47,686 nt of DNA from Elusimicrobiota bacterium (GTDB lineage Bacteria; Elusimicrobiota; Elusimicrobia; UBA1565): assembly GCA_016196755.1 (NCBI GenBank), contig JACPXC010000055.1, positions 1-47,686 on the forward strand, in the 5' to 3' direction. Of the stretch, positions 1 through 47,686 are shown piece after piece (the stretch's first letter is position 1; the number at the start of each line of letters is the position of its first letter). Made by a program: the position numbers and the translations under genes. The notes beneath the pieces were generated by a model. The model had not been told where the DNA came from. It saw nothing but the letters and a program-made list of their open reading frames with translations, and searched no databases.

Positions 1-1
1 A

Positions 2-61
2 AAGCAGGAACTCGAGGTTCTGAGGGCGCGGATCCAGGCCAGGAGGCTTTCCTACGAATAG
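2..61 (+). CDS. 3' end of an upstream gene (partial)
   Basis: The first bases read as 19 codons ending in TAG at 59-61. The tail is charged and helix-prone (KQELEVLRARIQARRLSYE). It could be the C-terminus of a coiled-coil protein whose body lies outside the window. The reading frame is too short to identify, and it is called only because it is open from the window edge. Confidence 0.4.
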   Translation, partial: KQELEVLRARIQARRLSYE

Positions 62-98
62 CGGATTAGACTGACGCCATCAGCAGGACTCGCGGGTG

Positions 99-104
99 TA
101 TAAT
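99..104 (+). promoter_or_regulatory. possible -10 box (TATAAT)
   Basis: A perfect TATAAT lies in the 173-nt gap before the small gene starting at 235. No convincing -35 element sits 16-18 nt upstream, so this is a weak promoter candidate. Nothing else is seen in the gap. Confidence 0.25.
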
Positions 105-234
105 TCGAAAGTCGACTGCCCGCGAGTTGCGGAATGTAGGTCGGAAGGGAACCTTTTTCCGGGGTTCAGCGTATATACATGGAGAGGGGCCGTTAGGCCC
201 TGGCTCAGGCAGCACGGCGGAGGTAAAATACGCT

Positions 235-510
235 ATGGCTCGTAAGTCCAGATCAGCTACCCACGACGATATCCTCATCTTGGCCGGGGCCCTGAAAGAG
301 ACCAAGGTCGAATTCCGGGAGATTCTGACGACCATCAACGCCAAGCTGGATAGACTGGTCGTCGCCGCCGACCGCATGACCGGCGAACTCCTCGACAATC
401 GCCAGTCGCACATGGTGTTCGGCGCGATGTTCGGTGACCACCGCCACATGCTCGCAGACCATGCTCAGCGCATCGGCCTGCTCGAAAGGCGACTACCGCC
501 GACGCCTTGA
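235..510 (+). CDS. small hypothetical coiled-coil protein
   Basis: A 91-residue protein of unknown function. ATG at 235 is preferred to an upstream in-frame ATG at 127 because a GGAGG lies about 12 nt before it and the upstream extension is Gly/Pro-rich without family character. It starts with a basic N-terminus (MARKSR), then a helical stretch around residues 10-50 with heptad-like hydrophobics (KETKVEFREILTTINAKLD), and a His/Met-rich segment around 58-75. There is no signal peptide or membrane segment, so it is probably cytoplasmic. No family was recognised. The gene stands alone with about 100 nt before the next start. Confidence 0.5.
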   Translation: MARKSRSATHDDILILAGALKETKVEFREILTTINAKLDRLVVAADRMTGELLDNRQSHMVFGAMFGDHRHMLADHAQRIGLLERRLPPTP

Positions 511-612
511 CCGTCCGCGCGGACAGTCGCCCCTAAAGTCCGGCCCGAAATGTTACACGCCCCGCGGCCGGAGAGTCTTGCGGAATTCGCGAACGGTGGC
601 TACACTCCCGTC

Positions 613-921
613 ATGAGCGTCACCGAAAACATGGCCGTCCATTCGACAGCGCGCGCGCTGGGCGTGCCCGTCGCCACGCTTGCCAACAAGATCCTCAAGG
701 TCCAGTCCGACCAGGGACTGACCGAGATGATCCCCGAGGGCATGGCCCGGGCCTGGCTCGCGCTGCCGCTGTTCGTCGACGGGACCACGCTGGCCGTGGC
801 CCTGGCCGACCCCTCCGACAAGATCCTGATCGCCGACCTGGCGCGGCACACCAACCGCACGATCAAGCCGTTCGCGGCGTCGAAGACCGAGATCCTGACC
901 GCGGCCGGCAAAGCGTACTAG
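613..921 (+). CDS. stand-alone MshEN (GspE/PilB N-terminal) domain protein
   Basis: A 102-residue protein that is essentially one MshEN/T2SSE-N module, the N-terminal domain of type II secretion and type IV pilus ATPases (GspE, PilB, MshE). In the family this domain can bind cyclic-di-GMP. Visible hallmarks are the Ala/Leu-rich start, LPLFVDGTTLAVALADPSDK around residues 55-75, and the closing IKPFAASKTEILTAAGKAY. The ATPase domain that normally follows is absent: the frame stops with TAG at 919-921. ATG at 613 is chosen because an alternative start at 550 adds 21 residues without domain character. The gene converges on the peroxiredoxin gene across a strong bidirectional terminator. It may act as a soluble ligand-binding or regulatory partner of a pilus or secretion ATPase; that role is inferred. 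Confidence 0.7.
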   Translation: MSVTENMAVHSTARALGVPVATLANKILKVQSDQGLTEMIPEGMARAWLALPLFVDGTTLAVALADPSDKILIADLARHTNRTIKPFAASKTEILTAAGKAY

Positions 922-935
922 CCGTCCCGGACACA

Positions 936-972
936 AAGAAGAGGGGCGCCCGCGCGGGCGCCCCTCTCTTTT
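936..972. terminator. bidirectional rho-independent terminator
   Basis: A 12-bp perfect stem (GAGGGGCGCCCG paired with its reverse complement, loop CG; 941-966) is flanked by an A-rich run on the left and CTCTTTT on the right. It can therefore stop transcription from both the MshEN gene on plus and the peroxiredoxin gene on minus, which converge here. Confidence 0.85.
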
Positions 973-985
973 CCCGGCGGCCGGA

Positions 986-1567
986 TCAGGCGGCCGCGAA
1001 GTACTCCTTGGACTTGGTCGGGTCGGCCTTCATCGTCTTCTTGCCGTCGGTCCAGTTCGCCGGGCAGACCTCGCCGGTCTTGGCGACCTGCTGGAAGGCC
1101 TTGATGACGCGCAGGGTCTCGTCGACCGAGCGGCCCACGCCCAGGTCATGGACGACCTGGTAGGCGACCTTGCCCTCGGGGTTGATCAGGAAGAGGCCGC
1201 GCAGCGCGATCCCCGCGCCCTCGATGAGGACGCCGTAATCCGAGGCGATCTTCTTGTTGACGTCGGCCAGGAGCGGGTACTTGATGTCCCCGAGCCCGCC
1301 TTCCTTGCGCGCGGTGTTGATCCACGCCAGATGGGTGTACTTCGAGTCGACCGAGCAGCCCACGACCTCGGCGCCGATCTTGGCGAACTCGTCGATGCGG
1401 TCCGAGAACGCGGTGATCTCGGTCGGGCAGACGAAGGTGAAGTCGAGCGGGTAGAAGAACATGACCAGCCACTTGCCCTTGTAGTCTCCCAGGGAGACCG
1501 ACTTGAAGTTCTTGCCTTCGACGGCGTCGGCCTTGAAATCCGGGGCCGGCTTCTGGACGAGAGTCAT
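986..1567 (-). CDS. 2-Cys peroxiredoxin (AhpC/Prx1 type)
   Basis: A 193-residue thiol peroxidase that reduces H2O2, organic peroxides and possibly peroxynitrite in the cytoplasm. The peroxidatic cysteine is Cys47 in FTFVCPTE, and the resolving cysteine is Cys168 in the C-terminal GEVCPANW, which is the typical 2-Cys arrangement. The YPLDFTF lead-in, the GCSVDS motif and the [11 protein letters not shown] segment are all present and the length is normal. ATG at 1567 is preferred over an in-frame start at 1606 because a GGAGG lies 8 nt upstream and the protein begins with the canonical [11 protein letters not shown]. The gene stands alone, and no AhpF or thioredoxin reductase is adjacent. The leader contains a small inverted repeat (TGATT-N5-AATCA, 1591-1605) that could be a regulator site. 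Confidence 0.95.
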
Positions 1568-1615
1568 GGGGAACACCTCCGATACCTGATTGATTCGTCC
1601 AATCATATCAAACCT

Positions 1616-2371
1616 CTAGGGTCCTAGACGCCGCGCGCGGCGCAGCAGCTCGGCGATGGGAAGCGGAGGGCCCTCCTTGGCCAGCACCTTGAGGCCGCGC
1701 GTCAAGGCCGCTTTAAACCGCGTGATCTTCCTGAACACGACATCCTTAGACGCCCCGCGCAAGCCGAAGCCGCAGGCTTCTTTGTCAGGCCGCGTCCCGG
1801 TAAGACTAATGAGCAGGCCCTCGGCATCCGCCCCGGCGTCGAACCGACAGGCGGCCGCCACGACATCCGCCAGGCTGAGGGTCTTCCGGCGTTCGAGGAT
1901 CCAGGCCAGGTCGTAGAGGTCCTTCTCCGAACACCGGCTGGCCAGGGCGGCGGTCTTGAGGGTCAGAAGGAGGTCGAGGTCGGCGACGACGATCCCTCCA
2001 GGAAGTTCCGCCGAGCCGCCGGCCCGGAATGCGGCCGGCGCCGCGGAGACGTCGACGGTGAAGGCATGGCCGTCCAGCCCGCACAGCGCGCGGAAGTAGA
2101 CGTCGGAATCCTGCCGCGGTTCCACCCTGACCCCATCCAGCTCAAGGGCGCGCACGGCGAGCACCGCCGCGCGTTGAGCCTCCTCCCCCATGGTGAACAG
2201 GTCGATGTCGTCGGAGCGGCGATGGCCCGCGTAGAAACCGGCCAAGGCCGTGCCGCCCACCAGCATGCAGCCCTTCAGGCGCTGGGCGAAGACGCGGCCC
2301 AGCGCACGCAAGAGCGGCGCGGGAAGAGCGTGTTCGGCGAAAGCTAGGCTCGGCCGGTCTCCAGGTTCCAC
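1616..2371 (-). CDS. AbiEii-type nucleotidyltransferase toxin (COG2253-like)
   Basis: A 251-residue member of the nucleotidyltransferase family that includes AbiEii and MenA-like toxins, which modify RNA or protein targets. The core is LVGGTALAGFYAGHRRSDDIDLF: GG at 39-40, the metal-binding acidic pair at D55 and D57, and later K139, R146 and KDLYDL at 150-155, as expected for the AbiEii group. The start is GTG at 2371 with a GGAGAGG Shine-Dalgarno just upstream. It overlaps the 3' end of the antitoxin gene by 28 nt, so translation is probably coupled. The pairing with a HTH protein in the upstream position supports a toxin-antitoxin role; the actual target is unknown. A phage-defence function is possible but not shown. 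Confidence 0.8.
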   Translation of the reverse strand: MEPGDRPSLAFAEHALPAPLLRALGRVFAQRLKGCMLVGGTALAGFYAGHRRSDDIDLFTMGEEAQRAAVLAVRALELDGVRVEPRQDSDVYFRALCGLDGHAFTVDVSAAPAAFRAGGSAELPGGIVVADLDLLLTLKTAALASRCSEKDLYDLAWILERRKTLSLADVVAAACRFDAGADAEGLLISLTGTRPDKEACGFGLRGASKDVVFRKITRFKAALTRGLKVLAKEGPPLPIAELLRRARRLGP

Positions 2372-2811
2372 ACCCTCTCCAAGCCCTGACGCCGCGCCGG
2401 CTTGATGAGACGCTTGTAGCGCGGGAATGACGCCCAGACATTTCCGCCGGCCGCACCAGCCGCCCGGTAGAGTCCATAGACCTGGACCAGCCGGGCCAGC
2501 GCCCGGTCCTCGTCACGGGCTATGGCCGCGCAGAATTCGCCCAAGCCGGGATACAACCCATCCCAGAGCAGTTCGGCGACAGCGCGCCCCTCGTCCCCCG
2601 GATCCAGCACGGGCAGAGGCTCGACCAGATCCCCCGCTCCGACACCTAGCGCGCGAGCGAGGTTCAACAGATGGGAGACGCGCATGTCGGCGGGAGACTC
2701 TTCGCGAAGCCAGAGCGACACGGCTTGGCGCGAAACGCCGGCCAAGCGCGCCAGGTCGCTCTGGCTGAGCCCGCGCGTCAGCATCACGAGAGAAAGTGGA
2801 TTGAGTCCCAT
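2344..2811 (-). CDS. XRE-family antitoxin / autorepressor
   Basis: A 155-residue protein with an N-terminal helix-turn-helix around residues 14-37 (SQSDLARLAGVSRQAVSLWLR) and an alpha-helical C-terminal part of about 100 residues that could bind the toxin. It precedes and overlaps the AbiEii-type toxin gene, the usual antitoxin-first order. Immediately upstream is a perfect 22-bp palindrome containing the -35 box, so the protein is likely to repress its own promoter. The predicted transcript leader is only about 14 nt and lacks a clear Shine-Dalgarno. Membership of the XRE/COG2253 toxin-antitoxin class is inferred from the gene pair. Confidence 0.8.
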   Translation of the reverse strand: MGLNPLSLVMLTRGLSQSDLARLAGVSRQAVSLWLREESPADMRVSHLLNLARALGVGAGDLVEPLPVLDPGDEGRAVAELLWDGLYPGLGEFCAAIARDEDRALARLVQVYGLYRAAGAAGGNVWASFPRYKRLIKPARRQGLERVWNLETGRA

Positions 2812-2831
2812 AGGCGGCGCTCTATGGCGAT

Positions 2832-2860
2832 AGCATAACCCCCTTATTTAATATTGTCAA
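2832..2860 (-). promoter_or_regulatory. sigma70-type promoter of the toxin-antitoxin operon
   Basis: On the minus strand TTGACA (2855-2860) is followed by exactly 17 nt and TATGCT (2832-2837). The -35 hexamer matches consensus fully. Predicted initiation near 2825 leaves about 14 nt before the antitoxin ATG at 2811. Confidence 0.75.
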
Positions 2861-2874
2861 GTATACTTGACAAT
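2853..2874. promoter_or_regulatory. 22-bp perfect palindromic operator
   Basis: ATTGTCAAGTA is followed directly by its exact reverse complement. The palindrome covers the -35 box of the antitoxin promoter and is AT-rich against the surrounding GC-rich DNA. It is the natural binding site for the dimeric XRE antitoxin encoded 42 nt downstream. It lies directly after the stop codon of the cytochrome gene at 2882. Confidence 0.75.
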
Positions 2875-2881
2875 CGGAGAT

Positions 2882-3568
2882 TTACCAGGATTCCTGGACA
2901 GGCGGGGCCAGGGAGAGGACGTAGTCGGCCACCGCCTCGATCTCATCGGGCTTAAGCGCCTCCTTCCAGGCCGGCATCCACAGCATCGGCTCAGGGCCGG
3001 CGGGGTCGGCCTTGGTCGGATGCCGTACCCCGTCGGCGATGCGCTTGATGAGCTCGGCCCGGCTAAAGCCCTCCTTGGCCCTCTCCACCGCCGGGACCTT
3101 CCCCCCGATGGCGTTGAGGTTCGTGTAGCCGCCCTTGCCGCCCTTGCCGTGGCAGGTCACGCAGCCGGCGCGCGCGTAGATCTCGGCGCCGCGCTTGAGC
3201 GGGTCGGCCTTGAACGCCGGCTGGTCCCAGGGTGCGCCTTCCGGCCCGCGGTGAGCCTCGCCCTTGAGCGTCCCGAGGTAGGCGGCGAGCTGAACCCGCG
3301 CCTCGTCGTTTAGGCTGAAGTTCGGCATCAGGGTGTTCGGCTGCCAGGCCGCGGGGTCCTTGAGCCAGACGGCCATGAACTCGGGGGTCTTTCGGAAGCC
3401 GGCGAAGGTCAGGTCGGGACCGGCGTCGCCGCCCTCGGCGCCGATGCGGTGGCAGCGCTTGCAGTCGTAGGCGGCGTAGACGCCTTTGCCGGCGGCCTCC
3501 GGCGTCCGGGGGCCCTGGCGGCAGCCGGCCGCCAGGACCAGGAGGACGAGGGCCCCCGCGCGGGTCAA
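2882..3568 (-). CDS. diheme c-type cytochrome lipoprotein
   Basis: A 228-residue exported electron carrier. The N-terminus is a lipoprotein signal with lipobox LAAGC (Cys16). Two class I cytochrome c domains follow: CKRCH at 36-40 with a probable axial Met at 81 (LMPNF), and CVTCH at 136-140 with a probable axial Met near 198 (LWMPAW). It starts with TTG and overlaps the stop of the upstream membrane gene by 4 nt (TTGA), so the two are translationally coupled. With that gene it resembles a PuuD-type protein split in two: membrane domain plus cytochrome. It likely accepts electrons at the outer face of the inner membrane. Confidence 0.9.
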   Translation of the reverse strand: MTRAGALVLLVLAAGCRQGPRTPEAAGKGVYAAYDCKRCHRIGAEGGDAGPDLTFAGFRKTPEFMAVWLKDPAAWQPNTLMPNFSLNDEARVQLAAYLGTLKGEAHRGPEGAPWDQPAFKADPLKRGAEIYARAGCVTCHGKGGKGGYTNLNAIGGKVPAVERAKEGFSRAELIKRIADGVRHPTKADPAGPEPMLWMPAWKEALKPDEIEAVADYVLSLAPPVQESW

Positions 3569-4161
3569 TCGATCTTGGTCACGAAAGGCATCGTCGAGTG
3601 CTTATAGGCGGCGAAGATCACCACGGCCCCGGCCACCATCAGCCCGGCCATCACGGCGTGGTTGCCCTGGCCGAAGTGCGGCGCGCCGAGCATCCCGAAG
3701 AGCATCGGGCCCGAGAGGTAGGTGTTGATCCTCGAGGCCTTGCCCGCCTTAGCACGGATGGCGGCGGCCTGGTCGCCGGCCTTGCCGCCCAACAGCAGCT
3801 TCTGGGCCGGCCAGATGATGAACCAGACGTTGAACCACATGATCGTGCCCAAGAGCATCCCCATGAGGATCCAGGCGTGGCGCGCGGAGTGGAACAAGGC
3901 GTTGGGCCCGAAGCCTTCGCTGGGGATGTACATGTAGTTGATCACGTAGAGCACCCAGCCGAACACGAAGGTCATCATGGCACCCCAGCGGAACCAGAAC
4001 AGGGCGCGGGGCATGAGCTGGGGGTTCACGGCCTTCTTGCCGGCGTCGTCGAGCGCGCCCTGCAGCGGGATGTTCACGAAGTTGAAGAAGTAGAGGAACC
4101 CTATCCAGATGATGCCGAACCAGACATGCAGCCAGCGCGCGAACAGGTGGATCACGTCCAT
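3565..4161 (-). CDS. PuuD-type (urate oxidase N-terminal-like) membrane protein
   Basis: A 198-residue integral membrane protein with about four or five hydrophobic segments. The first, ARWLHVWFGIIWIGFLYFFN, is the signature of the urate oxidase N-terminal / DUF989 family seen in PuuD. Conserved histidines (H5, H12, and HSARHAW around 92-97) suggest haem or metal ligands. It is shorter than the roughly 400-residue PuuD because the cytochrome domain is on the next gene. ATG at 4161 has a strong GGGAGGAGC ribosome site. No purine-catabolism genes are near, so urate as substrate is doubtful; the pair may be a small quinol- or substrate-oxidising module. The last point is inference. Confidence 0.75.
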   Translation of the reverse strand: MDVIHLFARWLHVWFGIIWIGFLYFFNFVNIPLQGALDDAGKKAVNPQLMPRALFWFRWGAMMTFVFGWVLYVINYMYIPSEGFGPNALFHSARHAWILMGMLLGTIMWFNVWFIIWPAQKLLLGGKAGDQAAAIRAKAGKASRINTYLSGPMLFGMLGAPHFGQGNHAVMAGLMVAGAVVIFAAYKHSTMPFVTKID

Positions 4162-4204
4162 GATGAGCTCCTCCCGCCTAGGCGGACCCGCGGGCTCGAT
4201 TCAA

Positions 4205-5284
4205 TCAAATGCGCGCGGCGCGGTGCAACGCGGCCGCGACGACGGCGAACACCAGGTTCGGCGACCAGGCGGCGACCGCGGGCGGCAGGCGCCCCGACTT
4301 TCCGAGGTGCCAGCCCATCTCGAGGAACCACAGGTAGACGAAGCCCACCGTCAGCGCCGCCGCGAAGGAGACCGCCCGCGGGGCGCGGCGCAGGCGCAAG
4401 GCGATCGGCAGGCCCAGGGCGCAGAGCACGACGTTGGTGAACGGGTAGGCCAGCTTCTGATGGAACGCCGTCCACAGCGGCCGGGTCGAGCGCCCGCGGT
4501 CCTCGTAGCGGCGGATCTCGGCCAGCGTCTCCTTCAGGCTCATCTCTTCGGCGCTCTTGGTCGTCGGGGCGAGTTGGCGCGGCGAGGACCTGAGGTCCGA
4601 GTCCCAGGACTCGAAGGTCCGCTCCGACTCGAGCCCGCCTCGCGCGTCGAAGGCGCGCGACACGCCCTTCTCGAAGACCCACAGGCCCTTGGCCGGGTCC
4701 CAGCGCGCCTTCTCGGCGTCGACCTCGCGGCGCAGGCGGCCCACGCTGAAATCGTCGAGCACCGGCCGCTCCAGCGTCCCGTCCTTGACGACGAAGAGGG
4801 TGGCGGAGACCAGCCGGTCGGCGCCCGGGACGAGCACCGCGTCGTGGTAGCGGTCCCACTCCCAGACCGGATGGATGCGCTCGCGCCACAGCATCTGCGA
4901 GCGCGCGAAGCAGGCCGGCAGGACCGACTCTTGGGCCGCGAACGCCAGCCCCGCGACCAGGGCCGCCGCCCAGATGAGCGGCACAAAGAAGCTCCGCCCC
5001 TCGACGCCCGCGGCCTGGACCGCGGTCAGTTCGCCCGAGGACACGAACGAGGAAACCGCGAAGAGCGAGGCCAGGAGCGTCGCCATCGGAACGATGCGCA
5101 CCGCCCAGTACGGAAGCTGGAGCGCCAGGTACTGGAGGATGACCGGGATCGACGCCGCGCTCGTGGCCAGGCGACCCATCTTATCGAACAGGTCGCCCAG
5201 GAACGCCAGCAGGGCGAACACCCCCAGCCCGAACAGGAATGGTCCGAGGAAGGCGCGCCCGACGTAGCGGGTGAAGATCCTCAC
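4205..5284 (-). CDS. lptG: LptF/LptG-family permease, LptG position
   Basis: A 359-residue inner-membrane permease of the YjgP/YjgQ family, part of the LptBFG ABC exporter that drives lipopolysaccharide to the outer membrane. The N-terminus (GRAFLGPFLFGLGVFALLAFLGDLFDKM) carries the typical first membrane helix. Two further N-terminal helices follow, then a large periplasmic beta-jellyroll around residues 130-260 and three C-terminal helices. The start is GTG overlapping the LptF stop by 4 nt (GTGA). Which paralog is F or G is assigned by order only. The ATPase LptB is not in the window. Confidence 0.85.
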   Translation of the reverse strand: MRIFTRYVGRAFLGPFLFGLGVFALLAFLGDLFDKMGRLATSAASIPVILQYLALQLPYWAVRIVPMATLLASLFAVSSFVSSGELTAVQAAGVEGRSFFVPLIWAAALVAGLAFAAQESVLPACFARSQMLWRERIHPVWEWDRYHDAVLVPGADRLVSATLFVVKDGTLERPVLDDFSVGRLRREVDAEKARWDPAKGLWVFEKGVSRAFDARGGLESERTFESWDSDLRSSPRQLAPTTKSAEEMSLKETLAEIRRYEDRGRSTRPLWTAFHQKLAYPFTNVVLCALGLPIALRLRRAPRAVSFAAALTVGFVYLWFLEMGWHLGKSGRLPPAVAAWSPNLVFAVVAAALHRAARI

Positions 5285-6369
5285 CGGGCCAGCCGCCGGC
5301 GCCAGAGCGCCGCCCCGGCCAGGAGCGCCGCCAGGTCAGCACCCCAAGGGGCCCAGGCCGCCAGCTCGCCGCCGCGCCGGCCATACCCGAGGCCCAGGGC
5401 CAGAAGGCCGTAGTAGCCGAACAGCACGGCCAAGGACAGCGCGAAGCCCATGGCCTTGGAGCGCCGCTCGAGGCTCAGGCCGAGCGGGCAGGCCACCAGG
5501 AACAGCGCCAGCGGGGCGAAGGCGCCCGCCGCGCGCATCGTGGCCTCCGTGGCGTACTCGCGCCGCCGCGCGGGCTCGAAGGCCGGGTCGGCCGCGCGCC
5601 TGCGAAGCTGCGGCGTCGTCAGCTCGGGGATCTCGGGCTCGCGCAGCAGACGTTCCGAGTCCGAGAACGGGATGAAGAGCTCGGAACGGCCGAAGGACGC
5701 CGTGGTGTGGCTCTGCGGGTCCTGGTTGGGCCAGGCCAGCTGGCCGTCGACTAAGACCAGGCGCAGGCCGCGCCGCGGCATGAGCTCGGCCGTCCCCGAC
5801 GGGGCGGCGATGCGCAGGCGCTTGTAGCCCCCGATCCGCTTGATGAGGCGCACCCCGCTGAGCCTCCCGCCCTGGGAGCGGACCGCATCGGAGTAGATCT
5901 CCCAGTCGCCCAGCCGGGTCAGCGCGCGCGGCTCGAAGTCGAGCCGGGATATCTGGGCCAGGGCCTCGTCGTAGGACTCCCGGAAGGCGTGGAAGCCCTG
6001 CGGGCTGGCCCAGTTGTTGGTGTAGACGAGGAGGGCCGTGAGGAGCAGGGCCACGGCAAGGAAGGGCTTGAGCAGCTCCCGAAACGAGTAGCCCGAGGCG
6101 CGCAGAGCCATGATCTCGCCCGACTCCGAGAGCTGGCCCAGGGTCAGGAGCAGGGCGACCAGGAAGGCCATCGGCAAGGCCAGGCTCAGGAAGTAGGGCG
6201 CCAGCTTCGCAAAGCACAGAAAGACCCAGCTCACCGCGATCCCCTTGCTGACCGCCACGTTGAAGAGGCGCAGGAAGTAGTTCATCAGCAGGACCGCCAG
6301 GAAGGCCCCGAGGCATAGGGAGAACGGAGGCAGGTAAACGCTCAACAGGTAGCGCGAGAGGATCGGCAT
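5281..6369 (-). CDS. lptF: LptF/LptG-family permease, LptF position
   Basis: A 362-residue partner permease of LptG. It begins MPILSRYLLSVYLPPFSLCLGAFLAVLLMN, the usual LptF start with helix 1. The conserved region SGEIMALRASGYSFRELLKP lies around residues 85-105, and the C-terminus holds three membrane helices. ATG at 6369 is preferred to an in-frame ATG at 6393 because GGAG lies 5 nt upstream and the protein then starts at the family position. It is followed with a 4-nt overlap by LptG. It diverges from the SprA-like giant gene across 113 nt. A TATATT on the minus strand (6385-6390) may be its -10 box, but the -35 is unclear. Confidence 0.88.
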   Translation of the reverse strand: MPILSRYLLSVYLPPFSLCLGAFLAVLLMNYFLRLFNVAVSKGIAVSWVFLCFAKLAPYFLSLALPMAFLVALLLTLGQLSESGEIMALRASGYSFRELLKPFLAVALLLTALLVYTNNWASPQGFHAFRESYDEALAQISRLDFEPRALTRLGDWEIYSDAVRSQGGRLSGVRLIKRIGGYKRLRIAAPSGTAELMPRRGLRLVLVDGQLAWPNQDPQSHTTASFGRSELFIPFSDSERLLREPEIPELTTPQLRRRAADPAFEPARRREYATEATMRAAGAFAPLALFLVACPLGLSLERRSKAMGFALSLAVLFGYYGLLALGLGYGRRGGELAAWAPWGADLAALLAGAALWRRRLAR

Positions 6370-6406
6370 CGTTCTCCGTCGAGGAATATACAAATTCGCG
6401 CAAGAC

Positions 6407-6435
6407 TTGACGGCGTAACACGCCCCGGTTAAACT
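6407..6435 (+). promoter_or_regulatory. promoter of the SprA-like gene
   Basis: TTGACG (6407-6412), a 17-nt spacer and TAAACT (6430-6435) form a good sigma70-like promoter reading towards the giant gene. Predicted initiation near 6442 gives a leader of about 40 nt. Confidence 0.6.
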
Positions 6436-6439
6436 TCGG

Positions 6440-6466
6440 TCGCGGGGAGATTGGAATTTCCCGCGA
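6440..6466 (+). promoter_or_regulatory. hairpin in the SprA-like leader
   Basis: TCGCGGG (6440-6446) pairs perfectly with CCCGCGA (6460-6466) around a 13-nt loop, 16 nt before the TTG start. There is no U-tract, so it is more likely to stabilise the mRNA or modulate translation than to terminate. Confidence 0.45.
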
Positions 6467-6482
6467 CTAAATCAGGCTTTCT

Positions 6483-9400
6483 TTGCCGACGCCACCCCTC
6501 CGTAAGGCTTTCTTCGCATTGCTCGCGGCGCTCGCGCTCGCGCGCGCGAACGCATACGGGCAGTTCTCCCTGCCCTACGACCCCGATTTCCCGGAGTCCG
6601 CCCCAGAGGAGCCCGCCAAGGAGGACGGCACGGCCGCCGAGCCGGACACCCTCCCCCCGGAGGGGGTGGGCGGCCCGTTCCTGCTCCTCGACCGGCCCGA
6701 CCCGGCCAGCCCGCTGGGCGGCTCGCCGGCCGCCGCCGAGCCGTCCGGGGACCTCGAGCGCTTCCTGCGCGAGCAGCGCCCCTTCGAGGTCGGCCAGGAG
6801 CGCTGGAACCGGACGCGCGCGGCCGTCGACGAAGGCAGGGTGCCCGAGGACGAGTTCCCCGCCGCCCCGCCCGCCTACGTCGACGCCGGCGGCGAATACG
6901 TGATCGCCGGCGCCACCGAGCCTCCCAAACCCCCGGCCCCCGAGGTGGAGCTGCCCACCTACGGCACCAGCCTCTCGATCACCGGCCGCAAGACCATCTC
7001 CTTCGCCTTCAGCGAGAAGCGCTTCCTCTCCGAGCAGACGACCACCGGGCGCGGCGCCAGCCAGAACCTCATCGACATCGAGCAGCAGCTGCAGCTGCGG
7101 ATGCAGGGCAAGGTCGGCCCGAAGATCACGGTCAACGTCGACTACGACGACACCAAGGTCAACAAGCAGGACATCTCGGTGACCTACCAGGGCGACCCCA
7201 ACGAGGTGGTCCAGAACGCCTCCTTCGGCGACATCGACCTGAGCCTGCCCGCCACCGAGTTCGTCAGCTACAACAAGCAGCTCTTCGGCATCCGCGTCGA
7301 CCTCAAGTACAAGCGCGTCAAGGCCATCTTCATCGGCTCGCGCACCAAGGGCCAGACCAAGGCCAAGCAGTTCAAGGGCAACACCCAGCTCACCACCCAG
7401 GACATCCTCGACACGAGCTATATCCGGCGGCGCTACTACGACCTTACCTTCGGCGACATCCGCCGCCTGCCCCTGCAGGCCGGCTCCGAGCGCGTGTTCC
7501 TCTCCCGCCAGGTCGGCGGCCAGCAGAACGTCAACGAGGTGACCCGCACCGCCGACGACCTGGCCGTGCTGAGCTCGACCTTCACGGGCAGCTTCGTCGA
7601 GCTGGCGCGCGGCGTCGACTACACCGTCGACTACGTCAAGGGCATCCTGACCTTCCGCAACACCCTCGACGCCAACACCGTCGTGGCCGTCGACTTCATA
7701 GACACCACGGCCCGCTCGATCACCCAGCAGAGCTCGACCAACAGCGCCGCCGCGGGCGGCGGCACCGGGCTCATCAAGCTCGTCAAGACCTTCGGCGACG
7801 TCCAGATCTCCACCGAGTCCGAGGCCGGCTACCGCCGCGAGCTCAAGACCTTCTACAGCCTGGGCCGCAGCCAGGTCCTGCGCGACGACGGCCGCGGCAG
7901 CTTCTTTCTGCGCGTGCTCGACCAGAACCGCAACATAGTCGGGCCGACCCTCAACCCGCCCCAGACCTACCCGGAGACCGTCGAGGTCGACTTCGAGAAC
8001 GGCGTCCTCCAGCTCAAGCAGCCCTTCGCGGTGGCGGGCGACACCTCCACGCCGGACCCCGAGATATACGCGCCGAGCCCGCTCTCCAAGCGCCTCATCG
8101 AGCTCCAGTACCGCTTCCGCCTCAAGACCTTCTTCCTCGAGCCCAACCTGGTCCTGCAATCGGAGGTGGTGCTGGCCGACGGCGTGCGCCTGACCCGCAA
8201 CGTGGACTATTTCATCGACTACGAGTCGGGTTTTCTGACCTTCTTCAACGAGGACCGGATCAAGCCGGACTCGACGATCGACGTGACCTTCGAGGTGGCG
8301 CCGTTTGCCGGCAACGCCACGGAGTCCCTGCTGGGCGGACGTTTCGCCTACGAGCTGTGGAAGGACAAATGGTCGATCGGCTCGACGATGCTCTATCAGA
8401 CGGGCGCCAAAGGGCCCACGGTCCCCTCGATCAACGAGCTGGCCAAGAGCCTGCTCGTCTACGAGGTCGACACCCAGCTCACGAACATCCGCCTGGCCTC
8501 CTGGCTGAGCGCCACCTTCGCCGCCGAGATGGCGCAGAGCCGGTCCAACCCCAACCTCTCCAAGCGCGCGCTCATCGAGAACATGGAGGGCGTCAAGCAG
8601 GAGGACTCGACCGGATTTAGCGACGGCTTCTGGCAGCCGTCAGCCAACCCCACGCGCGCGCCGGCGGCCGCGACGGCCTTCACGATCACCTCGTTCGACG
8701 AGCAGATCCTGGCTATCAACCCGGCCGCGCCGGCCAAGCCCGGCGAGACCCAGAAGGTCGTCAAGCTCGACTACGACTTCACCGTCGCCGGCTCCTCGGA
8801 CGAAGTCTCGATGGTCTATCCTTTCTCGGCGACCGGCCTCGACTTCTCGCAGAAGACCGTCGTCGAGATCGTCCTGGCCCAGGGCGCCGTGTCGAACAAC
8901 CAGATACGCTTCCAGCTGGGCGGCGTCAACGAGGACTCCGACGGAGACGGCCTGACCGACACCGAGGACGTCGGCAAGGACGGCATCGCCAACACCAACG
9001 ACGAGGGCGAGCGGGACGGGATCCTGCAGCCCAACGAGGACATCGGCTGGAACTACGACCCGGCGGGCGCCGGCACCAAGCCGGTCGGCGCCGGCAACGG
9101 CCGCCTGGACTCCGAGGACCTCAACCGCAACGGCCGCATCCTGCCCGACGCCGAGGACCTCTCGGGAGACTCCTTCGGCTATCAGTCGAACAACCCCCAG
9201 CTCTTCGACGCCACCGACCGCTCGACGATCACCGCCCTGACTTTCGCGGGCTACCACACCCTCCAGATCCCGCTCAACATCTCCCAGGCCGACGCCCCGC
9301 GCTGGCTGGCCATCAAGCAGATCCGGATCTCAGTCCGGCGCGGCGCCGGAGGCGACACGGCGGGCAGCGTCAAGTTCGCGCGCATCGCCGTGATCGGCAA

Positions 9401-12035
9401 CACCTGGCAGCGCGGCCAGACCGGCAATCCGGCCACCGGCGTCACGGTGCCCGGAGCCTCGGCGCTGACGGTCACCGCCGTCAACAACGTCGACAACCTC
9501 GAGTACAAGGGCCGGGCCATCCAACTCGCCGGCGGCGACGCCTCGCAGGTCTTCAACGACCTCTACGGCTCGCTCGAGGAGCTCCAGAAGCAGTCGAACT
9601 CCCAGAACATCCAGGAGCAGGCCCTCAAGCTCGCCTACACCGGCCTGGCCGCCGGGACCACCGTCTTCACCAAGCGCGTCTTCGTGCGCGCCATCGACGT
9701 GAGCCAGCACCGCAACCTCAACTTCCTCGTCTTCACTAACGCGCAGCAATCGCTCTGTCCGGGAGACGGCAGCACCCTCGACACCACCGGCGAGCGCATC
9801 TTCTTCCTGCGCGGGGGCTCCGACCGCGACTTCTTCGAGGTCCGCGTGCCGATCCGCGACTGCGGCTGGCACAAGGTCTCGATCGAGCAGGTCGACCGCA
9901 ACGGGGACCAGCTCCCCGACGCCTGGGCCGTGGCCGGAGGCCCGCCGGGCAGCGTGGCTTTCTCGACCGGCAATCCCAGCCTCCAGCAGGTGGGCACCCT
10001 CGTCGCCGGCGTCTACAACGTCAGCCCCAGCACCACCGCCAACGGAGCGGTCTACCTCAACGAGATCCACGTCGACGGCCCCATCGTGCGGGTCGGCAAC
10101 GCCGAGAAGCTCCAGGCCGACTTCACGGTGGCCGGCTGGGGCAACTTCGGCGGCAAGTACCGCTTCGTCGACCGCAGCTACCAGACCCCGACCACGTTGG
10201 TCGCCAACCAGGACAACCTCTCCGAGAGCGCCTACCTGAACCTGACCCGCATCAGCTGGCTGCCCATGAGCTTCAACCTGAACTACTCGAAGGTCACCAC
10301 CCCCAACGTCAACGCCGTGGGCGATTTGAGCAACACGGTGACCCTGCTCGGCCTGGGGACGGTTCGCACCTGGAGCGGGACGGCCTCCGGGGCCTTCCAA
10401 CGCGCCGCCTTCCCGCGCCTGACCCTGGCCCACGAGCGCTTCCGCATCGAGTACGACCAGGGCTCGGGCCGCCTCGACGACCGCCGCACCTACAAGGCGG
10501 GCGGCAGCTACGGCGTCCCCTACAACAAGTTCTTCCTCCCCAGGTCCATCGACGGCGACTTCCTCCACTCGGTCTACTCGGTCAACTTCCTGACCCCCCA
10601 GACCCGCGCGATCGCGGGCAACTTCAACACCGACGAGCTGACCACCGGCTTCGGGGCGCGCATGAACTTCGAGCCCTGGCGCGGCTCGAGCTTCAACCCC
10701 AACTTCCAGACCCAGCGCGTCAAGGAGGACCGGCTCGACTTCAGCACGGGCCGCGAGGTCGGCAAGAGCTACCCCAAGTCGCTCTCCCAGACCGTGGGGT
10801 TCACCTCGAGCTGGAACATCCTGCCCTGGTTCAAGCCGGCGGCCAGCTACACCGTCAGCACCCTCGAGAACTACGTCCTCAACCCCTCGACCTTCATCGT
10901 GGCGGGCACGACCGGGACGACCGTCGTGTTCGACATCGGCGACATCAAGGCCATCAACCGCTCGGGCAACGGCAACGTCTCGCTGACCCTGTCGGCCGCC
11001 GAGATCTACAAGAAGACCCGCCTCCTGCGCTCCTTCACCATGACCAACGGCTACCAGCTCCAGGACGGCGACGTCTGGAACAACGTGGAGCGCGGGCTCG
11101 ACACCAAGACCGCCTTCTGGGTACGCTCCCCCCTGCGGCCGACGAGCCCCTTCGCCCAGCGCATCAACCTGACCGTGCGCGACACGTTCAACTCGACCCA
11201 GCGCTGGTCGCCGCTGGAGGCCTACGGCCTGACCGGGCGCCGGGCGCCCTACAGGACGCTCTCGGTCACCAACAACTTCGTGCGCTCGATCCAGAAGTCG
11301 GAGACGACCGGCACGCCGTCGAAGACGATCGCGACGACCCTGCCCGACCTCATCGCCTCGATGGGCAACCTCGAGCAGATCCTCCACGCCGAGCGCTGGG
11401 CCAAGAGCGTCCAGATGAACCTCAAGTACGCCTCGCGCCAGACCGAGAACGTCGCCGTGACCCTGCAGTCCGACAACAGCTTCGGCACCGACCTGCGGGC
11501 CATCATCCGCAACCGCTTCGACAGCTCGCTGAGCTTCAACCTGCGCTCCACGGAGAACACCGACCTGCGCATCGACCAGGTCACCCAGAGATCCGACCAC
11601 AAAGACGCCACCATCCAGACCACCTTCGACATCCGGCGCTTCCGCTTCACGCCCAAGGTCGACTACCAGAACGACACGACCTCCCTGGGCACCGGCCAGC
11701 GCACCCAAGACACGACCGCCATCACGCCGAGCCTGCTCGTGCGCGCCGACCTCGCCCTGCCGCGCGGCATGAAGCTGCCCTTCGGCAAGCGCCTGCTGAC
11801 CTTCACCAACCGCGTCATCTGGACGTCCACCCTCTCCCTGGCGATCCGCCAGTCGCCGATCACGATCGCCGACAACACGAAGCTCTTCAACCTCAACACC
11901 AGCGCCGACTACGAGATCGCCAAGAACCTGCGCATGACCCTAAACGGCGCGGTCTCGCGCCTGTGGCACAAGTTCCTGAAGGAGGAGGATTTCATCTCCT
12001 ACCAGTTCGGGACCCAGATGACGTTCCAGTTCTAA
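6483..12035 (+). CDS. SprA/Sov-like giant outer-membrane protein
   Basis: A 1850-residue secreted protein. The start is TTG at 6483 with a modest AGG 6 nt upstream, giving a signal peptide (MPTPPLRKAFFALLAALALARANAYG). From about residue 158 it follows the SprA N-terminal pattern: YGTSLSITGRKTI, EQQLQLRMQGKVG, VNVDYDDTK, YQGDPNEVVQNASFGDI, PATEFVSYNKQLFG and DILDTSYIRRRYYDL, and later ELWKDKWSIGSTMLYQTG. SprA/Sov forms the outer-membrane translocon of the type IX secretion system. An Asp/Asn/Gly-rich stretch around residues 818-900 looks like calcium-binding repeats. The C-terminal part is beta-rich and ends in aromatic F-Q-F, as for a beta-barrel. It is shorter than Bacteroidota SprA (about 2400 residues). 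No other type IX genes are visible nearby, so function as a translocon is inferred from the family. Confidence 0.7.
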   Translation: MPTPPLRKAFFALLAALALARANAYGQFSLPYDPDFPESAPEEPAKEDGTAAEPDTLPPEGVGGPFLLLDRPDPASPLGGSPAAAEPSGDLERFLREQRPFEVGQERWNRTRAAVDEGRVPEDEFPAAPPAYVDAGGEYVIAGATEPPKPPAPEVELPTYGTSLSITGRKTISFAFSEKRFLSEQTTTGRGASQNLIDIEQQLQLRMQGKVGPKITVNVDYDDTKVNKQDISVTYQGDPNEVVQNASFGDIDLSLPATEFVSYNKQLFGIRVDLKYKRVKAIFIGSRTKGQTKAKQFKGNTQLTTQDILDTSYIRRRYYDLTFGDIRRLPLQAGSERVFLSRQVGGQQNVNEVTRTADDLAVLSSTFTGSFVELARGVDYTVDYVKGILTFRNTLDANTVVAVDFIDTTARSITQQSSTNSAAAGGGTGLIKLVKTFGDVQISTESEAGYRRELKTFYSLGRSQVLRDDGRGSFFLRVLDQNRNIVGPTLNPPQTYPETVEVDFENGVLQLKQPFAVAGDTSTPDPEIYAPSPLSKRLIELQYRFRLKTFFLEPNLVLQSEVVLADGVRLTRNVDYFIDYESGFLTFFNEDRIKPDSTIDVTFEVAPFAGNATESLLGGRFAYELWKDKWSIGSTMLYQTGAKGPTVPSINELAKSLLVYEVDTQLTNIRLASWLSATFAAEMAQSRSNPNLSKRALIENMEGVKQEDSTGFSDGFWQPSANPTRAPAAATAFTITSFDEQILAINPAAPAKPGETQKVVKLDYDFTVAGSSDEVSMVYPFSATGLDFSQKTVVEIVLAQGAVSNNQIRFQLGGVNEDSDGDGLTDTEDVGKDGIANTNDEGERDGILQPNEDIGWNYDPAGAGTKPVGAGNGRLDSEDLNRNGRILPDAEDLSGDSFGYQSNNPQLFDATDRSTITALTFAGYHTLQIPLNISQADAPRWLAIKQIRISVRRGAGGDTAGSVKFARIAVIGNTWQRGQTGNPATGVTVPGASALTVTAVNNVDNLEYKGRAIQLAGGDASQVFNDLYGSLEELQKQSNSQNIQEQALKLAYTGLAAGTTVFTKRVFVRAIDVSQHRNLNFLVFTNAQQSLCPGDGSTLDTTGERIFFLRGGSDRDFFEVRVPIRDCGWHKVSIEQVDRNGDQLPDAWAVAGGPPGSVAFSTGNPSLQQVGTLVAGVYNVSPSTTANGAVYLNEIHVDGPIVRVGNAEKLQADFTVAGWGNFGGKYRFVDRSYQTPTTLVANQDNLSESAYLNLTRISWLPMSFNLNYSKVTTPNVNAVGDLSNTVTLLGLGTVRTWSGTASGAFQRAAFPRLTLAHERFRIEYDQGSGRLDDRRTYKAGGSYGVPYNKFFLPRSIDGDFLHSVYSVNFLTPQTRAIAGNFNTDELTTGFGARMNFEPWRGSSFNPNFQTQRVKEDRLDFSTGREVGKSYPKSLSQTVGFTSSWNILPWFKPAASYTVSTLENYVLNPSTFIVAGTTGTTVVFDIGDIKAINRSGNGNVSLTLSAAEIYKKTRLLRSFTMTNGYQLQDGDVWNNVERGLDTKTAFWVRSPLRPTSPFAQRINLTVRDTFNSTQRWSPLEAYGLTGRRAPYRTLSVTNNFVRSIQKSETTGTPSKTIATTLPDLIASMGNLEQILHAERWAKSVQMNLKYASRQTENVAVTLQSDNSFGTDLRAIIRNRFDSSLSFNLRSTENTDLRIDQVTQRSDHKDATIQTTFDIRRFRFTPKVDYQNDTTSLGTGQRTQDTTAITPSLLVRADLALPRGMKLPFGKRLLTFTNRVIWTSTLSLAIRQSPITIADNTKLFNLNTSADYEIAKNLRMTLNGAVSRLWHKFLKEEDFISYQFGTQMTFQF

Positions 12036-12042
12036 GGCCGAG

Positions 12043-12333
12043 ATGAAGCACCGAAAGACGGCCCTCCTCGTCCTCGCGGCCCTGGCCGCGCTGGCCCTGT
12101 TCCAAGGCCGGCGCGGAGCCGAGACGGCGCCCGCCTCGCTCGCCTGCGCCGCCGACTCCGAATGCGGCGTGCTGCGTCACGGATGCTGTCAGGCCCAGGC
12201 CGTACGCATCGGCGACAAGCGGCTGGCGACCGACGGGGATGACTCCGGCCCGACCTGCGCGATGGTATGTCCCCACTTCGTCCCCCGATGCTCGAACGCC
12301 TCCTGCGTGGTCGAGGACCGGGGAACTTTTTAG
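12043..12333 (+). CDS. small Cys-rich secreted protein
   Basis: A 96-residue protein with a hydrophobic N-terminal signal or anchor (KTALLVLAALAALALF) and a compact mature part holding eight cysteines: CAADSEC, HGCC, CAMVC, RCSNASC. The pattern suggests a disulfide-knotted extracytoplasmic domain. It starts 7 nt after the stop of the SprA-like gene, so it is probably co-transcribed and may act in the envelope with it. I do not recognise a named family. A DsbA-like protein capable of making disulfides is encoded elsewhere in the window. Confidence 0.7.
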   Translation: MKHRKTALLVLAALAALALFQGRRGAETAPASLACAADSECGVLRHGCCQAQAVRIGDKRLATDGDDSGPTCAMVCPHFVPRCSNASCVVEDRGTF

Positions 12334-12356
12334 GGGGGTCCGGCGTACTAGCGGGG

Positions 12357-13067
12357 GTGATCTGGCTGCCCTCGCTGTGGTCCGAGAAGCTGCTCCATCT
12401 CCTGCTGCCGCGCACTTGCGCGGCCTGCGCGCGCGACCTGCCCTTCCCGCTCGAAGGGCCGCTCTGCGGCGGCTGCATGCAGGGCCTCGAGCCCCTGCGC
12501 CCGCCGTGGTGCCCGCGCTGCGGGGGGCCGTCTAACCTCCGCGGGCCCTGCCCCCAATGTCCCCGTCTCGACCCCGGCGTGCCCGTCGCGCGAGCCGCGT
12601 TCAAGTACCGGGGCCCGCTCCCCCCTCTCCTGCACGCCTTCAAATACCGCGGCCGGCTCGACGCGGGACGCACGCTCGGCGATTGGATGGCGGGCGCCTG
12701 GCGGCGGCATCCCGAGCTCGGCCGCCCCGACGCCCTGGTCCCCGTCCCGCTGCACCCCGCGCGCCTGCGCTCCCGCGGCTTCAATCAGGCGCGCGTGCTG
12801 GCCGAGCGCCTGGCGCCAGCCGCGCGGACACCAGTGCGCGATTTGGCGGTGCGCGTCGTCGACACGCCGCCCCAGGCGCGCCGGGCGCGGGCCGAGCGCG
12901 GCGGGCGGCTCGCCGGAGCATTCAAGGCCGCGCCGTGGGCGCGCGGCCTGCGGCTCGTCCTCATCGACGACGCGATGACGAGCGGGGAGACCCTGGCGGC
13001 CTGCGCGGGAGCGCTATGGGAGGCGGGAGCGGCGGACGTGAAGGCGTTCGTGCTGACGCGGGCGTGA
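12357..13067 (+). CDS. ComF-family phosphoribosyltransferase-like protein
   Basis: About 236 residues. It has an N-terminal zinc-ribbon-like part (CAACARD, CGGCM, CPRCGG, CPQC) followed by a type I PRTase domain with the PRPP loop VLIDDAMTSGETLAAC and the upstream VPVPLHPARLRSRGFNQA motif typical of ComF/GntX. ComF acts in DNA uptake for natural transformation; GntX-type homologues have other roles. The start is uncertain: GTG at 12357 is used because the protein then begins close to the family start, but ATG at 12288, overlapping the preceding gene in another frame, is also open. A GGAGG-led regulator gene follows after 8 nt. Confidence 0.85.
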   Translation: MIWLPSLWSEKLLHLLLPRTCAACARDLPFPLEGPLCGGCMQGLEPLRPPWCPRCGGPSNLRGPCPQCPRLDPGVPVARAAFKYRGPLPPLLHAFKYRGRLDAGRTLGDWMAGAWRRHPELGRPDALVPVPLHPARLRSRGFNQARVLAERLAPAARTPVRDLAVRVVDTPPQARRARAERGGRLAGAFKAAPWARGLRLVLIDDAMTSGETLAACAGALWEAGAADVKAFVLTRA

Positions 13068-13075
13068 GGAGGACT

Positions 13076-13513
13076 ATGGACCCGGTCGATCCCGTTCGTG
13101 CAGCGCTCGTCTACAGCGAGTCGGCTCCGCCGGAATGCGCTTCATGGCCGCCCCATGAATGCCTGCGACGCCTGCGCATCCAGTTCGGCCTCAATCGCAA
13201 GCAACTGGCGGCCAAAGCCTCCGTCTCAGCATCCCTAGTTGGTCGAGCCGAGAAGGGAGCCAACGTGCGACTAAGCACTCTCAGGAAGCTCTACGCGGCC
13301 CTGGGCTGCCGGCTCCTGATACTTCCAGCCGGCGGCCTCTACGACCTGGATTGGCACGAAGCTCATCTCGACAACGCATCCATCGATTGGAGACGGCAGG
13401 TAGCGAAAGCACTCGAAGGCCTTGATAGCGTTTCCAATCACTCTACCTCCAGCGCTGGAGGTAGACTGCATGGAAACGCTATCGGACTGCGTCCAGACAC
13501 AGTCAGTGAATAG
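13076..13513 (+). CDS. XRE-family transcriptional regulator
   Basis: A 145-residue protein with a central HTH around residues 30-65 (LRIQFGLNRKQLAAKASVSASLVGRAEKG, then STLRKLYAALGC), the XRE/HipB-like fold. ATG at 13076 has a textbook GGAGG 4 nt upstream and lies 8 nt after the ComF-like gene, so they form an operon. The last 25-30 codons run through a set of nested inverted repeats (13424-13504) and read as low-complexity Ser/Gly residues. The C-terminus may therefore have been altered by a palindromic insertion. No toxin partner is adjacent, and the next gene converges. Confidence 0.75.
   Translation: MDPVDPVRAALVYSESAPPECASWPPHECLRRLRIQFGLNRKQLAAKASVSASLVGRAEKGANVRLSTLRKLYAALGCRLLILPAGGLYDLDWHEAHLDNASIDWRRQVAKALEGLDSVSNHSTSSAGGRLHGNAIGLRPDTVSE
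13424..13504. repeat. nested inverted repeats at the 3' end of the XRE gene
   Basis: Outer arms GATAGCGTTTCCA (13424-13436) and its exact reverse complement (13471-13483) enclose a perfect 22-bp palindrome (13443-13464, centred on AGCGCT). A third pair GACTG/CAGTC follows (13485-13489 and 13500-13504). The whole could fold into a long two-tier hairpin inside the coding region. It may be a small palindromic element, an operator for the encoded regulator, or a transcription-ending structure. Confidence 0.75.
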
Positions 13514-13522
13514 AAACGCAAT

Positions 13523-13539
13523 CGCCGGAGAACCCGGCG
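13523..13539. terminator. possible hairpin between convergent genes
   Basis: CGCCGG and CCGGCG flank a 5-nt loop in the 40-nt gap between the XRE gene and the oppositely oriented histidine kinase gene. There is no U-tract on either side, so terminator function is only suggested by position. Confidence 0.3.
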
Positions 13540-13553
13540 CAACCGAGCTTAGG

Positions 13554-15425
13554 CTAGAGCCCCAGCAGCTTCTGCCACCAGGACTTGGGCGGCGGCGCGA
13601 TGACCCTCGAGGCCTCTTCGACGGGCGCCTTGAAGATCGGCAGCGTGAAGCGGAAGTCCGAACCCCGGCCGGGCTCCGACTCGATCCACATCTTGCCGTT
13701 CTGGAGGTGGACCAAAGCCTTGGCGATCGCCAAACCCAGGCCGGTGCCGCCCACGTGCTTCTCGCCCGAGGCGATCTGGACGAACTTCTCGAAGACCTTC
13801 TCCTGCTGGTCCTTCGGGATGCCCGGGCCGGAGTCCTTGATGGAATAGAGCACGGAGGGGACCACGGGGTCGGGAGCCGGCGAAAGACTGACGGTGATCG
13901 AACCGCCTTTGGGCGTGAATTTGATGGCGTTGGACAGGAGGTTGACGAGCACCTGGACCGTCCGGGGCACGTCGGCCGAGACGTCGCTGCCCCCGGCCTT
14001 GTCGATCATGTCGAGCTTGAGCCCCTTCTTCTGGGCCCACGGCTTCATGCTCTCCACGGCCTCGGAGGCTACCTTGGCGGCGACGGCGCGCTCGGGCAGG
14101 ACCGTCATCTGTCCCGACTCGAGCTTGGAGAAGTCCAGGATGCTCGTGATGAGGGTCTCGAGGCGGTCGGTGTTGCGCAGGGCGTTCTGAAACATGCGCC
14201 CGGCCTCATCGGGGAGCTTGCCCGCCAGCATGCCGTCGATGATCTCGAGCGCGGCCCGGATCGAGGTCAGCGGCGCGCGCAGTTCATGGGTGACGTGGGC
14301 GACGAACTCGCGCTCCATGCGGTCGAGCTCGCGCTGCTTGGCCTTGTCGGTGACCGCCGAGACCATACCGACGGTCTTGCCGGCCTCGTTCTGGATGACG
14401 ACCGTGGAGGCGCGCAGGGCGCGCTTGGTCTCGTCGGTGCCCTTGACGTCGGTGGCCTTGTCGACCGGACGCTCCCCGTTGACGACGAGCTCCTTGGCCA
14501 TGGCGAGCATGTGCTCGTCCTTGGCGCTATCGGAGACGGGCTTGCCGGCCATCTCGACGAGCTTGTTGCCGAGGACGTTCTCGGCCTCGGGGTTCATCGT
14601 GAGGACCTTGCCCTGCTCGTCGACGACGACGACGCCTTCGGCCATGGTCTCGATGACGCCCTGGGTGCGCGCGGCCTCGTTCTCGACGGTCAGCTTCTGG
14701 CGGCGCAGCTCGGTGGTAGCCTCGAGCACCTTGCGGTCGAGGTCCTCGCGCACGCGGCGCAGGACGGCTTCCATGAGGCGCGCCTGCTCGGCCGGCTCCG
14801 GCACCGCCATTCGCACGAGCTCGGAGATCGTGCTCTCGATGGGCTGGCCCGGCACGGTCTCGACGAGGCGCTGGACGGCTTCGCCGCGCGCGGCGGACGC
14901 GGCGTCTGCCAGGACGCCCGTCCCGCCCGCGCCGGCGCCGGGCTGGACGACCGGCTGAGCGTCCTCCGCTTTCTCGACCTTGGCGTAGATCGCCTCGTTG
15001 AGCGCGATGCGGGTCACGCCCTTGGCCGCCAGGAACTCCGAGGCCTGGACCCCGCGGGCCTGCTCGGGCCGCATGGAGGCCAGCTCGCAGAACACGGCCA
15101 GGTCCTCCTGGCTGACGCCGGTCTTGAGGATGACGCTATGGAGCTTGAAGCGCGCGAAAGACTGCGGGATGGAGTTCGGCAGCTGGGCGGCGGTTCCCAC
15201 CACGCGGCCGTTGGCGATGATCTTGTCGGCGTCGAGGATGTAGACCAGCTCTCCCTCCGGCGACTCGGCCAAAAGGCCGGCCAGGAGCGCCGCGGTCTCG
15301 CCCAGGAGCTTCTTGACCGCCGGATGCGCGGTGCTGTAGAGGTTGATCTGGCTCAGCGTCTTGCCGAGGGCCTTGAGGACCTCCAAGGCCTGCGCATCGT
15401 AGGGCGTGCGCGCCGCGTCGGCCAT
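13554..15425 (-). CDS. cytoplasmic PAS histidine kinase
   Basis: A 623-residue sensor kinase without membrane segments. Residues 1-150 form an N-terminal domain with an LYSTAHPAV motif of a kind seen before signalling domains. Then come an Ala/Gly linker, a helical segment (210-255) and a PAS domain (about 255-365). HisKA carries the phospho-acceptor His380 in FVAHVTHELRAPL. The ATPase domain has an N-box (LVNLLSNAIKF, Asn499), G1 DSGPGIP (531-537) and G2 GGTGLGLA (559-566). All catalytic motifs are intact. Its ATG overlaps the stop of the upstream UDP-sugar dehydrogenase by one base (TGATG), so they are translationally coupled. No response regulator is in the window. It may sense a cytoplasmic signal that controls envelope polysaccharide; that link is inference. 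Confidence 0.9.
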   Translation of the reverse strand: MADAARTPYDAQALEVLKALGKTLSQINLYSTAHPAVKKLLGETAALLAGLLAESPEGELVYILDADKIIANGRVVGTAAQLPNSIPQSFARFKLHSVILKTGVSQEDLAVFCELASMRPEQARGVQASEFLAAKGVTRIALNEAIYAKVEKAEDAQPVVQPGAGAGGTGVLADAASAARGEAVQRLVETVPGQPIESTISELVRMAVPEPAEQARLMEAVLRRVREDLDRKVLEATTELRRQKLTVENEAARTQGVIETMAEGVVVVDEQGKVLTMNPEAENVLGNKLVEMAGKPVSDSAKDEHMLAMAKELVVNGERPVDKATDVKGTDETKRALRASTVVIQNEAGKTVGMVSAVTDKAKQRELDRMEREFVAHVTHELRAPLTSIRAALEIIDGMLAGKLPDEAGRMFQNALRNTDRLETLITSILDFSKLESGQMTVLPERAVAAKVASEAVESMKPWAQKKGLKLDMIDKAGGSDVSADVPRTVQVLVNLLSNAIKFTPKGGSITVSLSPAPDPVVPSVLYSIKDSGPGIPKDQQEKVFEKFVQIASGEKHVGGTGLGLAIAKALVHLQNGKMWIESEPGRGSDFRFTLPIFKAPVEEASRVIAPPPKSWWQKLLGL

Positions 15426-16723
15426 CAGAGCCTCTCGAGGTTCCTGGCCTTTCGGCCGGGAAGGGCGTTGCGGGCGTCGAAGACCACCGGGGCGTTGGCC
15501 AGGAGCAGGCCGTAGTCCACGCCGCGGTGGGCGGTGAGGATGACCGCCGCGTCGCAGGCCCGCGCGCTGGCGCGGCTCAAGGGCTTGGAGCGCAGACGCC
15601 GCCCCTCCACCGCCACCGAGGGCACGTAGGGGTCGTGGTAGGAGACCGCGGCGCCCTGGTCCATCAGGAGCTTCATGACGTCCAAAGACGGCGACTCGCG
15701 CACGTCGTTGACGTCGGGCTTGTAGGCCACGCCCAACACGAGGACCCGGCTGCCGTTGATCGGCTTGCGCCGGGCGTTGAGGAGCGCCGCCAGGCGCTCG
15801 ACGGCGTACTCGGGCATGCGCGAGTTGATGTTCGCGGCCAGCTCGATGAAGCGCGGCTCGAAGTTGAGGGCCTTCATCTTCCAGGCCAGGTAGCTGGGGT
15901 CGACCGGGATGCAGTGGCCGCCGAGGCCGGGCCCGGGGTAGAAGGGCATGAAGCCGAAGGGCTTGGTGGCCGCGGCGCCGATGATCTCCCAGACATCGAC
16001 ACCCAGGCGCCGGCACATGACGGCCAGCTCGTTGACCATGGCGATGTTGACCGCCCGGAAGGTGTTCTCGAGGAGCTTGACCATCTCGGCCGACTCCGTG
16101 CTCGACACGGGCACGACGCGCTGGACGATCGAGGCGTAGAGCGCCTCGGCCGCGCGCCCGCAGGCCGCGGTGACTCCCCCGACGACCTTCGGGGTGTTGG
16201 CGATGTTGAACTTCTTGTTGGCCGGGTCGACGCGCTCCGGCGAGAAGGCCAGGAGGAAATCCTTGCCGGCCTTGAACCCGCCGGCCTCGAACATCGGCAG
16301 GACGAGCTCCCGGGTCGTGCCGGGATAGGTGGTCGACTCGAGGACGATGAGCTGGCCGCGCCGCAGGCGCGGGACGACGGCCTCGCAGGCCGAGATGATG
16401 AAGGTGAGGTCGGGCTCCTTGGTTTTGCGCAGCGGGGTCGGGACGCAGATGACGACCGCGTCCATGCCCTTGAGCGACTCGTAGCGGGTGGTGGCCGTCA
16501 GCCTGCCGGCCCGCACCGTCTCGGCGACGGCCTTCGACGGCACGTCGGGGATGTGGGAGCGGCCGCGGTTGAGGCCGGCGACCTTGGAGCGGTCGACGTC
16601 AAAGCCCGTGACCCGGAAGCCCTTGGCGGCGAACTCCATCGCCAACGGCAGGCCGACGTAGCCTAGCCCGATGATTCCTATCTTGGCCTTACGGTCGGCG
16701 ATCTTCCCGATGATGTCGCTCAT
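15425..16723 (-). CDS. UDP-N-acetyl-hexosamine 6-dehydrogenase (WbpA/WecC-like)
   Basis: A 432-residue NAD-dependent nucleotide-sugar dehydrogenase that oxidises C6 of a UDP-HexNAc to the uronic acid. The Rossmann motif GLGYVGLPLA is at 19-28. The central region has LLENTFRAVNIAMVNELA, and the catalytic Cys271 lies in GLGGHCIPVDPSYLAWK, the form typical of UDP-GlcNAc/ManNAc dehydrogenases rather than UDP-Glc dehydrogenases. The NAD/UDP-binding C-domain (VLVLGVAYKPDVNDVRESPS) is complete. It is divergent from a UDP-glucose dehydrogenase gene, so two kinds of UDP-uronic acid are made from this locus. The histidine kinase gene is coupled downstream. Confidence 0.88.
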   Translation of the reverse strand: MSDIIGKIADRKAKIGIIGLGYVGLPLAMEFAAKGFRVTGFDVDRSKVAGLNRGRSHIPDVPSKAVAETVRAGRLTATTRYESLKGMDAVVICVPTPLRKTKEPDLTFIISACEAVVPRLRRGQLIVLESTTYPGTTRELVLPMFEAGGFKAGKDFLLAFSPERVDPANKKFNIANTPKVVGGVTAACGRAAEALYASIVQRVVPVSSTESAEMVKLLENTFRAVNIAMVNELAVMCRRLGVDVWEIIGAAATKPFGFMPFYPGPGLGGHCIPVDPSYLAWKMKALNFEPRFIELAANINSRMPEYAVERLAALLNARRKPINGSRVLVLGVAYKPDVNDVRESPSLDVMKLLMDQGAAVSYHDPYVPSVAVEGRRLRSKPLSRASARACDAAVILTAHRGVDYGLLLANAPVVFDARNALPGRKARNLERL

Positions 16724-16732
16724 GGTCGCGAG

Positions 16733-16761
16733 ATTGTATTACAGAGCGAGGCCCGGGTCCA
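16733..16761 (-). promoter_or_regulatory. possible promoter of the WbpA-like gene
   Basis: On the minus strand TGGACC (16756-16761), 17 nt and TACAAT (16733-16738). Predicted initiation near 16726 is only about 3 nt from the ATG at 16723, which would give a nearly leaderless mRNA. Confidence 0.45.
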
Positions 16762-16763
16762 CC

Positions 16764-16792
16764 TTGATGCCTTAACGCAGAAGTCATAAGAT
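16764..16792 (+). promoter_or_regulatory. promoter of the UDP-glucose dehydrogenase operon
   Basis: TTGATG (16764-16769), a 17-nt spacer and TAAGAT (16787-16792) face the plus-strand operon. Predicted initiation near 16799 leaves about 14 nt before ATG at 16813, with an AGGA just inside that leader. Confidence 0.6.
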
Positions 16793-16812
16793 GCCCACCT
16801 AAAGGAAACGCC

Positions 16813-18122
16813 ATGAAAACTCACGATATCTGCGTCGTCGGCTCGGGCTACGTCGGCCTCGTCACCGGGGTCTGCCTGGCCGAGCTCGGTCACCGGGTGG
16901 TCTGCGTAGACGCCGACCGCCGCAAGGTAAAGACCCTCAAGAACGGGAAGATGCCGTTCCACGAGCCGGGCCTCCAGCCGCTGATGGTCAAGAATGTCAA
17001 GGCGAAGCGCCTGAGCTTCGCCACGAGCATAGCGGAGGGCATCAATCCCAAGGGCCGGCGGGCCAGCGTGGCCTTCATCGCCGTCGGCACCCCGCCCCGG
17101 GCCGACGGCTCGGCCGACCTCTCCAGCGTGGAGGCTGTGGCCGCCGACATCGCCCGGGCCATGAAGGACTTCACGGTCATCGTCGACAAATCCACCGTGC
17201 CCGTCGAGACCGGCGCCTGGGTCGACAAGACCGTCCGGCGCGTCAACAAGCGCGCGGTCCCATTCGAGGTGGTCTCCAACCCCGAGTTCCTCGCCGAGGG
17301 CAGCGCCGTGTCGGACTTCCTGCACCCCGACCGCATCGTGCTGGGAGTCTCCAGCCCGCGCGCCGAGAAGGTCCTCCGCGAGGTCTACGCCCCGATTGCC
17401 GCACCCATCCTCGTCACCGACGTCAAGTCCGCCGAGCTCATCAAGCACGCCTCGAACTCGTTTTTGGCCACCAAGATCTCGTTTATCAACGCGGTCAGCC
17501 GGGTCTGCGAGGCGGTCGGCGCCGACGTCACCCTCGTCGCCAAGGGGATGGGCCTCGACAAGCGCATCGGGCCGAGCTTTCTGCGCGCCGGGATCGGCTT
17601 CGGCGGGTTCTGCTTCCCCAAGGACCTCGAGGCCTTCCGCTGGATCGCCAAGCAGAAGGGCTACGACTTCGCCCTGCTCGACGCCGTCACCGCGATCAAC
17701 GACGGCTCCCGAGGCTGGGTCCTGCGCCAGATCGAGGCCGAGCTCTGGAACCTCCCGGGCAAGAAGGTCGGCATCCTCGGCCTCTCGTTTAAGCCCCATA
17801 CCGACGACCTGCGCTTCGCGCCCAGCCTCGAGATCATCAAGGCGCTCAAGTCCCACGGCGTGTCGGTGGCGGTCCACGACCCGGTGTCCATGACCAAGGC
17901 GAAGGACGTCCTCAAGGGCGTGCGCTTCGCCAAGGACGCCTACGACTGCGCCAAGGGCGCCGATGCCCTGGTCCTCGTCACCGAATGGCCCGAGTACAAG
18001 GAGCTCGACCTGCCGCGCGTGCACCGGCTCATGGCCAACCCGGTCCTGCTCGATGGACGCAACTTCCTCGACCCCGCGGCGGTGCGCAAACTCGGCTTCG
18101 TCTACCGCTCGGTGGGCCGGCC

Positions 18123-18126
<4 letters not shown>
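16813..18126 (+). CDS. ugd: UDP-glucose 6-dehydrogenase
   Basis: A 437-residue enzyme converting UDP-glucose to UDP-glucuronate with two NAD+. The N-terminal Rossmann motif is [12 protein letters not shown] (8-19), with VGTP at 91-94 and [12 protein letters not shown] at 155-166. The substrate Lys211/Asn215 are in [19 protein letters not shown]. The catalytic Cys267 is in [10 protein letters not shown], where the usual Ser of GGSCFPKD is Phe. The C-domain [19 protein letters not shown] is complete and the length is normal. It overlaps the UDP-glucuronate decarboxylase start by 4 nt (GTGA), which fits consecutive steps of one pathway. Confidence 0.93.
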
Positions 18127-19078
<952 letters not shown>

Positions 19079-19079
<1 letters not shown>

Positions 19080-19768
19080 TGCTCAGCGCGCTCGTCCCCT
19101 GCCTCGACGAGGCCGAGTCGCTCCCCGCGCTGGAGGCCGCGCTCTTCCCGGCGCTCGACGCCCTGTCCCTGCCCTACGAGACGCTGTTCATCGACGACGG
19201 CTCCAAGGACGGGACGGCGGCCGGCCTGGCCGCGCTGGCCGCCCGCAGGCCCGCGGCCAAGGTCCTCACGCACCCGGCCAACCGCGGCATCGGCGCCTCG
19301 CTAAAGACCGGCCTGGCGGCGGCGCAGGGCGACTGGCTGGTCTTCCTCGACGCCGACCTGACTTTTCATCCTTCCCTCATAAAAGAACTCCTGCAAAAAC
19401 GCGAGGAGACCGGCGCGGACTGCGTCTCCGGCTCCCCGTATCTCGGCGGGATGCCCGGGGTGCCCTGGCGGAGGCGACTCCCCAGCCTGGCCCTCAACGC
19501 CTTCTACCGCGGGCTGTTCGACTCCCGGCTGACGTCCTACACCCCCATGTTCCGGCTCTATCGCACCGCCGACCTCCGGGCGCTGGAGCTCACGAGCGAC
19601 GGCTTTGAGGTCTCGGTCGAGGTCTTGGTCAAACTCCTGCGGGCCGGCAAGAAGATCGCCGAAGTCGCCGCGCCCTTGACCGTACGGAAAGCGGGGACGT
19701 CCAAGCTGCGGCGCTGGCGCGAGCTCAAGGCGCATGCCCGCCTGAGCGCGCGCCTGCTCTCCTCCTGA
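19079..19768 (+). CDS. family 2 glycosyltransferase (dolichyl-phosphate-sugar-synthase-like)
   Basis: A 229-residue GT-A enzyme. It has the N-terminal SALVPCLDEAESL, nucleotide-binding FIDDGSKDGT (38-46), NRGIGASLKTGL (68-79) and the metal DxD at 91-93 (FLDADLTF), all as in DPM1/ArnC-type transferases. There is no clear membrane tail. GTG at 19079 overlaps the UXS stop by one base. By position it may transfer xylose or glucuronate from UDP onto a polyprenyl phosphate or another lipid acceptor; the donor and acceptor are inferred, not seen. Confidence 0.85.
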
Positions 19769-19816
19769 GCTGGCCAGCGCATTGATTCCGGCACCCGCGA
19801 CGGGTATCCTTGATTG

Positions 19817-20656
19817 ATGGACACCGAGACCCAGGGCCGCCATAAGCCGCTGGCGGCCCTCGAGGCCGAGATCGACCGCCTCGAAGCGCGCCTGCGCGGC
19901 TCCGCCGACGACCTGACTCGCCTGCGCGCGGCCTTCGCCCTGGCCGCCAAGGCCCAGCAGAACGTGCGCCACGAGCTGGCCGAGATCCGAGATACCTGGG
20001 AGGACCTGCACTACCAGTGGTGGTGGATAACCCTGACCGGCGTCCTGGCGCTGTTCGTCTGCTCCTACTTCTTCTACACGAACCTGGGGTGGTACGCCGA
20101 CCAGCGCGTCCTCCCTCCGGGCTCCGACGCGCTGCTCGACAAGCTCCCCACCCTCAACCTGCTGCCGCTCCTGTCTTGGGGCTGGATGGCCGCCCACCTC
20201 TACGCGGCGGTCCACGCCATCCTCTACTACCCGCGCAAGATGCCGTTCTTGCTCTTCCTGCTCGGCTCCTTCATCGGCGTCCGCAGCGTCTTCGTGTTCC
20301 TGTCCCCGATGGGCGCGCCGGCCGGCATGCTCGACATGTCGAAGCTCGACTACGTCTTCAGCCGCATCATGGGCACCTACACCTTCCAAAACGAGTTCGT
20401 GTTCTCGGGCCATACCGGCATCCCCTTCCTGTTCTCGCTGTTCTTCGAGAGCAAGCTCCACAAGCGCCTGTTCCTCGGGGTCTCCATCGTCATGGCCGCG
20501 GCCTGCCTCCTGACCCGAAACCATTACTCCGTCGACATCCTGGGCGCCTACTTCATGGGCTACGCGATCTTTGTCCTGAGCCGGGACGTCTACTTCCAGC
20601 GCATCCGGCCGATCTTCCTCAAGCATCCCATCAGGGACCCCCTAGCCAGGCCTTGA
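19817..20656 (+). CDS. PAP2/sphingomyelin-synthase-like membrane protein
   Basis: A 280-residue protein with an N-terminal coiled coil (residues 10-60) and about six membrane segments from residue 68. The catalytic triad of the sphingomyelin-synthase/PAP2-C group is visible: His199 in FSGHTGIPF, and His236 and Asp240 in RNHYSVDILGAYFMG. Such enzymes transfer or hydrolyse phospho-head-groups on lipids. ATG at 19817 is used; a TTG three bases earlier is also possible. It follows the glycosyltransferase after 48 nt and is probably in the same operon. A role in remodelling a lipid carrier or head group in this glycan locus is inference. Confidence 0.75.
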   Translation: MDTETQGRHKPLAALEAEIDRLEARLRGSADDLTRLRAAFALAAKAQQNVRHELAEIRDTWEDLHYQWWWITLTGVLALFVCSYFFYTNLGWYADQRVLPPGSDALLDKLPTLNLLPLLSWGWMAAHLYAAVHAILYYPRKMPFLLFLLGSFIGVRSVFVFLSPMGAPAGMLDMSKLDYVFSRIMGTYTFQNEFVFSGHTGIPFLFSLFFESKLHKRLFLGVSIVMAAACLLTRNHYSVDILGAYFMGYAIFVLSRDVYFQRIRPIFLKHPIRDPLARP

Positions 20657-20681
20657 CAAGACGAGCTTACTAGTGTACTAT
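20653..20681 (+). promoter_or_regulatory. promoter of the GntR/ABC operon
   Basis: Perfect TTGACA (20653-20658), 17 nt, then TACTAT (20676-20681). The -35 overlaps the stop codon of the PAP2-like gene. Initiation near 20688 leaves about 11 nt before the ATG at 20699. Confidence 0.8.
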
Positions 20682-20696
20682 CGCAGTAGTACACTA
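20671..20696. promoter_or_regulatory. GntR operator (inverted repeat)
   Basis: TAGTGTACTA and TAGTACACTA are exact reverse complements separated by 6 nt. They cover the -10 box and the predicted transcription start, so binding of the GntR protein encoded 3 nt downstream would block the promoter: a clear autoregulatory arrangement. Confidence 0.8.
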
Positions 20697-20698
20697 CG

Positions 20699-21070
20699 AT
20701 GCTCGAAGTCGACCTCTCCTCGCCGGTCCCGGTCTACGACCAGATAAAGGCCGGCCTCAAAGGCCTGGTCAGCAAGGGCCAGCTGCGCCCCGGCGACGAG
20801 GCCCCCTCGATCCGCGGTTTGGCCGCCACGCTCAAGGTCAACCCCAACACCGTCGCGCGGGCCTACCGCGAGCTGGCCATCGAGGGCTTCCTCGACGCCC
20901 GCCGCGGCGGGCAGAGCGTCATCGCCGAGGAGGCCGTCAGAGTAGCCAAGGGCGGGCTCGGGGACGCGCGCGAGGCCTTCGCCGACGCCGCGCGCCGGGC
21001 GCGGCGCTCGGGGCTGAGCTGGGACGATCTGTCGGCGGCGGTCCGGACCCTTATGAAGGAGGAGCCATGA
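20699..21070 (+). CDS. GntR-family regulator, YtrA subfamily
   Basis: A 123-residue repressor. The winged HTH covers residues 8-75 (PVYDQIKAGLKGLVSKGQLRPGDEAPSIRGLAATLKVNPNTVARAYRELAIEGFLDARRG), followed by a short helical tail instead of a large effector domain, which defines the YtrA type. Such regulators usually control an adjacent ABC transporter and respond to envelope stress or antibiotics. Here the transporter genes lie two and three positions downstream. An operator overlaps its promoter. The next gene starts within its stop codon (ATGA). Confidence 0.92.
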   Translation: MLEVDLSSPVPVYDQIKAGLKGLVSKGQLRPGDEAPSIRGLAATLKVNPNTVARAYRELAIEGFLDARRGGQSVIAEEAVRVAKGGLGDAREAFADAARRARRSGLSWDDLSAAVRTLMKEEP

Positions 21071-21462
21071 AGCGATCCAAGAGCATCGTATCGCGCCGTT
21101 TATACGAATGCGCGAGAGAGGTCAACGAGGGCCTAGCGAGGCAGAACCTGGGGGCGGTCCGCTGCCTGCTCTCGCTATACTACGGTGAGCACGAAGGACG
21201 CTACCCCGCGGGTTTGGGCGGCCTCTTGCCGGCCTTTCTGCCCAGCGTCCCGACGTTGGCGCTGCCCTGCACGAAGCACGCGCCCAGCGACCGGGTTCGC
21301 GTCATCAAAAAGGCCCCGAGCAGCATGGCTTCCCTCAAGCGCCTCCTGAGGGACTCCGGCCGCTGGACCTACGTGGGCGATCCCAAGAGCCATCTCCATG
21401 GCACGTTCCTCATCGACTGCCGCCATAAGGACGCCAGGGGCCGGACCTGGTCGGGGCTGTAA
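21067..21462 (+). CDS. soluble pseudopilin-like protein without an N-terminal helix
   Basis: A 131-residue protein. The stretch NLGAVRCLLSLYYGEHEGRYPAGLGGLLPAFL (residues 28-59) and the end GRWTYVGDPKSHLHGTFLIDCRHKDARGRTW match the pattern of the globular part of GspG/PilA-type pseudopilins as found in Elusimicrobiota. The prepilin leader and hydrophobic alpha-1 helix are replaced by a charged start (MKRSKSIVSRRLYECAREVNEGLARQ). It therefore cannot be processed or assembled as a normal pilin. ATG at 21067 has GGAG upstream and overlaps the GntR stop by 4 nt. Its position inside a GntR/ABC operon is unexpected; the function is unknown. Confidence 0.6.
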   Translation: MKRSKSIVSRRLYECAREVNEGLARQNLGAVRCLLSLYYGEHEGRYPAGLGGLLPAFLPSVPTLALPCTKHAPSDRVRVIKKAPSSMASLKRLLRDSGRWTYVGDPKSHLHGTFLIDCRHKDARGRTWSGL

Positions 21463-21463
21463 G

Positions 21464-22351
21464 ATGCCGAGCGCGCTCCGACTCGACGGCATCCGCCGCT
21501 CATTCGGCCGCAAAGAGGTCCTGCGCGGGGTGACCGCGACGGCCGAGACTGGCAAGGTCATCGGCCTCCTCGGCCGCAACGGCGAGGGCAAGAGCACGCT
21601 CTTCAAGATCCTGCTCGACCTGCTCGAGCCCGACGCGGGGACGGTGGAGGTCCTCGGCGAGCGCCCGGACGGCTCCGGCCGCCTGCGCCGGCGCATCGGC
21701 TACGTCCCCGAGAAGCCGGTCTTCCACGACTTCCTCAACGCCGGAGAAGTGCTCGACTGGCGCGCGCGCTTCTTCCCCGACTGGGACGACGCCCGGGCCC
21801 GCGGCCTCATGGCCAGCCTCAAGCTCGACCCGGCGACCCGGGTGCGCGGGGCCTCGAAGGGCCAGCTCGCGAAGCTGGCCTGGGTCTGCGCCACGGCCCA
21901 CGACCCCGACCTCCTGCTGCTCGACGAGCCGACATCCGGCCTCGACGCGCTGGTGCGCGAAGAGGTGCTCGACGGCCTCATCGGCGAGCTCCACGCCGGC
22001 GGCAAGACCATCCTCATCGCCAACCACCGCATGGAGGAGCTCGGCGGCATCCTCGACGAGGTGTGGGTGCTCTCGGGCGGCGTGCTCAGCGCCGTCGTGG
22101 AGCTCGAGCGGCTGCGCGCCGAGGCCTGCCTGGTGACCGCGCGTCTGCACGACTGGAGCGCGCGCCCGGATGTCCCCGGCGCGGTGCCGGTACCGTCCGA
22201 GCGCCCGCTGGCGGCTTGGGCCGCCTTCTCGCGCGAGGCCGCCGACCGGCTCGCCGCCTCGGGCGGCCTCGAGGTCGTCGAGCGCAGGCCGCTGGCTTTG
22301 CCCGAGGCGCTCAAGTACCTGCTCGAAGACACCGGGGGCTACGATGCCTGA
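21464..22351 (+). CDS. ABC transporter ATP-binding protein
   Basis: A 295-residue ATPase. Walker A is GRNGEGKST (37-45), the signature is degenerate (ASKGQ, 130-134, in place of LSGGQ, as in YtrB-type ATPases), Walker B is LLLLDEP (149-155) and the H-loop His188 is in ANHRMEE. A C-terminal extension of about 90 residues follows the ATPase core. ATG at 21464 lies one base after the preceding stop. It overlaps the permease start by 8 nt. Together with the permease it forms an ABC-2 type exporter under GntR control, possibly for an antimicrobial or lipid. Confidence 0.9.
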   Translation: MPSALRLDGIRRSFGRKEVLRGVTATAETGKVIGLLGRNGEGKSTLFKILLDLLEPDAGTVEVLGERPDGSGRLRRRIGYVPEKPVFHDFLNAGEVLDWRARFFPDWDDARARGLMASLKLDPATRVRGASKGQLAKLAWVCATAHDPDLLLLDEPTSGLDALVREEVLDGLIGELHAGGKTILIANHRMEELGGILDEVWVLSGGVLSAVVELERLRAEACLVTARLHDWSARPDVPGAVPVPSERPLAAWAAFSREAADRLAASGGLEVVERRPLALPEALKYLLEDTGGYDA

Positions 22352-23657
22352 ACTGACGCTGGCCGCGGAGCCGCGGCGTCGGGCGCTGGCGCGTCTGGCG
22401 GCCTCCTGGCAGGCCGCCATGCGCCCCTCCGTCCTGCTCGAGGCGCGCCGCAACCGCCTGCTCTACACGTCCTGGCCGATCGTGATCCTGGCCTCCCTGC
22501 CGTTCTCGGCGGCCATCGCCTACGCGGCCGGCTACCCGGTGTCCCAAGGTCCCGCGGCCGCCCTCTTGACCTGGGTGGCCGCCGGCCTGCCCCTGACGGC
22601 GGCCCTCTTCGGCGCCGTGGCGGGCGCCGGCCTGCGCGGCCCGGCCGCCGAGGCCGAGGCCGCCCTGCCGGTCTCGCCGCGCGAGCAGGCCTTCAGCGCC
22701 CTGGGCGGCGCCGGCGCCGCGCTCGCCGTCACGTCCCTCCTGGTCCTGGCCATGACCTTCCTCTCAGGCTCCGACGGCCGCTCGGTGCTTGCCGCCGTCG
22801 CCACGCTAGGGAACCCCCACGACATAACGGGCCGCGCCGCCTTCGCCGCGGCGGCCGTCCTCGGTCTCTTCTGGATCCTGACAGTCTCCTTCACGGCGGC
22901 GTTCGCGGCCTCGCACGCCGTGCTGGGCGCGGCAGCCGGAGTCTTCGGGGCCGCCGCCGCGCTCCTTCCGGTAGCGGCCGGCCTGCTTCTGCGCTTCAAC
23001 CACGGAATCCCCGCCGGCTTCATCGTCACCGCCCTCCTAGCCTCCGGATTGGGCGCAGCCGGGGCAGCCGCGTCGCTGGCATTCTGCGCCCCTCGCGCGG
23101 CGCGCGGCGTCCGAGTGCGCTGGACAGGCTGGGCCGCGGCGGCGCTCCTCCCCCTCTGCGGCGCCCTGCTCTCCTGGCCGGCGCTCTTTACGGCGCGCGA
23201 CCGCGTGCTCGCCGACTCCATGCCGGTCTCGAGCTTCCCTGATAAGCCCAGCGGCTGGAGCTCGCCGACCGGCGACCTGCGCGAGAGCCGGGGAGGCCGC
23301 CTGACGCGGCTGACAGACGCCGGCGAGCTCACGCTCATCGCCGGGGAGACCCCGTCCTTGGCCGACCTGCTCTGGGGCAAGCGCCTGGGGTTCGTGGGCA
23401 GGGTCCTCCGAGATTCGACCCAGCGCATCTGGGCCTACGTCATCCCGCCGGACGCCCGCCCACGCGAGCTATGGCAGGGCGACGGGAAAGGCCCCATGAA
23501 GCTCTACATGATGATGCCCGCGGGCGCGCATCTCGAGCTCCGGGACGGAAAGGCTTTCCTGAACCTGATGCCCTATGTCGTCGAATCGACGGAACTCTAT
23601 CCGCTCGACCCCGCCAAGCCCCCCATCATCAAGGGCCAAAGCGCGATAATTCCGTAA
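22344..23657 (+). CDS. ABC-2 type membrane permease
   Basis: A 437-residue, Ala/Leu/Gly-rich integral membrane protein with about six to eight membrane segments between residues 40 and 285 (for example SWPIVILASLPFSAAIAYAAG and LLTWVAAGLPLTAALFGAV). A soluble C-terminal domain of about 140 residues follows (SSFPDKPSGWSSPTGDLRESRGG to the end) and probably faces the periplasm. It is the partner of the ATPase whose 3' end it overlaps. The C-terminal domain is unrecognised. Confidence 0.75.
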   Translation: MPELTLAAEPRRRALARLAASWQAAMRPSVLLEARRNRLLYTSWPIVILASLPFSAAIAYAAGYPVSQGPAAALLTWVAAGLPLTAALFGAVAGAGLRGPAAEAEAALPVSPREQAFSALGGAGAALAVTSLLVLAMTFLSGSDGRSVLAAVATLGNPHDITGRAAFAAAAVLGLFWILTVSFTAAFAASHAVLGAAAGVFGAAAALLPVAAGLLLRFNHGIPAGFIVTALLASGLGAAGAAASLAFCAPRAARGVRVRWTGWAAAALLPLCGALLSWPALFTARDRVLADSMPVSSFPDKPSGWSSPTGDLRESRGGRLTRLTDAGELTLIAGETPSLADLLWGKRLGFVGRVLRDSTQRIWAYVIPPDARPRELWQGDGKGPMKLYMMMPAGAHLELRDGKAFLNLMPYVVESTELYPLDPAKPPIIKGQSAIIP

Positions 23658-23685
23658 CAGACTCCCCCTAAAATCATAATGCGCC

Positions 23686-23712
23686 GAGCCGGCTCCACGC
23701 GGAGACCGGCTC
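23686..23712 (+). promoter_or_regulatory. leader hairpin upstream of the coiled-coil gene
   Basis: GAGCCGG and CTCC (23686-23696) pair with GGAG and CCGGCTC (23701-23712) around an ACGC loop with one bulged A. It lacks a U-tract, and it places a GGAG in the stem. It may end the ABC operon or control the following gene, whose ATG is 14 nt downstream and has no other Shine-Dalgarno. Confidence 0.45.
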
Positions 23713-23725
23713 GAGCCGTCAATTC

Positions 23726-26700
23726 ATGATGGACCGACCCGGCTTCGACCCGTCCACCGTCAACGACGTGGAGACCGCGCGCCTGGCGCTGCGCTGGTCC
23801 CTGGAGAAGATCCACGCCCTCCAGGGCGAGCTCCAAGAGACCAAGGACGCCGCCACGGAGGCCGTCGACAAGCTCCGCATGGCCACCGAGAAGCTCGCCG
23901 AGAAGGACGGGGCGATCCTGCGCTGGCAGAGCACGATCAAGGTCTGGGAAGCCAACTACAAGGACCAGCAGAAGCTCGAGGAGGAGATCCGCGCCCGGCT
24001 CGAGAAGGAGGTGGTACGCGAGGAGGACGGGCGCGCCAAAGAGGAGCGCCGCCAGCTCAACCTGCAGATCGAGGCCCTCAAGACCGAGATCACCGGCAAG
24101 GAGGGCCAGCTCGGCCAGCTCCGGCGCGAACTCATCGACGCGGTCAAGGGTGCTAAGGTCGAGAAGGAGCGCGAGATGCAGGAGACCCTCGCCTACCAGG
24201 AGCGCGCCCTCGAGGAGACCAAGGGCTCGCTCCTCGAGCGCCTGCGCATCCAGCAGGAGGCCCTGCGCTCCCGCGAGCGCGACCTCGAGGACCAGCAGCG
24301 CCTGCTCGACGAGAAGGTCAAGGCTAAAGAGGTCGAGGTCCGGCGCAAGTTCGAGCGCTACGAGGAGGAGCACCTCAAGCACAACCGCGAGGTCCTCGAG
24401 CGCGAGGAGGCCGACCTCGCCGCCCGCTTCGAGGCCAAGCTCGTCCACAACGAATCGCTCCTGCGCGCCAAGGAGGGCCAGCTCGAGGACCGCCGCCGCC
24501 GGCTCGACGAGGAGCACGCGCGCCGGATGGACGAGGTCGAGGCCGTGGCCCGCCAGCGCCAGGAGAAGGAATGGAGCCGCCTCCAGGAGCGCCTCGAGGT
24601 CGAGCGAAAGCTCCTCGAGGAGCACTTCCGCCAGAAGGAGGCCCGCCTCGACGAGGACATCCTGCGCCGCAACGCGGAGGTCCAGACCCACTATCAAAAG
24701 ACCGAGGAGACCCTGATCGCCAAGTACCAGGCGGTCCAGAACCAGCTCATAGCCAAGGAGCGCGACCTCCACGCCGAGCACCATGCCCGCCTCGAGGTCG
24801 CCGACGAGAAGGGCCGCGCCGCCCTCCAGGCCAAGGAGGCCCAGCTCTTCGAGCGCCGCAAGGCCGAGGAGGCCGAGCTGGCCCGCCGCGAGGAGGCCCT
24901 GTTCGCGCGCGAGGGCGCCCTCCAGGACGAGGCGCGCCACCGGGAGATGGAGCTCTCCGAGAAATACCGCGCCCTCCAAGAGGAGCAGGCCGCCAAATCC
25001 AAGGAAGACTGGGAGCTCCAGACCCGGAAGTTCCAGGAGGCGCTCGGAGAGCAGCGGCGCCGGATCGAGTCCGAGCGCGCCGAGCTCGAGGACCGCGCCC
25101 GGGCACGGGAGGCCGAGCTCGACAAGCGCGCTCAGACGCTTGACGCCGAGCGGGCGCACGTCAAGGTCGAGGCCGCCGAGGCCCTCCGCGGGATGGCCGC
25201 GGCCCTCGACGAGAAGCTCCGCGCGCGCGAGAAGGAGTGGGGCGAGCGCCAGCGCGCGCTCGAGGCCTCGGAGGGCGAGCGCTGGGCGCGCCGCGAGCGC
25301 GAGCTCGAGGAGCGTCACCGCGCGGCCCTCGACGAGGCCAAGCTCCGCTTCGGCGCCGAGCTCGACGCCGAGCGCCGCGTCCTGGAGTCAGGCGACCAGC
25401 ATCGCCGAGAAGAGGTCTCCCGGGAGTTCCTGGCCCGCGAGAGCGAGCTGCGACGGAACCTGCAGGGCCAGCAGAGCGCCTGGCTGCGCGAGCAGGAGGC
25501 CGGGTTCGAGAAGCTGCGCCAGGAGCTCCTCGATAAGCATATGAAGGAGGCCGAGGCCCTGCGCTCCGAGAGCGAGGCCCGGATCGCCGCGCTGGAAACC
25601 GAGAAGAGCCGCAAGGTCCTTGAGGAGCGCAAGGCCCTCAACGAGGAGCACCGCCGCGCGTCCGCCGAGCTCGAAGCGCGCCAGGAGGCCCTCGAGAAGC
25701 GCGTGGCCGAGGAGCTCGAGCGCCGCAAGGCCCAGCTCGAGCTCGAGCAGGCCGCCGGCCTCGAGGTCGAGAAGGCCCGCCTGCGCCAAGAGCGCGCCGA
25801 ACTCGAGGCCCAGCACGCCCTTCTCAAGGAGACCCTTTCCGCGACGCTCGATGACAAAGAAAAGCGCCTGCGCGCCGAGTTCTTCGAGCGCGAGGCCGCG
25901 CTCAAGGCCGAGGGCGGGCGCAAGGAAGAGGTCTACCGCAAGGCCTACGAGGAGGCCGGAGCGCGCGAGAAGGCCAACCTCACGGCCCGCTATGAGGGCC
26001 TCGAGAAGACCCTTCGCGCCGACACCGCCGCGCGCGAGCGCTCGCTGCAGGAAGCCTGGGCCAAGCGCGAGCAGGATTGGCTGGTGCGCCGCGAGGAAGA
26101 GATCAAGGCCGAACGAGAGCGCCTCGAGGACGCCTTCCGCCAGAAGGAAGCCGCGCTCGACGGCCTACGCCAGTCGCTCGAGGAGCGCCACCAGGCGCGC
26201 CTGCGCGAGCTCGAGGGCATGGTCCGCGCGCGGACCCAAAAGCTCGAGGAGGCGATGACCCGCCAGCAGGAGGAGGTCGAGGCCGCGCGCCTGCAGCTGC
26301 AGATCGAGCTGCGCACCCGCGAGGCCCAGCTCGCCGAGACCCTGCGCCAGAAGGAGACCGAGATGCGCCGCGCCCTCGAGGAGCGCCGCGCCGAGCTCTC
26401 GCGCCTGGAGGCCGAGTTCCAGGCCTCCTCGGTCAAGCGCGAGGCGGAACTGCGCGAGGAACTCAGCCGCCGCCAGGCCGAGCTCATCAAGACCCAGCGA
26501 GAAGCCTTCGACCAGGAGCGCCGCGAGGCCGAGGCCGACGGCCTCAAGACCTGGGAGGAGCGCCGCCACCAGCTCGAGCTCCAGTACCAGCAGAAGGAGA
26601 AGCTCCTCGACGAGACCGTCACCGGGCGCTTCCGCGACGCCGAACTCGCCCTCGTGCAGAAGGAGAAGGACCTCATCCTGGCCTACGAGGACCGGCTGTT

Positions 26701-27328
26701 TAAGTCCCGCACCGAGGTGGAGACCTCCTACCGGGCCCGCGAGGAGGCCCTCGAGATGAAGTACCTCGAGATCGAACGCCGCATCACTTCCGAGCGGGTC
26801 TCCAAGGAGAACGCCTGGAACCTCCAGAAGCAGGAGCTCATCGAGCGCCAGATCGCCGCCCTGCGCGCGGACTTCGAGGCCAAGGGTGCCGAGGCCGCCG
26901 CGCGCGCCGAGGAGACCGACCGCCGGCTCGAGGAGCGCCGCAAGGGCCTCGAGGAGTCGCACGACAAGCGCCGCCGCGAGCTCGAGGCCGGCGTGGCCCA
27001 GGAGCGCGACCAGGCGCGCGCCTTCCTCGACCGCCGCTCCAAAGAGCTCGAGGACGCGTTCCGCGAGAAGTTCGCCGAGCTCGAGCGCGACAAGAACCGC
27101 GCCGCCTCATGGATCCAGCAGAAGGAGGAGGAGCTCCTCGAGCAGCACCAGAAGCACGAGGCCGACCTCCGCAAGGCCTGGGAGCTCAAGCAGCTCGAGC
27201 TCACCCACGCCTTCGACGAGCGCACCCGCAAGCTCGCCGAGGAGCGCGAGGGCCTCCAGAAGGACTACGAACGGCGCCTGCGCGAGATCGAGCTGCGCGG
27301 CAAGGACCGCCCGCACACTAAAGATTAG
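23726..27328 (+). CDS. giant coiled-coil protein
   Basis: A 1200-residue protein made almost entirely of heptad-patterned, Glu/Arg/Lys/Leu/Ala-rich helix (for example EEIRARLEKEVVREEDGRAK, LEERRKGLEESHDKRRRELE). There is no signal peptide, membrane segment, ATPase head or globular domain. Only the first 20 residues (MMDRPGFDPSTVNDVETARL) and the last ten (GKDRPHTKD) are not coiled-coil-like. ATG at 23726 and the next ATG are both possible. A single chain could extend over roughly 170 nm at 0.15 nm per residue. It is probably cytoplasmic and could be a filament, scaffold or spacer; no family was recognised. It is transcribed towards the CHASE2 cyclase, with 11 nt between the stop codons. Confidence 0.8.
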   Translation: MMDRPGFDPSTVNDVETARLALRWSLEKIHALQGELQETKDAATEAVDKLRMATEKLAEKDGAILRWQSTIKVWEANYKDQQKLEEEIRARLEKEVVREEDGRAKEERRQLNLQIEALKTEITGKEGQLGQLRRELIDAVKGAKVEKEREMQETLAYQERALEETKGSLLERLRIQQEALRSRERDLEDQQRLLDEKVKAKEVEVRRKFERYEEEHLKHNREVLEREEADLAARFEAKLVHNESLLRAKEGQLEDRRRRLDEEHARRMDEVEAVARQRQEKEWSRLQERLEVERKLLEEHFRQKEARLDEDILRRNAEVQTHYQKTEETLIAKYQAVQNQLIAKERDLHAEHHARLEVADEKGRAALQAKEAQLFERRKAEEAELARREEALFAREGALQDEARHREMELSEKYRALQEEQAAKSKEDWELQTRKFQEALGEQRRRIESERAELEDRARAREAELDKRAQTLDAERAHVKVEAAEALRGMAAALDEKLRAREKEWGERQRALEASEGERWARRERELEERHRAALDEAKLRFGAELDAERRVLESGDQHRREEVSREFLARESELRRNLQGQQSAWLREQEAGFEKLRQELLDKHMKEAEALRSESEARIAALETEKSRKVLEERKALNEEHRRASAELEARQEALEKRVAEELERRKAQLELEQAAGLEVEKARLRQERAELEAQHALLKETLSATLDDKEKRLRAEFFEREAALKAEGGRKEEVYRKAYEEAGAREKANLTARYEGLEKTLRADTAARERSLQEAWAKREQDWLVRREEEIKAERERLEDAFRQKEAALDGLRQSLEERHQARLRELEGMVRARTQKLEEAMTRQQEEVEAARLQLQIELRTREAQLAETLRQKETEMRRALEERRAELSRLEAEFQASSVKREAELREELSRRQAELIKTQREAFDQERREAEADGLKTWEERRHQLELQYQQKEKLLDETVTGRFRDAELALVQKEKDLILAYEDRLFKSRTEVETSYRAREEALEMKYLEIERRITSERVSKENAWNLQKQELIERQIAALRADFEAKGAEAAARAEETDRRLEERRKGLEESHDKRRRELEAGVAQERDQARAFLDRRSKELEDAFREKFAELERDKNRAASWIQQKEEELLEQHQKHEADLRKAWELKQLELTHAFDERTRKLAEEREGLQKDYERRLREIELRGKDRPHTKD

Positions 27329-27339
27329 CGCGCCCGCGG

Positions 27340-29652
27340 CTATTTGCTCGTGGCCGTGAAGACCCCGTCCCACGACGGGCCCGGCGGCTCCGCGCGGCAG
27401 GCCGCGATCCTGTCCTCGTAGAGGTGGTAGAGCTTGCCGAGGCCCAGCCCCAGCGCGTCTGCATCTTTCCCGCATTCCGACATAAGCGCCGAAGCCTCGT
27501 CCCAGCGCTGGCCGCGGTAGGCCGCCAACATCTCAGCGTGGCGCCCTGCCAGCTTCTGAAACCGCGGGTCCCCCGCCAGCTTTTCGTCGCCGAGCAGAGT
27601 ATAGATGTGGACCGGCACGGTCTTGCCCTTCACCTTGATGAGGTCGAGCTCGAGCACCGCGAAGCCGGGGGCCGCGGCCTTGGTGTTCGGGCCGATGACG
27701 ACGTCGACGCCGTAGCTCTTGGATTGACCCTCGAGACGTGAGGCGAGGTTGACGTCGTCGCCGAGGACCGAGTAGTCGAAGCGCATGTCCGAGCCCATGT
27801 TCCCGACGCAGCAAGGCCCCGTGTTGAGCCCGATCCCGGCGTGGATGGGGATGAACGGGCGGTTCGCGGCCTTGGCCTCCGCCTCCCAGCCCGCGTTGAG
27901 GGCCACGAGGTCCCGGCGCATCGCCAACGCGGCGCGGCAGGCATTCAGCGGATGGCCCGGCACCTCGAGCGGGGCGTTCCAGAACGCCATGATGCAGTCG
28001 CCCATGTACTTGTCGATCGTCCCGCCGTGGTCGAGCACCACCTGGGTCATCGGGGTCAGGTAGCGGTTGATGAAGGTGGTCAGGCCGTGGGCGTCGAACT
28101 GCTCCGAGATGGTCGTGAAGCCGCGGATGTCGGAGAACATCAGGGTCATCTCGCGGACCTCGCCCCCGAGCTTGAGACGCGAGGGGTCCTGGGCCAGCTG
28201 CTCGACTAAATCAGGGGACATGTAGCGGCTGAAGGCGCCGCGCACCTGGCGCTTCTCGGCCTCGTTGCGCAGGTAGCCCACCAGGGTCGAGGTGATGTAG
28301 ACCGCCAGGACCACGAATGAGGGCAGGACGGGGTCGAAGAGCAGGCGGCGCCCGCCGAAAGCGCCGTTGAAGGCCTGCCACGACAGCCAGATCACCAGCG
28401 AGACCGACCCCGCGGTCAGCAGCGCGCACCAGGCCGCCCCGAGGCGGTTCATCAAGGCGATGAGGAGGACGCCGAGGACGATGAAGAAGATCTTCTCGAT
28501 CTGGTCCGCGTAGTCCGGGCGCTCGAGGAAATGGCCGCCGATGACTTGCTCGGCGATCTGGGCGTGGAGCTCGACCCCCGGGGCCGTCGGGTTGCGCGGC
28601 GTGGCGCGCAGGTCCTTGAGGCCGGCGGCGCTCGTGCCGATGAAGGCGATCCCCCCCCCGAGCTCGGCCGGGTCGAAGCCCTTGTCGAAGAGCTTCCACG
28701 CCGGGATCGTGCGCGGGACGAAGGGGTCGGTGAAGTGCAGCCAGACCCCCCCCTCGGAGTCGGTCGGGATGGTCAGCGGCGCGCCCTCCACCGGGATGCG
28801 CACCGCTACCACGCCGCTCGTCGCCCCGTAGGTCCGCTCCCCGCTGCCCCCGGCCGACTTGAGGATGTAGTTCTGGTCGGCGCCGGCGGCCAGGCGGAGG
28901 GCCTCGAGGGCCAGGGACGGGTAGAGATTCTCTCCGATCCGGAAGACCAGCGACACGCGGCGGATGACGCCGTCAAGGTCCGGGTTCGAGTTGATCGAGC
29001 CGTTCCCGGCGATGGCGGCCTCGAGGAGCGGGCGGTTGACGATGGCGCCGGTGAAAGACGGCAGATAGGCGGACACGTCCGGCCCCGAGATGTTGAAGCC
29101 GCGCTTGAGCGCCGGCAGGCGCGCGCCGTGCTCATGGACGAGACTGAAGCCCATCATGACCGAGGTCCCCTCCCGCTCAGCCGCCTTGACGGCCCGAGCC
29201 AGGACCTCGTCGGAGTCGGGCAAGCCGGCCAGCCGCGCCTTGACGTCGGCGAGGGAAGCCGGTAGGCTGCGGGCCAACTCGCGCGGCGAGGTCCGGTCCG
29301 CCTCGGCGAAGATGGCGTCGAAGGCCACGACCCGCACCTGGCCCGAGAAGCGCGCGACGAAATCGGCGAGCAAAGTGCGCGGCCAGGGCCATTGGCCGAG
29401 CTTCGCCAGGGTCTCGTCATCGATGTCGATGACCCGCACGCCCAGGCCGGGGTCATAGGGCCGCGGGGCGCTGCGCTGGTACTGGTCGAAGACCTTGAGC
29501 TGGAAGGCGCGCACCAGGTCGAAGTCGGCGTTGAAGACCGCCACGGCCGCGACCAGCACCATCCCGGGCAGCATGATGTGGGTCCAGCGATGGATGAAGC
29601 GCTGGTTCCCTTCGATCGTCTCTTTGAGCTTCTCGGCAGTCCTGCGCAGCAT
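27340..29652 (-). CDS. CHASE2-domain class III adenylate cyclase
   Basis: About 770 residues. It has a short cytoplasmic start, one membrane helix (IMLPGMVLVAAVAVF, around 26-40) and a CHASE2 sensor domain facing the periplasm (about 50-375, with VRVIDIDDETLAKLGQWPWPR and VVAFDAIFAEADR). Three close membrane helices follow (about 380-460), then a class III cyclase domain. The metal Asp is in MFSDIRGFTT (near 505), with KYMGDCIMAFWNAP. FDYSVLGDDVNLASRLEG carries the Asp that favours ATP and the Asn/Arg transition-state pair. All catalytic residues appear intact, so cAMP production is expected. ATG at 29652 gives a normal N-terminus; an in-frame ATG at 29706 is possible but nearly reaches the divergent gene. 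CHASE2 cyclases often neighbour FecR-domain proteins, as here. Confidence 0.88.
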   Translation of the reverse strand: MLRRTAEKLKETIEGNQRFIHRWTHIMLPGMVLVAAVAVFNADFDLVRAFQLKVFDQYQRSAPRPYDPGLGVRVIDIDDETLAKLGQWPWPRTLLADFVARFSGQVRVVAFDAIFAEADRTSPRELARSLPASLADVKARLAGLPDSDEVLARAVKAAEREGTSVMMGFSLVHEHGARLPALKRGFNISGPDVSAYLPSFTGAIVNRPLLEAAIAGNGSINSNPDLDGVIRRVSLVFRIGENLYPSLALEALRLAAGADQNYILKSAGGSGERTYGATSGVVAVRIPVEGAPLTIPTDSEGGVWLHFTDPFVPRTIPAWKLFDKGFDPAELGGGIAFIGTSAAGLKDLRATPRNPTAPGVELHAQIAEQVIGGHFLERPDYADQIEKIFFIVLGVLLIALMNRLGAAWCALLTAGSVSLVIWLSWQAFNGAFGGRRLLFDPVLPSFVVLAVYITSTLVGYLRNEAEKRQVRGAFSRYMSPDLVEQLAQDPSRLKLGGEVREMTLMFSDIRGFTTISEQFDAHGLTTFINRYLTPMTQVVLDHGGTIDKYMGDCIMAFWNAPLEVPGHPLNACRAALAMRRDLVALNAGWEAEAKAANRPFIPIHAGIGLNTGPCCVGNMGSDMRFDYSVLGDDVNLASRLEGQSKSYGVDVVIGPNTKAAAPGFAVLELDLIKVKGKTVPVHIYTLLGDEKLAGDPRFQKLAGRHAEMLAAYRGQRWDEASALMSECGKDADALGLGLGKLYHLYEDRIAACRAEPPGPSWDGVFTATSK

Positions 29653-29734
29653 GTCCGGCGGGATTATCCCATAGTCTTGACGCTTATGTGACCTTTTTGG
29701 GACCATCCCGTCTCTCTATTAAGGACAGGAGCCC

Positions 29735-31111
29735 ATGAAGAAAATCACGCTGCTGCTGCTCGCCGCCTTGGCGGCCATGCCGGTCCTTGCTCAAGACATC
29801 GACGAGGAGGCTCGCCGGTCGGCCCGCCAGGCCGAAACCGAAAAGCGTTCCGAGAAGGCCGCCGCCGAGGCCTCGGACCGCAAGCCCCTCGAAGGGGCCG
29901 GCTCGGTCACTTATGAGGACGTCCTGGCTCAGCCCGACAACGTGGAGCTCAACTACCGCTGGGCCAAGAAGCAGGTCGAGGCCGGCGACATCAAGGGCGC
30001 CTCGGCCACCCTCGAGCGCATCCTGATGGTCAAGCCCGGCTTGACCCGGATCCGCCTGACCTACGCGGTGATCCTTTACCGGCTAGACAACATGGCCGAG
30101 GCCCGCCGCGAGCTCGAGCTCGTGAAGGCCCAGTCCTCGGGCGCCGTCCGCGCCGAGGCCGAGGAGTACCTGGCGCGGGTCGAGAAGCGCACCCGCCTCA
30201 CCCATTTCCACGGCACTCTCGGGGTCGGCTACCAGTACGACGACAACCGCAACGCCGGACCGGCCTCCCATCAGCGGCTCTTCCGAGGCACGGCCCTGAA
30301 CCTGGCCACCGGGCGTGCCACCGACGACACCAGCGTCCTCATGCTGGCCGGGTTCGGCGTGCGGCGCGACCTGCGGGGCCCGCTGGCCAAGGCCCTGTTC
30401 GCCGACCTCAACTACTACCGCGCCGAGCAGACCAACCTCGACACGCTGGACCTGCAGGCCTACTCCTTCGCCGCCGGCGCGGAGTTCAAGCTCGGACGGC
30501 TCACGGTCACGCCGACGGCCCTGGCCGACCACATCCGCCTCTCCGAGGAGACCTACCTGCGCACCCGCGGAGGCCGCCTGCGCTTCGACCGCAGGCTCAA
30601 CAAGCGCATGGCCGTCCACGCCATCGCTCAGGTGCTCGTCAACGACCACATCCGGACCACCGACATCCCGACCGCCACCGAGCGCACCGGCACGGAGTCC
30701 ACGCTCCGCGGCGGGGCCAGCCTGGTCGTGGCGCCGACCCAACGCGTGGCCGCCGAGTACGGCTATCAACAGAAGGACGCCCGCAAGATGTACATCGCCT
30801 ACGACCGCCATTCGCTGGCCCTCACCCATACCTGGCTCATCGGCGGGGGCCGCTTCCTCCTGAGCGGCCTGGGGATCGACCGCGACCGCTACGCCGCGCC
30901 CGACCTGGTCATCGCCAGCGCCGAGCGCGCCGACGACCGCGCCCGCGTCCACCTCACGATCGGCCAGCCGCTGGGATTTCTCGGCAAGCTCTTCGAGCCC
31001 ATGCTCCTGACCGCCGGCTACGAGTACCTGCACGTGAACTCGAACATCCTCAACTACGCCTACACCAACAACAAGGTCAACACAATGCTGATCTACCGCT
31101 GGGACCACTGA
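29735..31111 (+). CDS. Slam-like TPR plus beta-barrel outer-membrane protein
   Basis: A 458-residue protein with signal peptide MKKITLLLLAALAAMPVLAQ and a charged linker. Two or three TPR-like helical hairpins cover residues 60-150 (ADNVELNYRWAKKQVEAGD-type repeats, then TRIRLTYAVILYRLDNMAEARREL). From about 155 alternating beta-strands (FHGTLGVGYQYDDNRNAG, ADLNYYRAEQ and LTPTALADHIRL-type strands) run to the C-terminal LIYRWDH. This TPR-plus-barrel layout is that of Slam (DUF560) proteins, which move surface lipoproteins across the outer membrane. AGGACAGGAG precedes ATG at 29735. It is the first gene of a run with two FecR-domain proteins that may be its substrates; that is inference. Confidence 0.65.
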   Translation: MKKITLLLLAALAAMPVLAQDIDEEARRSARQAETEKRSEKAAAEASDRKPLEGAGSVTYEDVLAQPDNVELNYRWAKKQVEAGDIKGASATLERILMVKPGLTRIRLTYAVILYRLDNMAEARRELELVKAQSSGAVRAEAEEYLARVEKRTRLTHFHGTLGVGYQYDDNRNAGPASHQRLFRGTALNLATGRATDDTSVLMLAGFGVRRDLRGPLAKALFADLNYYRAEQTNLDTLDLQAYSFAAGAEFKLGRLTVTPTALADHIRLSEETYLRTRGGRLRFDRRLNKRMAVHAIAQVLVNDHIRTTDIPTATERTGTESTLRGGASLVVAPTQRVAAEYGYQQKDARKMYIAYDRHSLALTHTWLIGGGRFLLSGLGIDRDRYAAPDLVIASAERADDRARVHLTIGQPLGFLGKLFEPMLLTAGYEYLHVNSNILNYAYTNNKVNTMLIYRWDH

Positions 31112-31120
31112 GGCAACGCC

Positions 31121-32377
31121 ATGAAAATCTCCCTACTCCTCCTCGTCCTGCTCGTCCCCGCCGTCCGCGCCGCCGAGCCCGTGTCGATCGGCGCCGCCGC
31201 GGCGGTCTCCGGAGCCGTGTCGGCCGCCGCCCCGGGAGCCGCCACGCGCTCAGTGGAAAGCGGCGCCCGGATGTTCCATAAGGACGCCGTCACGACCGAC
31301 GCCCAAGGGCGCCTCCAGGTCATGCTGCTCGACGAGACGGTCTTTACGATGGGGCCGGGCAGCCGGATCGTCCTCGACGAGTTCGTCTACGACCCCTTCA
31401 CGAGCGCGGGGAAGGTCACGGCCGAGGTCACCAAAGGCGTGTTCCGCTTCGTCTCCGGGAAGACCGCGCGCCGCTCGCCCGAGGGACTCAAGGTCAAGCT
31501 CCCGGTCGGGACTTTAGGGATCCGCGGCACGATCGCCGGCGGCAAGGTAGAAGGCGACTCGGCCCTCATCGCGCTGCTGGGACCCGGACAGGACAACAAC
31601 GCCGACGAGCGGCCGGGGGCCGTGTCGGTCGAGAACGCCGGCACCACGGTCATGCTCGACGAGCCCGGCACCGCCACGCGCATCCCAAGCGCCGGCGAGC
31701 CCCCCTCCCCCCCGTTCGTCCTCACCCCCGAGCTCCTGGCGGAGCTCTCGGCCGCCCCGCCCGGCGGCGACTCGGGTTCCGAGCCGGCCGCCGGCGGCTC
31801 GGCCTCCGAGGAGTCGGGCCAGGAGACCGCGGCCGGAAAGGTGGGGGCCGGGGACACCCTCGGCCTCGACGATGAGCAGCAGTCCCTCGCCGAGGCCTCG
31901 GCGTTCGCTTCACAGTCGCTGGGCTCGGGGGTCTTCACCTGGGAGGACCTGCGCGCGGCAATCCAGAGCGGGACGGCCTTCTACGACGGCACGGGCAACT
32001 ACTCCTGCAGCGGCGGCGCATGCGGGGGCGGGAACTCCGGCAACTTCGCCCTCCATTTCAACGTCAACTGGGGCGACCGCGAAATCGGCGGACCCTCGCC
32101 TCAGACCTCCCACTTCGCCATCACCACCGGCCCATTAAATACCGGGACCGAGACGCCGGCCTCCAATATCCCATTCATCAGCTTCGCGGCCCTCAGCGGC
32201 GGGGCCACGCTGACCCAAGGACCGGACTTCTCCGGGTCCGACTCAAACTTCGACGGCAGCTCGTTCACCTTCAAGGACGCGCGGACCGTCGAAGGGACCC
32301 TCCAGTACAGCATCGGCGGCGCCACCGCCAGCGGCAACGTGACCTCGCCCTGCATCTCGGGGGACTGCCCGCCTTGA
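31121..32377 (+). CDS. secreted FecR-domain protein with C-terminal barrel-like domain (copy 1)
   Basis: A 418-residue exported protein. A signal peptide (MKISLLLLVLLVPAVRA) is followed by a FecR domain (about 35-150; MFHKDAVTTDAQGRLQVMLLDETVFTMGPGSRIVLDEFVYDP and GTLGIRGT). A Ser/Gly/Glu-rich low-complexity linker (about 195-255) leads to a C-terminal beta-rich domain (about 265-410) opening with FYDGTGNYSCSGGACGGG and containing FALHFNVNWGDREIGG. The C-domain resembles the small barrels of Slam-exported proteins. Unlike classic FecR it has no membrane anchor or anti-sigma N-terminus. It follows the Slam-like gene by 9 nt and overlaps copy 2 by 4 nt. Confidence 0.8.
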   Translation: MKISLLLLVLLVPAVRAAEPVSIGAAAAVSGAVSAAAPGAATRSVESGARMFHKDAVTTDAQGRLQVMLLDETVFTMGPGSRIVLDEFVYDPFTSAGKVTAEVTKGVFRFVSGKTARRSPEGLKVKLPVGTLGIRGTIAGGKVEGDSALIALLGPGQDNNADERPGAVSVENAGTTVMLDEPGTATRIPSAGEPPSPPFVLTPELLAELSAAPPGGDSGSEPAAGGSASEESGQETAAGKVGAGDTLGLDDEQQSLAEASAFASQSLGSGVFTWEDLRAAIQSGTAFYDGTGNYSCSGGACGGGNSGNFALHFNVNWGDREIGGPSPQTSHFAITTGPLNTGTETPASNIPFISFAALSGGATLTQGPDFSGSDSNFDGSSFTFKDARTVEGTLQYSIGGATASGNVTSPCISGDCPP

Positions 32378-33645
32378 ACGCCCTCCTGTTAGGGACAGCG
32401 CTGCTGACGGCCGCCGCCAACGCCGCCGAGCCCGTGCGCATCGGCGCGGCGGGCGGGGTGGCCGGGAAGGTGGCCGCCACGCCGCGGGGCGGGACGGCCG
32501 CCCGCGCGCTGGCCAGCGGCGGGTCGGTCTTCCACAAGGACGCCATCACCACCGACGCGCAGGGCCGCCTGCAGGTCCTGCTCCTCGACCAGACCGTCTT
32601 CACGATGGGACCCGACAGCCGCATCATCCTCGACGAGTTCGTCTACGACCCCTTCACGACCAAGGGCAAGGTGGCCGCCGAGGTCACCAAGGGCGTGTTC
32701 CGCTTCGTGACCGGCAAGTCCGCCCACGGCGACCCCAAGCTCACCAAGATCAAGACCCCGGCCGGCACCATCGGCATCCGCGGCACCTTCGGCGCCGGCA
32801 AGCTCGACGCAGACGGCAACCTGCTCGTCGGATTGTTGGGTCCCGGCGCCGACAACGACGCCGACGAGAACCAGGGAGGCCTCGAGGTCTCCAACGACAA
32901 GGGCTCGGTCAACCTCGACGAGCCCGGGACCGGGACGATCGTCAAGGACGGGGAGGGCCCCAGCGACCCCTTCAAGCTCTCCGCCAAGGACCTCTCCGAC
33001 CTCGAGACCGGCGGCGGGTCGGGCGAGGGCTCCGGGGACGGCTCCGGCGGCGGCGCCAGCTCCTCGGAGGAGGCCGGCTCGGACCTCGCCGAGAGCAAGA
33101 AGGACGCCGGGGAGACCAGGGACACGGGGGAGACGAGCCAGGACAACTCCGAGCTGTCCACCTTCGCCGCGCAGATGACCTCGGGAGTCCAGGACAGGTT
33201 CGCCAAGTGGGACGACGTGCGCACGATCGAGTCCGGGGAGGCGCTCTACTACGGGCAGGCCCCCTGGAACCTCGCCGTCTGCGACGGCGGCGCCTGCGCC
33301 AACGGCAGCGAGGGCGAGATGACGTTCCAGATGAACATCGATTTCGGCCAGCGCACCTACGGCGGCAGCGGCTCGTCCGTCTTCGCTAACGACACCGACG
33401 CGAACGCCAACGGGGGCAACCCGGTCAACCCGTCGATCGCGATCAACCAGGAATCCTTCGCGGCGCTCTCGGGCCTTGCCCATATCTCGGTCTCGGACGC
33501 CCAGCACACGGCCATCATCGACATCCTCAACGACGGCGGCACGGCCAACAAGGCCACGGCCACCCTGAGCTACAACGACTCGGAATTCATCAAGGGAGCC
33601 GGGATAGCGACCGGGACCCTCAACGAGGGCTTCATCCCTCAATAG
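32374..33645 (+). CDS. secreted FecR-domain protein with C-terminal barrel-like domain (copy 2)
   Basis: A 423-residue paralog of copy 1. The start is TTG at 32374, overlapping the previous stop (TTGA), with GGGGGA about 10 nt upstream. It gives signal peptide MNALLLGTALLTAAANAAEP. The FecR domain is close to copy 1 (FHKDAITTDAQGRLQVLLLD, TVFTMGPDSRIILDEFVYDP, GTIGIRGTFG). The acidic Ser/Gly linker is richer (GSGEGSGDGSGGGASSSEEA). The C-domain keeps the Cys motif (VCDGGACANG) and the IDFGQRTYGG strand, but the rest has diverged. Tandem duplication with strong conservation of the FecR part and divergence of the tail suggests a shared sensor or anchor with different outward-facing domains. Confidence 0.8.
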   Translation: MNALLLGTALLTAAANAAEPVRIGAAGGVAGKVAATPRGGTAARALASGGSVFHKDAITTDAQGRLQVLLLDQTVFTMGPDSRIILDEFVYDPFTTKGKVAAEVTKGVFRFVTGKSAHGDPKLTKIKTPAGTIGIRGTFGAGKLDADGNLLVGLLGPGADNDADENQGGLEVSNDKGSVNLDEPGTGTIVKDGEGPSDPFKLSAKDLSDLETGGGSGEGSGDGSGGGASSSEEAGSDLAESKKDAGETRDTGETSQDNSELSTFAAQMTSGVQDRFAKWDDVRTIESGEALYYGQAPWNLAVCDGGACANGSEGEMTFQMNIDFGQRTYGGSGSSVFANDTDANANGGNPVNPSIAINQESFAALSGLAHISVSDAQHTAIIDILNDGGTANKATATLSYNDSEFIKGAGIATGTLNEGFIPQ

Positions 33646-33660
33646 TTGTAGAATTCCTCC

Positions 33661-34023
33661 ATGCTCGAGACGAGCGGCGAGGACCGGCCCTGGGGCCGCT
33701 GGGACGTCCTCCATGAGGAGCCGGGTGCTAAGGTCAAGCGCATCCTCGTCCGCCCCGGCCAACGCCTGAGCTACCAGACCCACGCCAGACGCGAGGAGCG
33801 CTGGACCGTCGTGCGCGGCCAAGCCCGCGTGACCCTCGACGAGAAGGACACGACCCTGGGCGCCGGCGACATGATCTCGGTGCCGCTCGGCGCCGCGCAC
33901 CGCCTGGCCAACCCGGGGACCGTCGACCTGGTCATCATCGAGCTGCAGCTGGGCTCTTACCTCGGCGAGGACGACATCAAGCGCCTTTCCGACGACTACG
34001 GCCGCGGCGGCAAGCCCGAATGA
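33661..34023 (+). CDS. stand-alone cupin of mannose-6-phosphate isomerase type II family
   Basis: A 120-residue single cupin. The sequence RPWGRWDVLHEEPGAKVKRILVRPGQRLSYQTHARREERWTVVRGQARV followed by GDMISVPLGAAHRLANPG matches the C-terminal isomerase domain of bifunctional ManC/AlgA-type enzymes. The metal-site residues fall in H-x-R-R-E-E-R and H of AHRL. The guanylyltransferase half is absent. It may isomerise fructose-6-P to mannose-6-P or bind another sugar. It heads a seven-gene run; the next gene starts within its stop (ATGA). Confidence 0.8.
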   Translation: MLETSGEDRPWGRWDVLHEEPGAKVKRILVRPGQRLSYQTHARREERWTVVRGQARVTLDEKDTTLGAGDMISVPLGAAHRLANPGTVDLVIIELQLGSYLGEDDIKRLSDDYGRGGKPE

Positions 34024-35069
34024 ACGCCTCCTGGGAGACGTTCACGGCCGTCCCCCCCGCCGACAAGCTCGACTTCTTCCGCAAGGACGGCCGGCTCTAC
34101 GACTGCCTCTTCGCCCAGCAGTTCGACCGCGCCCTGCTCGACCGCCTCTGCGCGTTGGCCGACCACATGCGCCTGATCACCAAGGAGCGCGCCGGCGACG
34201 ACTTCCTGCGCGGCCTCCTGGCCGACAAGCGGGCGATGCTCTACTTCTCCCAACCCTCGACGCGCACCTTCTTGTCGCACATGAGCGCCTGTCATATCCT
34301 CGGCCTGCGCGTCATGGAGACCCGCGACCTCAAGACCTCCTCGGAGGTCAAGGGCGAGTCGCTCGACGACACGATCCGCACCTTCGCAAGCTACGTCGAC
34401 CTCATCATCATGCGCCACCACGGCGCCGGGGTCGCCGAGCGCGCGGCCTGGGTCCTCAACCGCAGCCCGCGTCCGGTCCCGGTCATCAACGCCGGCTCCG
34501 GCCCCGACGAGCACCCCACCCAGGCCCTGCTCGACGTCTACAGCCTCCAGCGCTACCTCGGCACGGTCGACGGCAAGCACATCGTCATGGTGGGGGACTT
34601 AAAGCGCGGCCGCACGGTCCGCTCGCTCTCCCAGCTCATGGGGAACTACAAGGGCGTGCGCCTGAGCTTCGCGGCCCCGGATGCGTTCCGCATGGCCCCC
34701 GACATCCTCGAGTTCCTCAAGCGCCGCGGCGTCCCATACCGGGAGACCTCCGACCTCGACTCCGCGCTGTCCGACGCCGACGCCGTCTACATGACCCGCA
34801 TCCAGGACGAGCACGACAAGGACGGCGAATCGGGCCGGGTCGACACCGGCCCCTTCAAGCTCGACCGGGCGCGCATGGCCCTCCTGCCCGAGCGGACCGT
34901 CGTCATGCACCCCCTGCCCCGCCGCGAGGAGATCCCCGCCGAGCTCGACGACGACCCTCGCATCGTCATCTTCCGCCAAGAGCGCAACGGGATGTGGGCG
35001 CGCGCCGCGCTCATCGCCCACATCTTCGGCCTCGAGGAGCGCGTCCTGGCCTACCGGAGACCCTCATGA
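34020..35069 (+). CDS. pyrB: aspartate carbamoyltransferase
   Basis: A 349-residue enzyme for the first committed step of pyrimidine synthesis (carbamoyl phosphate plus aspartate to carbamoyl-aspartate). It has the carbamoyl-phosphate loop PSTRT (79-83), KGESLDDT (111-118), MRHHGAG (131-137), HPTQALLD (165-172) and the late HPLPRREEI. It is about 40 residues longer than E. coli PyrB, mainly at the N-terminus. No regulatory PyrI or other pyr gene is adjacent, so it is encoded apart from the pathway. The start overlaps the cupin stop by 4 nt and its stop overlaps the aminotransferase start. Confidence 0.85.
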   Translation: MNASWETFTAVPPADKLDFFRKDGRLYDCLFAQQFDRALLDRLCALADHMRLITKERAGDDFLRGLLADKRAMLYFSQPSTRTFLSHMSACHILGLRVMETRDLKTSSEVKGESLDDTIRTFASYVDLIIMRHHGAGVAERAAWVLNRSPRPVPVINAGSGPDEHPTQALLDVYSLQRYLGTVDGKHIVMVGDLKRGRTVRSLSQLMGNYKGVRLSFAAPDAFRMAPDILEFLKRRGVPYRETSDLDSALSDADAVYMTRIQDEHDKDGESGRVDTGPFKLDRARMALLPERTVVMHPLPRREEIPAELDDDPRIVIFRQERNGMWARAALIAHIFGLEERVLAYRRPS

Positions 35070-36274
35070 AATTCACGATGAACAAGCGCCTCGCCTCCCT
35101 GCCGCCCTACATCTTCGTCCACCTGGCCAACCTCAAGCGCAAGGCCGCCGCCGCGGGCCACACGGTCATCGACCTGGGCCAAGGCAGCCCCGACCTGCCC
35201 AGCCCCGACTACGTCGTCGCCGCGGCGCAGGCGTCCATCAGCGACGCGAAGACCCACGGCTACCCGGTCGCCAACGGCTCGCTCGAGTACCGGAAGGCCA
35301 TCGCCGGCTGGTACAAGCGCCGCTTCGGAGCCCAGCTCGACCCCGAGACCGAGGTCCTCCCGCTGATCGGCTCGAAGGAAGGCCTCGGCCACCTCCTCAT
35401 GGCCCTGCTCGATCCCGGCGACGCCGTCCTGGTGCCCAGCCCCAGCTACCCGGCGCACATCAACGGCGTCCTGATCGCCGGCGGCGTCCCCAAGCTCATG
35501 CCGCTCAAGGAGGAGAACGCATTCCTCCCCGACCTGGACGCGACCCTCCCCGAAGACCTGGCCGCGGCCAAGGTCATGATCATCAACTACCCCAACAACC
35601 CCACCGGGGCCACCTTGCCCGACCTGACGCTCCTCAAGAAGGCGCTGGGGCTCGCCGCCAAGCACGGCTTCCTCGTCGTCTACGACAACGCCTACTCGGA
35701 GATCGTCTTCGACGGCTATAAGGCCCCGTCGATCTTCGAGCTGCCCGGCGCCAAGGAGCACGCCATCGAGTTCCACTCCACCTCGAAGTCGTACTCGATG
35801 GCCGGCTGGCGGCTGGGATTTGCGGTGGGCAACCCTCAGGCCGTGGCGGCGCTGGGCAAGCTCAAGGGCTTCCTCGACTACGGCGTGCCCACCTTCCTCC
35901 AGAAGGCCGCCATCGCGGCGCTCGAGGGCCCCGACGACTACGTGGTCAAGGCCAGCGCCGTCTACCAAGAGCGGCGCGACGCCCTGGTGGCCGCCCTCAA
36001 GGAGCTGGGCTGGGAAGTCACCCCGCCCCGGGCGGCCATGTACCTTTGGACGCGCCTGCCCCGCCAAGCCCGCCACATGAGCTCGGTCGAGTTCTGCGAG
36101 CGGCTCATCGCTGAGCAGGGTCTCGTCATCTCGCCCGGCACGGGCTTTGGCCCGGAGGGAGAGGGCTTCGTGCGATTCTCGCTGATCCAGCCGCCGGCGG
36201 TCCTGCGCGAGGCCGTGGCGCGGATCGGGACCTACCTCAAGGCGCTCGGCGCCCCCGCGAAGGCAAGCGCATGA
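35066..36274 (+). CDS. class I/II PLP aminotransferase (AlaC/DapC/DapL-like)
   Basis: A 402-residue fold-type I aminotransferase. It begins RLASLPPYIFVHLANLKRKAAAAG and IDLGQGSPDLPSP, as in AlaC and LL-diaminopimelate aminotransferases. NYPNNPTGAT and VYDNAYSEIVFDG precede the PLP-binding Lys241 in STSKSYSMAGWRLGF, and the C-terminal substrate Arg is in GFVRFSLI. The exact amino acid is not certain; alanine or LL-diaminopimelate are the likeliest. ATG at 35066 overlaps the pyrB stop by 4 nt, and its own stop overlaps the next gene. Confidence 0.85.
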   Translation: MKFTMNKRLASLPPYIFVHLANLKRKAAAAGHTVIDLGQGSPDLPSPDYVVAAAQASISDAKTHGYPVANGSLEYRKAIAGWYKRRFGAQLDPETEVLPLIGSKEGLGHLLMALLDPGDAVLVPSPSYPAHINGVLIAGGVPKLMPLKEENAFLPDLDATLPEDLAAAKVMIINYPNNPTGATLPDLTLLKKALGLAAKHGFLVVYDNAYSEIVFDGYKAPSIFELPGAKEHAIEFHSTSKSYSMAGWRLGFAVGNPQAVAALGKLKGFLDYGVPTFLQKAAIAALEGPDDYVVKASAVYQERRDALVAALKELGWEVTPPRAAMYLWTRLPRQARHMSSVEFCERLIAEQGLVISPGTGFGPEGEGFVRFSLIQPPAVLREAVARIGTYLKALGAPAKASA

Positions 36275-37329
36275 GGAGGCTGGCCGCGGCGCTGTCCGCC
36301 GCGGCGCTCCTGGCCGCCCCGGCGGCCGCGCTCCGGCCGCTCAAGCCCCCGGCCCCGCCGTTCCCGGAGGACGCCGCCTGGGTCAACTCCTCGGGACTGC
36401 CGATGGAGCTCCTGCGCGGCAGGCGCGTCGTGCTGGTGGCCTTCCTCAACCTCGGCAACCTGCGCTCACGCCGCGCCGCCCAGGTCCTGACCCGCTGGTG
36501 GGACCGCTACGCCCTCTCAGGCCTCATGATCGTCGGGGTCCATACCCCCGACTACGAGTTCGACCGCGACCCGCTCCAGGTGCGGCGCTCGGCGCGCCGC
36601 GCGGCCTTCCCGTTCCCGCTGCTCATCGACACGCGCGGCAAGCTCTGGGAAGAGTACCAGAACGAGGGTTGGCCGGCGTTCTATCTGGTCGACCACCGCG
36701 GCCGCATCGTCAGCGACAAGCTCGGCGAGGGCGGCTACGCGGTCTTCGAGCGCGATATCCTGGCCGCGCTGGCCGGCTTCAACGGCTATGAGCCGGCCCC
36801 CGGCGCGCGCTTGGAGGTCGACGCCAAACGCGTCGCCTGCGGCGCGGCGACGCCGTCGTTCTACATGGGTTCCCGGCGCGGCATCAAGACCCGCAAGCTC
36901 GGCAAGGACGCCATGCGCCCGGTCGTCGAGAGCCGCGACGGCGAGTTGGCCCTCTCCGGCGAGTGGGAAGAAGACGCCGAGGCCGCGCGCTACAAGGGCA
37001 CCGGCACGGCGCTCGACCAGCTCTACCTCATCTGGCGCGGGGCCGAGGCGGCCGCCATCCTCTCGCCCGGCGGCTCGGGGAGATCGGTCAAGGTTTTCGT
37101 GAAGCTCGACAACCTATGGCTGCACGCGGGCAACGCCGGCCCGGACGTGCGCTGGGACGACACCGACCGCAGCTACGTCCTCGTCGACGAGGGCCGCCTC
37201 TACGGTCTCTCGAAAGACACCAACAAGGACCGCCTGCACGAGATGTCGCTCTTTCCCGACGGCCCCGGCGCCGCGGTCCACGGCTTCGCGTTCTCCGACC
37301 ATTGCGAACAGCCCACGGAGGCGAGATGA
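36271..37329 (+). CDS. exported thioredoxin-fold protein lacking CXXC (DipZ C-terminal-like)
   Basis: A 352-residue exported protein with a signal peptide (RRLAAALSAAALLAAPAAA). A thioredoxin-fold domain (about 45-165) carries VHTPDYEFDRDPLQVRRSARR, FPFPLLIDTRGKLWEEYQNEGWPAFYLVDHRGRIV and GEGGYAVFERDI, which follow the periplasmic part of DipZ. A beta-rich domain (180-345) like the DipZ C-terminal domain follows. At the expected CXXC position the sequence reads FLNLGNLRSRR, so the redox cysteines are missing. It may bind rather than reduce a partner. The start and stop both form ATGA overlaps. Confidence 0.7.
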   Translation: MRRLAAALSAAALLAAPAAALRPLKPPAPPFPEDAAWVNSSGLPMELLRGRRVVLVAFLNLGNLRSRRAAQVLTRWWDRYALSGLMIVGVHTPDYEFDRDPLQVRRSARRAAFPFPLLIDTRGKLWEEYQNEGWPAFYLVDHRGRIVSDKLGEGGYAVFERDILAALAGFNGYEPAPGARLEVDAKRVACGAATPSFYMGSRRGIKTRKLGKDAMRPVVESRDGELALSGEWEEDAEAARYKGTGTALDQLYLIWRGAEAAAILSPGGSGRSVKVFVKLDNLWLHAGNAGPDVRWDDTDRSYVLVDEGRLYGLSKDTNKDRLHEMSLFPDGPGAAVHGFAFSDHCEQPTEAR

Positions 37330-38446
37330 CCGCCCCCGCTCCGCGGCCCGCGACGATATCGGGCCACCGCCTTTTCCAGGCCTTCTTCTTCGCCGCCTTC
37401 GCCCTGGTCGCCTGGCAGTTCCACCGCATCCTCTCGGAGTTCTACGTGGCGCTGTTCGGCGCCGCCCTGCTCGCGTTGGTCGTCTACCCCCTGCACGTCC
37501 GAGTCGTCAAGGCGCTGAAGGGGCGCACCAACGCTGCCGCCGTCCTGACCTCCGGCCTCGTCGTCCTGGTCGTGGTCATCCCGGCGCTGCTCACGGGCTG
37601 GGCCGCCGTGCGTCAGACGACGAAGCTCGTGCCGGTCGTCTCGCAATGGATGCGAGACCGCGGCTTCCAGCGCGGGTTCCCGACCTCCGAGATGCTGCCG
37701 CCCCGCGCCCGCGAGCTCTGGGACCGCGGGGTCGGGCTCCTCGAGTCCCGCGGCGTGGAGGTCGACCCGCGCGCGGCCATGCTCGAGAACCTCGACCAGC
37801 TCAGCGGCATGGTGACATCGCTGGCCGGCGCCGCCCTGCGCAACCTGGCCTTCTTCGTGTTCCAGCTCGGCGTCATGGTCTTCTCCCTCTTCTTCCTCCT
37901 GCGCGACGGCGCGAGAGTCGTCAAGGGAGCGCTCGAGCTGGTCCCGATGCCGGAGGAGCACAAGAGGGGCCTGGTCGCCCGCCTCCAGACCACGCTCCTG
38001 GCCGTTTTGCGCGGGATCTTCATCGTAGCCGCCGTCCAGGGCCTCTTGGCCATAGCCGGCTTCTTCGTGCTCGGGGTCCCGTTCGCCATCCTGCTCGGCG
38101 CCCTGACCGCCTTCTTCGCCCCGGTGCCCGTCATCGGCACGGCCGCCGTCTGGATCCCCGTGGCGGCCGGCCTGGCGCTCTCCGGCTCCATGCCCCAGGC
38201 TATCGGCGTGGCGCTCTGGTGCGGCCTGTTCGTGTCGCTGACCGATAACTTCATGCGACCGATCCTGATCGGCTCCGAGGCCAAGCTGCCGATCCTCCTT
38301 TTGTTCTTCGGAATGCTGGGCGGCCTGCGCGTCTATGGCTTTGCCGGGGTCCTCGTCGGCCCCGTCATCGTGGCCTTGTTCCTGGCTTTCGCGGACATCT
38401 ATCGGCGCGAGTTCCGCTGGCTGCTCGCCGCCCGTCGGGAGGAAAC

Positions 38447-38450
<4 letters not shown>
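37326..38450 (+). CDS. AI-2E family (PerM/UPF0118) membrane protein
   Basis: A 374-residue integral membrane protein with the usual layout: two or three N-terminal helices (FQAFFFAAFALVAWQF, FYVALFGAALLALVVYPLHV, VLTSGLVVLVVVIPALLTG), a soluble amphipathic region (about 100-170), and five C-terminal helices with FFAPVPVIGTAAVWIPV and LTDNFMRPILIGSEAKLP. Members are proposed exporters or ion/proton antiporters; the substrate here is unknown. It is coupled to its neighbours by 4-nt overlaps on both sides. Confidence 0.88.
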
Positions 38451-39670
<1,220 letters not shown>

Positions 39671-40744
39671 GTGGCGCCGGACACTCTCAGGCGGCTCGAC
39701 GTACGCCGACTCGACGTCCCGATGCGCGAGCCCTTCGCCATCGCCGGAGGCTCGCAGGACGTCGTGGCCAATGTCCTGGTCCGGGCCGAACTGTCCGATG
39801 GGACGGTGGGCTGGGGCGAGGGAGCCCCGATGCCGGCCTTCAACGGCGAGACCCAGGCCGGAACGCTGGCCGCGGCCGCGAAGGCGGCCAAGGTCCTGCG
39901 CGGCGTACGCGCCGGCGCCTGGGGAGCCTGGGGTCAGCGGCTCGCCGCGATGCTCCCCGGACGCGCCGCCGCGCGCGCGGCGCTCGAGACGGCCCTGCTC
40001 GACGCCTGGACGCGGCGCCTCGGCACGCCCCTGCGCGTCCTCTTCGGCGGGGCCGAGGACCGCATCGTTACCGACGTCAGCATCCCGCTGGTCTCTCCCG
40101 AGGCGGCCGCCGAGGCCGGACGGCGCATCCGGGATTTCGGGGTGAAGCTCATCAAGATCAAGGTCGGAAAAGAGCCGGCGGCGGACGCCGCGCGGGTCTT
40201 GGCCGTCCACCGGGCTGCGCCGCGTTCGCGGCTCATGCTCGACGCCAATGGCGGCTACCGGGTCGCTCAGGCGCTCGAGCTCCTGTCCCGACTGCGCGCC
40301 GAGGGGGTCCAGCCGGAGCTCTTCGAGCAACCGGTCCCAGAAAAGGACTTGGCCGGCCTCAAGGCGGTGAGGCGCCGAGGGAAGATCCTCGTCGCGGCCG
40401 ACGAGTCGGCCTCCTCTCCGTCGGCCATCCTCGCCCTGGCCCGCGCCGGCGCCGTCGATGTCGTCAACATCAAGGTCATGAAGCTGGGCCTGCTCGGAAG
40501 CCTGGACTGCGCGCGCCTGGCCCGCGCCTCCGGCTTTTCCCTCATGATCGGGGGACTGGTCGAGTCGCGCCTCGGCATGACGGCCGCGGCCCACCTCGCC
40601 TGCGGGCTGGGGAGCTTCGCCTACGCCGACCTCGACACGCCCCTCTTCTTCGCCCGCGACCCGATGCGCGGCGTCCCCATCCGGCACGGCGGCCTCTACG
40701 ACCTCTCCAAGGTCCGGGCCGGAGTAGGCGTCGTCCCGGCTTGA
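39671..40744 (+). CDS. dipeptide epimerase (L-Ala-D/L-Glu epimerase-like, enolase superfamily)
   Basis: A 357-residue member of the muconate-lactonising subgroup. The catalytic lysine pair is visible: Lys162/Lys164 in IKIKVG and Lys268 in NIKVMKLG. Metal ligands are Asp191 (LDANGGY), Glu219 (FEQPV) and Asp244 (ADES). The N-terminal capping domain starts RLDVPMREPFAIAGGS. Epimerases of this type recycle peptidoglycan peptides; other dipeptide specificities occur. GTG at 39671 directly follows the helicase stop. The TetR promoter begins in its last codons. Confidence 0.88.
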   Translation: MAPDTLRRLDVRRLDVPMREPFAIAGGSQDVVANVLVRAELSDGTVGWGEGAPMPAFNGETQAGTLAAAAKAAKVLRGVRAGAWGAWGQRLAAMLPGRAAARAALETALLDAWTRRLGTPLRVLFGGAEDRIVTDVSIPLVSPEAAAEAGRRIRDFGVKLIKIKVGKEPAADAARVLAVHRAAPRSRLMLDANGGYRVAQALELLSRLRAEGVQPELFEQPVPEKDLAGLKAVRRRGKILVAADESASSPSAILALARAGAVDVVNIKVMKLGLLGSLDCARLARASGFSLMIGGLVESRLGMTAAAHLACGLGSFAYADLDTPLFFARDPMRGVPIRHGGLYDLSKVRAGVGVVPA

Positions 40745-40769
40745 CAAGCCGGCGGAGGCGTGCTAGAAT
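40741..40769 (+). promoter_or_regulatory. promoter of the TetR gene
   Basis: Perfect TTGACA (40741-40746), 17 nt, TAGAAT (40764-40769). Predicted initiation near 40776 gives a leader of about 23 nt before ATG at 40799. Confidence 0.8.
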
Positions 40770-40771
40770 TA

Positions 40772-40793
40772 ATTGACCATCCGGTAGGTCAAT
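40772..40793. promoter_or_regulatory. TetR operator (inverted repeat)
   Basis: ATTGACC (40772-40778) and GGTCAAT (40787-40793) are exact reverse complements around an 8-nt centre that is itself partly symmetric. It sits on the predicted transcription start directly before the TetR coding region, as expected for autorepression. Confidence 0.75.
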
Positions 40794-40798
40794 CAATA

Positions 40799-41431
40799 AT
40801 GGCCCGCAAGAGCGACCCCAACATCCGCACCCGCATCGTCAAGGAGGCCGAGCACTTGATGCACCTCAAGGGCTACCGCGCCACCAGCCTCGACGACATC
40901 GCGGCGGCGTGCTCGATGACCAAGGCCAACCTGCTGCACCACTTCGCGTCCAAGGAGGCCCTCGGCCTGGCCGTCCTCGACTACAAGGTCGTAGCCACCC
41001 GCGGCGGCTGCGTGGACCCGCTCAACGGCTGCTGCGACCCGGCCGCCGCCGTGCGCAACCTCTTCGAGGGCGCCGCGAAGGTCTTCCGCGGCAACGGCTG
41101 CCGGGCGGGCTGCTTCGTCGGCAACGTGGCCGCCGAGATGAGCGACGTCAGCGAGGCCTTCCGCGAGCGGGTCTCGGTCTTCTTTGAGGAGTGGACCGGC
41201 CGCCTCGAGACCGCCCTGCGGCGCGGCAAGGAACGCGCGCTCTTCAAGCCCGCCCTGCGTCCGCGCGCGGCGGCGGAGTCGGTCCTGGCGCTCTATCAGG
41301 GGGCGTTGATTCTCGCCCGGGCCCACCGCGACCCCGACGTCCTGCGCCGCGCCGGCACCCAGGCCGCGGCGCTCATCGAGGCGCATCGATTCGGGAAAAA
41401 GCCGTCCCAGGAGGTCGACCATGGGTCCTAA
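40799..41431 (+). CDS. TetR-family regulator with a cysteine cluster
   Basis: A 210-residue repressor. The HTH lies at about residues 24-50 (GYRATSLDDIAAACSMTKANLLHHFASKEAL). The ligand domain contains GCRAGCFVGNVAAEMSD, the GC-x-x-GN-x-AAE motif of the NemR/AcrR-type C-domain, in which a cysteine of NemR senses electrophiles or HOCl. Here there are six cysteines: 38, 71, 78, 79, 101 and 105, including CVDPLNGCC and CRAGC. A thiol- or metal-responsive switch is therefore plausible. ATG at 40799 is used because the operator precedes it. A nine-codon micro-ORF overlaps its end, and thiol oxidoreductase genes follow. Confidence 0.88.
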   Translation: MARKSDPNIRTRIVKEAEHLMHLKGYRATSLDDIAAACSMTKANLLHHFASKEALGLAVLDYKVVATRGGCVDPLNGCCDPAAAVRNLFEGAAKVFRGNGCRAGCFVGNVAAEMSDVSEAFRERVSVFFEEWTGRLETALRRGKERALFKPALRPRAAAESVLALYQGALILARAHRDPDVLRRAGTQAAALIEAHRFGKKPSQEVDHGS

Positions 41432-41450
41432 GACGCCCTGCGGCTGCTAA
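41421..41450 (+). CDS. possible micropeptide ending in Cys-Gly-Cys
   Basis: ATG at 41421 is preceded at 6 nt by a full AGGAGG (41409-41414), the best Shine-Dalgarno in this area, and reads MGPKTPCGC then TAA. It overlaps the last 11 nt of the TetR gene in another frame. The strong ribosome site with no longer reading frame after it suggests that the peptide itself, or ribosome occupancy there, matters. The Cys-Gly-Cys end could bind metal or react with oxidants. No family is known to me. Confidence 0.45.
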   Translation: MGPKTPCGC

Positions 41451-41468
41451 GCGCCGCTATATAAAGGG

Positions 41469-41511
41469 AAGGGCCGCCGCGGCCTGGCCGCGGCGGCCCT
41501 CTCCGATTTTT
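41469..41511 (+). terminator. rho-independent terminator (15-bp perfect stem)
   Basis: AGGGCCGCCGCGGCC (41470-41484) pairs perfectly with 41486-41500 around a single T, and CTCCGATTTTT follows. A loop of at least three bases would open one central pair. It ends the TetR transcript. Because it lies 5-20 nt before the next gene's ATG, it could also act as an attenuator for that gene. Confidence 0.8.
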
Positions 41512-41515
41512 CATC

Positions 41516-42034
41516 ATGCATCTAAAGAAAGCTCTCAACATAAGCGCGGCGGCCCTGGCTGTGGGGGTCTTGGCGTTTCTGGCCGTCCAACCAGGCGGGG
41601 GCCCCGCCGTCGGCACACCGGCCCCCGAGTTCCGCCTGGCCGACCTCTCCGGCCGCACCGCCACCTTGGCGGAATACAAAGGGAAGGTCGTCCTGCTGGA
41701 CTTCTGGGCCACCTGGTGCTCGACCTGCGAGGCCGAGCTCCCCGACCTCAAGGCCGTCCACCGTCGCTTCGCGAAGGACGACTTCGTCCTCCTGGCCGCT
41801 TCGCTCGACGAGGGCGGTCCCGAGGTCGTCGCCCGCTACGCGTCGGAGAAGGCCCTGCCCTACCGGGTGCTCTTCGGCGACCAGAACACCGCCGGCGCTT
41901 ACCGGATCTTCGGACTCCCCACCAAGTACTTGATCGACCGAGACGGCATCATCTCGCGCAAATACCTAGACGGCGTCCCCCTGCCCGACCTCGAAAGAGA
42001 CATCCAAGCCCAACTCGACCGGAGACCCTCATGA
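41516..42034 (+). CDS. TlpA/ResA-like thioredoxin, membrane-anchored
   Basis: A 172-residue periplasmic thiol oxidoreductase. An N-terminal signal-anchor (residues 8-25) is followed by a TlpA-type domain with APEFRLADLSGRTATLAEYKGKVVLLDFWATWCSTC; the redox pair is Cys68/Cys71. The cis-proline loop is FGLPTKYLID. The family reduces apocytochrome or other periplasmic disulfides. No Shine-Dalgarno is visible before ATG at 41516, which sits right after the terminator U-tract. Its stop overlaps the DsbA-like start (ATGA). Confidence 0.88.
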   Translation: MHLKKALNISAAALAVGVLAFLAVQPGGGPAVGTPAPEFRLADLSGRTATLAEYKGKVVLLDFWATWCSTCEAELPDLKAVHRRFAKDDFVLLAASLDEGGPEVVARYASEKALPYRVLFGDQNTAGAYRIFGLPTKYLIDRDGIISRKYLDGVPLPDLERDIQAQLDRRPS

Positions 42035-42978
42035 TGATGCTCCTGCTCTGCCTGCTCTCGCTCCTGACGCCGCCTTCATCCGCCGCCGCGCCCATAGACA
42101 AGGCCCGCCTGGCCGAGCACATCCACAAGGCCTTCAGCACCCCGGCGGCGATGAAGCTGACCGTCGGGGAGCTCTCCCCCTCCCCCGTCCCGGGCTGGCT
42201 GGGAGGCACGGTGGACGCCTCCGACGGCGAGCGCCGCTCCGCGCAGCCCATCCTGGTCTCGGAGGACGGCCGCTGGTACTTCTTGGGGGCGATGGCGGTC
42301 TTGGGCGCCTCGCCGGTCCCCGGCATGAAGGCGTTCCCCGAGGACCCCAACCTTCCTCCGGTGCACCTTTTCCCCGACGGCAAGCACGCCGTGGTCGGGA
42401 CTCCCAAGGACTTGAGCGTCGACCCGGACGCCGCAAACCGGGCCAAGATCTCCCTCAAGGACGCGCCAGCCACCGGCCCGGCCGACGCCGCGCTGACCCT
42501 GGTCGAATACTCCGACCTGCAGTGCCCCCACTGCAAGAAATCCCACGAGATCCTCGAGGCCGAGCTGGCCAAGCTGCCGATCAAGCTCCGCCGGGTGTTC
42601 AAGCACTACCCGCTCGACATGCATGCCTGGTCCTATGACGCCGCCATCGCCGCGGCCTGCGCCTCGCGGGTCAAGCCCGCCGCCGGCAACGCCGTCCTCC
42701 ACCGATTCTTCGCCGAACAGGAGAAGATCACGCCGGCCGACGTGCGGGCCAAGTCGCTGGAGTTCGCCAAGGCCGCCGGCCTGCCCGAGGCGGCGTTCGC
42801 GGCCTGCGTCGATAAGAAGGAGACCAAGGCCGTCGTGGAGGCCGACAAGCGCGAAGGCGACTCGCTGGGCGTCACCGGCACCCCCACCTTGTTCATCAAC
42901 GGGCGGAAGGTGCGCGGCTACGCATGGAGCGAGGTCAAGGCCGTGATCGACGAACTCTCCAAAGCCGCCAAGAAATAG
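42031..42978 (+). CDS. DsbA/DsbC-like thiol:disulfide interchange protein
   Basis: A 315-residue exported protein. A signal peptide (MMMLLLCLLSLLTPPSSAAA) and an N-terminal domain of about 115 residues (KLTVGELSPSPVPGW and LVSEDGRWYFLG, reminiscent of the DsbC/GsuE dimerisation-type fold) precede a DsbA-like domain with CPHC at 165-168 (YSDLQCPHCKKSHEI). The cis-Pro loop is VTGTPTLFINGRKV. It probably forms or isomerises disulfides in exported proteins such as the Cys-rich ones in this window. GGAG lies 6 nt before the first of three tandem ATGs. It is operonic with the TlpA-like gene. Confidence 0.85.
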   Translation: MMMLLLCLLSLLTPPSSAAAPIDKARLAEHIHKAFSTPAAMKLTVGELSPSPVPGWLGGTVDASDGERRSAQPILVSEDGRWYFLGAMAVLGASPVPGMKAFPEDPNLPPVHLFPDGKHAVVGTPKDLSVDPDAANRAKISLKDAPATGPADAALTLVEYSDLQCPHCKKSHEILEAELAKLPIKLRRVFKHYPLDMHAWSYDAAIAAACASRVKPAAGNAVLHRFFAEQEKITPADVRAKSLEFAKAAGLPEAAFAACVDKKETKAVVEADKREGDSLGVTGTPTLFINGRKVRGYAWSEVKAVIDELSKAAKK

Positions 42979-43127
42979 CCGTCGCCGTTCCATTCCTTAG
43001 GTCCTCCTGCCTGGGAGCCGCAGGGTCTCGCGGCCCTGGAGGGCCCAGCGGGAAGGGCCTATCCTCAATATAGGACGTTGGGCACCACACGTGGGCCTTT
43101 GGCCCCAGCCCGACAGGGAGGATGGGA
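42979..43127 (+). other. structured intergenic leader of unknown type
   Basis: This 149-nt gap contains several possible stems: CCTCC (43003-43007) with GGAGG (43038-43042), CAGGG (43021-43025) with CCCTG (43034-43038), CCTAT/ATAGG around 43058-43074, and GGGCC-TTT-GGCCC near 43093-43105. No U-tract terminator follows and I recognise no riboswitch class. GGGAGGA at 43116-43122 is the ribosome site of the next gene. Confidence 0.3.
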
Positions 43128-44060
43128 ATGAATACTTCGATGCGACGGACCGCGCCGCTGTTGGCCGCGATCTTGGCCCTGCAGGGGAGTCCGGCCTGGG
43201 CCGGCGGCTCGCTCACCGCGGCCATGCGCGGGATGGCGTTCTCCCTGCTCGGCGCCATGCCCGAGCCCGCCGAGGTCGACGCTCCGCCCGCCGGCGCGCA
43301 GGTCGGCGCGGCCGAACAGCCCGACGCCGTCCTCGGCATCTTCAAATACACCTCGAAAGACCCGCAGACTCAGGAGCCGCGGACTGAGTTCTGGCGCTGG
43401 GCGCAGAAAGACGCGACCCTGGCCTCCGACGCCCTCCAGGCCACCCTGGGCGAGGGCAAGCCCGCGGGCGTGCGCCCGATCAACGCCCTGCTCACGGCCA
43501 GCCCGGCCGGCTCCTGGCTGGTCATGCGCCGCGAAGGCGAGCCGGTGTTCCTGTTCACCGACGGCAAGGACCCGCTCTGGACGCCGATCCCCCCCGCCAA
43601 GACCTACGGCGACCGGACCCTGCCCTTGACCATGCGGCGCGAGGGCGAGCGCCTGCGCGCGGAGTACGGGAGCGCGGCCTCCGGCACGCTAGAGACCCAC
43701 GAGTTCACGGCCGGCAAGGGCGACACCTTGCTCGGGTACTTCACCTTCGGCAAGGACCCCAAGACCAAGCGTCCGGCCTTGAGCTCGGCCTTCCTGTTCG
43801 CCGACGTCCGCTCGATCGACGAACTGGCCAAGCAGCCCGGCATCGAAGGCTCCAAAGGCATCGCCGCCCTGCGCGCCAAGAAGGACGTGCTCGAGCGCCT
43901 GGGAGCCCAGCTCAAAGGCGAGGCGTTCTTCAGCGTGACCCCCGACCAGCACGGGGACATGGAGTTCAAGCTGCACCAGGACTCCAAGGACAGCGTCGGG
44001 ACGAGCTACCTCTATACGATCGGAGGCGAGGTCCTGGAGGTCTCCCCGCCCGCCAAGTGA
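43128..44060 (+). CDS. secreted protein of unknown function
   Basis: A 310-residue exported protein. ATG at 43128 is chosen over ATG at 43122 because GGGAGGA lies at the right distance. The signal peptide is MNTSMRRTAPLLAAILALQGSPAWA. The mature part is a single mixed alpha/beta domain with no cysteine. Recognisable stretches (AVLGIFKYTSKDPQT, GSWLVMRREGEPVFLFTDGKDPLW, LLGYFTFGKDPKTKRP) match no family I know. It precedes another large secreted protein after 14 nt, so both may be exported together. Confidence 0.75.
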   Translation: MNTSMRRTAPLLAAILALQGSPAWAGGSLTAAMRGMAFSLLGAMPEPAEVDAPPAGAQVGAAEQPDAVLGIFKYTSKDPQTQEPRTEFWRWAQKDATLASDALQATLGEGKPAGVRPINALLTASPAGSWLVMRREGEPVFLFTDGKDPLWTPIPPAKTYGDRTLPLTMRREGERLRAEYGSAASGTLETHEFTAGKGDTLLGYFTFGKDPKTKRPALSSAFLFADVRSIDELAKQPGIEGSKGIAALRAKKDVLERLGAQLKGEAFFSVTPDQHGDMEFKLHQDSKDSVGTSYLYTIGGEVLEVSPPAK

Positions 44061-44074
44061 GGCGGACGCGACCC

Positions 44075-47000
44075 ATGCGTACGTCGGCTTCCCTGCTCCT
44101 CCTGTCGCTCCTCGTCCCCGTCCCAGCCGCGGCCGAGGTCCCGAAGGCGGCGGCCTGCCTGGCCGGGCCAGCCTATGCCGCCGGGTTCTCGCCCGCGGCC
44201 CGGCAGGCCGCCCGGGAGTTCGAGTGCCTGCGGGTCGGGCTCAGGCCCGACGGCTCGCCAGCGGTGAGGGCGGACGTGGAAACGGACCGGCTTGCCGTCC
44301 TGATCGCCGCCGTCCTGCGCGAGCTGCCCTCCGGTCCCGAACGCGCCGCTCTCGAGGAGCGGCTGGTCCAAGCCGCGGCCGACCTGCGCGGCGGGCGCGA
44401 CAAGAAGGAGCCCAAGAGGCTGCGCTCGGCCTCGGCCGAGCGCCTGCTCGCGGCGCCGGAACTCTCGCCCGAGAGCCTCGCGCTCCTCTACGACAACGGC
44501 GGCGGCGCCGCCGACCTCCCCGAGGTCTTGGCCGAGCCGGGGACCGGCGACGAGCCGGCGACGGGCGCGCAGCCCAAGTCGAACCTGGCGTTCCCCTCCC
44601 CCCCGCCCACCCCGGAGGCCGAGCCCGGCGAGACAGAGGAAGGCCTCATCGACAGGTTGAGTTCGGTGTTCGAGCTCGTCACCGAACCGTTCGCAAACCT
44701 CACCGCGGCGGGCCGGAGGCGCTACTTCCTGAAGAAGCGCGAGGCCTGGCGGGCCGTGCTCGAGCGGGATCCCCTTGAGGTGCCGCCGGCCCGGCTCGCG
44801 CTCTACCAGCTTTTCATGCAGGAAGCGCTCGCCAAGGGCGCCGTGCCGTCCGGCATGCGCGTGGAGCCCTGGGAACTCGGGACGCGGGCGGCGGGGGCCG
44901 CGTCGGCCGTCGTCGCGGCCGAAACCGAAGGCGCCGCCTCGTTCACCGGCCTGACGCTCGAGTACGCCGACGGCTCCTCGCGCTTCGAGGGCTCGGCGGG
45001 CCAGGAGAGCCTGGTCGTCTCCCGCATGCCCGCTGATGGACGCGAGGTGCGGACCCGGGTATTCTACGGCAAGGACGGCGCCAAGGGCCGCACGGAGACC
45101 ACGGTCATCGATACGCGTGCCAAGAAGACCATCCACAAGGAGCTCGTCGACCTGGCCCAGGCCCTGAGCACGCGGATCTTCTTCGAGGACGGCGTCGAGA
45201 CCCGCCGCGTGACCATCAACAGCGATACCGGCGTCCGGCTGGTCTCAGACCGCCGCGCCGGCATGGAGGCGGTCCGCCAGCCGGACGGCCGGACCGTGAT
45301 CACGGCCGGCGATCCGTCGGCGACGGGCTGGGTCACTCAGCAGGGGACGGTCGACGAGTCGGGCTTCCGCCTCGAGCGGATCGCGCTCCAGAACGGCAAC
45401 GCGGCGGTGGCGGTCAGCCCCAGCGTGTTCAAGATCGTCGGTCCCGGCGAGACGCCGCTGGGCTACGAGCTCAGCGTCGAACGCCTCGCCGCGGACGTCC
45501 GGGGAGGGCCGCGCGACGCCCTGGCCGCGGCGCTGGCCAAGGAGGCGGTTAAGGAGCTCGGGCTCGACGACTCCGACGGGCGCTACTCCCGTCCGTTGGG
45601 GAACTTCCTCTACGATATGCGCTCCAAGGACGAGTACTTCAAGGACGTCAAGCTGTACTTCAACGCCTCGGGCGAGTTCCTGCTCAAGTACACCTACGCC
45701 GACGGCCAGCGACGCTATGAGCAGGCGCGCTTCGGCGACGCCACGCCGTTCGAGGGCCAGACCCGGGTGCACCGCGCCCTGATCGTCTACCGGCCCCAGC
45801 ACCTTCCCTCCGGAGACGCCTCGCCGCCGCAGGAATCGAGCATCCGCTTCAACGAATACCTCGACACCGGCGGCTACAACCACTGGCACTCCATGTTCGG
45901 CACCGAGATCCCGGAGTGGTACGAGATCCTATGGAAGGACCCGCTGGCCGTCGAGACGATCAGCCTCCAGCGCTGGCGCTGGGCCGGGGACCTAGACACG
46001 GGGACCTGGAGCATGAGCGGCAGCCAGCTCTGGAAGGTCGACAAGCGCCCGGCCTCCATCCCGGCCGCGCCCTCGAGCGGCCTCGCCAAGGCGGCCGGCG
46101 ACGCGTTCTCGTCTTTGGCCCGCATGGCCCAGGCCGCGCCTAGCGAGCTCATCTACCAGCTCGGCGGCGGGGATGATTTCCGCGCCTACTCCGCGCAGAC
46201 CTACGCCAAGGCCCCGGCGATGACCTACCTCCTCGACGCCGACGAGTTCTGGGTCCGCGTCCCGGTCTCCCAGCGCCCGGCGGTGCGGGCGCGCGCCCAG
46301 CGGTACCGCGCCGACGGCCTGCGCTACTACGGCTTCTTTCCTGGCAAGACCGACGCGCGAGTCTACTGGCACATGCTGGCCTATCCCTATTCAATGGCCG
46401 AGCTCTTCGACGCCTTGCGGGAGAATTTCGACAAGGAACACGCCGGACGCGTCGTCTTCGAGGTCCAAAAGACGCTGGCCTTCGCCGAGTCGGACGTCCC
46501 CGGCCGAGCCGCGATGGACCTCGGGCCCGGGGCGGCCGTCGCCCTCGATCCGATGGCGTTCGCCAAGCTCGGCATCGACGCCGGCTCCCCCGCCCTGCGC
46601 CCCTTCTCCGGCGGCGGCATGATGGACGCCCTGCCCGCCGCCCTGCAGGCGGCCGGCCTCACGCACAGAATCCTGGGCGGCGGCCTCTTCGGCGACTGGG
46701 CCGCGGCGCAGGCCGGCGGCCTGAGCGCCGGGGGAAGCCCGGCCTCCGGGAGCGGCTCCGCGGAGCCCGGCGGCGACGACACGGACGGCGGCCCCGGCGA
46801 GACCCCGGCGGGGAGCAAGCCTCCCGGGACGGAAGCCGCTCCCCGCGCCGACCTGATCGCCGCGCTGGGCCAAGCCCTTCGGGAAGGCCCGACGCCCGGC
46901 ATCGTCGCCGACGCCGACCGCGCCGTCAAGGCCATGCGCAAGGACCTAGTCGACCGCGCGCGAGCGGCCGCGGCCGAGGACAAGCCGCCGGTTCAGCTCC

Positions 47001-47686
47001 CGCCCGTCGGTCTGCCGCAAGGGATCAGGCCCGTCGGCGGCGCGCCGGCCGCCGGACTCCCTCAAGGCCTCCAGACGGGCGGAAGTCCTTCGGAGCCCGC
47101 TAGGACGGAGTCCCTTCCAGCCGGCCTCCTCGCCTTCTCGCCGCATGGCAGCGCCGGTTTCCAGCGCGCCTCCGTGGAAAGGACCCCCTCCGCGAGCCCC
47201 GCCCAGGCGATCGGGAAGCCCGCACCGACCCAGGCCAGAGCCGATGTCCCCGCACCCGCCGTCCCGCCCCAGTTGGCCGCCGGCGCAAGCGCCGCCCCCG
47301 CCGCGGCCTCGGCTTCGGCGGCGGTGGCCCAGACGGTGCGGAGCCTCCGCATGGCCGGCACGAGCGTCCAAGGCGCCGGCCCCCACGACCCGCCGGCCAA
47401 CCCCGCCGTCCAGACTGTCCACGTGGACAGTCCTGCCTCAGCCGCGATCGCCGCGGCTCGGACGCCTGTCGTCGCTAGAGACGCGCACCCTCAAGCCGCG
47501 GCCGCCGCGCAAGCCGCGCCCAGCTTCCTCGCGCTGATAAGGCCAGCGGTGACCCAGGCGGCCCAAGCCTTCCCTCAGACCGCGGCGATCTCCCGCATCG
47601 TGGATTTCATGCGCCGTCCCGAACCTCTGGCCGCCGGTTCCGCTCTCACCGGAACTGCGCCGGCTTCCAGCCTGGCCCAAGCCCCG
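44075..47686 (+). CDS. giant secreted protein, Ala/Pro-rich tail (partial, 3' end outside window)
   Basis: At least 1204 residues; the frame is open to the window edge. The signal peptide is MRTSASLLLLSLLVPVPAAA. Residues 25-220 are helical and charged. Residues 270-760 look folded: strand-rich parts such as GRTETTVIDTRAKKTIHKEL and VKLYFNASGEFLLKYTYADGQ, and an aromatic stretch NEYLDTGGYNHWHSMFGTEI around residues 585-605. From about 850 the chain becomes low-complexity Gly/Ala/Pro/Ser (SAGGSPASGSGSAEPGG, later VPPQLAAGASAAPAAASASA). No domain family was recognised. A second folded module may lie beyond the window after the disordered linker. Confidence 0.75.
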   Translation, partial: MRTSASLLLLSLLVPVPAAAEVPKAAACLAGPAYAAGFSPAARQAAREFECLRVGLRPDGSPAVRADVETDRLAVLIAAVLRELPSGPERAALEERLVQAAADLRGGRDKKEPKRLRSASAERLLAAPELSPESLALLYDNGGGAADLPEVLAEPGTGDEPATGAQPKSNLAFPSPPPTPEAEPGETEEGLIDRLSSVFELVTEPFANLTAAGRRRYFLKKREAWRAVLERDPLEVPPARLALYQLFMQEALAKGAVPSGMRVEPWELGTRAAGAASAVVAAETEGAASFTGLTLEYADGSSRFEGSAGQESLVVSRMPADGREVRTRVFYGKDGAKGRTETTVIDTRAKKTIHKELVDLAQALSTRIFFEDGVETRRVTINSDTGVRLVSDRRAGMEAVRQPDGRTVITAGDPSATGWVTQQGTVDESGFRLERIALQNGNAAVAVSPSVFKIVGPGETPLGYELSVERLAADVRGGPRDALAAALAKEAVKELGLDDSDGRYSRPLGNFLYDMRSKDEYFKDVKLYFNASGEFLLKYTYADGQRRYEQARFGDATPFEGQTRVHRALIVYRPQHLPSGDASPPQESSIRFNEYLDTGGYNHWHSMFGTEIPEWYEILWKDPLAVETISLQRWRWAGDLDTGTWSMSGSQLWKVDKRPASIPAAPSSGLAKAAGDAFSSLARMAQAAPSELIYQLGGGDDFRAYSAQTYAKAPAMTYLLDADEFWVRVPVSQRPAVRARAQRYRADGLRYYGFFPGKTDARVYWHMLAYPYSMAELFDALRENFDKEHAGRVVFEVQKTLAFAESDVPGRAAMDLGPGAAVALDPMAFAKLGIDAGSPALRPFSGGGMMDALPAALQAAGLTHRILGGGLFGDWAAAQAGGLSAGGSPASGSGSAEPGGDDTDGGPGETPAGSKPPGTEAAPRADLIAALGQALREGPTPGIVADADRAVKAMRKDLVDRARAAAAEDKPPVQLPPVGLPQGIRPVGGAPAAGLPQGLQTGGSPSEPARTESLPAGLLAFSPHGSAGFQRASVERTPSASPAQAIGKPAPTQARADVPAPAVPPQLAAGASAAPAAASASAAVAQTVRSLRMAGTSVQGAGPHDPPANPAVQTVHVDSPASAAIAAARTPVVARDAHPQAAAAAQAAPSFLALIRPAVTQAAQAFPQTAAISRIVDFMRRPEPLAAGSALTGTAPASSLAQAP

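Follow-up and report, generated by a model that had tools for sequence, protein, structure and literature searches.

Gene layout of the locus

The window, i.e. the whole stretch of DNA that was analysed, comprised 47,686 nt of an Elusimicrobiota bacterium (GCA_016196755.1, contig JACPXC010000055.1, positions 1 to 47,686, forward strand). Between positions 27340 and 33645, a CHASE2 adenylate cyclase gene on the minus strand is divergent from a Slam/T11SS-like gene and two FecR genes on the plus strand (Table 1). The four genes had been recognised in an earlier, sequence-only reading of this DNA and were all recovered at the same coordinates. That reading had placed 82 nt between the divergent genes: this distance holds when the cyclase starts at the internal ATG at 29652 (770 aa instead of 788 aa), but the longer open reading frame reduces the gap to 28 nt. 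The intergenic region carries a sigma70-like match on the minus strand (29692-29663, by consensus only), and its inspection by eye for a CRP-type site gave nothing convincing. The FecR genes are coupled by TTGA, as previously described, the TTG start of the second overlapping the TGA of the first; the same 4-nt overlap is present in two sister genomes.

Table 1. Coordinates of the genes and predicted features of the locus
Feature	Position	Strand	Basis
CHASE2 adenylate cyclase, 788 aa	27340..29706	(-)	Pfam CHASE2 3e-50, Guanylate_cyc 8.6e-18
Class III catalytic domain of the cyclase, residues 518-703, motifs intact	27598..28155	(-)	Pfam and motif check
CHASE2 periplasmic sensor domain, residues 52-415	28462..29553	(-)	Pfam
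Intergenic region common to the divergent genes	29707..29734 (29653-29734 with internal ATG)	.	Gene calls
Slam/T11SS-like outer-membrane protein, 458 aa	29735..31111	(+)	Pfam, predicted model, family profiles, fold search
Periplasmic TPR repeats, residues 60-152	29912..30190	(+)	Pfam and predicted model
Predicted 14-strand outer-membrane beta-barrel, residues 156-457	30200..31105	(+)	Model pLDDT 89
FecR protein 1, 418 aa; signal peptide and FecR domain, then a linker and a C-terminal barrel	31121..32377	(+)	Pfam; barrel by homology to FecR protein 2 model
Putative cargo barrel at the C-terminus of FecR protein 1	31922..32374	(+)	Homology to FecR protein 2 model and barrel profile
FecR protein 2, 423 aa, TTG start	32374..33645	(+)	Pfam; ORF call
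PupR/FecR-like beta domain (FecR) in FecR protein 2, residues 22-216 of the model	32437..33021	(+)	Predicted model
Low-confidence, probably disordered linker of FecR protein 2, residues 214-273	33013..33192	(+)	pLDDT under 50
Putative 8-strand cargo barrel at the C-terminus of FecR protein 2, residues 274-420	33193..33633	(+)	Predicted model, fold search

The product of the minus-strand gene is a CHASE2 adenylate cyclase, with a CHASE2 domain and intact class III catalytic residues: the motifs FSDIRGFT, DKYMGD and FDYSVLGDDVNLASR were all present, in agreement with the sequence-only reading.

FecR proteins and their predicted C-terminal barrels

Both FecR proteins match FecR (PF04773) above the cut-off, and both start with the signal-peptide-like stretch already proposed for them (cleavage, judged by eye, between ANA and AEP and between VRA and AEP) instead of the N-terminal cytoplasmic part of an anti-sigma factor. 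Neither a sigma factor nor a TonB receptor was found among the scanned neighbours of the locus. The predicted FecR domain of FecR protein 2 was matched to the PupR signalling domain with a Z-score of 15.6 (rmsd 2.7, 137 aligned). The sole PDB sequence match of the FecR proteins was the MpAFP surface-anchoring domain (5ix9, E 0.0033); against the LapA retention family NF033682 they scored E 0.0053 (17 bits, for a cut-off of 50).

The new element, absent from the sequence-only reading, is that the FecR proteins terminate in a predicted 8-strand, cargo-like barrel, which has a near-invariant C-x4-C in FecR protein 2. The best PDB matches of the modelled barrel of FecR protein 2 (residues 273-420 in the search) are mostly known Slam-type cargo: the fHbp C-barrel (4ayn, Z 10.7, 118 aligned, 3.2 A), NHBA (6cuj, Z 10.7), TbpB (Z 8.3) and HphA (8glo, Z 7.6), the only non-cargo barrel among the matches listed being Ail (8.5). 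A profile of the barrel, searched against the bacterium's own genome, found only the two FecR proteins. As the Slam-like gene lies next to them, an exporter and its cargo would be encoded side by side.

The C-terminal TbpB/fHbp/hemophilin-type barrel of T11SS cargo was recognised at the fold level in the window and at the sequence level in homologues only: in a homologous module of Paracoccus, the C-terminus of the FecR protein matches the NCBIfam family 'Slam-dependent surface lipoprotein' (5.5e-9) and TbpB_B_D (2.3e-4). Profile comparison of the Elusimicrobiota and Paracoccus barrels found no link, and the sequence-level evidence for Slam cargo is therefore limited to the alphaproteobacterial homologues. 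No lipobox Cys is present at the cleavage site of either FecR protein, so the T11SS surface lipoprotein subclass does not apply and only the soluble subclass is possible.

The Slam-like outer-membrane protein

The TPR-plus-barrel layout announced by the sequence-only reading was reproduced in the predicted model of the 458-aa protein (TPR helices at residues 60-152, then 14 strands). In Pfam, the protein matches TPR_19 (3.1e-9) and TPR_Slam (0.0086), and its match to SlipAM (PF04575; E 0.001, 19.1 bits) lies under the cut-off of 22. Of 35 family members, 13 matched SlipAM with E-values no higher than 0.01, down to 2.4e-9, and nine matched TPR_Slam.

The fold matches of the barrel were generic 14-strand porins (CymA, Z 22.6; OmpG, Z 21.4). 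These matches and the sub-threshold SlipAM score of the window protein stand against the Slam reading. No Slam structure was among the fold matches listed, so the fold search alone does not separate Slam from OmpG or CymA. The TPRs and the SlipAM-matching relatives rule out an ordinary porin as the sole explanation. In addition, the gene adjoins that of a putative cargo with a predicted C-terminal 8-strand barrel, as is characteristic of Slam/T11SS systems. The 458-aa protein may be the route by which the FecR proteins are exported.

Conservation of the gene set

The sequence-only reading depended on these genes being found together in other genomes, and they are, very strongly. At the order level, loci with a Slam-like gene have an adjoining FecR gene in 36/38 cases and a CHASE2 gene in 34/38, the misses lying within ~1.2 kb of contig ends. 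The three-gene set (Slam-like, FecR, CHASE2) also occurs in Thalassospira, Omnitrophota and others, with a gene order that varies: the cyclase is divergent in Elusimicrobiota, and all genes share one strand, as SLAM-FecR-AC, in Thalassospira and in locus L045. The gene set is not a chance arrangement, being conserved within the order as well as in several phyla. That the genes are functionally unrelated, or loosely co-regulated neighbours, would fit with a cyclase gene that points away from the others in Elusimicrobiota, but is strongly disfavoured and very improbable given their near-complete co-occurrence in several phyla and in varied order.

The link between Slam and the FecR barrel was also seen from the side of the cyclase. 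In a cyclase-centred sample of 40 loci, Slam was present at eight and the FecR protein had a barrel at all eight (8/8); where FecR occurred without Slam, the barrel was missing in 3/3 complete cases. In other Slam-less cases the cyclase adjoined a type I exporter, and the genome encoded giant FecR proteins. Six plasmid loci followed the same rule. There were two exceptions: an Azospirillum plasmid has Slam with a barrel-less FecR protein and no cyclase nearby, and the barrel is missing in one of two Tistlia pairs.

In five loci a CHASE2-HisKA-HATPase protein takes the place of the cyclase, a swap that the sequence-only reading had not noted, and hence CHASE2 is constant while the output domain is variable. 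FecR pairs with CHASE2 even where Slam is missing. No FecR neighbours were found at 20 Slam-less CHASE2 loci of the same order, so FecR is not a general neighbour of CHASE2 in Elusimicrobiota.

Mirror-tree analysis gave its highest partial correlation for FecR-CHASE2 (0.48 [0.27-0.63]), although the two domains are in different proteins; the value for Slam barrel-cargo barrel was 0.33. CHASE2-kinase loci, included in the first analysis, had distorted the cyclase column; after a rerun without them FecR-CHASE2 was still highest. The result is only suggestive, since the pattern was not replicated in 20 non-Elusimicrobiota loci.

Proposed mechanism and topology

On balance, we favour the reading that the four genes make up an envelope signalling unit, with an exported barrel, a periplasmic FecR domain and a CHASE2 domain that reads FecR. 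The FecR proteins would reach the periplasm by Sec, and their C-terminal 8-strand barrel would serve as a Slam/T11SS-type cargo handle, carried to the surface by the TPR-barrel protein. The long linker would run through the exporter, leaving the N-terminal FecR domain in the periplasm, where the cyclase of the inner membrane may sense its presence, position or conformation through CHASE2. Binding at, or display of, the surface barrel would then alter cAMP and hence, we propose, CRP-type regulators. The gene order, domain content, predicted folds, conserved co-occurrence, exchange of the CHASE2 output domain and association of Slam with a barrel on FecR were computed here; we infer export through the TPR-barrel protein, the retention of the FecR domain and its contact with CHASE2, as well as the ligand and the direction of regulation.

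The sequence-only reading had the Slam-like protein display the FecR proteins, read by CHASE2. The Slam-like character and the co-occurrence stand, but the topology had to be revised, because a FecR protein displayed as a whole on the outside would be out of reach of a CHASE2 domain in the periplasm. The likeness to Slam cargo lies in the C-terminal barrel and not in the FecR domain. The arrangement with the barrel outside and FecR inside is more likely, as the FecR part matches the PupR/FecR and MpAFP anchoring domains and pairs with CHASE2 in Slam-less loci.

Alternatively, the Slam-like protein could export or release the FecR proteins completely, with CHASE2 sensing the residual periplasmic pool, so that cAMP would report the success of export and not a surface ligand. 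Such a checkpoint predicts the same gene content, and the cargo, for want of a lipobox, is like soluble T11SS proteins such as hemophilin; we nevertheless consider it unlikely, since retention is favoured by giant FecR-RTX proteins, whose N-terminal FecR domain matches the LapA retention family (6.5e-8), and since NsrA (see below) keeps FecR covalently in the envelope.

More broadly, the FecR domain may be a general periplasmic reporter on the N-terminus of surface-exported proteins, read by CHASE2 receptors and served by two unrelated exporters, Slam/T11SS for small barrels and type I secretion for giant RTX adhesins, each beside a CHASE2 cyclase or kinase. We put this forward tentatively, at somewhat less than even chances; if true, export of surface proteins would have a direct link to a second messenger.

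The environmental factors recognised by CHASE2 domains have been described as unknown (PMC5192318); the locus suggests a specific input in the form of a FecR tail, the other end of the protein being exported. The conserved gene set could report cell-surface events to the cell interior and, if so, would add signalling to the roles of T11SS in nutrient capture and adhesion, and this beyond Proteobacteria. Thalassospira would offer cultivable hosts for a gene-by-gene study of the surface-to-cAMP pathway.

Comparison with known systems

The same FecR fold serves as a periplasmic signalling domain in FecA-FecR-FecI/PupR systems; here, by contrast, it lies on a predicted exported protein, the output is cAMP, and no sigma factor or TonB transducer is among the scanned neighbours. 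LapA/MpAFP RTX adhesins share an N-terminal FecR-related domain on an exported surface protein, but differ by their type I secretion and giant size, and the window proteins remain under the cut-off of the LapA retention family. In a Burkholderia biofilm operon, a LysM-FecR protein is likewise paired with a CHASE2 receptor, a histidine kinase; its FecR protein carries the peptidoglycan-binding LysM, and Slam and a cargo barrel are not described (PMC5192318). For a CHASE2-cyclase cluster of Campylobacterota, which includes a TPR protein and a FecR protein, its authors have proposed a single pathway and horizontal transfer between this group and other phyla; that cluster has a phosphodiesterase in addition, and an exporter, Slam or cargo barrel is not recognised in the accessible part of its published description (PMC9239204).

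T11SS/Slam systems with TbpB, fHbp or HphA cargo resemble the locus in having a TPR and 14-strand barrel exporter beside a cargo with a C-terminal 8-strand barrel. They differ in that the putative cargo of the locus has an N-terminal FecR domain and that a CHASE2 receptor is encoded with it; neither FecR nor CHASE2 is mentioned in two T11SS surveys whose text was searched.

The closest proven precedent, which the sequence-only reading did not mention, is NsrA-CyaK of Sinorhizobium meliloti, where NsrA, upstream of CyaK, is described as the receptor in the outer membrane through which a protein signal crosses the envelope and increases cAMP (PMC7529298, PMC13001267). A FecR domain, TPRs and an outer-membrane barrel are found beside a CHASE2 cyclase in both, as one 1190-aa chain without cargo barrel in NsrA and as two or three separate proteins at the locus. 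Direct homology between the NsrA barrel and the Slam-like barrel was dropped after profile comparison detected no relation. As NsrA works with CyaK from a single chain (PMC7529298), and as the barrel fold of the window protein is by itself no proof of export, the TPR-barrel protein might be a receptor or dock in a static complex, bridged to CHASE2 by wholly periplasmic FecR proteins whose small barrel binds the TPRs or the inner face of the large barrel. We regard this as quite improbable: the small barrel resembles Slam cargo, and homologues have collagen-like stalks and long inserts that separate FecR from the barrel, which suits display, not a periplasmic bridge. The envelope-signalling reading would join three lines that were unconnected in the literature searched: Slam secretion, the perception of plant signals by NsrA-CyaK, and CHASE2-FecR clusters.

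Gene set and its conservation

All four genes that the sequence-only reading had described were found in the window (see table), in an Elusimicrobiota genome whose closest named relatives were groundwater Elusimicrobia MAGs. By protein search, the Slam-like protein was present in 32 of 57 genomes, most genomes being of the same order. A FecR gene adjoined the Slam-like gene in 36 of 38 relatives' loci and a CHASE2 gene was present at 34; at every locus missing either, no more than about 1.2 kb separated the Slam-like gene from a contig end. The same set was found in Thalassospira (order SLAM-FecR-cyclase, single strand), in other Rhodospirillales, in Omnitrophota and in 'Deltaproteobacteria' MAGs. 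Because gene order varies, inherited linkage alone does not explain the set; the proposed functional linkage was upheld by co-occurrence across these loci and groups.

The 1200-aa neighbour of the cyclase had no match in Pfam or NCBIfam; this same neighbour adjoins the module in four same-family genomes (L025-L028). The 1850-aa frame had no match in Pfam and could be either a genuine gene or a shadow frame.

Coordinates of features in the window and in compared loci (L), genomes (G) and contigs (C)
Location	Strand	Feature	Remarks
Window 6483-12035	+	1850-aa open frame	
Window 23726-27328	+	1200-aa coiled-coil-like protein	convergent with cyclase
Window 27340-29706	-	CHASE2 adenylate cyclase	catalytic motifs intact
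Window 29735-31111	+	TPR-barrel (Slam-like) protein, 458 aa	same strand as both FecR genes
Window 31121-32377	+	FecR protein 1	TTGA overlap with next FecR gene
Window 32374-33645	+	FecR protein 2	TTGA overlap with preceding FecR gene
L051:9853-11886		CHASE2-HisKA-HATPase kinase	beside Slam-FecR pair
L052:6150-8213		CHASE2-HisKA-HATPase kinase	beside Slam-FecR pair
L054:2671-4725		CHASE2-HisKA-HATPase kinase	beside Slam-FecR pair
L058:4695-6809		CHASE2-HisKA-HATPase kinase	beside Slam-FecR pair
L061:678-2678		CHASE2-HisKA-HATPase kinase	beside Slam-FecR pair
L159:9087-15001, extending into L195		giant FecR-RTX protein	Rhodospirillales; divergent from CHASE2 cyclase
L146:5898-7865		Paracoccus FecR protein	
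L147:10089-16919 and L145:735-6773		Shinella/Ensifer modules	
G038 C27:122085-123203		cargo-barrel gene	distant from exporter
G010 C34:13499-13948		cargo-barrel gene	distant from exporter

The probable Slam-like exporter

An AlphaFold2 model of the 458-aa protein, built with 35 sequences (pLDDT 89), placed TPR helices at residues 60-152 and a 14-strand barrel at 156-457. Its own SlipAM score was below the Pfam family cut-off; SlipAM was matched by 13 of its 35 family members (best 2.4e-9) and TPR_Slam by nine. In a fold search, the matches listed included 14-strand porins, with CymA at Z 22.6 and OmpG at Z 21.4, and no Slam structure, so the fold fits Slam without singling it out. With this architecture and these relatives, the suspected Slam resemblance held, and the protein is likely a distant member of the Slam/T11SS family.

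The FecR proteins and their barrel

In the model of FecR protein 2 (pLDDT 81), a FecR beta domain (residues 22-216) and an 8-strand barrel (274-420) are joined by a linker of about 60 residues modelled at low confidence. VIA-align matched the FecR domain to PupR's cell-surface signalling domain (Z 15.6, 2.7 A over 137 residues) and the barrel to those of fHbp, NHBA, TbpB and HphA (Z 7.6-11). Slam/T11SS cargo includes fHbp, TbpB and the hemophilin-type HphA; to our knowledge, Slam dependence of NHBA is not settled. In homologous alphaproteobacterial plasmid modules, the barrel region matched the Slam-dependent surface lipoprotein family NF041636 (5.5e-9), TbpB_B_D (2.3e-4) and FHBP_C. A C-x4-C motif was near-invariant in the barrel, and both window proteins lacked a lipobox. 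Among relatives, FecR proteins ranged from about 410 to 1670 aa, the added sequence falling between FecR domain and barrel. In the Paracoccus protein, collagen-like GPTGPT repeats separate the FecR domain from a barrel of the Slam-cargo kind.

In the window's own genome, the barrel profile matched FecR proteins 1 and 2 only. Elsewhere, cargo-barrel genes were seen distant from the exporter; the one in G038 has a FecR match in apparently the same open frame, so a single Slam-like protein may handle cargo encoded at other sites.

Pairing of domains

In the cyclase-centred sample (order Rhodospirillales, 40 loci read), Slam occurred in eight loci, all eight with a barrel-bearing FecR protein; FecR without Slam occurred in four, and the three complete proteins (270-296 aa) had no barrel. 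In six loci on plasmids (Ruegeria, Rhizobium, S. meliloti, Methylosinus), barrel-less FecR lay beside a CHASE2 cyclase and Slam was absent. From these two sets, FecR tracks CHASE2 and the barrel tracks Slam; exceptions to barrel-Slam pairing were seen on an Azospirillum plasmid and in one Tistlia pair. Over 47 loci, the partial rank correlation of domain distances was highest for FecR-CHASE2 (0.48, 95% 0.27-0.63), despite their lying in separate proteins, and was 0.33 for Slam barrel-cargo barrel. The pattern was seen in Elusimicrobiota and absent in the 20 other loci, so it is only suggestive. Since a CHASE2 histidine kinase replaces the cyclase in five Elusimicrobiota loci, CHASE2 is the constant element and the output varies.

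The Shinella/Ensifer modules lie next to bacteriocin exporters of the NHLP type and to a cyclic-nucleotide-binding protein. The Ensifer FecR protein is barrel-less, and the Slam position there holds only a 104-aa TPR protein. Contig C51 of the window's genome (L043) encodes two more CHASE2 proteins, a cyclase and a Ser/Thr protein kinase; neither has FecR or Slam in its vicinity.

A possible second exporter and the proposed topology

Most of the other cyclases, with up to 49% identity to that of the window, lay next to an ABC exporter and an HlyD adaptor, often together with a TolC-like protein (ABC/HlyD neighbourhood in 11 of 13 read by eye, three Pfam-checked). Open frames above 1000 aa with a FecR domain occurred in 15 of 16 genomes having such cyclases, and the domain was N-terminal in the giant frames inspected, related genomes included. 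One giant, beside its cyclase, combined FecR with RTX repeats and matched the LapA retention family at 6.5e-8, below that family's cut-off. Giants like that of L159 (frames up to 9810 aa) were seen in related genomes, where type I exporters adjoin the cyclase.

The sole PDB sequence match of window-type FecR proteins was the surface-anchoring domain of the adhesin MpAFP (5ix9, E 0.0033). From this match, the LapA retention match and the N-terminal FecR domain of the giants, we infer that the barrel would be moved outside while the FecR domain would stay in the periplasm. Relative to the earlier proposal that the Slam-like protein displays the FecR proteins, the change is one of topology. At least 11 strong cNMP-binding domains are encoded in the genome, so receivers for cAMP are available.

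Comparison with known systems

As a precedent, the S. meliloti gene that we take to be NsrA, from its size and its position beside cyaK, encodes FecR, TPR and barrel in one chain, upstream of this CHASE2 cyclase gene. The two T11SS surveys searched mention neither FecR nor CHASE2, and the portions consulted of the NsrA-CyaK papers (PMC7529298, PMC13001267) and of PMC9239204 recognised neither a Slam exporter nor a cargo barrel. NsrA is described as the outer-membrane receptor of a protein signal, and this signal as raising cAMP via CyaK (PMC7529298, PMC13001267), and CHASE2 cyclases of Campylobacterota as clustering with a FecR outer-membrane protein, a TPR protein and a phosphodiesterase (PMC9239204).

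Follow-up and report, generated by a model that had tools for sequence, protein, structure and literature searches.

A nine-codon open reading frame that follows a TetR-family regulator gene in an Elusimicrobia genome of 4.59 Mb recurs, nearly residue for residue, at 70 sites in 58 of 340 Elusimicrobiota genomes and 12 of 29 families (pattern searches combined), a conservation far beyond chance. On balance we favor the reading, drawn from sequence comparisons, that this micro-ORF is a genuine conserved protein-coding gene and that its product, MGPKTPCGC in the window (the whole stretch of DNA analyzed, 47,686 nucleotides), would act in trans as a small free dithiol. In the window it consists of the codons ATG GGT CCT AAG ACG CCC TGC GGC TGC TAA; six bases separate its ATG from AGGAGG, and the TetR gene stops inside it in a different frame (Table 1). 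Re-reading the sequence bore out a preliminary description of this nine-codon frame, its perfect Shine-Dalgarno sequence and its overlap with TetR. That description held the frame unlikely to be idle, a judgment that is strongly supported by the retention of the frame and its Cys-Gly-Cys (CGC) end across much of the phylum; the conservation check that it proposed found both in close relatives, and the attempt at refutation failed.

Table 1. Features of the window around the micro-ORF (all on the plus strand)
Feature	Position	Strand	Remarks
Enolase-superfamily gene upstream of TetR, presumably dipeptide-epimerase-like	39671..40744	+	Homologue upstream at 21/67 sites (position window)
Sigma-70-like promoter of TetR/micro-ORF transcript, TTGACA-17-TAGAAT	40741..40769	+	11/12 consensus; consensus match only
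Putative TetR operator, partly palindromic (ATTAATTGACCATCCGGTAGGTCAATCAAT)	40768..40797	+	Between -10 box and TetR start
TetR-family regulator, TetR_N + TetR_C_13, AcuR/NemR-like, 210 aa, six Cys	40799..41431	+	Family searches, alignment
Shine-Dalgarno sequence of micro-ORF, AGGAGG	41409..41414	+	GGAGG within 18 nt at 65/70 sites
Micro-ORF, MGPKTPCGC and stop	41421..41450	+	Conserved nine-residue gene
Strong hairpin after micro-ORF, 17 pairs, then GATTTTTC	~41467..41504	+	z -4.6; terminator-like score confined to minus strand; probable terminator or 3' end structure
TlpA/ResA-like thiol-disulfide oxidoreductase	41516..42034	+	Homologue within 2.5 kb downstream at 26/67 sites
DsbA-like thioredoxin-fold protein	42031..42978	+	Homologue downstream at 27/67 sites

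A degenerate pattern allowing up to two mismatches recovered 65 sites in 58 of the 340 genomes and 32 of 100 genera, and its reversed control recovered none; because this pattern resembled the peptide, the invariance among these first 65 sites arises partly by construction, and other patterns, together with anchoring on TetR, were used to remove the bias. Freeing residues 2-5 (ATG-N12-CCN-TGY-GGN-TGY-TRR) gave 70 matches in the 340 genomes against three for the control, 65 of them of the form M[G/A]P[K/R/Q][T/S/K]PCGC and the remaining five, all in our family f7, unrelated. When residues 4-6 and 8 were freed instead, across the 235 genomes of the class, Gly8 returned in 67 of 67 matches and Pro6 in 64. 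The three matches lacking Pro6 read MGPKGGCGC, and each is the second copy in its genome, the three genomes belonging to one genus. When residues 7 and 9 were free, 60 of 62 matches kept CGC and the other two were unrelated. The 70-site tally adds to the pattern matches a copy with a GTG start, a copy with Ala2 and an eleven-residue form, MGPKPKTPCGC, which a length-variable pattern run over 67 relatives identified, in genome G211, as the one real length variant, everything else being chance matches outside the pattern. The tally comprises 44 copies of MGPKTPCGC, 11 of MGPKSPCGC, five of MGPKKPCGC, three each of MGPRKPCGC and MGPKGGCGC, and one each of VGPKSPCGC, MAPKTPCGC, MGPQKPCGC and MGPKPKTPCGC. 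It counts both L054 and L094 of genome G018, which lie at the ends of two contigs; their flanks are almost the same, and the pair may represent a single locus that was assembled twice.

The micro-ORF is missing from families f7 (0 of 90 genomes, apart from chance matches), f8 (0 of 59) and f10 (0 of 5) and from the other classes (0 of 105), and with whole families lacking it, it is therefore not essential in the phylum. Searches of viral contigs returned no micro-ORF match, and those of plasmids only chance-level matches to a 47-base query and no match to the TetR protein at E 1e-20.

Loci selected through TetR, without use of the peptide sequence, lead to the same peptide. Across 56 genomes of the order we found 39 TetR matches at E ~1e-30 or better; all 35 of the closest orthologues (E 1.1e-53 or better, 47-100% identical) precede a micro-ORF, of nine residues in 34 cases and eleven in one, and the four weaker matches (33-38% identical) have none behind them. 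Two close relatives of the window locus, L007 (TetR 78% identical) and L008 (59%), have an identical peptide at the corresponding position; in both, a Shine-Dalgarno sequence precedes it and a codon has changed synonymously.

The variation that does occur within the frame indicates that selection acts on the protein, because third positions vary freely while the peptide remains about 99% identical and TetR only 55%. At the TetR loci, pairwise nucleotide identity of the micro-ORF is 99.7% at first and second positions and 61.7% at third positions, with pairwise identity of 99.3% for the peptide against 55% for TetR; over the 65 pattern sites, mean entropies at the three codon positions are 0.087, 0.139 and 1.22 bits. 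The frequency of GGAGG within 18 nt upstream of the start (Table 1) compares with 256 of 7,315 ATGs (3.5%) in the first 65 loci. These codon-position entropies, the pattern counts against their control and the 35 of 35 TetR orthologues lead us to reject a chance frame. A nucleotide element, an RNA or DNA signal that merely resembles a frame, would suit the shortness of the conserved stretch and its nearness to a hairpin, but it would not be expected to leave third positions free, to draw serine codons from both families (TCN and AGT) or to use all three stop codons, as the 65 sites do, and Rfam gave no match over its gathering score in the window. We consider such an element extremely improbable and, on the codon-position variation and the Rfam result, reject an RNA element.

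The overlap with TetR raises a further alternative, that the nine residues are the C-terminal tail of TetR, or of another upstream protein, reached through fusion or frameshift and preceded by an incidental Shine-Dalgarno sequence. The TetR frame does continue through MGPKTPCGC at 11 of 37 TetR loci, where a TetR with this tail might be produced in addition, but the other 26 have an intervening stop or a different frame, in all registers, and the same peptide also stands behind unrelated genes with stops between. Since the Shine-Dalgarno sequence and the ATG persist even where TetR runs into the peptide, we take the fusion as incidental; the unfused majority and the unrelated upstream genes rule out a TetR tail as the general case, and as an account of the peptide we regard it as very improbable.

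The genes around the micro-ORF were called by simple ORF listing and homology rather than by a trained gene finder; at GC-rich loci the longest-ORF caller often took the wrong strand, so that neighbors there rest on tblastn, and the homology counts for TetR, TlpA, DsbA and the epimerase leave out the three MGPKGGCGC sites. At 37 of 65 sites the micro-ORF comes after a TetR belonging to the same family as that of the window, and the typical order in f1-f3 is epimerase-like gene, TetR, micro-ORF, hairpin, TlpA and DsbA, where "epimerase-like" is a name given by resemblance of the window gene (three of the 21 upstream matches to it are weak and lie in the peroxiredoxin operon type of f6). One f2 locus, L109, has the epimerase, micro-ORF, TlpA and DsbA genes, and no TetR was found there. 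The micro-ORF is not tied to TetR, and the same peptide ends thioredoxin, peroxiredoxin, MerT/CopZ-type and YceI operons: it follows thioredoxin in f6, in operons with peroxiredoxin and DUF819, and thioredoxin alone in f4; in f9 it has peroxiredoxin upstream, after a gene that is presumably cyclophilin-like; and in f14 MerT/HMA and zf_CopZ genes lie upstream in one genome and YceI at three sites. MarR and nitroreductase genes also occur upstream, as do contexts with no evident thiol link, namely glycosyltransferase (L087), succinyl-CoA ligase (L100), patatin (L073, L106) and NmrA (L093, L149, L151).

What lies downstream bears on whether the peptide could act in cis. The preliminary description had suggested a leader whose translation affects the hairpin beyond it, and such a leader would work through translation of the peptide, or stalling at its Pro-Cys-Gly-Cys end in response to a change in thiols, Cys-tRNA or a metal, to control the hairpin and read-through into TlpA and DsbA. 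The hairpin past the stop is strong: at 54 of 67 sites its z against shuffled sequence is below -2, and it often lies 10-20 nt beyond the stop codon; the window TlpA gene shows no visible Shine-Dalgarno sequence or promoter-like site, and TlpA homologues recur downstream as listed in Table 1. Cysteine-codon leaders also exist in mycobacteria and offer a precedent, with short frames and cysteine codons near thiol or sulfur genes; in those leaders, however, the cysteine codons act in cis, whereas the micro-ORF often ends its operon and is conserved over the full peptide. Against a leader, a T-rich tail follows the hairpin at only 37 of 67 sites. The downstream genes vary widely, unrelated ones included, yet the whole peptide is kept with free synonymous codons, also at f9 sites with no downstream gene and at six sites examined for this (L095, L096, L097, L098, L102 and L147), each of which is followed by a gene in the opposite orientation. 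With no co-directional next gene at those six sites, a leader cannot be the general role: a position upstream of a co-directional regulated gene was found at the TetR-TlpA sites and not generally. Of the earlier suggestion there survives a possible additional role in cis, as an attenuator, where TlpA follows the hairpin, and we judge the leader unlikely as the explanation of the peptide. Codon-specific attenuation through Cys-tRNA alone is rejected, because residues other than cysteine are conserved as well.

A product acting in trans remains our preferred reading, and the suggestion in the preliminary description of a thiol- or metal-binding peptide agrees both with the invariant CGC and with the neighbors, namely thioredoxin, peroxiredoxin, TlpA/DsbA and MerT/CopZ. 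The comparisons show the gene, its protein-level conservation, its Shine-Dalgarno sequence, its partners and the conserved cysteines of TetR; we infer translation, autoregulation, redox or metal chemistry and stability. With its strong Shine-Dalgarno sequence, MGP[K/R][T/S/K]PCGC would probably be made at high yield from the final cistron of stress operons, and its two prolines and Gly-Pro start would probably slow its breakdown; the C-terminal cysteines would then cycle between dithiol and disulfide with neighboring thioredoxin-fold and peroxiredoxin partners, or bind a thiophilic metal. A metal-binding and a redox role are not separable by sequence, and the MerT/CopZ neighbor speaks for metal. 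More tentatively, and as a possibility for which we claim limited confidence, Elusimicrobia may make a ribosomally encoded low-molecular-weight dithiol by repeated translation of this nine-codon gene, with the dithiol carrying either electrons or thiophilic metals from one to another of the peroxiredoxin, thioredoxin and TlpA/DsbA-like proteins. Precedent for both halves of the proposal comes from published work: very short ORFs are described as reiteratively translated, the seven-codon mccA among them, and an eleven-codon version of mccA still is, with lower efficiency (PMC6495379, in part); and the CGC disulfide is given a potential of -167 mV, near that of protein disulfide isomerase, an enzyme for which CGC and RKCGC serve as small-peptide mimics (PMC4316792, in part, citing Woycechowsky and Raines 2003, Wang 2011). 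Those peptides are laboratory reagents, to which the natural GPKTPCGC and GPRKPCGC come close, sharing the Cys-Gly-Cys motif and, with RKCGC, its C-terminal position behind basic residues.

The microcin C7 precursor MccA (MRTGNAN) suggests another way in which so short a product could act, with the micro-ORF peptide serving as a ribosomal precursor whose C-terminal cysteine is modified by an enzyme encoded elsewhere, or being exported as a signal. MccA resembles it in having a gene to itself with under ten codons, of a length suited to reiterative translation, whose product is the peptide rather than a regulatory effect, and its seven codons are described as able to serve as a precursor (PMC6495379, in part); residue-level conservation, an invariant C-terminal cysteine and the very short frame also speak for a precursor. 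MccA sequences, however, vary except at Met and Asn and lie beside the adenylating enzyme MccB, whereas the micro-ORF is fully conserved, and among the genes read beside it we recognized neither an MccB adenylyltransferase nor any recurrent modifying enzyme or exporter. Whereas MccA ends in Asn, the micro-ORF ends in Cys at all 70 sites, in part because the patterns were built that way, and in 60 of 62 matches with residues 7 and 9 free; a signal would be expected to differ between lineages. A precursor role therefore strikes us as improbable.

Were the peptide a small diffusible thiol, its role would be similar to that of glutathione and bacillithiol, which differ in being made by enzymes and in carrying one cysteine, where the micro-ORF peptide would be ribosome-made and carries two. 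BshC (PF10079) was found in none of the 56 genomes of the order, and GshB (PF02955) matched strongly (E below 1e-15) in two and weakly in further genomes, three of which exceed the cut-off and four of which fall short, a family that is not specific for glutathione makers because E. coli and B. subtilis both match it in the control. This scarcity hints at room for another thiol; one of the two strong matches to GshB, a glutathione synthetase, is in G005, which has the micro-ORF twice, a point against the dithiol reading.

The peptide fits none of the families tested, being neither a general leader nor MccA-like nor a known RNA, and we infer its function from sequence and setting. Searches of the open-licence literature with exact strings and by topic gave no paper describing it, nor did we find there a natural gene for a CGC-type redox peptide. 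We call it new because no tested family fits and that literature yielded no ribosomally encoded small thiol. It would rank among the shortest genes known in which every residue is conserved over a large share of a phylum. The gene finder Prodigal has a default minimum gene length of 90 nt, and a length below the ordinary gene-finder cut-off would explain the missing annotation. If the proposed function is right, a gene-encoded thiol does in these bacteria what others do by glutathione-type biosynthesis, and the CGC end, together with the thioredoxin, peroxiredoxin, TlpA/DsbA and metal neighbors, offers a cheap and direct test of a ribosome-made redox-active or metal-binding small thiol as against an enzymatic pathway. 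The work also shows that genes of fewer than ten codons become findable by neighbor anchoring and third-position variation.

The window TetR combines TetR_N and TetR_C_13 domains with conserved candidate sensor cysteines, as in the NemR/AcuR type; across the 37 TetRs aligned, Cys101 and Cys105 are invariant and Cys38 occurs in 32. NemR is described as sensing electrophiles and hypochlorite through cysteines that include Cys106 (PMC7464077, in part), and the window TetR shares with that type its TetR_C_13-type C-terminal domain and a cysteine near the Cys106 position, differing by a second conserved cysteine four residues before and by the micro-ORF behind it. Because equivalog cut-offs are not reached (67.5 bits against 247 for AcuR), it is a relative of the named AcuR and NemR subfamilies rather than a member. 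The window TetR would thus be a thiol sensor controlling both itself and the peptide: it would repress its own promoter, Cys101 and Cys105 would probably sense electrophiles or oxidants, and its inactivation would turn on TetR and peptide together. Sequences resembling TGACCG/CGGTCA lie just upstream of, or overlap, the TetR start region in most of the 37 TetR loci, as judged by eye and not counted.

Several neighborhoods showed further recurrent genes. At L088-L094, peroxiredoxin, a DUF819 membrane protein (a family for which we know of no function) and thioredoxin form one operon, to which some loci add an epimerase-like or an NlpC/P60-like gene; an NmrA gene precedes the micro-ORF at L093 as well. 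From -1529 to +30 of the micro-ORF start, L056 encodes a MerR-like regulator, a MerT that carries a fused heavy-metal domain and, directly before the micro-ORF, a zf_CopZ protein, possibly a mercury/copper operon in Elusimicrobia. The MGPKGGCGC variant at L149-L151 stands before a gene that by eye resembles an undecaprenyl-diphosphate phosphatase, with an NmrA-like gene ahead in two of the three. Directly downstream of the micro-ORF at L051, L055 and L086 (f5, f12 and f4) is a 66-71 aa protein with a Cys-rich N-terminus, one membrane segment and then a GKCA..MCPV-like motif, and downstream at L052, L073 and L106 (f6, f3 and f15) lies a lipoprotein-like protein of about 150 aa with the motifs ILQADTDRHEG and CDFCAGAF, which by eye looks DsrE-like, as in sulfur relay.
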